From IMG/VR virus record IMGVR_UViG_3300020169_000083, positions 1 through 28,076 of that record: 28,076 nucleotides of DNA. One strand, written 5' to 3'. The position numbers were made by a program, and so were the translations under genes. The notes under the pieces are model-generated. The model made no database searches and was not told where the DNA came from. It worked only from the letters and a program-made list of their open reading frames with translations. Positions 1-28,076 of the stretch are shown in pieces (the first letter of the stretch is position 1; the number at the start of each line of letters is the position of its first letter). The stretch is from a virus.

Positions 1-149
1 TTTCAATGCAGATTTTAAACATGGAACACAATTTGATGTCTTTGTATTTCCACCAATGTATTTCCTTTGCATATCATACAACAATTCCTTCTGTGTTGGA
101 TTGATTGTTTGCTTAACATCTTTCAGCAATTTCTTTATTGCAAGATAAT
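1..149. repeat. Terminal direct repeat, left copy (circular join)
   Basis: Bases 1-149 recur at 27928-28076 in the same orientation with a single difference (C at 127, T at 28054). The repeat lies inside one open reading frame that reads through the join, so it marks a circular or circularly permuted genome and not a dedicated non-coding terminal repeat. The difference falls in the third base of a leucine codon (TTG or TTA). Unique genome length is then 27,927 bp. Confidence 0.93.
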
Positions 150-372
150 CATTTTCAGCGACTTGTGAAACACCCCAATAGGAAAATGGACACCTTGAAA
201 AAGTTAATTTTGTTTTGACATCCATGAAACATCCACATGTTCTTTTGCTTCCTACCTTATTTCCAACAACTGCCGTTCCACATGTCCTTGTTTTCTTTCT
301 GAAATGTCGACAGGATTCACAAATTGAAATCCTTTTGTTTGATAATTCTTGATCAGCTTTAAATGGTATCAT
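1..372 (-). CDS. Cys-rich putative zinc-binding phage protein, N-terminal 124 residues (gene spans the circular join)
   Basis: The ATG at 372-370 overlaps the stop of the upstream sigma-like gene as ATGA. The frame is open to base 1 and, after joining base 1 to base 27927, ends with TAG at 27891-27889, giving a 136-aa protein. Cysteines are spaced as CxxC (residues 18 and 21), C31, CxC (46 and 48) and C61, with another CxxC near residue 116, which suggests one or two structural zinc sites. Small Cys-rich proteins of this kind are common in Bacteroidota phages, but I know no function for them. The position between the sigma-like factor and the packaging genes would fit a regulator; that is inference only. 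Confidence 0.85.
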   Translation of the reverse strand, partial: MIPFKADQELSNKRISICESCRHFRKKTRTCGTAVVGNKVGSKRTCGCFMDVKTKLTFSRCPFSYWGVSQVAENDYLAIKKLLKDVKQTINPTQKELLYDMQRKYIGGNTKTSNCVPCLKSALK

Positions 373-902
373 ATTATTTCCTTGATGTTCTTTTTTACTT
401 TTTCAATTGTGTATTGAATTGATTTGAATGTGATGCCGGTTTCTTCAGATAATTTTCTGACAGACAATCCGGTTTGATAATAAAGTTGAAATAATTTTCT
501 ATCATAATCATCAAAGGTGTCAAGACAGCTGTCAATTCTTTTGTGTAATGAATCAACATATTCATCTGTGGTGTTGTCTATTTCCACATTCTTATTCACT
601 AAATGTTCCAAAAATATTTGATCAGATTTGATCTTCTTCTTTTTATACTGAACATTCTTTTTATTGAATTGTGACTTTGATGAAAAGTATTTCACCATCA
701 TGACCTTACAAATGTATGTTTTGATTTTTCCACTATCTATGATGATCAGCAATTTGTGTTGATTCATGGTCATCAATTGAAGGAATGTTTCCTGAACTAA
801 ATCTTCAGACAGATCTTTGTCTTTGGTTTGCTTGATTGCAAATCCAAGAAAATATTTATAGTCTTTATAGATCCATTCAATAGGATGCCACTTATTTTTC
901 AT
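369..902 (-). CDS. Sigma-70-like (ECF-type) transcription factor
   Basis: This 177-aa protein has an ECF-like layout. Near residues 30-45 is LSEDLVQETFLQL, the region 2 pattern in which an acidic xEDLVQExFL helix packs on the polymerase beta' coiled coil. At the C-terminus, DYDRKLFQLYYQTGLSVRKL followed by a second helix of about 25 residues looks like region 4.2, a helix-turn-helix for the -35 element. The middle is Lys-rich. A longer ATG start at 926 exists, but the ATG at 902 makes an ATGA overlap with the upstream stop and is preferred. Lying at the end of the replication block and before the packaging and virion genes, it could redirect host RNA polymerase to late promoters. A non-sigma HTH regulator remains possible. 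Confidence 0.75.
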   Translation of the reverse strand: MKNKWHPIEWIYKDYKYFLGFAIKQTKDKDLSEDLVQETFLQLMTMNQHKLLIIIDSGKIKTYICKVMMVKYFSSKSQFNKKNVQYKKKKIKSDQIFLEHLVNKNVEIDNTTDEYVDSLHKRIDSCLDTFDDYDRKLFQLYYQTGLSVRKLSEETGITFKSIQYTIEKVKKNIKEII

Positions 903-1741
903 AGACCACAATATCCTGAATCGCATTCATTAAAATCTTCTTCAAACAATCTGATTTGTTTAAATGAATTTTTTATTGTTTGATAATCAATTCCATTTTT
1001 AAATGTTTTTAAATTATTTTTATTGGAATTTTCTGAATTTATAAACCAATTAAATTTGTTAGGATGTTTTTCTGACATAAATTTCAATAAAACTTCATTT
1101 CTATGAAAACACCCTATGCAATTATTCATGTATGCAAAATTCACAGGCTTGTCTTTCCAATAATTTACAATTTTATCCTTGAATATTCTATCTGTAATTA
1201 ATGGAAATTCAGGTTTTTGCCATTCATATTCTTTCCATTTATTTCTTTTACCATTTTTGGATTTTCCACAAATTGCTTTAAATGTACTAAATCCTTTTTC
1301 ACTTAGTTTAGATTCCATTCTTTTTGCTCTTGACATTTCATTTGCCCTAAAGCCAATTCTCATTTTTACAGGTTCTTTGAAGTTGTTTCTCCACCATTCA
1401 AACATTGGCTTTAGTTTCATTTCAGTTGTGCAGAATCTTTGTGTCACGTTTGGAAGATAATTTTTTGTAATATCATCAAATGTCTTTCCTGACAACCAAG
1501 TGATTTCCCTTCCGATAAATTGCTCTAAATCAATCATGGTTCTGATTATCATATCATCTTCCAATGTTCCAATAAATTCTTTTTGAATTTTGTCTGAAAC
1601 AAATTGTCTTATTTTTGAATCAGGATAAACACATTTTATGTCTGTTGTTCTGACTAATGAAAAAACATCATAATCAGCTTTATAATTTGCAGAAATATAT
1701 GCAGATGTTTTTCCACCTGATATTGAATTGACTATTTTCAT
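899..1741 (-). CDS. PAPS-reductase-family PP-loop protein
   Basis: The 280-aa protein begins with a PP-loop, SGGKTS (residues 8-13), the nucleotide-binding signature of the adenine nucleotide alpha-hydrolase fold. It also has RFCTTEMK (102-109), a conserved Cys-containing segment of phage PAPS-reductase-like proteins, CIGC (208-211) and a C-terminal CDSGYC (273-278). The paired cysteines could bind a metal or take part in sulfur chemistry. Family members reduce PAPS, activate sulfur for nucleic-acid thiolation (DndC, TtcA types) or are uncharacterised phage enzymes; the sequence alone does not separate these. It overlaps the VRR-NUC gene upstream (ATGA) and the sigma-like gene downstream. No dnd-like partner genes are visible in the whole genome. 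Confidence 0.85.
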   Translation of the reverse strand: MKIVNSISGGKTSAYISANYKADYDVFSLVRTTDIKCVYPDSKIRQFVSDKIQKEFIGTLEDDMIIRTMIDLEQFIGREITWLSGKTFDDITKNYLPNVTQRFCTTEMKLKPMFEWWRNNFKEPVKMRIGFRANEMSRAKRMESKLSEKGFSTFKAICGKSKNGKRNKWKEYEWQKPEFPLITDRIFKDKIVNYWKDKPVNFAYMNNCIGCFHRNEVLLKFMSEKHPNKFNWFINSENSNKNNLKTFKNGIDYQTIKNSFKQIRLFEEDFNECDSGYCGL

Positions 1742-2139
1742 TCTTTAATTGTATAATTTATTTCAACTTCAGGAATGGTTGAATTGATATACCATTCAAT
1801 CACTTCAATTGTCTGATCGAATCCTGTGCAAACCTGTGCATGAAATTTTTTATCATTCAAAGATTGCAATGTGTTCTTTTGTGATTCTGTTGGATAATTA
1901 CCTTTTACTTTTAATTCAATGGCCAATCCACCTTTCAATTCACCATCAACGATTCTTTGTTCATAAATGAAAAGATCCGGAAATCCTTTTTTATATCCAC
2001 ATTGTTTTGCTTTCAACCTTTGTGAATGGTGTTTGATGTATATACCACCCATAGATCCATTAATGAATATTTTTGGATGTTGTAGTTTCATGTATTTGAT
2101 GATTGACTTCTGAAGATCATGTTCATTCTGTTTCCTCAT
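1738..2139 (-). CDS. VRR-NUC domain nuclease
   Basis: At 133 aa this is the size of a stand-alone phage VRR-NUC nuclease, a PD-(D/E)xK-fold enzyme that cuts branched or flap DNA. Visible catalytic elements are an N-terminal Glu in NEHDLQ (E6), a PD pair in KKGFPDLF (about residues 54-55), the ELK motif in GLAIELKVKG (E75, K77), and a following Gln in ESQKNTL (about 87). The preceding YIKHHSQ segment is typical of family members. It starts inside the end of the 69-aa Cys protein (17-base overlap) and its stop overlaps the PAPS-reductase-like gene. It probably processes replication or recombination intermediates. Confidence 0.88.
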   Translation of the reverse strand: MRKQNEHDLQKSIIKYMKLQHPKIFINGSMGGIYIKHHSQRLKAKQCGYKKGFPDLFIYEQRIVDGELKGGLAIELKVKGNYPTESQKNTLQSLNDKKFHAQVCTGFDQTIEVIEWYINSTIPEVEINYTIKE

Positions 2140-2332
2140 ATGGATTCATTGTTGGATGAAATTTTAACCACAAATCTTCATGTGGCTTTGCTTCTTTAAA
2201 GCATTTAGGACATACACCTATTAATGTTGAATATGCTTCTTTGCAACATTCTGAATACGAATCATAAGATGGTATCATCAAATGATCTTTTAAAAATTGT
2301 GCTTCTCGTTCTTCTTTTAATTCTTTACTCAT
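2123..2332 (-). CDS. Small Cys-rich protein (putative zinc finger), unknown function
   Basis: A 69-aa protein with cysteines at SECCKE and at VCPKCFKE in the middle, a spacing that could form one zinc site, between a charged N-terminus and a Pro/Glu-rich end. I do not recognise a family. The gene is real by context: its ATG overlaps the stop of the 170-aa gene by 8 bases and its end overlaps the VRR-NUC start, so it is translated within the replication block. Confidence 0.7.
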   Translation of the reverse strand: MSKELKEEREAQFLKDHLMIPSYDSYSECCKEAYSTLIGVCPKCFKEAKPHEDLWLKFHPTMNPYEETE

Positions 2333-2837
2333 GTCTAAATAAATCTTTTATTGTTATTTCTGAAGATCTTTTGCCAAGACCTGACCACTCTGCATTTTGC
2401 TGTGCCTTCTGTTTTTCACGTTCATTTACAATCATGCCGGTTCTGTCAATGTCGTATCTTGTTAATAGTTCTAAAATCATGCCACCATCAATCCGGTCAT
2501 ATATTTTTGTGTGCAATTTTGCTTGTTTCAAACACATGGCAATATCATAATAATTCAAATGCCTAAAATGCTGTATTAAAATGTACGCTGTTTCTTCCAA
2601 TTGTGGTTTGTCCATCTTTGATTTGCAATTGTAAAAATTCTGAAATTGAATCAACATCAGCATAAGCATGTCAATTGTTTTTTCTTCAGCAATTTTATAT
2701 GACTTGTATATTGATACAGGTTTGTCTTCAAGTGCTATTTTAATGATTCCATTCATATCAAGTTTCAAAACATCTTTATTGAATGATGGATGCATTGGTG
2801 CAAAGAAATTATCATTTGTATTTTGCAAGGATGTCAT
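2325..2837 (-). CDS. Conserved phage protein next to the replication initiator (possible helicase-loader-like partner)
   Basis: This 170-aa protein overlaps the end of the initiator gene by 26 bases. Its centre reads as a helical segment ending in a patterned stretch (IYDRIDGGMILELLTRYDID), followed by a charged tail with NEREKQKAQQNAEW. Similar proteins follow initiator genes in Bacteroidota phages, where a DnaC- or loader-like role is plausible, but no Walker motif is present, so this is not an AAA+ loader. The function is inferred from position only. An internal ATG at 2795 is an alternative start. Confidence 0.75.
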   Translation of the reverse strand: MTSLQNTNDNFFAPMHPSFNKDVLKLDMNGIIKIALEDKPVSIYKSYKIAEEKTIDMLMLMLIQFQNFYNCKSKMDKPQLEETAYILIQHFRHLNYYDIAMCLKQAKLHTKIYDRIDGGMILELLTRYDIDRTGMIVNEREKQKAQQNAEWSGLGKRSSEITIKDLFRHE

Positions 2838-3570
2838 CAGCTATGTTTTTTTGGTTATTTGTTTTTTTAAGGTTCTGAATGATGTTCGGTAAATTACTAT
2901 TTATCTGTGACAATTTAATTTGCTTCTGAAGAAATTCATCCAACCTTGACCAATTCGCAAAAATGAATTTAAAGGCATTTAAGACATCTTCTTCTGACTC
3001 CTTACCCTTTTGCCTACATAATTGCTTAAGGTAGCTTAAAATGGATTTTAATGCCTTTCCTTGTATGCCATCAATCTTTGCCGGTGCATCCATATTTGAT
3101 AAACAGAATTTGTGATAAATGTCCACAGACATTTTATATATGTGTTTACTATCTGTTCTATTATCTGTTATAGTATAAGGTATAGGTTTGTCGGTTTCGA
3201 CAGATGCATTTGTTTGTTTAGACAAATCCATTTGTGCTTTTGAAGAATTGCATTTGTGCAAATCAACAAATCTTTGTTCATCTACAATTGCGAACCATTT
3301 TGTCCTGTCGTACTTTGCAGAATTGTAATTCCCTTCAATGATAAATTCATTACTTACAAGTGATTTTAGAATTCTTCTGATTTGACTTTTTGTGAAGTAA
3401 GGAAATAGACCATCAAATGCAGATACAGAATTGTATGTCCATGTTCTTCCATCATGATTATGTTTGTTATTGTGCTTATTTTTTGAAATCCAAAACACAA
3501 TATGTTTCATCATAATAGATTCTTCAAGACCAATTTCAGAAGCAAGGTGAATGTCAAATGAATGTTCCAT
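2812..3570 (-). CDS. Replication initiator-like winged-helix protein
   Basis: A 252-aa protein whose first 95 residues look like the N-terminal winged helix of phage replication organisers (WTYNSVSAFDGLFPYFTKSQ, then RRILKSLVSNEFIIEGNYN and an aromatic strand). A low-complexity linker (about residues 100-140) follows, and then a helical C-terminal domain (about 145-235) resembling a DnaD-like or helicase-recruiting region, ending in a basic tail. The DNA encoding the linker holds four 22-bp iteron-like repeats with an AT-rich flank. That layout recalls lambda gpO, whose origin lies inside its own gene. The start overlaps the HTH gene as TGATG. The protein probably binds the iterons and recruits host replication proteins. 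Confidence 0.8.
   Translation of the reverse strand: MEHSFDIHLASEIGLEESIMMKHIVFWISKNKHNNKHNHDGRTWTYNSVSAFDGLFPYFTKSQIRRILKSLVSNEFIIEGNYNSAKYDRTKWFAIVDEQRFVDLHKCNSSKAQMDLSKQTNASVETDKPIPYTITDNRTDSKHIYKMSVDIYHKFCLSNMDAPAKIDGIQGKALKSILSYLKQLCRQKGKESEEDVLNAFKFIFANWSRLDEFLQKQIKLSQINSNLPNIIQNLKKTNNQKNIADDILAKYK
3130..3186. other. AT-rich flank of the iterons, candidate DNA-unwinding element
   Basis: This stretch in the initiator gene is almost wholly A and T, with short repeats (ATCTGTT at 3151 and 3163) and runs such as TATAGTATAAGGTATAG. It abuts the iteron-like repeats at 3187. Iteron origins usually pair binding sites with an easily melted AT-rich segment. The assignment rests on composition and position only. 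Confidence 0.4.
3187..3274. repeat. Four 22-bp iteron-like direct repeats, candidate replication origin
   Basis: TTTGT recurs at exactly 22-bp spacing, at 3187, 3209, 3231 and 3253; the last three carry CA just before it, giving CATTTGT at 3207, 3229 and 3251. Further positions agree across units, including A at unit positions 14 and 16. As 22 is not a multiple of 3, protein repetition cannot explain the period. Two helical turns between sites is what an initiator binding one face of the DNA needs. The repeats lie inside the initiator gene, in the part coding for a variable linker. Confidence 0.6.
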
Positions 3571-3776
3571 CAGTAGTTTATTAATTTAAACAATCTAAGT
3601 TCTGAAACCCTTTTCAATTTTGCAATTTTCTTGATCTGTGCATTCATCAAATTTGGATCTGAAAGATATGCATCAAGGGTTTGCCTTGACACATTTAATC
3701 CTTTCGCCATATCTGTCTTTGTGTAAAACAAATCTTTGAACAATTCTTCAGCTTTATTTTTAGGTGTCCATGTCAT
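3570..3776 (-). CDS. Small helix-turn-helix DNA-binding protein
   Basis: At 68 aa this is Cro-sized. Residues 19-40 (TKTDMAKGLNVSRQTLDAYL) read as a helix-turn-helix: an Ala-containing first helix, a turn after GLNV, and a recognition helix SRQTLDAYL. A basic segment (AQIKKIAKLKRVSELRL) follows. It overlaps the initiator gene as TGATG. It is the best candidate in the genome to bind the two dyads over the early promoter, but nothing in the sequence proves this. There is no large CI-like repressor. Confidence 0.75.
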   Translation of the reverse strand: MTWTPKNKAEELFKDLFYTKTDMAKGLNVSRQTLDAYLSDPNLMNAQIKKIAKLKRVSELRLFKLINY

Positions 3777-3778
3777 AA

Positions 3779-4219
3779 TTAAAATGGAAGATCATCTTTT
3801 GGTTGTACCTTTGTGAATTCTTGTTTCACCTCTTTCTTTTCAGCCATTACCCATTTGATGATTTCTTCAGCTTTGGCAATTACAGAATTTAAATCTGTTT
3901 TACCTTCAGCAATACACAAATCAGATGCAACCTTGATTGAAGATTGCTTGACAATCATCAGCTGTCTTTCAGGATTATCATTGAATGATTTATTCCCTGA
4001 AGTAAATGGTTTGTTATATACCGGTTTTATCTTTGGATATTTACCACCGATGAAATCATATTCAGCCTGTTGACCAACAACAAACTTTGTTTGATCCTTT
4101 GACTTTGATGAATATTCACCTACATGTTCACCAATTTCAATTTCAAATTTATACATCAGACCATAAGATCCTTCAAATGTTCCGTTCGGTGTTACTGATT
4201 TTACAATTCCTTGTGCCAT
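3779..4219 (-). CDS. Single-stranded DNA-binding-like protein with SSB-type acidic tip
   Basis: This 146-aa protein starts with a strand-rich N-terminal half (MAQGIVKSVTPNG, YKFEIEIGEH, QTKFVVGQQAEYDF) consistent with an OB fold. A helical segment with a Lys-rich linker follows, and it ends in DDLPF. Bacterial SSB proteins end in a similar acidic tip (DDIPF) that docks replication and repair proteins. The N-terminal half is not a textbook SSB, so the call rests on size, tip and location in the replication block just upstream of the HTH and initiator genes. Confidence 0.7.
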   Translation of the reverse strand: MAQGIVKSVTPNGTFEGSYGLMYKFEIEIGEHVGEYSSKSKDQTKFVVGQQAEYDFIGGKYPKIKPVYNKPFTSGNKSFNDNPERQLMIVKQSSIKVASDLCIAEGKTDLNSVIAKAEEIIKWVMAEKKEVKQEFTKVQPKDDLPF

Positions 4220-4221
4220 GA

Positions 4222-4425
4222 TTATTGTTTTAATGGTTGATTTTTAGTGTTAGGTTTGCCGAATTCACTCCATTCATCTGTTGTTGAATCCAATGGATTG
4301 ATTTCATTTCTTTTTGCATAGTATTGTGCTTCAATAGATTCAGCTTCAATTCTTTTTGCTTCTTCATAAAGGTGTGGGTTTGATCCGAACACCTGTTGAA
4401 CAAATTCTTCAAATACTTTTGACAT
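4222..4425 (-). CDS. Hypothetical protein, 67 aa
   Basis: A charged, mostly helical protein starting MSKVFEEFVQQVFG. It lies directly upstream of the SSB-like gene with adjacent stop and start. Its ATG is preceded by an A-rich leader (CAATAAAAACCAAAAAAC) typical of Bacteroidota initiation regions that lack a Shine-Dalgarno. A longer overlapping frame (4230-4526) was judged a shadow because its residue use is poor. No family recognised. Confidence 0.7.
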   Translation of the reverse strand: MSKVFEEFVQQVFGSNPHLYEEAKRIEAESIEAQYYAKRNEINPLDSTTDEWSEFGKPNTKNQPLKQ

Positions 4426-4476
4426 GTTTTTTGGTTTTTATTGGTTGATAATATGTGCAATATAGTTAAAAATGTT

Positions 4477-4728
4477 TTACAAATCTTCAATGATTTCAAG
4501 GAATTTATCATTCCCTTTTTTGACAATCCATTGTGATGACACCTTTCTGTTTATTGTTGATTCCATCTTTGCAATCACCTGTCTTTTGATGTTTCTGATC
4601 ATTTCCTTTTCCCTTTCTTTCAATTGGTATTCTATCATAGGAAATATATTATCATCGTTTAAATGGCTTTGTTTGATTTCATTGGATAGTAAATGCATCC
4701 GGCTTAAAAATTCTTTTCTTGATTCCAT
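4477..4728 (-). CDS. Hypothetical helical protein, 83 aa
   Basis: A highly charged protein that is probably mostly coiled or helical (QLKEREKEMIRNIKRQVIAK) and ends in FLEIIEDL. It begins 25 bases inside the end of the 96-aa gene upstream and is followed by a 51-bp gap before the 67-aa gene. No family recognised. Confidence 0.65.
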   Translation of the reverse strand: MESRKEFLSRMHLLSNEIKQSHLNDDNIFPMIEYQLKEREKEMIRNIKRQVIAKMESTINRKVSSQWIVKKGNDKFLEIIEDL

Positions 4729-4994
4729 ATATCTGTGGTATTGTTATTGTTCATTTTATTGAAGTCATAAATGTACCGACATACACTTTTCAATTCTTCA
4801 TTTTTTTCAATCATCCAATCCGGAATCAAAATATCCCATTTCAAACCTTCATGCATTTCTTGTGGTTCAATTGGTATCATCATGCAATGTTTTTTTGATA
4901 CAAATTGTAATTCTGATTTTCTGAATTTAATTGCAAATGCATTTTTTGTTTCACAATTTTTCACCCTAAATGATTTTGTCAGTCTAAGTTTCAT
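4704..4994 (-). CDS. Hypothetical protein, 96 aa
   Basis: The protein has a basic N-terminus (MKLRLTKSFRVKNCETKNAF), then alternating strand-like segments and WDILIPDWMIEKNEELK, and an Asn-rich tail. Its ATG overlaps the upstream stop as ATGA, so it is co-translated with the winged-helix gene. I recognise no family; the Asn run near the end suggests a disordered tail. Confidence 0.65.
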   Translation of the reverse strand: MKLRLTKSFRVKNCETKNAFAIKFRKSELQFVSKKHCMMIPIEPQEMHEGLKWDILIPDWMIEKNEELKSVCRYIYDFNKMNNNNTTDIWNQEKNF

Positions 4995-5335
4995 ATATGT
5001 TTTTTTAGTTGATTGATAATTTCAGTTTGTGAATCTATTCTTTGCTGAAGTGATATGCATGTGTCTTTTATATCTTGAATGTTTTCAGGATAAAAATATC
5101 CTTTTGATGTGCTACATATTGGTTCACCTTCATTCCTTAAATAATTGATAATTTTTCTTAACCTGACACCTGTCAATCTAAATTCTGTATTGTTGTTAAA
5201 TCCGGAACAGATCTTTGATCCGGCAATGGAATGTGATTTTCCTTTGTATTTTTTTAATGACTTTTTAACTATTTCAGCAATGTTCAATTCTTGATCAGTC
5301 AATTTTGATGTTTGTTCTTCAAAGTTTCTTAGCAT
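4991..5335 (-). CDS. Winged-helix-like phage protein
   Basis: The 114-aa protein contains a central segment reading like a winged helix: FRLTGVRLRKIINYLRNEGE as the helix-turn-helix, then PICSTSKGYFYPEN as the wing, and a C-terminal helix that may be a coiled coil (ISLQQRIDSQTEIINQLKKH). This pattern is familiar from phage early proteins presumed to bind DNA. It is the second gene after the early promoter. An A-rich leader (AAAATCAAAAAACA) precedes its ATG. Confidence 0.72.
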   Translation of the reverse strand: MLRNFEEQTSKLTDQELNIAEIVKKSLKKYKGKSHSIAGSKICSGFNNNTEFRLTGVRLRKIINYLRNEGEPICSTSKGYFYPENIQDIKDTCISLQQRIDSQTEIINQLKKHI

Positions 5336-5375
5336 TGTTTTTTGATTTTATTGTAGGTTTGAATAAGTATTTTCA

Positions 5376-5633
5376 TTATCTAATTCTTTTTATTATTGTT
5401 GCGTTATAAGTCAATGCACAATCTTCTGCAATATCTTTTGATGAAACAAATATGTCAAAGAATTCATTTCCTTCTTTCAACAAATAGACTTGTTTGCCTA
5501 AAATTTTATTTAACATATTTTTTACAGCATTTGAACTATCTTCTTTTGAATTAACAAATTCAACAATTCTGTTTTCTGACATACCATTTATATACATCAT
5601 TTCAGCTTCTCTTTTTAGTTTTACTAAATTCAT
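5376..5633 (-). CDS. Hypothetical protein, first gene of the early block, 85 aa
   Basis: This is the first reading frame after the early promoter, with its ATG 29 bases below the -7 element. The protein is small and charged, with an amphipathic N-terminal helix (KLKREAEMMYINGMSENRIV) and no motif I can name. First-expressed phage genes are often host-takeover or anti-defence proteins; that is only a positional guess. Confidence 0.65.
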   Translation of the reverse strand: MNLVKLKREAEMMYINGMSENRIVEFVNSKEDSSNAVKNMLNKILGKQVYLLKEGNEFFDIFVSSKDIAEDCALTYNATIIKRIR

Positions 5634-5645
5634 TTTTTAAAGTTT

Positions 5646-5674
5646 TGTTGTGATTACCCTGCAATAATACAACA
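5646..5674. promoter_or_regulatory. Imperfect dyad over the -7 element (operator candidate 2)
   Basis: Arms TGTTGT (5646-5651) and ACAACA (5669-5674) are perfect inverted repeats, with a further inner ATTA/TAAT match. The -7 element of the early promoter (5662-5669) lies within the dyad, so a bound protein would block open-complex formation. It could instead be a hairpin at the start of the transcript. Confidence 0.4.
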
Positions 5675-5691
5675 TTTTACTGATTGTCCAA
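5662..5691 (-). promoter_or_regulatory. Early promoter, Bacteroidota type (TTG-N19-TATTATTG)
   Basis: On the minus strand, TTG (5691-5689) is followed after 19 bases by TATTATTG (5669-5662). The Bacteroidota consensus is TTG, 17-23 bases, then TAnnTTTG, so only one defined -7 position differs. It lies in the longest untranslated gap of the genome (5634-5727), upstream of the 85-aa gene, and predicts a leader of roughly 20-25 bases. Confidence 0.6.
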
Positions 5692-5704
5692 ATTATTTGA
5701 CAAT
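5683..5704. promoter_or_regulatory. Dyad overlapping the -33 element (operator candidate 1)
   Basis: Arms ATTGTC and GACAAT, with inner AAA/TTT matches, form a near-perfect inverted repeat with one bulged base. The -33 TTG of the early promoter lies inside it. It is not a terminator on either strand, because no T run follows it on the coding strand (the T8 run lies before it). A repressor site is the simplest reading. Confidence 0.5.
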
Positions 5705-5727
5705 GTATTTCAAAAAAAAGGTGAAAT

Positions 5728-5883
5728 TTATTCTTCTTCCTGATTTGGAAATATGTAAATGTTGAATCTAAATATTAAAATAAACAGCTGTATTTCATAA
5801 TAAGGTGCATATTCTTCCGGATCGAAATGCCTTATTCCAACAACTAATCCTTTTATGAAATCTATGTTTACAGCAATGTTCAT
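5728..5883 (-). CDS. Small hydrophobic protein, 51 aa
   Basis: The ATG at 5883-5881 overlaps the stop of the phosphoesterase gene as ATGA, and the frame runs 51 codons to TAA. The sequence starts MNIAVNIDFIKGLVVGIRHF, has an acidic-aromatic middle (DPEEYAPYYE) and then a strongly hydrophobic stretch (IQLFILIFRFNIYIFP) before an acidic NQEEE tail. Similar short proteins occur in other Bacteroidota phages. It could be membrane-associated, but the two Arg and Asn residues in the hydrophobic part make a classic transmembrane helix uncertain. Confidence 0.65.
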   Translation of the reverse strand: MNIAVNIDFIKGLVVGIRHFDPEEYAPYYEIQLFILIFRFNIYIFPNQEEE

Positions 5884-7085
5884 ATATTAAAAAATTGATG
5901 TGCTACAAGGCCATCATCTTTGTGCCAAATAAATGATTCAGCTGATTGTACATTCTTCACATATCCTTTCAAATTGTGCCATGCATCTGTTCCACTTAAT
6001 GATCGCATGAATCTGATGGTGCATCCTTTCTGTTCAGCAACAGATTGAAATTGGAATTGTTTCTTGTGATGTAAATGTCCAAGATGCCATTCATGGAATT
6101 TTGTATTGGCCCACAGATCTTTTTCTTCTGATGCCATAAGCAAAGGAAGTTCTGCAACCTTTTCATTGTTACCATGTGTCAATCCTATCAAATTTGTTCC
6201 GAACTTGAAATACTTTCTTGGTGTTGCATCATTGTTGACATTGACATTGTCATTGTTTCTGAACCATGATTGAATTGAATCACCAAGATAATATGATCTT
6301 TCAAAGTCATGATTTCCCTGAATGACCACCACTTCAACATCTGCAATCTGCATCAACTTTTCAATCCCTTCCACAATCAACTTTCTTCCATTTCTGAATG
6401 TTTTCATCCACCTTAAATCTTCATCTTGTGGTGTTAAATTTGTGGTGGTGTTTCTGTGATTGTCAGAATTGAAGAAATCTGATCCAATAGGGAACAGGAT
6501 TTTCTTTAGTTTATATGGCTGTGCTTTTGTGATCAGATCATCAATTGCATCATGGAATCTTTTTGATGCAATCTTTGTGTCATAATCTTCACCGGTTTCA
6601 CCATTCCAACATAGTTTTCCAAAGTGCAAATCAAATATGTTTATTTCAAGCATGTAATCACCACCCCTTGATGTCCTTTTTATGGCTTTAGGTTGATGAT
6701 TAATGAAGTCATGATGTAATTCATCAAGAATTCTTTTGCGTTCCTGTATCGCTTTATTTCTTATTAATGATGCTTTGACTTGAAATAGTTCTTCTGTGAC
6801 CATCCTGCCATCAATCTGTGCTGACACCTCCCATTTATTGATGTTGTATTTGTCAACGTGAAATGTATCAAGATCAACTTTTGCTGTGTCAAGTAATTGT
6901 TCCAAAGTTTTAATTCTTGAACTACTCTTTGAAACTACATTAAGGTGTTTCTTATTTTCAGATGTTTCAATCTTATCTGAAGACAACATGATCTTCAATA
7001 GATGCATCTGCTGTTCTTTTGACAGCTGTCTGAATTGCTTGATGTATGGAATCATAGATTGATCCCATCTTGGTCTAAACTGCAT
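5880..7085 (-). CDS. Calcineurin-like metallophosphoesterase
   Basis: This 401-aa protein has the five metal-binding blocks of the calcineurin-like fold in order: FDLHFG (DxH, 152-154), GSDFFNSD (201-208), GNHD (257-260), THGNN (303-307) and GHLHH (336-340). Two divalent metals are expected in the site. The first about 130 residues are helical and highly charged and have no counterpart in the minimal domain; they may bind DNA or a partner. Phage relatives are usually placed with SbcD/Mre11-like nucleases or simple phosphodiesterases; no SbcC/Rad50-like ATPase is encoded here. It sits between the lysis block and the early promoter and overlaps the upstream small membrane protein as TAATG. Confidence 0.88.
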   Translation of the reverse strand: MQFRPRWDQSMIPYIKQFRQLSKEQQMHLLKIMLSSDKIETSENKKHLNVVSKSSSRIKTLEQLLDTAKVDLDTFHVDKYNINKWEVSAQIDGRMVTEELFQVKASLIRNKAIQERKRILDELHHDFINHQPKAIKRTSRGGDYMLEINIFDLHFGKLCWNGETGEDYDTKIASKRFHDAIDDLITKAQPYKLKKILFPIGSDFFNSDNHRNTTTNLTPQDEDLRWMKTFRNGRKLIVEGIEKLMQIADVEVVVIQGNHDFERSYYLGDSIQSWFRNNDNVNVNNDATPRKYFKFGTNLIGLTHGNNEKVAELPLLMASEEKDLWANTKFHEWHLGHLHHKKQFQFQSVAEQKGCTIRFMRSLSGTDAWHNLKGYVKNVQSAESFIWHKDDGLVAHQFFNI

Positions 7086-7324
7086 TATCTACATTGACAG
7101 GATTTGCCTTCCAAGAATGACATGCACAAAGGAAGTAATGAAACAAATGTGAATACGACAACCATCCATGACATATCATTGTGTTGTAGGTGATCAGAAA
7201 TGACATAAACAAGAACACCACTTATTGTTCTTTTTGCTGACCATTTCTTGTTCTTATCACGCAATAAATCAGGAAGGATTTTGATTGCATTTTTTATGAT
7301 ATTATTCTTGATCATCAGATACAT
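7085..7324 (-). CDS. Small membrane protein in the lysis block, 79 aa
   Basis: The basic N-terminal half (NAIKILPDLLRDKNKKWSAK) precedes a first hydrophobic segment (TISGVLVYVISDHL) and a clear membrane helix (MSWMVVVFTFVSLLPLCMSF) near the C-terminus, followed by a short Cys-containing tail (GKSCQCR). Next to an M15 peptidase and other membrane peptides, it could be a second holin, pinholin or spanin-like component. The second ATG at 7315 is an equally good start (76 aa). Confidence 0.65.
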   Translation of the reverse strand: MYLMIKNNIIKNAIKILPDLLRDKNKKWSAKRTISGVLVYVISDHLQHNDMSWMVVVFTFVSLLPLCMSFLEGKSCQCR

Positions 7325-7472
7325 CTTTCACTTTGTCTTTGACAAAGAAATTTATGATGTCATCAACCCTTCCAAATATTCTAACAGCTTTTTCACTTTT
7401 TACATAGTTGAATACGACCTTTAAAAAAGCCATTAATCCAACTAAAATTTCCAAGAACATTCCGTTTTCCAT
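7302..7472 (-). CDS. Small membrane protein in the lysis block, 56 aa
   Basis: From the ATG at 7472 the protein reads MENGMFLEILVGLMAFLKVV, one N-terminal membrane helix, then a basic-amphipathic segment and an acidic end (KDVSDDQE). An upstream in-frame TTG would add 9 residues but lies inside the peptidase stop region, so ATG is preferred. It overlaps the next membrane protein. Holin-like or lysis-regulator function is inferred from location and topology. Confidence 0.6.
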   Translation of the reverse strand: MENGMFLEILVGLMAFLKVVFNYVKSEKAVRIFGRVDDIINFFVKDKVKDVSDDQE

Positions 7473-7486
7473 GATAATTGTTTTTA

Positions 7487-7846
7487 TTAATATGTCCAAA
7501 TGACATCCTGTGGTTTTGATTCATCAACATCAGCATGAATGAAATTCTTTGCAATTCCTATTCTTGTGAATCCTGCTAACATCAACCCATCTAATATATG
7601 AAATCTTTTAACGCTATCAACACAATAGATGTCAATTGCAAGACCTTTCAAATGACTTGAATTTATTGATCCATTGACCTTTGAATTATGTTCTTTTGAT
7701 CTCCATGAAGATGTGATCTTGAATGATGTGTTTGAAAATTCCCTTGCAAGATCAAGTTTTTTCAATAGGTCTTTGGACATCTTATCAAAGCATATTTCAC
7801 CATCACAAACAAATTCTTTTTTACTAAAATATTTTAGCTTATTCAT
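7487..7846 (-). CDS. M15-family peptidoglycan peptidase (endolysin)
   Basis: The 119-aa protein matches a single peptidase M15 domain (M15_3 / D,D-carboxypeptidase type). The zinc signature SHLKGLAID (64-72) supplies His65 and Asp72, and HAD (104-106) supplies the third ligand. An upstream SSWRS (46-50) is the conserved Arg-containing loop. Such enzymes cut peptide crosslinks of the cell wall. There is no signal peptide, so it needs a holin for release; a 49-aa membrane peptide lies directly upstream and overlaps its start by 8 bases. It could alternatively act in the virion, but the lysis-block setting favours an endolysin. Confidence 0.9.
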   Translation of the reverse strand: MNKLKYFSKKEFVCDGEICFDKMSKDLLKKLDLAREFSNTSFKITSSWRSKEHNSKVNGSINSSHLKGLAIDIYCVDSVKRFHILDGLMLAGFTRIGIAKNFIHADVDESKPQDVIWTY

Positions 7847-7988
7847 GTCGTATCTTTTTGATGTTGTAAACCAATACAGAAAACAAGACTAATATAGTCA
7901 ATACACTTTCTATTTGTGTCAATGACATTCCTAATGCAAATACATTAACTGAATTAAATCCTATCAATTCACTTACCTTGTTTCCCAT
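7839..7988 (-). CDS. Holin-like membrane peptide, 49 aa
   Basis: The ATG at 7988 opens a 49-codon frame ending TAA at 7839, overlapping the start of the M15 peptidase by 8 bases. The peptide has a polar N-terminus (MGNKVSELIGFNSVNVFALG), one membrane helix (VLTILVLFSVLVY) and a basic C-terminus (NIKKIRHE). Overlap with the endolysin and single-helix topology fit a small holin. Confidence 0.65.
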   Translation of the reverse strand: MGNKVSELIGFNSVNVFALGMSLTQIESVLTILVLFSVLVYNIKKIRHE

Positions 7989-8073
7989 TTCTTTTTTTCA
8001 AATACAATTCAAGCAATTTTTTATTCAATTGCTTTACTTGATCATTATTTAAACAACCTTTTTTTCTACCCAC
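7969..8073 (-). CDS. Very small basic protein, 34 aa (GTG start)
   Basis: A frame starting GTG at 8073, just inside the end of the connector gene, runs 34 codons to TGA at 7971-7969 and overlaps the holin-like start by 20 bases. It is rich in Lys, Asn and Leu (GRKKGCLNNDQVKQLNKKLL). It fills an otherwise empty 77-base stretch in a gapless operon and has coupled ends, which argues for a real gene; the length and non-ATG start argue against. Confidence 0.4.
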   Translation of the reverse strand: MGRKKGCLNNDQVKQLNKKLLELYLKKRNGKQGK

Positions 8074-8626
8074 AACAATTCCAATCTTTTAATCTGTTGC
8101 TTCTTCCACTTCCGGATATTGTCAATCCACCTTCTGAATATGTCTGTGTTTCAGGAAATATATCTGCACCACTATTTGAATTATATTCAGAATATTGTGA
8201 TCCATTGTTCTGAAGATATTCAATTAATCTTTCTGAATAAAATTGTGCATTTGTTCTTTCAATTGCTATCATGCTTTGAACATCAGTCAATGAAGATGGT
8301 GTGATTGATTCAACATTCCTTGATCCAATTGTTCCATTTGCAATCTTCTGATTCAAATAAGGATAGTAATGCACCAATGTCCATTTCAATGTTGTCATTT
8401 GGACATAATCATTCAACAGGGTTTCATAGATTCCTGATATTGTTCCACCTTGTATTTTAGTCTTTAGTGCATTATACAAGTCTGTACCTAATAATGGTTG
8501 AATCTGTGAATCCTGTGCTTGGATAATTGATGGAAGTATATCTTTTGAATCAACAGATCCATCAATGTGTGAATATGCTTTCACATAATCTTCATTTATA
8601 AAAATGATTTGTGGTGTTAATGCCAT
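8066..8626 (-). CDS. Head-tail connector-like protein (DUF6712-like)
   Basis: A 186-aa protein with the build of phage head-tail adaptors: an opening MALTPQIIFINEDYV, a helix pair around DILPSIIQAQDSQIQPLLGT and ALKTKI, then a long helical region (IYETLLNDYVQMTTLKWTLV), and a Ser/Gly-rich tail with CC near the end. Bacteroidota phages have proteins of this kind directly after the portal, as here (3-bp spacing). It probably docks on the portal ring. The family number is from memory; the assignment as connector is better supported than the number. Confidence 0.75.
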   Translation of the reverse strand: MALTPQIIFINEDYVKAYSHIDGSVDSKDILPSIIQAQDSQIQPLLGTDLYNALKTKIQGGTISGIYETLLNDYVQMTTLKWTLVHYYPYLNQKIANGTIGSRNVESITPSSLTDVQSMIAIERTNAQFYSERLIEYLQNNGSQYSEYNSNSGADIFPETQTYSEGGLTISGSGRSNRLKDWNCCG

Positions 8627-8628
8627 AA

Positions 8629-10710
8629 TTAATCTTTTTTAAATGGTGGGTTCAATTTTCCGTAGTTAGGCATGTCGTATGGTGCAATGGCCTCTGTTCC
8701 TTTCTGTTTTATGAATGGATTATTTCCTACTCTTACTTCATTTTTCAATCCGTCTGAAGGCATGAATGTTCCATCCGGACTTCGCTTCCTGAAATATATT
8801 CTTCTTAACCATCCATGTCTGCAATAACACCCACCTTTATATTCAAATAAATCATATTTTGATGATCCTTTTTTTGCAAATTGTCCATTGATGCTTTCAT
8901 CAGACATTTTATTTATGTCTTCAAGCCTCCATTCAAGGCCCTGTCTTGACCATGCCATCATCATTTCACAGAATTCCCTTGACTTATTGCCATTTTCATT
9001 TGGTGTGTTATTCACCTTTGAATAATAATACCTTACTTTATAAAGACCGGTGTCACCTTCGCTTGATTTTTGATCAGGATCTGCCATTGATTTTGTAGGC
9101 ATTTTATTGACAGCAAAATTCTGAAGATTATCTTCAATTTGATTTATTGTTTTTAAATCAGAATTTTCATCACCTTCATCAGCTAATAAACCCCATGCAG
9201 ATTCATCATTTTTTTCTGCATAACCTTCTAATTTTGAAAGAAAATAAGACCCTAATTCATCAGACAGATATGGTCTATCATCCTTTTTTTTTTTGGATAT
9301 TTTAGAAAGCAATTGTTCTGTGTCTTTACTAAAGAACCCTTTTGCAACTTCTTCCGGCAACTGAAGGAACTGAACCAAGAACACAATTGCCTGTGCTTCA
9401 TTCAAGACACCTTCCTGAACCTTTGCAACAATATCAATTGCTGAACTAATCTGTGCGCCATTATATGATGCGTCAACCTTTTCAACATCTTCAACCATGC
9501 CATCAGCTTCTTCACTTATTGTTGCATCTGCATTTGGAATCACTTCTGTTGCAACTTCTTCATTGATTGTTTCAGCTTCTGTGTCTGCAAATTCTGTTTT
9601 GAAAAGATCAAATGGTTTGAAATATAAATTTAAAGAAATACCACTTTCAGCCATTAATACTTTTAATGCGTCAATAATAACATCCCTGAATGGTTCAATG
9701 ATTGTCTGTTCAAACAATGCTGATGCTGTCTGAAGTTCTTCAGCATTATTTCCCAATCCACCGGAATCAATTACACCAAATAATCTTGGCGAAACAACTC
9801 TGTGACTGATCATCACTTTCTTTGTGATTTCTTCTGAAAGGAATTGATATTGTTTATCTGCATCAGACAATGGAACAGGTGTGATTTCAGGTGTTGTATC
9901 TCTACCATCTGAAAATGTACAAAGAAATTTACCTGCATTTGTAGATCCTGCAAGTTCTTCTTCAATGGTTCTTTTTATTTCTTCACGTTTCTGTCTTGGT
10001 GGAATACCATTTGCAAAGTTGATTACAAATGAAGGTGCTAATCCTTTTTCAATTTGTGACAAATGGAATTGTGAAACATTCTTATCAAGTTCAATGTAAT
10101 TCCATGCACCAATGTAATCAGGTTTTGGGTAATAATAAGATCCAACAGAATTCATCTTGACACATAATACTTGTGTCGGATAAACTGATTTTGCTTTTGG
10201 ATCAAATGATTTTAATTCTGTGTATTTTGCCCTACTTCCGGCTGACCAATCTTGTGAATAATAATACCAATCAACATCACCTTCTTCATCAACATGGCCT
10301 GACCTTATTGTTTCATAAGGTAAAACCTCCATGTCAACAACTTCAGATCTGTCAAGACTATATGTAAAAGATATATAAAACCCTCCATGAAGCTTCAAAT
10401 CCATACACATCAATTGAATGTCATTCTTACCGATCTTTTTGTTTATCAGCTTATTGAATTTCACCCAATCTTCGGCATGTCTTTCTTTGTTGTCTGCATC
10501 AATTCCCCCTCCATATATCCATGATGATATTGAATTTACAAGTGCATTGTGTGTGGCTGAATTTTGATACAAGTCAATGGTGTGTTGTGGAAATAGATTG
10601 TCAATTCCATACCATATGAAATCTGATCCCCTCTTTGCAAATTCTGATGAATCAGTCAATGCATAGGAAGAACCCATTGCACCAAAATTAAATGTGTCTT
10701 TTTTAGCCAT
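8629..10710 (-). CDS. Portal protein with C-terminal extension
   Basis: The 693-aa product has a portal core over roughly residues 1-470. It includes a clip/stem-like region (ALAPSFVINF-type segment, then a long REEIKRTIEEELAGS helix), SPRLFGVIDSGGLGNNAEEL (the conserved region after the stem) and TIIEPFRDVIIDALKVLM. A Lys run (SKKKKDD, near 474-478) follows, then an extra domain with SREFCEMMMAWSRQG and YKGGCYCRHGWLRRI, a Cys/His/Trp cluster also seen fused or next to portals in Bacteroidota phages and recalling MuF-like minor head proteins. The ATG at 10710 is preferred to an upstream TTG at 10737. An A11 run lies exactly between core and extension. Confidence 0.88.
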   Translation of the reverse strand: MAKKDTFNFGAMGSSYALTDSSEFAKRGSDFIWYGIDNLFPQHTIDLYQNSATHNALVNSISSWIYGGGIDADNKERHAEDWVKFNKLINKKIGKNDIQLMCMDLKLHGGFYISFTYSLDRSEVVDMEVLPYETIRSGHVDEEGDVDWYYYSQDWSAGSRAKYTELKSFDPKAKSVYPTQVLCVKMNSVGSYYYPKPDYIGAWNYIELDKNVSQFHLSQIEKGLAPSFVINFANGIPPRQKREEIKRTIEEELAGSTNAGKFLCTFSDGRDTTPEITPVPLSDADKQYQFLSEEITKKVMISHRVVSPRLFGVIDSGGLGNNAEELQTASALFEQTIIEPFRDVIIDALKVLMAESGISLNLYFKPFDLFKTEFADTEAETINEEVATEVIPNADATISEEADGMVEDVEKVDASYNGAQISSAIDIVAKVQEGVLNEAQAIVFLVQFLQLPEEVAKGFFSKDTEQLLSKISKKKKDDRPYLSDELGSYFLSKLEGYAEKNDESAWGLLADEGDENSDLKTINQIEDNLQNFAVNKMPTKSMADPDQKSSEGDTGLYKVRYYYSKVNNTPNENGNKSREFCEMMMAWSRQGLEWRLEDINKMSDESINGQFAKKGSSKYDLFEYKGGCYCRHGWLRRIYFRKRSPDGTFMPSDGLKNEVRVGNNPFIKQKGTEAIAPYDMPNYGKLNPPFKKD
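9283..9294 (-). other. A11 slippery run between portal core and extension
   Basis: The coding strand has eleven A's followed by G, read as AAA AAA AAA AAG. This contains A_AAA_AAG in the reading frame, the strongest bacterial -1 frameshift heptamer. After a -1 shift the next codons are GGA then TGA, ending the protein at residue 477, where a normal portal would end. Transcriptional slippage in such a run would give the same kind of truncation. Confidence 0.5.
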
Positions 10711-11200
10711 TGTATGATATTGTTGCAGGAATGTCAACTTGTGTCACCCCTGATTGTGAATTTTGATAATGATCATTTACAAAGTTGTCATTGTGAACCA
10801 ATGCCATTCCCCTGTTTACTTCCAATGTGATCAGCTGTGAATCAGAAGATGTTGCACCATATGATCCATAAAATACTTTGTAATCATATAAACCTTCAGA
10901 TGTCAAATTCAAGTGAAATGTTTGTGTTATATCATCTAAATAAAGAAAGAATTGTTTTGATCTTGGGAAATTATCTTCTGCATATATTTCACCAAGTTGA
11001 CTAAAGTATTTTTTCTGTGTTGCCTGTTCAATCAATTCAACATAGTATGTTGCAAATGCTGTGTTCATGTTTGAATTTGGTGTGTATTGTGCATTTGGTG
11101 ACAATACATCCGTGCAATTTATAGATGATGAAACCCTTGTTGAATACACATCAATTGAAAACAAATTCTGAACCCCATTAGAAGATCTTAAATGCAACAT
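10703..11200 (-). CDS. Putative virion protein, 165 aa
   Basis: The protein is strand-rich with many Ser/Thr/Asn and a motif FSQLGEIYAEDNFPRSKQFF followed by LYLDDITQTFHLNLTSEGLY, which resembles small beta-sandwich structural proteins of Bacteroidota phages. It lies between tail-tube and portal genes and overlaps the portal start by 8 bases (ATGGCTAA). An in-frame AAGGAGG sits just upstream of its ATG, rare in this genome. I cannot assign a precise virion position. Confidence 0.7.
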   Translation of the reverse strand: MLHLRSSNGVQNLFSIDVYSTRVSSSINCTDVLSPNAQYTPNSNMNTAFATYYVELIEQATQKKYFSQLGEIYAEDNFPRSKQFFLYLDDITQTFHLNLTSEGLYDYKVFYGSYGATSSDSQLITLEVNRGMALVHNDNFVNDHYQNSQSGVTQVDIPATISYNG

Positions 11201-11201
11201 C

Positions 11202-11363
11202 TTAATCCTCCTTTTTAGATTTCTTTTTCTTTATTTCTTCAAACAATTGTGGTTGTTCAATTTGCAAAGCTTTGAATTTTTTTTCATCCATTACTTCTGA
11301 TAAAAGAATTTTATTTCCTTTATTGTGAAGGATGCAACCAATGTATTTTTGTTTCAGCTTCAT
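11202..11363 (-). CDS. Small Lys-rich protein in the virion block, 53 aa
   Basis: The ATG at 11363 opens a 53-codon frame ending TAA two bases before the next ATG. The N-terminal half (MKLKQKYIGCILHNKGNKIL) reads as a compact strand pair, the rest is charged helix ending in KKKKSKKED. It fills most of the gap between tail tube and the 165-aa gene and shares their strand and tight spacing. Function unknown; a small neck or tail accessory is possible. Confidence 0.65.
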   Translation of the reverse strand: MKLKQKYIGCILHNKGNKILLSEVMDEKKFKALQIEQPQLFEEIKKKKSKKED

Positions 11364-11377
11364 AATATAAATTTAAT

Positions 11378-11415
11378 AAAAAAAGGATGATGAAATACCT
11401 CCATCACCCCTTTTT
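11378..11415 (-). terminator. Intrinsic terminator after the tail-tube gene
   Basis: On the minus strand, AAAAAGG..TGATG pairs with CATCA.CCTTTTT across a 9-base loop, and the stem's 3' arm ends in a run of seven T's. A small internal mismatch interrupts the stem. The A/T symmetry makes it potentially active both ways. It lies just below the tail-tube stop and would lower expression of portal-side genes relative to capsid and tail tube. Confidence 0.6.
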
Positions 11416-11439
11416 CGTATCAACCAAAAAAACTAATCT

Positions 11440-12033
11440 TTAAACCTGTGCTGTGTCATATTGTTCTGCTGACAATGTCAACTGACTTGAAAATGAAGTG
11501 AATGGACTTGCTGTTGAAAGATTAAATGCCGGAACAGGCTCTGCACCTGTCATGTTTACTACATATCCAACATAATCACCAAACGCAACATCACCACCAT
11601 GTGCGTATGTTCCACCTGTTACTTCAACACCATTTTCCAATCCAACCAAATAATAAACTCCATTATTGTCAAGAACTATCATTTGCCATAAACCTTCAAC
11701 AATGTTTTGCATTCTTGCCCATGATTCTTCAGATTCATGTGACAACTGAAATTCAAATTCTGATTGATATGCAACTGCTCCACCTTTACCGGTCAAAATA
11801 GTTTGATTAAAGGAAGATGATTGTCTATCAAGATCAAATTCAAACATTGTCAATGCATTTGTGTCTGCTGTTGTCAATGCTGTTACTGCACCAATATTTA
11901 CTCCATTTGTTGATGTGGTGACACCTGTCAGCCTTGCTGCATCATAATAGTTTGCCAAATATATCTTTTTGATACCTCCGACTTGACCACCACAAAAATA
12001 GCCTCTACCACTTGTTATTGTACATCCTGCCAT
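11440..12033 (-). CDS. Major tail tube protein
   Basis: A 197-aa protein with the typical course of Bacteroidota phage tail tube proteins: a Cys/Gly-rich N-terminus, VGGIKKIYLANY, an alternating strand region with FEFDLDRQSSSFNQTI, FEFQLSHESEESW, then WQMIVLDNNGVYYLVGLENG and VTGGTYAHGGDVAFGDYVGY, ending with a short Ser/Thr tail. The VGLENG-VTGG element is a strong family signal. It follows the major capsid gene, and a strong hairpin precedes it. Confidence 0.82.
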   Translation of the reverse strand: MAGCTITSGRGYFCGGQVGGIKKIYLANYYDAARLTGVTTSTNGVNIGAVTALTTADTNALTMFEFDLDRQSSSFNQTILTGKGGAVAYQSEFEFQLSHESEESWARMQNIVEGLWQMIVLDNNGVYYLVGLENGVEVTGGTYAHGGDVAFGDYVGYVVNMTGAEPVPAFNLSTASPFTSFSSQLTLSAEQYDTAQV

Positions 12034-12062
12034 TACTACTTATTTTATTTTGTTAATGAATG

Positions 12063-12088
12063 GAAGGTGATCAATCAAGACCACCTTC
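12063..12088 (-). other. Strong hairpin between capsid and tail-tube genes
   Basis: Arms GAAGGTGGTC and GATCACCTTC form a 10-bp stem with one G-U wobble and a 6-base loop. No T run follows it, so it is not a standard terminator. It may stabilise the 3' end of processed capsid mRNA, or pause polymerase. It sits 12 bases below the capsid stop codon. Confidence 0.6.
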
Positions 12089-12100
12089 ATATTCAATTAT

Positions 12101-13045
12101 TTATGCGTCATTCTTAAACCAAACAACATCAGCCACAACACCGATTGCACAGCCAATTCCGAATCGCATAGTGATTCTGTAATTATCTGATCCATCCAAT
12201 GGTGTCATGTCAATTGCCTGTGCTAATGAATCGGAATCAGCTGTTCCGATACCAACAAACAAATTGTTCTTGTTTCCAAGACACGCTTCACCGATTTTGA
12301 TTCCCGGTGCTGACACTAACTTATACCCTAAAAATTTGGTTTGTGGTGCGTTTGCAACAGCTGAATTGTAACCATCACCTGTCTGACCAACAGCGAGGTT
12401 GTATGCTGAAATGGTCGCAGGATTCACAAATATGTTTGTATTCTCATAGTCACCAACTAAACCATCGGGCATTGCATTGATGATTTCTTGCAATCCTGCA
12501 ATAACTGATCCTTGATTTGCAATGTTGTTTGCCAATTCAGTTGCACCTGCTGTGTTACCTGATAATTGTTTGAATCCGTTAAAAGCTGTATAACCGGATG
12601 CTGTTGCATTACCCATCCAAATGTTGTTTTCAATATCTGCCTGTACAAATTTAGCAACATATAAAAGAATTGCGTCAGCATAGTCATCAGGGACACCTGA
12701 ATTAATGCTGTATGCATCACCTTGCCACCATGTCTTGAATTGTGACTTACAAAGTTGAAGATTTACCATTTGATCAGTAATGTCCAAAGATGCTTCAGTC
12801 AAGGTTGTTGTTGCTGTTGTATCAAAGTCACATGCTCCTGCCTTGATCAATGCGCCTGCTCCTGCTCCAAATGCCATCACCGGAATGATTGCTTTGTATC
12901 TAATACCATCTAATAGTGTTACATTCCCACCATGTAATGTAGGTGCTGATATTACAGCTGCGTGTACGTATGGTAGTGCTAATTCACCGGCATAAGTAGA
13001 TGTCGGTGTTGGGTTTGCGAAATTGTGTTGTTTATTATCAGCCAT
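12101..13045 (-). CDS. Major capsid protein (HK97-like fold)
   Basis: The 314-aa protein follows protease and scaffold genes in the standard order. It has an Ala/Thr/Gly-rich strand region around residues 25-90, a long central helix segment (YADAILLYVAKFVQADIENN), NIFVNPATISAYNLAVGQ typical of the A-domain, and a strand-rich end (YRITMRFGIGCAIGVVADVV). Leader residues are Asn/Pro/Thr-rich and may be trimmed by the XkdF-like protease. It starts 1 base after the scaffold stop. Choice of fold is by order and pattern, not a catalytic motif. Confidence 0.85.
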   Translation of the reverse strand: MADNKQHNFANPTPTSTYAGELALPYVHAAVISAPTLHGGNVTLLDGIRYKAIIPVMAFGAGAGALIKAGACDFDTTATTTLTEASLDITDQMVNLQLCKSQFKTWWQGDAYSINSGVPDDYADAILLYVAKFVQADIENNIWMGNATASGYTAFNGFKQLSGNTAGATELANNIANQGSVIAGLQEIINAMPDGLVGDYENTNIFVNPATISAYNLAVGQTGDGYNSAVANAPQTKFLGYKLVSAPGIKIGEACLGNKNNLFVGIGTADSDSLAQAIDMTPLDGSDNYRITMRFGIGCAIGVVADVVWFKNDA

Positions 13046-13046
13046 T

Positions 13047-13685
13047 TTATTTGTTTTTAGCTTTGTTAAAAATTGCGAATATACGTTCGTCTTGTGATAA
13101 ATCCTTCTTCACCTCACCAACCTTTGGTGCATTTGGTGTATGTTTAAATGTTTTTTGTGCTGACATCTTCTTTACACCATCAAGTTCTTTGCTGTGTGCT
13201 TCTGTCATTTCAGCTATCTTTTCAGCAATCTGCAATTCAATTGCTTCTGTGATCATCTTACCAAGTTCAAATCCATCAGCTTTTGTCATGTAGCTTGAAA
13301 GATCAACACCTTCAGATTTCACATCTTCTTCTTCTTTTGATGCCTCAACTTCTTCTGTTGCTTCTTCAACAACTTCAGATGAAAGATCTTCTTCAACTGC
13401 ATCTTCAGATGCTTCAGGTGATTTCAAAGTAGTGATTTCACCATCAACAACTTCAATGACTGCACCATCTTGCAATTCATATGTTCCTGTTGGAAGTGAC
13501 ATTCTTTCATCATCTTCACCTACTACGAATACAACTGAACCTTCTTCAAATCTATCTGAATCAGTTTTGATTGTTGTACCATCAACAAGGAATGCTTCAG
13601 CCATCATTTTTGTTTCTTCCTGTACTTCTGAAAGTTCTTCTTTGAATCCAAGTAGATCTTTCATTTGCTTGTAAATATTTTCCAT
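13047..13685 (-). CDS. Capsid scaffold-like protein
   Basis: This 212-aa protein is acidic and low-complexity in the middle (VEEDLSSEVVEEATEEVEAS), with a helical C-terminal region (GKMITEAIELQIAEKIAEMT) and a basic tail (FAIFNKAKNK), as usual for scaffolds that bind the inner face of the capsid. A small N-terminal strand motif (GSVVFVVGEDDERMSLPTGT) precedes it. It sits between protease and major capsid protein. Confidence 0.78.
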   Translation of the reverse strand: MENIYKQMKDLLGFKEELSEVQEETKMMAEAFLVDGTTIKTDSDRFEEGSVVFVVGEDDERMSLPTGTYELQDGAVIEVVDGEITTLKSPEASEDAVEEDLSSEVVEEATEEVEASKEEEDVKSEGVDLSSYMTKADGFELGKMITEAIELQIAEKIAEMTEAHSKELDGVKKMSAQKTFKHTPNAPKVGEVKKDLSQDERIFAIFNKAKNK

Positions 13686-13725
13686 CTGTTTTGAAAAGTT
13701 AGATTTTTCTAATAGTTAAAAGATT

Positions 13726-14505
13726 TTATTTTGTTTTTTTCCTTTCGCCCTTAATTATTGCCTTCACTTGTGGAACAACTTTGGATGCAATAGTTCTGTT
13801 TTTAATTGCTCCACAAATTTTCTGTGCAACATCCTGTGAATGACCATCAGATTTTTGATCTGCAATACATTGATCCCATGAATAATCAGCAAGGTATTCT
13901 TCTTCCGATTTCATGATCAATTCTTTCACTTGATTTATTCTTGTTTCTTCTTGTGATAAAGACCTTTTTGAAAGTGATTGCATCTTATCTGTGAAGAACC
14001 CTTCAATACTAAATCCAAGAACTTCACCATTCTTGACTTTGTCCCATATCTTATCATTGTCAACTCTCATTGTAACAAACCACGTTCCAACCGGACAATG
14101 TTCAAAGCCATATTTTACAGATTTGTCAATTTCAAATTCCTTGACCCATGATTCAACAACACACAATCCATCAACTTCTTTTTCATGTTCAAATGTTGCC
14201 GACTGAAGATGATTTCTTTTCATAAACAATTCAGATGCTTTCTTGATTGTTTCTTTTGAAAAGAACACATGATAATCAGAACCATCATCATCAAGTCTGA
14301 AGATCTGTTTGTTCGGGACTAATGCCGGAGCAATTAAAAGTCTTTTATCTTCATCAACCTTTGTGAATTGAATCTGTTCTTTTTGTTTGTTTAATGCCAC
14401 CCAAAATTCTTCAATTGCAGGATCTTCTACTAAGCTAATCGCAAAGACACCATCCATGTCTTCTTTCTGTTCTTCTGAAATAATTAATTCAACTATTTTT
14501 GTCAT
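13726..14505 (-). CDS. Prohead protease, XkdF-like
   Basis: The 259-aa protein has the order of a phage XkdF-like serine protease: opening ISLVEDPAIEEFW, FFSKETIKKASELFM, then SATFEHEKEVDG (candidate catalytic His107), VVESWV (116-121), GTWFVTMRV (140-148) and GEVLGFSIEGFF with a candidate catalytic Ser in GFSIEG (164-169). A C-terminal SWDQCIADQKSDGHSQD segment, with a second Cys in KICGAIK, is a known add-on in Bacteroidota phages. It would process scaffold and capsid precursors. Gene order protease-scaffold-capsid supports the call. Confidence 0.87.
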   Translation of the reverse strand: MTKIVELIISEEQKEDMDGVFAISLVEDPAIEEFWVALNKQKEQIQFTKVDEDKRLLIAPALVPNKQIFRLDDDGSDYHVFFSKETIKKASELFMKRNHLQSATFEHEKEVDGLCVVESWVKEFEIDKSVKYGFEHCPVGTWFVTMRVDNDKIWDKVKNGEVLGFSIEGFFTDKMQSLSKRSLSQEETRINQVKELIMKSEEEYLADYSWDQCIADQKSDGHSQDVAQKICGAIKNRTIASKVVPQVKAIIKGERKKTK

Positions 14506-14516
14506 GATTTCTGTTT

Positions 14517-16295
14517 TTATAATGTGGAATTTTGTTCAATCATTGTGTTTACTTGCTGTGCATTTGTCACATCCTGTTCCAATACATAAGCCCTGACAGG
14601 TCTATCTTGTGTAAATGCTGTATTAAATTGCTCAACCATTGAAGGTGTGTTTGAAAGATCAACCAATTGTTCTTCATTTGCTGTTCCTCTTTCACCACCT
14701 CCTGAAGCAATTGATCCTGATGGAACAGATGCTGAAACGGGTTTCTTTGTTTTAACTGATAAAATTTCTTTTACATTTTTTAATCCGGCTGCTAATGTAA
14801 TCCCTGCCTGAATGAATGAAAATGGTGGTGGTGATGATGCCAAAGCTAAATTCACAGCACGATACGTGTCCATTGTTGCAACTGCAAATGCTGATGCTTT
14901 TGCAATGGCTGTATGTTCTGAAAACAAATCACCCACCATTGTAAGCATTTGTCTTTGCTTGTTAAATTGTTCTTCATCAATTTTATCTTTTGCATCCTTC
15001 AATGCTTTGTCTGAATCAAGATCTTCCTGTCTATGTGTATCATTCAGATCAGAAATTTCTTGATTGTATTGTCTTGTGATTTCTGTAATATCAGAACCTG
15101 TCTTCCTTGCAAGATCAACTTTTGCTTCATAATCCTGTCGCATTGCTTCAAGTTCTTGCTCTCTTTCTGTCATTCCTGCAAGTGACAATTCCCTGACTGC
15201 ATCTTCTTGTTCTTTGATTAAGGAATTTGTATTTGTAAGTTGTTCCGATCTTTGCCCTGCAATTCGTTCTTCAATATCAACTTGTTCCAACAATGCTTTT
15301 TGATATTGTTCCTGAAGTTGGATGTTATCTTTATTTGTATCAAGTTCTAATTTTGCAATACGAACCCTTTCATCAGCAATGGATTTTTCTTCCTTCAGCT
15401 GTTTGTCTAAAATTTTAGCAAGTTCTTCATTCGCTTGAATACGTTCTTCAAATGTCTTTGATACATCATCACGGATTTGACGTTGAATTTCTGCATCTAA
15501 TTGACTTTGCAATTGCTGTTGTTGTCTTTGTATTTCAAGCAATTCTTGATTCTTCTTTGCGTCTGCTAATGCTTGACCTGTGGTAATAGCTGACTGAACA
15601 GATATATCCTTAACACCTTCAACAGCTGTCTGTGTAGCTATGGTGACACCTGTGGCAACTTCTGTGACCGCATCAGCAAAGTTTGTCACAATGTCTTTTC
15701 CTGCATCTATTGCATCATTTTTAATGTCTGTAAGTGAATCCCTTGTATTATTTATTTTTGCAGTTAATTCTTCAATTTTATCTGTGTCTTTTCCACCAAG
15801 CCATGATTGTTCCCATGCAAGCTGACCTTCTTGAATTGCTAATGTAATTCCAAAAAATGCAGTTTTTAAAGGTGTTATTGCTAATGTCAACAACCCACTC
15901 ATGACTTTTGCAAGGCCATCAAATCCTTCTGTTGACTTTGAAACAGCTGAAACAATGTCTGTTATGACTGAAGTGACTTGATTAAATAAAACACTCAAAG
16001 TTTCTGTGGCAACAGATAAACCATCAACAATGGTTTGATTTTTCATCACCACATCTTTGAGCAATTTAAATGCTTCAACAATAAGCATGACACCTGTTGT
16101 TTTTAAAGCTAATCCAAAACCTTTAAATCCTTTTGTAAGTTTTCCAAGTGCTGTTTCAGATCCCTTTGATGATTTCTTAATATCTTTCATTTCATCATTG
16201 GTTTCTTTCAATGAATCCTTTACTGAATTAAGATCTTTAGAAATCTGTTTGACATTTGTTTTAAACTCTATGTCAACAACTATTTGTTCTGCCAT
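14517..16295 (-). CDS. Tape measure protein
   Basis: The 592-aa protein begins with a coiled-coil opening (DLNSVKDSLKETNDEMKDIK), has a hydrophobic Gly/Ala/Leu region (about residues 55-170), a very long Gln/Glu/Lys coiled coil (about 245-450), and a second hydrophobic stretch (ASAFAVATMDTYRAVNLALA, then FIQAGITLAAGLKNVKEI) typical of tape measures. The rule of about 0.15 nm per residue predicts a tail near 90 nm, so a short siphophage tail. Its start overlaps the 80-aa gene by 16 bases. Unusually, the next gene is the head protease. Confidence 0.9.
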   Translation of the reverse strand: MAEQIVVDIEFKTNVKQISKDLNSVKDSLKETNDEMKDIKKSSKGSETALGKLTKGFKGFGLALKTTGVMLIVEAFKLLKDVVMKNQTIVDGLSVATETLSVLFNQVTSVITDIVSAVSKSTEGFDGLAKVMSGLLTLAITPLKTAFFGITLAIQEGQLAWEQSWLGGKDTDKIEELTAKINNTRDSLTDIKNDAIDAGKDIVTNFADAVTEVATGVTIATQTAVEGVKDISVQSAITTGQALADAKKNQELLEIQRQQQQLQSQLDAEIQRQIRDDVSKTFEERIQANEELAKILDKQLKEEKSIADERVRIAKLELDTNKDNIQLQEQYQKALLEQVDIEERIAGQRSEQLTNTNSLIKEQEDAVRELSLAGMTEREQELEAMRQDYEAKVDLARKTGSDITEITRQYNQEISDLNDTHRQEDLDSDKALKDAKDKIDEEQFNKQRQMLTMVGDLFSEHTAIAKASAFAVATMDTYRAVNLALASSPPPFSFIQAGITLAAGLKNVKEILSVKTKKPVSASVPSGSIASGGGERGTANEEQLVDLSNTPSMVEQFNTAFTQDRPVRAYVLEQDVTNAQQVNTMIEQNSTL

Positions 16296-16522
16296 CCGAA
16301 TATCTTTTTAAATTCTGCCATTAATGTATCATGATGAATCTGTTGTTTTTCATACCATGATAAACATTTATTGTTTTTATAATCTGATAAGTGCATGTTC
16401 TTAATTGATGCCGGAATGACATGCATACCACCCTTCCAAAAGTCAAATACATTTGTGAAATTTATCACATTGCATTTTTCTGTATTTACCTGATCTTCTG
16501 TTTTTACTTTTAATCTAATCAT
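16280..16522 (-). CDS. Hypothetical tail-block protein, 80 aa
   Basis: Starting at the ATG at 16522 gives an ATGA overlap with the adhesin stop; an ATG 12 bases upstream would add four residues. The protein reads MIRLKVKTEDQ, then VFDFWKGGMHVIPASIKNMH and a Trp/Lys-rich helical end (FKKIFGWQNK). It lies directly before the tape measure gene, where phages often place a small chaperone or tail component. No family recognised. Confidence 0.65.
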   Translation of the reverse strand: MIRLKVKTEDQVNTEKCNVINFTNVFDFWKGGMHVIPASIKNMHLSDYKNNKCLSWYEKQQIHHDTLMAEFKKIFGWQNK

Positions 16523-19500
16523 GTGATTTGCCATTTGGCTTTTAAGTAATTTGTAACCTCATCTTTTTCTTGTGTTGTCAATGCAGCATTTGGAGTTGTT
16601 GATGAATAAAGTAATACTTCACAAATTTTACCATGCCACAATGAACCGGTACTTGTATAATATTTCAAACCACCCATACATAATTGTGGTGTATATCCAT
16701 TTGTTGTTGCATTTAAATTTGAATCTGTATTGCCATCTTGATCTGTAATTTTTTGATCAAAACTTGGTGATGATCCATTGAAATTTCTTTCACCTATATT
16801 CACTTGCAAATCATTCGGATCAACATCATCAAGACTTGCATAATATGGAGTTGTTCCGGAATACGATCCATTGTGAAAAGATGTTGAATCATACCCAATA
16901 CCATATGGTGATTGTGCATCATTTGTGAACCCTCCACTTGGTGTTGTATATCCTGTTCCAAATATCAATTCCCCCCTATTTGGTGCTGGCCCTGATCTTG
17001 GTTGCATTTGTGAAACAATAAATGCTGTGCAATTGCTGTTGTTTAATAAATTATAAATTGATGAATTGAAATTTCCAAGAATTGCGTAAAATGGGAAATA
17101 CACATGTTTCATTCCATTTGAAAATGTTCCTGTTGTTGCATTTGCTCCGGTTGGATTTAGTTGTGTCCAACTATTGCTTGTGAATCTGTTTGATTTATCT
17201 GTCCAAGAACTAATTGTTGTTCCTGATGAATATGTAATTGTACTCAAATCATTTGCATCAAGCCATACAGATAATGTCTGAGATGTAATTGATGTCGGAT
17301 CAAAACTTCTTTGTCTTGATTTGCTGTTTATTAATTTATAATCAAATTCAACATTATATTGTGATGGTGATGTAATTGATGTTCCTGCCTGATTCACCTT
17401 TAGTGCAAACATACCATCATTGACAACCTTGTATGTTGTGCCTTCAAAATATCCTTTTGTGATTGCTGTTTCTAATGAAATTGTCAATCCTGAATATCCT
17501 GCTGTGGAATTTGATTTTCCTGATACTGCTGTCAATGATGTCACAGGTGTCAATGATGAAGTTTGATTGTTTACTTCAAATTCATATGTTTCATCAACAT
17601 ATTCATCAGATTCATCAATGGATGTTGGTGTTGCAAACAACCTCAACTCACCTTTCATTAATGAAGGATATGGAATTTGAATGTAGCTATTACCCTGCTG
17701 ATTGTATGAAAGATATGGATCTGTTGGTGGTGTTAAATAATGTGCAAATGTACCATCTTGACCAAAATAAGAATATCCATTTGCCACAACAAGACCCTGT
17801 GAAATAAATGACCCTTTGCCACTTACAAAAGGATAAAATGTTCCTAAATCTTTAGGTGCTGGTGTTGTGAATTCACTATTGGATGAAATTGCAAATGCAT
17901 TGTCACCTTTTGTTTTTACATTTCTAAATGTTTGATTTATTGAAATGTATTTGTCAACCCCTGAAACAACATCCTTTCTTTGCAATCTTGGTGGGTTTAT
18001 TTCAGAATTATCACCATCAATTCGGACATTTCTAACTGAACCACTCACATTGTTCCTTGATCCATTAATTTCAACAGATTTTGGTGAAGGTCTTACGTCA
18101 TTTCCTGCACCATTAATCAAAGCATGATCAGTCAATGTGTTTCCTATTCCATTGGCGAATGTGAACAATCCTGTCCCACTTGATCCGACATCATAATCAG
18201 ATGCATGAATGACGGAAACTGAAGGTGATGAAATATCAATTGGTGACACACTCCTTGAATAACAGGTTGAATTTATAGCTAAATATTCATATCCAAATGC
18301 TTCACAACATGATTGTGAAACTGTTTCCGGCAATCCGGTTCTTGTATTTATGAAATTTACATGTCCACCTGAACTGAAGCTTTCCACCTGAACATTACAT
18401 TCATTACCATCTGCATCAATGATGTTTGTTGCCTGTGCTTTGATTAATTCAACTTTACATGTTGATTGTCCAACCAATGAATAATTCTGTATTTTATTAA
18501 TCCTGTAAAACTCATTTTCAACCTTTACAACATCATTAAAATTCAATGTCATAATATCAAGCGAAGACAGGTTGAAGTGCGCAATCAACAACCTTGCATC
18601 CCTTGAATATGTTTCTTCCAAAAATGATTTCCAATAGGTGTTGTATGTTCCTTTATATATAGATGGCCCATCCAATTCACCGGAATTTTCACCTGTAAAA
18701 GTCAGACACTTTGTAGTTGAATACAGATTTAATGATGAATAATTTGAAAATTGTGGATAATTAGCATAAACTGATGGATTTGTTCCTTCAAAATTATCTG
18801 TCAAATAAAAGACATCTGAATAGTTGTCTGAATATCCAAATCCATTCCAATATGACAATCTCATTCCTTCAGAATTCTTTGTATTTTCACCTTCACCTTC
18901 ATAACAAATACAACCTTTCATTGTTGTGTATGGAATGTAAGTAGTGACAACCGGTTTAAAAATTGTTTTTACTTCTGTTTTACCTGTTGAAAAGTCATTT
19001 TGCGCATTGTCAATATAAACAGATCCATATTCCCTGCCTGCTGATTTTTCAAACAATGCATTCATGTTATCTGAAGAACTATCATCTGTGAAAACTAATT
19101 CTTTAGACTGAATATGTGAAGTAGGTTTGAATTGAACATCCTTAGATTCATCCAATTTACCTGTCCAATCTAAATCATTACCTTGACCAATCCAATCCTT
19201 GTATGGCTCTATTAATAGCTTTCTTGGCTCTAATCGGTCAGCAATAATAACAAGGTTAAATTTCTTTGCAAGTGAAGTAAGGAAATCTAAAGCTTTAATT
19301 TTTGGAAATGCATATTTGAAATTCACTTCCAAATCACCATTAAATTCAGCATACTTATTTCCAAAATACCCAATTCTTGGTTTAAATGATGTTTTTACTC
19401 TGTTTAAATATATTTCTGTTCCTGTTGATGCAATGAAATAATCCCCATTTACATTGAATCGGAAATAATAATCTGTGACATTTAAAGGAACAGAAATTGT

Positions 19501-20643
19501 TGTAGGTGGAAATTCAACAACACCTGTGTAATAATTCCCTGATGTTCCTGCAATTTGATTTGCTGTTTCAAGCTTTGTTTTTCTACTTTGAGAATGCTCT
19601 CTTTCATTTCCATCTTGATCAATGTATATTAATGAAACGTATATTTCTGCACCTGTATATGGTGCAAATGTTCCAAAGTTAGATGATTCAGATGTTGTGA
19701 ATGTCAAATTTGTAGATGCATCAAATGAGCTGAACCCTGATGATGGAATTGTATATACTCCTGTTGTGTGATTATACAATCCTGCATCATTTGTGTAATC
19801 AGCTGATGATGTATTTGTGTTTATGATTGTGACAAATCTTTCTGTGGTTATTGTTTGTGGTGTTCCACTACTATATGTGACAACATTATAATATTGATTA
19901 TTTGTAGGTGTTGTTCCTTCGCCACCATTGTTTGCATCAACAAATAATTTTGTACCATCAGATATGCCTGTGGTAAAAAAGTCAGATGTATATTCAAAAC
20001 CACTTTGTCCAAGAATAATGTCAAGAATTTTTTTGACTTTTACTTGTGGAATTAATGTGTTTACATTTATTGCTCCTTCACGAGTTTGAATTGATCCTTC
20101 CAAATCACCACCATAAAATGGACTTTGTCCATAGTCATATAATGAATATCTAACATTTCCTTGTTTCAGGTTTGTTGCATCATTTGATCCCCATGATTTC
20201 TGAACATTCAACATTGATTTTGTATGGTTCAATTCACTCCAATTGAATTCAGTCAAATACTTACCTTTCAATGCTTGACCAATAGAAGCCACACTATTGA
20301 AAACAACACATTCATAATGTGTCATCTTCCTGTTTGACCTAATCACATTTGTCAATTGCAAATCACCATTTAAAATTTCAATTGTATCTTTTACAATAGT
20401 ACATGAAACTTTTTTTGCAGGATTAAAATTCCCAAATGAAGTCACCTCAAAATATTGATCAAAGAACATGTTATTCTTTGTCGTAGATGGAATTCTGAAA
20501 TTGAATGTGTGACTTCCTTTTGTGTCTTTGAAGGTTTGTATGTCCTTAAATTGAAAGTTTGCTGTGATCGGTTGATCATCTTCCAAATCTAAATATACAA
20601 CCCTACCATCATCCTGTGAAATTACTCTTATCTGTGTTGCCAT
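16519..20643 (-). CDS. Large baseplate/adhesin protein with lectin-like C-terminus, 1374 aa
   Basis: The largest gene of the genome. The first about 780 residues read like a baseplate hub or tail-tip protein (KIKALDFLTSLAKKFNLVII; LLIEPYKDWIGQGNDLDWTG; LNFNDVVKVENEFYRINKIQ). A Cys-rich patch with QSCCEAFGYEYLAINSTCYS follows, then a region rich in Asn/Gly/Val turns (about 800-930) that may form a beta helix, then further beta-rich modules. The last about 250 residues begin LSVWLDANDLSTITYSSGT and end in GKICEVLLYSSTT, a concanavalin/LamG-like pattern known from phage adhesins that bind host glycans. It is the likely host-range determinant. Confidence 0.8.
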   Translation of the reverse strand: MATQIRVISQDDGRVVYLDLEDDQPITANFQFKDIQTFKDTKGSHTFNFRIPSTTKNNMFFDQYFEVTSFGNFNPAKKVSCTIVKDTIEILNGDLQLTNVIRSNRKMTHYECVVFNSVASIGQALKGKYLTEFNWSELNHTKSMLNVQKSWGSNDATNLKQGNVRYSLYDYGQSPFYGGDLEGSIQTREGAINVNTLIPQVKVKKILDIILGQSGFEYTSDFFTTGISDGTKLFVDANNGGEGTTPTNNQYYNVVTYSSGTPQTITTERFVTIINTNTSSADYTNDAGLYNHTTGVYTIPSSGFSSFDASTNLTFTTSESSNFGTFAPYTGAEIYVSLIYIDQDGNEREHSQSRKTKLETANQIAGTSGNYYTGVVEFPPTTISVPLNVTDYYFRFNVNGDYFIASTGTEIYLNRVKTSFKPRIGYFGNKYAEFNGDLEVNFKYAFPKIKALDFLTSLAKKFNLVIIADRLEPRKLLIEPYKDWIGQGNDLDWTGKLDESKDVQFKPTSHIQSKELVFTDDSSSDNMNALFEKSAGREYGSVYIDNAQNDFSTGKTEVKTIFKPVVTTYIPYTTMKGCICYEGEGENTKNSEGMRLSYWNGFGYSDNYSDVFYLTDNFEGTNPSVYANYPQFSNYSSLNLYSTTKCLTFTGENSGELDGPSIYKGTYNTYWKSFLEETYSRDARLLIAHFNLSSLDIMTLNFNDVVKVENEFYRINKIQNYSLVGQSTCKVELIKAQATNIIDADGNECNVQVESFSSGGHVNFINTRTGLPETVSQSCCEAFGYEYLAINSTCYSRSVSPIDISSPSVSVIHASDYDVGSSGTGLFTFANGIGNTLTDHALINGAGNDVRPSPKSVEINGSRNNVSGSVRNVRIDGDNSEINPPRLQRKDVVSGVDKYISINQTFRNVKTKGDNAFAISSNSEFTTPAPKDLGTFYPFVSGKGSFISQGLVVANGYSYFGQDGTFAHYLTPPTDPYLSYNQQGNSYIQIPYPSLMKGELRLFATPTSIDESDEYVDETYEFEVNNQTSSLTPVTSLTAVSGKSNSTAGYSGLTISLETAITKGYFEGTTYKVVNDGMFALKVNQAGTSITSPSQYNVEFDYKLINSKSRQRSFDPTSITSQTLSVWLDANDLSTITYSSGTTISSWTDKSNRFTSNSWTQLNPTGANATTGTFSNGMKHVYFPFYAILGNFNSSIYNLLNNSNCTAFIVSQMQPRSGPAPNRGELIFGTGYTTPSGGFTNDAQSPYGIGYDSTSFHNGSYSGTTPYYASLDDVDPNDLQVNIGERNFNGSSPSFDQKITDQDGNTDSNLNATTNGYTPQLCMGGLKYYTSTGSLWHGKICEVLLYSSTTPNAALTTQEKDEVTNYLKAKWQIT

Positions 20644-20646
20644 ATA

Positions 20647-22140
20647 TCAACGTGTTGTTCGGTATTTTGGTGAAGCATATTTGAACCTTAATTCATATTT
20701 ATACAATCCTGTGTTTTTGTCACCTTTCAACTTCATGTTGCTTGTTTCAAGGATCAATGCTTTTGCTTCTTCACCTTCTAAGATATGAATTTGTGGTGAC
20801 ATCATTAAGTCTTTGACCATGTCAATTTCATAGTCTTTTAAGTTATCTGTGAACAAAGTAAATGATTCATTTGCAGATACAGATGTTGTCATTTTGCCTT
20901 GCTTTGCAACATTTGGTGGATATGATGAATCTACAAATACATCCCCTAAACTTTGAAAGCCCCTAATGTTTGACAACAATGGTTTGTTTATATATTCTCT
21001 TTTTACATCAAGATCATTTTCTTTTTCTTTGTTGAATGTCATGTATTCCCATGCACCAAATCTATTCATATAGGCAATTCTTGATTGTTCATACCTATTA
21101 CAATAGTCAACAACATTAAAATTATATGACAATGACATGGGCAATGTATTTGTTGCATTCCTCATTGTGATTGTGTATCTTTTTATTGCATCAATACCAC
21201 CTGAAACATTGCTTGGTAATGTACCAAAGTATAGTGTATTTATAGTTAATTTATCTAAGTTTTTTAAACCTACACCACCATGCAAATAAAACCCTTCTAA
21301 ATTTGCAGATGCATCTGTTGCTGTTGCTTGATAAGAACCACCTGTTTGATGATTTTGTTTCATTGACAAATTACCAAGTACATCATCATTTTCATCATAA
21401 TAAATTGCCTGTAAAAATCCGGTTTCAGCTGTTGCATTTATTTGACACCTGTTTAAAAATGCCATTGTGTGATATTCATCTTTTCCAATATTTACATTTG
21501 GAATACCATCTACATAATTATAATTTGATGAAAGGAATTTTTTAGATATTCCATCCATTTTATATTCATCAAAATTGATTTCAATAGGATCTGATTCATT
21601 AGCTCTACCCCAAAACATAAACACTTTTTTTGTTATTTCTGTTGATGCATCTTTCTGTGGAATTCCATCAGCTGTTGTTGAATTCATTTCATAAAATTTG
21701 AAATCAAGTACATTTGCATTTCCTCTGAATTCTTGATTGTCAACTTCACTTGTTGCATGAATCCCTTCCAAAATACTCCATGAAAATAAGTAGAATGTAT
21801 TGACTGATTCTATTGGTAAATTGTGAATTGAATCCCTACTAAATGGTGAACCAAAAGATGTAACGTCTGATTTCTTTGCACCCATAATCATAGGCGTGAC
21901 AATTGTCTGATATATATCTGACAAATTAAATTGACAATATCCATTTCCATCTGTTTTCTGAACAAATGAAACAGTTTTTGATATTGAACCATTTGTGTAA
22001 TTAGATGCAAGGTTGTATGTCAATTCAACCAATACTTGATGATTGTATGTGTTTACAGCCGGTGTGATACTTGCACCAAATAAATTAATTTGTGTGCTTA
22101 AATTGAATTTGGTGTCATTTATATATACTGATAAACTCAT
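20647..22140 (-). CDS. Tail structural protein, 497 aa
   Basis: A strand-rich protein with a domain opening (MSLSVYINDTKFNLSTQINL), many Asn/Ser/Thr/Tyr residues, a middle domain with Gly-rich loops and a C-terminal region (YGAWEYMTF-like segment, then MTTSVSANESFTLFTDNLKD). It is of the kind found next to the baseplate/adhesin in Bacteroidota siphophages, perhaps a distal tail or baseplate ring protein. It is 3 bp upstream of the adhesin gene and overlaps the gp10-like gene as ATGA. No enzymatic motif is visible. Confidence 0.72.
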   Translation of the reverse strand: MSLSVYINDTKFNLSTQINLFGASITPAVNTYNHQVLVELTYNLASNYTNGSISKTVSFVQKTDGNGYCQFNLSDIYQTIVTPMIMGAKKSDVTSFGSPFSRDSIHNLPIESVNTFYLFSWSILEGIHATSEVDNQEFRGNANVLDFKFYEMNSTTADGIPQKDASTEITKKVFMFWGRANESDPIEINFDEYKMDGISKKFLSSNYNYVDGIPNVNIGKDEYHTMAFLNRCQINATAETGFLQAIYYDENDDVLGNLSMKQNHQTGGSYQATATDASANLEGFYLHGGVGLKNLDKLTINTLYFGTLPSNVSGGIDAIKRYTITMRNATNTLPMSLSYNFNVVDYCNRYEQSRIAYMNRFGAWEYMTFNKEKENDLDVKREYINKPLLSNIRGFQSLGDVFVDSSYPPNVAKQGKMTTSVSANESFTLFTDNLKDYEIDMVKDLMMSPQIHILEGEEAKALILETSNMKLKGDKNTGLYKYELRFKYASPKYRTTR

Positions 22141-22703
22141 GCTTGTAATGTTTTTATGTAATCCAATGCCATTGCAACAGCAACCTTTCCACCTTGCTGT
22201 GGAACAGCTTGTTCAATTGCATCTTTAAAATAATTTCTTGCTGACAATCCTTTTGTCGCAATTGCTTTTCCAATTAAAAATGATGCTTGTTTTTTTGCTT
22301 GTTCTGTATTCTTCACAAATGACCCTGTTCCAAGATCACGCAATCTGACAGGTTTTGATTCCATCCATCCTGAAACAACACCTTTTGGAAGATTCTTTGA
22401 TTTGAATTTAAATGGTGAATTCTTTGCTGATGGTTTTGTGCTTTCAGATCCTTTGACACCCTGTTCCATAAAAGATGCATAAGGCATTGAAGAAATAAAT
22501 TGAAGATCAAAACCTGATGCAAATTGACCTGATGCTGATCTTTTTTGTTTGACCCTAAATCCAAGTGATTTTGACAATGATCCGGTGTTGTTTGTCACAC
22601 GCATTTTGCCATCAATCTTTTGCCTTGCTCCAAGATTTATCCTTGCAAGTTTTAAAACCCTTGCACCAAGATTATTCATTTCCTGTTTTGTGCTTCCTAT
22701 CAT
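22137..22703 (-). CDS. HK97 gp10-like neck/tail completion protein
   Basis: The 188-aa protein shows the HK97 gp10 pattern: an N-terminal helix with LGARVLKLARINLG, TGSLSKSLGFRVKQ (the conserved Gly-Ser-Leu-Arg-like segment), SSMPYASFMEQGVKG (the Y-A-x-x-x-E-x-G signature), and a Lys-rich linker with a C-terminal Ala-rich helix. It closes the head-tail neck. The ATG at 22703 forms an ATGA overlap with the upstream stop; an upstream in-frame TTG (22718) would add five residues and is less likely. Confidence 0.8.
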   Translation of the reverse strand: MIGSTKQEMNNLGARVLKLARINLGARQKIDGKMRVTNNTGSLSKSLGFRVKQKRSASGQFASGFDLQFISSMPYASFMEQGVKGSESTKPSAKNSPFKFKSKNLPKGVVSGWMESKPVRLRDLGTGSFVKNTEQAKKQASFLIGKAIATKGLSARNYFKDAIEQAVPQQGGKVAVAMALDYIKTLQA

Positions 22704-23893
22704 CTGTAATTTAGCCAATTCATTGTGTTGATGATGTTCTGTGTTGTCATGGATTCAGAAGTGAAAAATAATTCCTGCATCACAAATTCAGTATATACAC
22801 CTGTTCCTTTTGATCCAATTCTAAATGCTTCACCTGTCAAATTTAAAGTCTGATTCAATGTTGCAATTGCAAAGCTGTCATTTGAATAATACAATTTTAT
22901 AGATGATGAAGTGAATTGAATTGCAATTGTTAAAGGTTGAATTCTTTTAAGCTGTGTCGATGCATTTGTTCCATCCATAGGAAGGACAGGGAAATCTGTT
23001 TCCACCGGAGGGCTTCCAAATTTAAACAATGCAAGTTTTCCGGATGATGTTGTATTTAGTCTAATTTCATCATTGTTTCCGAATGACAAAATTCTTTGTG
23101 TCTGTGCTTGTATTGAATACCTTCCGAAATCTTTTATTTTAAGAAATAAAATTCCATTTTCATTTGCCAATATTGGATGCTCTAAATAGCAATCTGTGAA
23201 ACCTAAATCATCCAAAAATCTGAAACCATTTTCAACCCTATCAAATGACACCCCACTTCCGTTCAATTGCAATGTGTTTGATCCACTTAATTTGTCAATG
23301 AATGGTGCTAATGAAGTAAGTGTTTCACCGGAACTGCCCATCTTACTTTGCTTTTCCATAGTTGAATACCAAACATAATTGTTTGATGGTGCTGATGGTG
23401 GCAATATGACATCTGTGTGAAATTGTCTTTCAGGATTGTAATATGGAATATTACATGCAGACGCTTCATTTGGTGTTATAACTTCAAATGATGTTGTCCA
23501 TCCGGAACAATTGTCCGGCTGTGTGTCAATGAATGGTGTGGCCACAATTGGCATATCCATTGATATGTTTGTGTCTTCATTAATGAAGTATTTTCCATCA
23601 GTCAATTCCTTGCAAATATCTTGTAATATCAACAATGCATCAGATAGGCATGTTGCTTCATTGACCATCTTATTTGTTGATGTGTTGTATCTGTCAAATA
23701 TTACAACATCAAATCCATATGTGATTGTCTGATCATCAATTGCTGTTCCTGTTGGTGTCAAATGCAATGCCGGATATTTTGTGAATTTTTCCAAGTCAAA
23801 TAAACTTAGTTCACCATAAGTGAAAGAATTTATCTGTTGATGTCTTTCACACATTACATCAAAATATTGAATAATAGCTTTGTAAGTGATCAT
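22700..23893 (-). CDS. Tail-terminator-like protein fused to a lectin-like domain, 397 aa
   Basis: Residues 1-150 (ITYKAIIQYFDVMCERHQQI, FTYGELSLFDLEKFTKYPAL, TYGFDVVIFDRYNTS) resemble tail-terminator or tail-completion proteins of Bacteroidota phages. Residues about 180-397 differ: FRFLDDLGFTDCYLEHPIL, then strands with RILSFGNNDEIRLN, TIAIQFTSSSIKLYYSND and a closing EAFRIGSKGTGVYTEFVMQE, the course of a LamG/concanavalin-like sandwich. A terminator normally stops at about 150 residues, so this is a fusion. Its start overlaps the -1 frame of the chaperone-like gene as ATGA. Confidence 0.72.
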   Translation of the reverse strand: MITYKAIIQYFDVMCERHQQINSFTYGELSLFDLEKFTKYPALHLTPTGTAIDDQTITYGFDVVIFDRYNTSTNKMVNEATCLSDALLILQDICKELTDGKYFINEDTNISMDMPIVATPFIDTQPDNCSGWTTSFEVITPNEASACNIPYYNPERQFHTDVILPPSAPSNNYVWYSTMEKQSKMGSSGETLTSLAPFIDKLSGSNTLQLNGSGVSFDRVENGFRFLDDLGFTDCYLEHPILANENGILFLKIKDFGRYSIQAQTQRILSFGNNDEIRLNTTSSGKLALFKFGSPPVETDFPVLPMDGTNASTQLKRIQPLTIAIQFTSSSIKLYYSNDSFAIATLNQTLNLTGEAFRIGSKGTGVYTEFVMQELFFTSESMTTQNIINTMNWLNYR

Positions 23894-24132
23894 CTTTTAT
23901 TTTGTTTCTTTCTCATTTCTTTTTCTCTTTCTCTTTGCCTATCTGCATCAAGTGATAATTTTGTCAATGCAAACATCAAAGGTAATTCTGTGATGGATTC
24001 AAATTTTAGGATGTCACCATTTGCCAATCCATCTATTACACTAAACCATCCATAACTTGATGATGCTGATGGTTTGCCTCCTTTTCTGAAGACTGATGGA
24101 AATTGTGAAGTTGTTCGTTTCCTAAATTCCAA
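23890..24132 (-). CDS. Tail-chaperone-like second frame (reached by -1 frameshift)
   Basis: An 80-codon open frame that starts exactly at the T9 run and has no plausible start codon of its own except TTG inside that run; the first internal Met is about 50 residues in. It encodes a Ser-rich linker (KPSASSSYGWFSVIDGLANG) and then LMFALTKLSLDADRQRERE, the build of gpT-like parts of tail assembly chaperones. Joined to the first 168 residues of the upstream frame it makes a 248-aa fusion, like lambda gpGT. Its stop overlaps the next gene as ATGA. A single-base assembly error would look the same. Confidence 0.65.
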   Translation of the reverse strand: MEFRKRTTSQFPSVFRKGGKPSASSSYGWFSVIDGLANGDILKFESITELPLMFALTKLSLDADRQREREKEMRKKQNKR

Positions 24133-24635
24133 AAAAAAACAGCAACAGCATTTCCAATGTTGATTGATAAGTTTTCAAATTTATCAGCATTTTTACCATG
24201 CATGTCTATGTCGTATGGCTCAATATCGTATCTGTTGCCTTGTGTCTTTGTTATTGGCCTATAAAAGACAGACATCAATTTTGCCATGTCATTATCTTTT
24301 GCAAATGTTTCAATGTCAACAAATTCACCCATTGTAATTTCATCAATTTTTGGATGAAATCCATACATTGTTCCTTCAATGTCTATCTTGTTGATGATCT
24401 CTTTATTTATTGGTTTGCCTATCAGCTTTTGAAGACTACCTTGAATCTTTTGCAAATCAGACAACTTCATCACCTCCACCACAGATTCATCAATGTCACA
24501 CAATGTGCTTATTGTCTTGACAATTATCTGATGCTGATCTTCCAATTCATTGACAGCATTATTGTATCTGATGAATTTTTTGATACTTATTTCTGACCAA
24601 TCTGTTGGAATGGTGATTTCAAATGTTTTCTTCAT
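24036..24635 (-). CDS. Tail-chaperone-like protein (gpG-like), 199 aa
   Basis: The protein begins MKKTFEITIPTDWSEISIKK, includes KLIGKPINKEIINKIDIEGT, and HPKIDEITMGEFVDIETFAK with FYRPITKTQGNRYDIEPYD, a pattern I know from Bacteroidota phage chaperone-like proteins. After residue 168 the normal frame continues 31 residues ending in a His/Gln-rich tail, while a -1 shift at T_TTT_TTT leads into the 80-residue second frame. Two products from one start fit lambda G/GT-type tail chaperones. Unusually, it lies next to the terminase, 8 kb from the tape measure gene. Confidence 0.75.
   Translation of the reverse strand: MKKTFEITIPTDWSEISIKKFIRYNNAVNELEDQHQIIVKTISTLCDIDESVVEVMKLSDLQKIQGSLQKLIGKPINKEIINKIDIEGTMYGFHPKIDEITMGEFVDIETFAKDNDMAKLMSVFYRPITKTQGNRYDIEPYDIDMHGKNADKFENLSINIGNAVAVFFWNLGNEQLHNFHQSSEKEANHQHHQVMDGLV
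24131..24139 (-). other. T9 slippery site, candidate programmed -1 frameshift
   Basis: The coding strand reads GTT TTT TTT TGG, so T_TTT_TTT is in the heptamer phase needed for -1 slippage. After the shift, TTG GAA TTT AGG continues into an open 80-codon frame. Both tRNAs re-pair perfectly on T's. Confidence 0.6.
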
Positions 24636-24672
24636 CTTATAAATTTAAAGGTTGTTTTGTTATTATTTCCTT

Positions 24673-25989
24673 TCAAAATGCATACACACCATAATTACCT
24701 TTTACTTCATACCACATTCGCATCATTAGTGCGTCAGCATAATCAGGTGATCTACCAAGTAATGATTTGATTGTGTCCTTTGGAATGATTGAAAGCTTCT
24801 GTGTGTCTTTGTCAATCTTATCCCTTTTGATGATTTCAAGTTCTTCAATGATGGCTTGTTTATGTGCTTTGTCTTTTACTGCAATTTTTCCTTGATTGAC
24901 TAATTCAGCCAATTTGAAATAACATTGTGTTTTTAAGTTCTGAAAGTTTTCATTCTTTAGTGCTTTGCTTCCATTGACAAATCCTTTGCATCCGGATATG
25001 CCATCCTTGACACCACCACCAACACCATCTTCATCCACAATAATGTGTGATCTTTGAACACCATTTTCAATTGACATCTTGTTTATCTGTTCAATTGTTG
25101 TTGTGACTGATGATTGTGCCAATGAAACAATCTTTTCAGCTGTCAACCCATTCCATAAAATGATGATGGTTTTATCTGCTCCAAATCGTGCAACATCACA
25201 GGTGATATATTTCATTGATCCTTCCAACTTGTTTGTAAACATATCATGGATTGAATCATAATCAAATAACAATGCATCGTCTTCATTATATTCCCAATCA
25301 CCCAACAGAAGTCTTTGCCTTGACACCTTATCAAGTTTTTCAAGCTGTTTGATATAATGTTCTGATATTTCTGTGTTGTCCCTTACAAGTGATTGAATGA
25401 ATTTCCTGTGATCAGACATTCGATCTTCTTTGTATGGCTTGTAAAATTCTGAATACAACCATGTCTTTGTAGGATTGCAAGTCATCAATGTCTTTGGAAT
25501 AAGATCGTATTTATCCAATTTAAACCTGATCCTTGAATTTAATATGTTAACAGCCTTCTGTGACACCTCTGCACATTCATCCACAAATGCATCTGTGATT
25601 TCTAATCCACCCAATGAAGTGAAATCAGGATCTGAAGGATATAAAAATAAGTCTTTCAAATATATGATTGAATCATTGAAGAATGTGATGGTTGATTCCT
25701 GTGCATTATAATTGAAATGTTCATTTGGTTTCAACCCACAGAAATCTTGTGCCACTTCAAAAAAGGTGTTTAATGTTGTTGCCTTTAGATTCTTCAGCTT
25801 TGACCTTCCAATTACTGACCTTGTTCCGGCATACGTCAATCTTCTTTGAATTTGCCATAAACAACCTGTGAATGTTTTTGAACCTCCTGCACCACCCCCA
25901 AATAAGACTTCTGTTGTTGTCTTATCATTTAGGTAATTAAAGCATTGTACTTGCTTTGGAAATAGTTCAATGTCAATCTTGTTGTTCAA
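24673..25989 (-). CDS. terL: Terminase large subunit
   Basis: The 438-aa protein has an ATPase with Walker A GGGAGGSKT (31-39), Walker B-like ITDAFVDECAEV (131-142, with acidic D138-E139) and a coupling segment LMTCNPT (168-174). The RNase H-like nuclease shows Asp265 in CDVARFG, Asp319 in IIVDEDG, and SPDYADA (414-420). Only TTG (25989) is available as a start before Walker A: an in-frame TAA lies upstream and no ATG follows. The TTG start lies inside the terminal codons of the small subunit gene (17-base overlap), so translation is probably coupled. Confidence 0.93.
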   Translation of the reverse strand: MNNKIDIELFPKQVQCFNYLNDKTTTEVLFGGGAGGSKTFTGCLWQIQRRLTYAGTRSVIGRSKLKNLKATTLNTFFEVAQDFCGLKPNEHFNYNAQESTITFFNDSIIYLKDLFLYPSDPDFTSLGGLEITDAFVDECAEVSQKAVNILNSRIRFKLDKYDLIPKTLMTCNPTKTWLYSEFYKPYKEDRMSDHRKFIQSLVRDNTEISEHYIKQLEKLDKVSRQRLLLGDWEYNEDDALLFDYDSIHDMFTNKLEGSMKYITCDVARFGADKTIIILWNGLTAEKIVSLAQSSVTTTIEQINKMSIENGVQRSHIIVDEDGVGGGVKDGISGCKGFVNGSKALKNENFQNLKTQCYFKLAELVNQGKIAVKDKAHKQAIIEELEIIKRDKIDKDTQKLSIIPKDTIKSLLGRSPDYADALMMRMWYEVKGNYGVYAF

Positions 25990-26263
25990 TTTGCTTTGGA
26001 ATTAAATTGATGGTGACTGATTTATCTGTGACTTCAGCTTTGACTTCTGTCCTTTGTAATTTAGGCACAATAAATTCAGCCATCTTAATCATAATGTTCA
26101 ATGCTCTTTCAGGATCTTCACTTGCTACATCAGACAACCATATCTTCATATTATCAAGATTGTCAGTCATCAACATTTCAAATGCCTGTCTGATTTCATG
26201 TGTTGCCTTGTTAGGAACACCCTTTCTTGATCCTGCTAATTGATTCCCTTTTGCAAATGGCAT
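25973..26263 (-). CDS. terS: Terminase small subunit-like protein
   Basis: A 96-aa protein with the opening FAKGNQLAGSRKGVPNKAT, a pattern seen at the N-terminus of many phage small terminase or terminase-associated proteins, followed by helices (EIRQAFEMLMTDNLDNMKIW; ERALNIMIKMAEFIVPKLQ). It precedes and overlaps terL by 17 bases. It would bind the packaging start site. I cannot see a clear HTH; assignment rests on the motif and position. Confidence 0.78.
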   Translation of the reverse strand: MPFAKGNQLAGSRKGVPNKATHEIRQAFEMLMTDNLDNMKIWLSDVASEDPERALNIMIKMAEFIVPKLQRTEVKAEVTDKSVTINLIPKQIEQQD

Positions 26264-26265
26264 AT

Positions 26266-26349
26266 CTAATCTTTAAAAGTTAAATAAGCATAAAATAGAT
26301 AAACACCTACAATGACAATGACTGAAAAGAAAGCTGTTGTTGTTGCCAT
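26266..26349 (-). CDS. 27-aa single-span membrane peptide
   Basis: The ATG at 26349 overlaps the previous stop as TGATG; the frame ends TAG 3 bases before the TerS start. The peptide is MATTTAFFSVIVIVGVYLFY plus a short tail ending KD: one hydrophobic helix with no soluble domain. Coupled ends in a packed operon support translation. Function unknown. Confidence 0.55.
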   Translation of the reverse strand: MATTTAFFSVIVIVGVYLFYAYLTFKD

Positions 26350-26624
26350 CAGTTTATGTCTTTTGAAGTCATTATGTCATCCATAGGTCTAATATCTTCC
26401 GGAATGACATCCATCAATTGCAATTCTTCAACACCACTTTCAAGTTTATCTTTAAATATAGATGCTGTTTCTATTGCCTTATCAAGTGCATATCCTTTGC
26501 ATATTCCTTTTACATAAGATACAACACCTATTTGATCAGGAAATACTTCTTCAATCAATGTAAAGAAATCAACCCTTCCATCCGGCAATCTTGGTGTTTT
26601 GAAATTTTCCACTTTTTCACTCAT
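26349..26624 (-). CDS. Hypothetical protein, 91 aa
   Basis: The protein has a Pro/Arg opening (MSEKVENFKTPRLPDGRVDF), helix-prone middle with YVKGICKGYALDKAIETASI and an acidic end. It lies between the tRNA and the 27-aa membrane peptide, one gene before the terminase. The A-rich leader AATAAATAAACAAAAACA precedes its ATG. No family recognised. Confidence 0.65.
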   Translation of the reverse strand: MSEKVENFKTPRLPDGRVDFFTLIEEVFPDQIGVVSYVKGICKGYALDKAIETASIFKDKLESGVEELQLMDVIPEDIRPMDDIMTSKDIN

Positions 26625-26648
26625 TGTTTTTGTTTATTTATTTGTTTG

Positions 26649-26742
26649 CTGTGGGGGAAAGACTCGAACTTTCATGAAGGACATTTCTGTTACCTTCGCC
26701 TTCGGGACAGGAAGGTGTGTCTGCCAATTCCACCACCCCACA
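26649..26742 (-). tRNA. Class II tRNA with Leu-like body and GUC (Asp) anticodon
   Basis: Both ends pair as a perfect 7-bp acceptor (TGTGGGG with CCCCACA), with discriminator G73 and no encoded CCA. A 3-bp D stem (GTG/CAC) encloses an 11-base loop containing AATTGG, as in bacterial tRNA-Leu. The anticodon stem is CCTTC/GAAGG with loop CTGTCCC, anticodon GTC. A long variable arm (GAAGG...CCTTC, 5-bp stem) and a perfect T arm with loop TTCGAGT follow. G73, G34, U35, C36, C38, G10 and G2-C71 are all the E. coli Asp identity bases, yet Asp tRNAs lack a long variable arm. GAAGG and CCTTC each occur twice, so the anticodon and variable stems could pair differently. Confidence 0.85.
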
Positions 26743-26744
26743 AT

Positions 26745-26897
26745 TTATGATCCACATGCTTCACAATCTTCATCATCAATATCACAGACATCCGGCTGAA
26801 CTTGATCAGTCATTGCATCAATCCAATTATCCCATGTGTCCCTTGCAACTTTTTCATTCTTCTTCTTCTTCTGTTCTTCTTTTTCTTCATTGCTCAT
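26745..26897 (-). CDS. Small acidic protein with Cys pair, 50 aa
   Basis: The ATG at 26897 lies 11 bases inside the end of the DUF3310 gene and the frame runs 50 codons to TAA, 2 bases before the tRNA's 5' end. The N-terminus is a charged Glu/Lys run (NEEKEEQKKKKNEKVARDTW), then NWIDAM and an acidic tail with three cysteines (VCDIDDEDCEACGS). The Cys-acid tail could hold a metal. No family recognised. Confidence 0.6.
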   Translation of the reverse strand: MSNEEKEEQKKKKNEKVARDTWDNWIDAMTDQVQPDVCDIDDEDCEACGS

Positions 26898-27075
26898 TGT
26901 ACTGACTTTTTAAAATGATTTGTAAATAGTGCATTGCTTTTTTGATGTCTTCTGATCCATTCTTTGATTTATGCCTTGATACATATTTTATCACGTTTCC
27001 TTCACAGAAATCTATTTCATTTGATACAATGTAATCAACCGGCTCAATCTTCATTTTATCATAGTGTTCTGTCAT
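26887..27075 (-). CDS. DUF3310 family protein
   Basis: The 62-aa protein matches the DUF3310 pattern: PVDYIVSNEIDFCEGNVIKY, then SRHKSKNGSEDIKKAMHYLQ. The conserved F-x-x-GN-x-IKY-x-x-R and EDI-KKA-x-x-YL elements are both present. Members are small phage proteins, some annotated as nucleotide kinase-like, with no proven role. It overlaps the HNH gene as ATGA. Confidence 0.85.
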   Translation of the reverse strand: MTEHYDKMKIEPVDYIVSNEIDFCEGNVIKYVSRHKSKNGSEDIKKAMHYLQIILKSQYNEQ

Positions 27076-27332
27076 CTTCTTTTGTAGTTTTCAAGTCTTT
27101 GTTTATGTCTGTCTTTCAGCATATCCATATATTGCTTTTTATCACCATATGTGATATGGCAATTTCTACATAATGCCATCAGATTATTTATGTTGTCCTT
27201 GCCTGTTCCACCCATACCCCTACATTCTATGTGATGAATGTCAACAGCTTTTTTGCCACATATTTCACATGGTATAAATTCATCACCAAAATAATCAAAG
27301 TGCTTGATATATATTTTAGTATGCTTCTGCAT
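27072..27332 (-). CDS. HNH endonuclease
   Basis: The 86-aa protein has the HNH fold: CEIC (Cys22, Cys25), VDIHHIECRG with the HH pair (33-34), DNINNLMALC with the central Asn, and CRNCH (Cys55, Cys58, His59). The two CxxC pairs bind structural zinc; the HH pair and the last His carry metal and catalysis. The ATG at 27332 is preferred over the TTG three bases upstream. HNH proteins near terminase genes assist packaging cleavage in HK97-like cos phages, so a packaging role is plausible here, though a homing or DNA-damaging role cannot be excluded. Confidence 0.9.
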   Translation of the reverse strand: MQKHTKIYIKHFDYFGDEFIPCEICGKKAVDIHHIECRGMGGTGKDNINNLMALCRNCHITYGDKKQYMDMLKDRHKQRLENYKRR

Positions 27333-27690
27333 CAAGTTTGTCTTTTATACGATCAATCAACCTGTTCATGTATCGCAAATAAAATATATCAAATTCAATG
27401 TCATTCTGTTTGTGTTGTTTCCAATACACATATAAAACTGATCTCAATCTTTGCGATGGTGTTTTGCCATCATTCTTTTCAGATGATAATTTAAAGCCAT
27501 CTAACGCATCCAATTCTTCTTGTGATATGTTTTCACTTGAAAGATACATCAATGCTTCCGTCTTCCTTAAATCAAATAATTTGACAGCTGATTTAGTATT
27601 CAATTCATATGTCCCCATGACAATCTTTACAGATCCATCATGTCTTGTTGCAATTGTTTCAACGCTTACCGGTAGTACAAGTTTCGCCAT
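27316..27690 (-). CDS. Conserved phage protein of unknown function, 124 aa
   Basis: The protein opens MAKLVLPVSVETIATRHDGS, a strand pair, then KIVMGTYELNTKSAVKLFDL, and later KTPSQRLRSVLYVYWKQHKQ and a C-terminal helix. This layout (strand opening, then a TPSQR-x-R-x-VL segment) is common in Bacteroidota phages next to early or packaging genes, with no known activity. The start forms a TAATG junction with the 70-aa gene upstream; its end overlaps the HNH start. Confidence 0.75.
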   Translation of the reverse strand: MAKLVLPVSVETIATRHDGSVKIVMGTYELNTKSAVKLFDLRKTEALMYLSSENISQEELDALDGFKLSSEKNDGKTPSQRLRSVLYVYWKQHKQNDIEFDIFYLRYMNRLIDRIKDKLDAEAY

Positions 27691-27902
27691 TACTTAATCA
27701 TGTCATAAAATTCAGGATCAATTTCTTTGATCTCTTTTTTAAACTGCTCCCATGCCAAATCAACCCCTTCATCACCAATATCATGTTTTGATCCTGTTCC
27801 ACTTGATGCAACATTCCGTGCATTCTTTTCCAACATCCTGTCAATCTTTGATCTGACAGATTTGTTTGTGTAGTATTTTGGTTTCAGTCTATTCTTTTTC
27901 AT
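27690..27902 (-). CDS. Hypothetical basic protein, 70 aa
   Basis: From the ATG at 27902 the protein has a strongly basic opening (MKKNRLKPKYYTNKSVRSKI), a Gly/Ser middle (NVASSGTGSKHD) and an acidic helical end. A TTG nine bases upstream is in frame but less likely. It overlaps the end of the Cys-rich gene by 14 bases. No family recognised. Confidence 0.65.
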   Translation of the reverse strand: MKKNRLKPKYYTNKSVRSKIDRMLEKNARNVASSGTGSKHDIGDEGVDLAWEQFKKEIKEIDPEFYDMIK

Positions 27903-28076
27903 ATTCTTCAACTATTTGTTCCATCTCTTTCAATGCAGATTTTAAACATGGAACACAATTTGATGTCTTTGTATTTCCACCAATGTATTTCCTTTGCATA
28001 TCATACAACAATTCCTTCTGTGTTGGATTGATTGTTTGCTTAACATCTTTCAGTAATTTCTTTATTGCAAGATAAT
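27889..28076 (-). CDS. Cys-rich putative zinc-binding protein, C-terminal part (continues at 149-1 across the join)
   Basis: This frame ends TAG at 27891-27889 and is open to the window end. Its first 149 bases repeat the gene part at 149-1, and only 27889-27927 adds new sequence, the last 12 residues (EMEQIVEEYEKE). It has the CxxC pair (NCVPCLK) near the end. Together with the left part it gives one 136-aa gene that proves the circular order. Confidence 0.82.
   Translation of the reverse strand, partial: YLAIKKLLKDVKQTINPTQKELLYDMQRKYIGGNTKTSNCVPCLKSALKEMEQIVEEYEKE
27928..28076. repeat. Terminal direct repeat, right copy (circular join)
   Basis: Identical to bases 1-149 except T at 28054 for C at 127. 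It lies wholly in the Cys-rich gene. Confidence 0.93.

Follow-up and report, generated by a model that had tools for sequence, protein, structure and literature searches.

The question raised by this locus is whether a run of eleven A's within a phage portal gene is a site at which the reading frame changes, so that two forms of the portal arise from one gene. The longest homopolymer in the whole stretch of 28,076 nucleotides that was analysed (hereafter the window) is this very run: T11 at 9284-9294, read from the coding minus strand as A11 and then G (9283). It lies in an open reading frame on the minus strand (8629..10737) that has 702 codons from a TTG or 693 codons from the ATG at 10710 and encodes a portal core, a helical domain and a C-terminal Cys/His domain. 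Around the run the zero frame reads TCC AAA AAA AAA AAG GAT GAT, with the slippery heptamer A_AAA_AAG in phase. The -1 frame reads AAA GGA TGA and stops at 9278..9280 (minus strand), which predicts a product of 477 residues, counted from the ATG, that ends in ...KKKKG; the unshifted frame would run to 693 residues, and the +1 frame stops with a TAG at 9252..9254 (minus strand), 11 codons past the slip site. Re-reading of the sequence at 9283-9294 confirmed the position, the frame and the two product lengths of 477 and 693 residues that a preliminary description of this DNA had reported. The proximity of the -1 and +1 stops was not clearly beyond chance, compared with the gene or with synonymous shuffles; since AT-rich genes have such stops everywhere, near stops in the shifted frames were dropped as evidence for slippage. 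An internal start for the C-terminal domain was dropped as well, because the window has no zero-frame ATG just 3' of the run.

The encoded protein matched the portal family PHROG_33693 (5e-65) and PF04860 (1.3e-9, 38.1 bits), the latter one bit short of the cut-off of 39.1. In the AlphaFold model the core (residues about 30-385; 9583..10650, minus strand) is mostly confident and Foldseek aligned the model with the portals of the gene transfer agent (GTA), phage 812, G20C, lambda and T4 (E 1e-9 to 1e-7). By fold and family profile, the protein is a tailed-phage portal, and by analogy with its family it presumably forms a dodecameric ring at one vertex. Residues 382-424 are disordered in the model. 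They are followed by a helical add-on domain, 'YNGAQISSAIDI...AIVFLVQFLQLP' (residues about 421-480; 9298..9477, minus strand), with helices at 427-480, which would be the last structured part of the short form, then by a low-confidence coil (481-491) and by the C-terminal domain, which starts at residue 493 (8632..9264, minus strand), is present in the unshifted product only and has the conserved residues C590, C639 and H641 (702-residue numbering). The A run encodes residues 482-485 and thus falls within the coil, a predicted disordered linker, as expected from the earlier proposal that it separates the portal core from an extra domain. Most Foldseek partners are complete portals, 360-450 residues long; the short form therefore amounts to a whole portal plus the helical domain, with the run at a domain boundary. 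The C-terminal domain had no convincing match in Pfam or the PDB. Its matches among the predicted viral structures of BFVD include portal and XkdF-domain proteins, and a domain resembling that at 8632-9264 was found by Foldseek in uncultured-phage proteins of the XkdF type (prohead protease). Given this resemblance, it may be a module that moves among head proteins.

Relatives were collected by a protein scan (80), by a profile scan, which added more, and from genome contigs, which contributed seven distant relatives. A DNA pattern placed on the conserved upstream peptide, with no selection on the run, served for a third scan, whose loci were pooled with the earlier ones. A run of A8-A11 was found at the junction in 73 of 77 near-complete relatives, and the remaining four (L007, L008, L009 and L018) have lost the surrounding linker, too. 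Because these four and L084 are close relatives that have lost the run, the phages of the group do not all depend on it, and distant portals without a run also exist. Among diverged portals (80% representatives), 24 of 88 have A9-A11 at the junction of the core and the C-terminal part, in all three codon phases, and the run is also present next to an unrelated flanking peptide in L095, L102, L110, L111, L160, L168 and L122. Comparison of length and phase in relatives, as suggested in the preliminary description, thus had a divided outcome: the length is kept at 9-11 (A8 in L014), but the phase is not, since the first A may fall on any of the three codon positions. A homopolymer of at least nine A's, as looked for in programmed transcriptional slippage, is therefore present both here (A11) and in most run-bearing relatives (9-11). 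The pooled run lengths were bimodal, with A11 in 59, A10 in 28, A9 in one, A8 in two and seven A's or fewer in 64 loci, and the presence of the run changed at least 11 times on the core tree, with seven of the changes forced by well-supported branches.

The core and the C-terminal domain are encoded in a single reading frame in the relatives checked, except for the frame-disrupted contigs L011 and L212; relatives with the portal and the C-terminal domain as separate genes were not found, and in the Bacteroides phage BS-TP3 the gene that follows the 395-residue portal is not the C-terminal domain. L011 is 99% identical to the window and its portal frame is broken near residue 314; its A11 run is intact, with synonymous differences around it. 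Eight portals (L005, L015, L017, L081, L122, L138, L141 and L160) carry a domain of about 100 residues, 'TKGM...ARARDI...RHEVDK...PSAGRIAWALWGGDAG', inserted in the linker at a point that varies and lies before or after the run. No run-bearing portal was found in cultured phages among 50,697 records; the only cultured phages with the C-terminal domain are Nonlabens P12024S/L, which have no run. A related portal was found in only 2 of 397 genomes of one family in the host-genome search. The assignment of the host to the Bacteroidota is indirect for this contig: it draws on the Nonlabens phages and on Flavobacteriia genomes that contain distant relatives.

Could the run be neutral, that is, a lysine-rich flexible linker of AT-rich phages that is written in AAA codons, with only the full-length portal being of importance? 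AAA makes up 66% of the lysine codons, the linker is predicted to be disordered, and early stops in the other frames are expected by chance, all of which would fit. However, A10 or longer is present in the portal gene of 36 of 103 representatives (90% identity) and absent from the other reading frames (at least 150 codons) of the same loci, which amount to 376 kb. After shuffling of synonymous codons, 15.3 ± 2.8 portal genes (maximum 24 in 200 shuffles) kept A10 or longer, compared with the 36 observed; the conserved peptide KKK thus accounts for part of the excess, but not for all of it. In the 56 A11 portals, which are 65-100% (mean 82%) identical, CAA AAA AAA AAA is invariant (56/56), whereas AAG makes up 31% of their lysine codons elsewhere. 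The synonymous diversity at the run was 0.008 (mean 0.356), the lowest of all five-codon windows in the gene, and in a control clade of 30 portals that lack the run, the linker was not among the windows of lowest synonymous diversity. Relatives that keep the lysine tract but have an internal AAG that breaks the run were not found. Moreover, selection normally acts against long A runs in coding sequence (PMC1088944), and runs of nine A's or T's are described as depleted in the coding sequence of AT-rich genomes (PMC1088944, PMC5009743). Judged by this codon usage, the run is conserved in the A11 clade beyond what the protein requires, as is looked for in transcriptional slippage. Its presence in this contig is not due to chance.

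The evidence that weighs most against neutrality came from the -1 frame. In 48 of the 56 A11 portals, it ends with Cys-Gly/Ser-Cys-stop (C[GS]C-stop) after 10-12 codons, and the zero frame at this tail varies (VAVAE, VAAAE, NVVAN, DADAE, DADVK, DAGVK, DAVVK, SADVK or PAAVK). Position 2 of the zero frame, which is position 3 of the -1 frame, is free in the tail, while position 3 of the zero frame (position 1 of the -1 frame) is fixed: pairwise diversities were 0.447 and 0.000, where the gene as a whole averages 0.070 and 0.354. On the core tree, parsimony counted 4, 33 and 0 changes at zero-frame positions 1, 2 and 3 of the four tail codons, against about 6, 3 and 29 expected from the gene averages of 1.42, 0.74 and 7.32 changes per codon; the tail pattern had no comparable counterpart among 410 windows. 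In shuffles that kept the zero-frame protein, an average of 0.9 of 40 tails had C[GS]C-stop (at most 5 in any of 2000 shuffles), as against 32 observed. The excess of changes at position 2, together with the lack of changes at position 3, indicates that the -1 frame is under selection in the clade with the Cys-Gly-Cys (CGC) tail, and the truncated product is, therefore, very likely produced and put to use there. The CGC tail belongs to this clade only. In the clade of the window the shifted frames show stops only, and the -1 tail of one or two residues is too short for the coding-constraint test; here, the -1 product would be carried over by homology of the site. The idea put forward in the preliminary description, that a core and an extended form come from one gene, thus gained support from the purifying selection on the -1 tail in one clade and from the lack of relatives with an AAG-broken run. 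In the A11 clade a neutral run is hard to reconcile with this constraint; for the group, we consider it unlikely. Many portals that lack the run (e.g. L185, L204, L242 and L256) have a Cys pair in the zero frame, 'LSxHVCCSKDD', at the site of the KKK of run-bearing portals; the Cys motif of the one run-bearing clade is in the -1 frame.

A selected site still leaves the choice of the machinery. Programmed -1 ribosomal frameshifting on A_AAA_AAG or A_AAA_AAA_G, as in dnaX of E. coli, would lead to the same short form, and indeed the heptamer is in the zero frame in nearly every run and the selected frame in the big clade is -1. But the heptamer requires only A7 in one phase, whereas the runs have 9-11 A's and are variable in phase. 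Stimulators are usual, though not universal, in -1 ribosomal frameshifting; neither an upstream SD-like motif nor a downstream fold beyond that of shuffles was found in 24 representatives (fold z-scores of -2.0 to +1.1). Furthermore, the +1 frame of the 56 A11-GT portals also stops at once, within two codons, by way of GTA-GTT, GTT-GTA or GTA-AAR, and the tree requires seven or more interchanges between GTA-GTT and GTT-GTA, with intermediates not seen. Since a length of at least nine is kept in three phases and stimulators were not found, slippage by RNA polymerase is favoured over ribosomal -1 shifting and is, in our estimate, considerably more likely. This reverses the order of the preliminary description, in which transcription slippage was the second route, now the better backed one, and the emphasis was on a ribosomal shift at A_AAA_AAG, which does not agree well with the variable phase and the lack of stimulators. 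Ribosomal frameshifting as the explanation of the short form is rather improbable but deserves to be kept in mind, and both machineries may act together at the run. Bacterial RNA polymerase is described to slip efficiently on nine A's or T's (PMC1088944, PMC5009743), and portal runs of 9-11 A's reach or exceed this threshold of 9 nt.

Slippage could also take place at the level of DNA. Long homopolymers are generally hypermutable, and replication slippage (phase variation) at a contingency locus would make the C-terminal domain present in some virions and absent from others. Such a locus should leave out-of-frame run lengths, but these were present in 0 of 88 run-bearing linkers, the run length was uniform within clades, and the sole broken frame in this set, that of L212, is due to an indel upstream of the run. 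Phase variation was thus rejected as a candidate, and we regard it as very improbable.

The reading we prefer, and hold to be probable, is that selection has kept the A run as a slippage site at which, most likely, RNA polymerase adds or drops A's while copying, so that a mixed population of portal mRNAs would result. Messages whose number of A's is the encoded one, or differs from it by a multiple of three, would give the 693-residue portal with the C-terminal Cys/His domain, and all others would reach a stop soon past the run and give a portal of about 477 residues without this domain. Both forms would share the ring-forming core and could co-assemble, and the run would then control how much of the C-terminal domain the ring carries; its purpose might be to limit crowding of the inner mouth of the portal by C-terminal domains. 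As proposed in the preliminary description, a fixed ratio might put a few copies of the extra domain on each ring of 12. We infer the polymerase, rather than the ribosome, to be the slipping machine. The usual view of a portal is that of a ring of twelve identical chains. A further-reaching model, advanced tentatively and with somewhat more doubt than trust, is that polymerase slippage produces mixed rings of short and long chains in which the assumed twelvefold chemical symmetry is broken by design, and that the short form of one clade ends in a conserved Cys-Gly-Cys with a specific role, metal binding or cross-linking. If the run is a conserved recoding site, subunit heterogeneity would be part of the portal design in a widespread group of uncultured phages, the presence of a bulky C-terminal domain would be explained without twelve copies per ring, and a simple route would be given to probe the effect of portal asymmetry on packaging or neck assembly. 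The annotation of these genomes would also miss a short portal product.

A second homopolymer is found in the same phages. A tail-chaperone-like gene for 199 residues (24036-24635), with a weak tail match to PHROG_166, has a T9 near its 3' end (24131-24139, minus strand) that is exact in six relatives down to 70% identity, and the -1 frame past T9 opens a conserved frame of 80-84 codons in 7/7. The arrangement is like that of the lambda G/GT tail-assembly chaperone. Since T9 is kept and the -1 frame conserved, a further virion-assembly gene of these phages seems to have its other frame opened by a homopolymer of at least nine, which supports the slippage reading of the portal run and suggests that homopolymer slippage serves at least two such genes in one phage.

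A two-form portal made from a kept A run in a large group of uncultured Bacteroidota phages should be new, as far as comparison of these genes can tell: no precedent for recoding of a portal was found in the open-licence literature, and the accessible part of the main review mentions no portal. Virion or assembly proteins in two C-terminal forms made by recoding are described for T7/T3 gene 10, phage A2, PSA and lambda G/GT (PMC5009743); in these systems the shift usually adds a domain, whereas the shift in the portal gene removes one. The PHROG_33693 portals, including those of the Nonlabens phages P12024S/L, combine this core and this C-terminal Cys/His domain in a single reading frame, but the Nonlabens portals have neither the helical domain nor the A run. 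With dnaX of E. coli, the portal site shares the heptamer A_AAA_AAG and a short product that ends just past the shift; it differs in its long run, its variable phase and the lack of a detected SD-like or hairpin stimulator. In dnaX of Thermus thermophilus (tau/gamma), slippage on nine bases, with stops in the two alternative frames, is described to yield the full-length and the short product in a ratio of about 1:1 (PMC5009743, PMC1088944). There, as would be the case here, a homopolymer lies in one long reading frame and an altered number of A's leads to a nearby stop and to a short product that shares the N-terminal part; the portal site, with its length of 9-11, its occurrence in all three phases and its stops in both other frames, looks alike. 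Unlike the Thermus site, that described here lies in a phage portal gene, has a run of 9-11 A's and, in one clade, a -1 tail that is itself conserved.

Follow-up and report, generated by a model that had tools for sequence, protein, structure and literature searches.

A leucine-bodied tRNA-like RNA with aspartate identity bases in phages and Sphingobacteriales, a possible carrier for asparagine synthesis

Results

Location and fold of the element

A tRNA-like element, composed of positions 1-73 and an encoded C74, lies on the minus strand of a phage genome at 26648..26742, as placed by ARAGORN and by covariance model R2. The genome is represented by an IMG/VR virus record of 28,076 bases (the window, meaning the whole stretch of DNA analysed). 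Its first and last 149 bases (1-149 and 27928-28076) are 99.3% identical, suggesting that the genome is complete and either circularly read or terminally redundant. ARAGORN, a check that the first-pass annotation of the window had itself proposed, makes a sole call in the record, tRNA-Asp(gtc) at 26648-26742 on the minus strand. U1 to G73 map exactly to 26742-26649 and C74 to 26648; CCA is not encoded. Position numbers, 20a included, follow the usual tRNA numbering as counted by ourselves. Two open reading frames (ORFs), both on the minus strand, flank the element: one of 50 amino acids (26745..26897), whose stop codon ends 2 nt before the element start, and one of 91 amino acids (26349..26624) downstream of it.

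Read along the minus strand, the element begins with the 5' side of the acceptor stem, UGUGGGG (26736..26742), containing U1 and G2. The D arm, GUG-GAAUUGGCAGA-CAC (26717..26733), is of leucine type, and Pedobacter tRNA-Leu(uaa) has an arm of the same type. It is followed by the anticodon arm CCUUC-CUGUCCC-GAAGG (26699..26715), whose loop (26704-26710) carries G34, U35, C36, C37 and C38, by a variable region of 25 nt with the arm GAAGG...CCUUC (26674..26698), by the T arm GAAAG-UUCGAGU-CUUUC (26657..26673) and by the 3' side of the acceptor stem, CCCCACA, with the discriminator G73 at 26649 (26649..26656). The minimum-free-energy fold is a full cloverleaf of -28.8 kcal/mol, with acceptor, D, anticodon and T stems of 7, 3, 5 and 5 bp and a variable arm. 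A class II tRNA with leucine-type D arm and long variable arm had been proposed for this place, and ARAGORN and the fold confirm its cloverleaf, on the minus strand. The bases named in that proposal (G10, G34, U35, C36, C37, C38, G73 and G2-C71) and its duplicate GAAGG/CCTTC segments are all there.

Folding energy by itself is unremarkable (z -0.89; 34 of 200 shuffled sequences fold at least as well) and thus gives the element no support. What sets it above chance is conservation, in the fold of its relatives and in family-wide covariation. Three phages with terminases 99-100% identical to that of the window (L001, L003, L004) keep the fold and the GUC anticodon, with C or U at position 37. 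Two of them, L003 and L004, show a compensatory change in the T stem, from A50-U64 to G50-C64, and their variable arm stays paired through G-U. Related phage loci whose terminases are at most 91% identical yielded no element, which is therefore optional cargo in this phage group. In the loci of less related phages examined, a spacer or an apparent small ORF lies between the two flanking ORFs, and ARAGORN at lowered threshold gave only scattered low-grade calls in these gaps, none of them the element.

Covariance model R2 gives the element 97.6 bits, a score for a sequence of its own training set, while matches of 81-89 nt reach at most 68.5 bits, and four of these, when read out, were tRNA-Leu. 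Rfam has no match on the element at the gathering cut-off or at E 1, and the 401 bases surrounding it give none up to E 1 either. Searches of INPHARED and PLSDB by blastn, with the window element, one phage member and two 46-nt 5' stretches as queries, returned no record covering 80% of any query; where a feature is named in the listed rows, it is mostly tRNA-Leu. The encoded C74 was considered as a special mark and rejected, since C74 is also encoded by nearly all ordinary tRNAs in these phages and in Pedobacter.

A family of tRNA-shaped RNAs in phages and bacteria

At least 213 distinct members of the family were collected (90 from phages and at least 123 from bacteria among the matches listed), the main sources being IMG/VR phages and Sphingobacteriaceae chromosomes. 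Scanning IMG/VR with a pattern for a leucine-type D arm and, after it, a YTGTC loop found 117 occurrences in 115 stretches. Leaving aside 17 without a 3' half and 4 that were mis-joined, 96 of these are complete elements; they measure 83 to 161 nt up to A72 and have an acceptor stem of 7 bp and a T stem of 5 bp. Since this pattern had a fixed anticodon, the scan was repeated with a loop-free one, giving 77 stretches. Among the 59 distinct matches the anticodon is GTC in 49, GTT in 6 and ATC in 2, and it stands one base out of register in 2.

The scan of bacterial genomes gave at least 120 stretches, nearly all from Pedobacter, other Sphingobacteriaceae or Sphingobacteriales; the exceptions among the stretches listed are L182, L197, L265 and L288. 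Genes around the first three of these, and around the element of L335, look cellular. Bacterial copies among the matches listed are mostly two, some 130-210 bp apart. Five tandem copies occur in one Pedobacter and in Solitalea longa, where they are near-identical and spaced by exactly 150 bp (L229, 503-1219). Phage contigs with the element span about 4 to 310 kb, and some phage members sit among other tRNA genes.

The fold is supported by covariation. In 48 representatives (41 from phages, 7 from bacteria), taken without the variable region, pairing holds in 99.5% of cells, and both-side compensatory changes occur in 17 of the 20 base pairs, a count reached by none of 500 shuffles. Collection of the matches required pairing of acceptor and T stems, and the pattern fixed two D-stem pairs. 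The anticodon stem was left free; it pairs in 98.3% of cells and all five of its pairs covary. In most Sphingobacteriaceae members the central pair of this stem is a U.U mismatch, and 119 of the 123 bacterial members listed have four of the five pairs. G73 is present in 213 of 216 distinct matches collected without any condition on that position, the other three being two leucine-type tRNAs with A73 (L042, L138) and the mis-joined L081; G2-C71 is kept in 212 of 213 members. In the variable region, two members of 75 nt (L169, L335) have lost the arm, and larger ones share a common internal-loop motif. What emerges is an RNA of tRNA shape and leucine-type body that is both structured and conserved.

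The Rfam tRNA model matches the element in 2 of 23 sources checked and in none of eight Bacteroidota loci. ARAGORN labels many phage members tRNA-Asp and calls no element in four Pedobacter or Solitalea loci run alone (L174, L191, L229, L203). A gene usually present in two copies is thus missed by common tools in the Bacteroidota loci run. A search of open-licence PMC papers, preprints excluded, found none on this RNA.

Recurrent neighbours, compared as sequence clusters, comprise phage genes and an Lrp/AsnC-like gene, and no partner gene was recognised among them. The Lrp/AsnC-like regulator gene, named by eye, lies near the element in 97 of 242 loci, all bacterial (for example L203), and its presence is probably a matter of synteny. 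AsnC-type regulators respond to amino acids. The anticodon arm of Pedobacter members reads CACCUCCUU, with the U.U stem mismatch, and resembles the 3' tail of 16S rRNA. Mimicry of this tail was rejected as a function, as phage members lack the sequence.

Aspartate identity and decoding features of the anticodon loop

Loop composition was counted in 111 members not selected by their loop, 56 from phages (those of the 59 loop-free matches that are complete and have G73) and 55 from bacteria. The latter are the distinct members from fetched loci of covariance model R1, a part of all R1 matches, and as R1 was trained on 26 sequences, 24 of them with GUC, they carry a mild bias. U35 is present in all 111 members, G34 in 108, C36 in 105, C38 in 100 and U33 in 95, and three members have A34. 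Position 37 is U in 74, C in 19, G in 18 and A in none. The bacterial subset, in which G73 was a condition of selection, has G34 in 54 of 55 and U35, C36 and C38 in all 55; the phage subset has G34 in 54 of 56, U35 in 56 and C36 in 50. The other six phage members have U36, always together with A38, and C36 members have C38 in 100 of 105 cases.

By comparison, 204 ordinary tRNAs of the same phage loci have U33 in 200 and a purine at position 37 in 202 (A37 in 177, G37 in 25). The window element itself retains U33 and has C37 instead of a purine. The first-pass annotation had found C37 odd, and a purine is indeed usual; it is, however, no peculiarity of a single sequence, A37 being absent from the entire tally. 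The same absence, together with the 16 of 111 members having a base other than U at position 33, bears out its view that this is not a standard decoding tRNA. Among all 213 members A37 occurs in two (L127, L148), both from the loop-fixed scan and both with the full CUGUCAC loop of tRNA-Asp.

The bacterial aspartate identity set consists of G73, G10, G34, U35, C36 and C38, and G1-C72 and G2-C71 are conserved in bacterial tRNA-Asp, according to excerpts of PMC9976931. A complete set had been ascribed to the element: all the bases listed are present, but U1-A72 takes the place of G1-C72, so that the set is not quite complete. G73 was found in 27 of 27 model-found members printed without a G73 condition. 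G10, present in the window element, occurs in 15 of the same 27 (the pattern searches fixed it elsewhere). Retention of GUC, C38 and G73, beside absence of A37 and relaxed U33, points to a loop that keeps what AspRS would read and has dropped what the ribosome would need.

The first base pair and co-occurrence with GatB

According to excerpts of PMC9976931, a U1-A72 pair makes Asp-tRNA a substrate for amidation, and in tRNA-Asp this reaction is blocked by G1-C72 and U20a. U1-A72 is the pair through which bacterial GatCAB recognises Asp-tRNA. The window element has U1-A72 and A at 20a. This first pair, against G1-C72 of bacterial tRNA-Asp, is the main clue to our reading of the element. U1-A72 is found in 198 of 213 members, and A20a in all 27 model-found members (the pattern searches fixed 20a elsewhere). 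The remaining 15 members, all from phages, have A1-U72, six of them with GUU. They do not fit an amidation step by GatCAB, whose recognition of such RNAs is doubtful; with either GUC or GUU, they may be variants charged with Asp or Asn that meet a different fate.

In a sample of 61 genomes of the bacterial family of Pedobacter, R1 at a cut-off of 70 bits detected the element in 34 and not in the other 27, with tRNA-Leu-sized matches scoring at most 61 bits. Among 41 genomes of the order of Pedobacter (R1, E 1e-14) it occurs in 35, usually in two copies, and GatB_N (PF02934) is present in the very same 35. The six others (G007, G127, G312, G331, G345, G377) have neither; they may form one clade, in which case the exact match would amount to one event.

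A class-wide sample of 149 genomes, in which 27 candidates per genome were scored, contained the element in 15 by R1, all of them read out as members and including diverged ones with A-U or U-A as D-stem pair 10-25. Model R2, run on a nested 39 of these genomes, added G012, G054 and G390, giving 18. GatB is present in 113 of the 149 and in all 18 element genomes (p 0.005, uncorrected and ignoring kinship); in the 39-genome subset alone, 6 of 27 GatB genomes have the element versus 0 of 12 without GatB (p 0.09). As no element was detected in 95 of the 113 GatB genomes, GatB looks necessary for the element, not sufficient. The co-occurrence may rest on few independent events. In 140 genomes of the phylum of G004 the element was detected in G004 only; a second match there, G556, proved on reading to be an ordinary tRNA-Leu and was rejected. 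Likewise, G003 is the only one with the element among 36 genomes of its order.

Enzymes and tRNAs of a bacterial host of the element

Pedobacter montanisoli (Sphingobacteriaceae, Sphingobacteriales) was checked as a host. Its ordinary tRNA-Asp, which coexists with the element in this one host, is of class I, with G1-C72, U20a and the loop CUGUCAC; its tRNA-Asn has U1-A72 and U20a. In the 2.4 of 3.3 Mb read, GlnRS, AsnRS, one bacterial-type AspRS and GatB are encoded, and no AsnA match was found. Presence of AsnRS and GlnRS means that tRNA-Gln and tRNA-Asn can be charged without GatCAB. Two AsnB-like proteins score above the NCBI asn_synth cut-off, so that asparagine need not depend on the element. 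Pedobacter AspRS reads RDLGG around position 30, and leucine at this position is a sign of a discriminating AspRS.

Four large phages (L070, L075, L126, L131) likewise hold, beside the element, a class I GUC tRNA with A37 and G73. Compensation for a missing tRNA is disfavoured as a role of the element by these tRNAs and that of P. montanisoli. The phage of L083, which holds the element too, has a class I GUC tRNA with C1-G72 and A73, which ARAGORN calls tRNA-Asp but which is no ordinary one.

Discussion

Judged by its bases and its co-occurrence with GatB, the element may well be, at about even chances, a dedicated non-decoding carrier on which AspRS loads aspartate and GatCAB makes asparagine, and of which phages carry copies. 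Its transcript would be matured by RNase P and the CCA enzyme and charged with aspartate by AspRS through G34, U35, C36, C38 and G73. GatCAB would then amidate the bound aspartate to asparagine, a step we infer from U1-A72 and A20a, which replace the protective G1-C72 and U20a. The resulting Asn-RNA would keep asparagine away from aspartate codons, because the element would decode badly or not at all; a carrier of this kind must stay out of decoding, since otherwise asparagine would enter at these codons. Asparagine would finally be released, or passed on, for use by AsnRS. The element would thus serve as RNA cofactor in making asparagine by a tRNA-dependent route where AspRS does not charge tRNA-Asn: with an aspartate loop, G73 and U1-A72 on an RNA that does not decode, even a cell with a discriminating AspRS could make asparagine on RNA. 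Phages carry the element like other tRNA genes, perhaps raising the supply of asparagine or replacing degraded host RNA. Asparagine demand of the phage (6.5% asparagine across the 28 ORFs of the window, at 33% G+C) is plausible as the benefit and not telling. The leucine-type body is presumably a matter of ancestry. We more tentatively put forward the wider reading, in which a functional class of non-decoding tRNA, a dedicated RNA cofactor for the conversion of aspartate to asparagine, uniting AspRS and GatCAB identity on one molecule, is kept by many Sphingobacteriales and is metabolic cargo of phages of very different size.

Related systems offer both likenesses and differences. Passages of PMC4206432 explain GatCAB beside AsnRS and GlnRS by tRNA-dependent asparagine synthesis through a non-discriminating AspRS, list Bacteroidetes with the genera that have all three enzymes but lack an asparagine synthetase, and describe non-discriminating AspRS with GatCAB acting on tRNA-Asn in Bdellovibrio, Deinococcus and Thermus. 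The route proposed here resembles the one in those passages, in that AspRS would load an RNA with G73 and U1-A72 and GatCAB would amidate it in cells with AsnRS and GlnRS; it differs in that the latter employs decoding tRNA-Asn and a relaxed AspRS (PMC4206432), whereas the element would be a separate non-decoding carrier with an aspartate anticodon, which a discriminating AspRS could serve. With tRNA-Asp it shares G34, U35, C36, C38, G73 and G2-C71, but it is of class II, with a 25-nt variable region, U1-A72, A20a and nearly never A37. Bacterial class II tRNA-Leu, with its D arm and variable arm, is most likely the ancestor; unlike it, the element has G73 instead of A73, GUC, a weak 1-72 pair and a variable arm that can be lost. 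Non-proteinogenic tRNA-Gly of Staphylococcus aureus is a charged tRNA kept from translation, as the element would be; it carries another amino acid, and its changes lie in EF-Tu contacts, according to excerpts of PMC9976931, whereas those of the element lie in the anticodon loop. Allo-tRNAs and selC* tRNA-Cys, as treated in parts of PMC7609411, are likewise natural long-arm tRNAs outside the usual sets; their acceptor and anticodon stems are lengthened, while the element has 7/5 and 5 bp.

Several other explanations have to be weighed against the carrier. Retained aspartate identity, lost decoding features and the link to GatB would be shared by an Asp- or Asn-charged donor for another non-ribosomal reaction, or by a regulator that occupies AspRS or GatCAB, neither providing a route to free asparagine. 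The AsnB-like genes of P. montanisoli may supply free asparagine in another way, and non-proteinogenic tRNA-Gly for peptidoglycan, described in excerpts of PMC9976931, is a precedent for a donor. The recurrent neighbours, as sequence clusters, include no recognisable transferase or other partner gene, and we hold this explanation to be rather unlikely. A working decoding tRNA, either an extra aspartate tRNA of the phage or an inserter of asparagine at aspartate codons, would agree with the intact cloverleaf, the GUC anticodon, the ARAGORN label of many phage members, the placement of the gene like other phage tRNAs and the two members with a CUGUCAC loop. It is nevertheless improbable: A37 is found in 0 of 111 members versus 177 of 204 neighbouring ordinary tRNAs and a base other than U33 in 16 of 111 versus 4 of 204, P. 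montanisoli and four phages already possess a class I GUC tRNA with G73, and asparagine at aspartate codons would be harmful.

An anticodon nuclease such as colicin E5, whose cut site lies between G34 and U35, could be countered by a decoy or by a spare that resists cleavage, and such a role would suit the almost invariant G34-U35, a body unlike that of tRNA-Asp and carriage by phages. Yet three of the 111 members have A34, and neither G73, C38 and U1-A72 nor the link to GatB would be needed for this purpose, which makes it a poor candidate. The first-pass annotation had suggested such an anti-nuclease spare as an example; nothing in the idea predicts that many Sphingobacteriaceae should regularly have the element on their chromosomes, or that 35 of the 41 order genomes should have it together with GatB, and it finds no support here and keeps a low probability. 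A decayed tRNA-Leu gene or a chance fold without function might be suspected from the failure of the Rfam tRNA model, the ordinary folding energy and the absence at terminase identities of 91% or less. Compensatory changes in 17 of 20 pairs, G73 in 213 of 216 matches and regular presence in the order leave it practically no credence, and we regard it as already refuted by the covariation. As for other charging enzymes, LeuRS needs A73 and is disfavoured by G73, and SerRS, for which G73 and a long arm would speak, is disfavoured by the existence of 75-nt members without the arm, which the window element itself has.

If the element is indeed a carrier for asparagine synthesis, it would explain why GatCAB is kept in some bacteria with both AsnRS and GlnRS. 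It would also show that RNA can serve amino-acid synthesis as a dedicated cofactor apart from translation, and phages would gain metabolic cargo of a new kind.

Other unusual tRNAs were noted in the same material. A 143-kb phage contig (L042, 203-291) encodes a leucine-bodied tRNA with anticodon GUC, A37 and A73, which lies outside the element family and is perhaps a tRNA-Leu with changed anticodon. The contig of L132 has, in addition to the element, a 76-nt class I tRNA called tRNA-Asp by ARAGORN, with the loop CUGUCUA (GUC, U37). Three of the large phages (L070, L126, L131) encode tRNAs with leucine anticodons (uag, uaa, caa) and a short class I variable loop, some with a leucine-type D arm, which would be unusual substrates of LeuRS.
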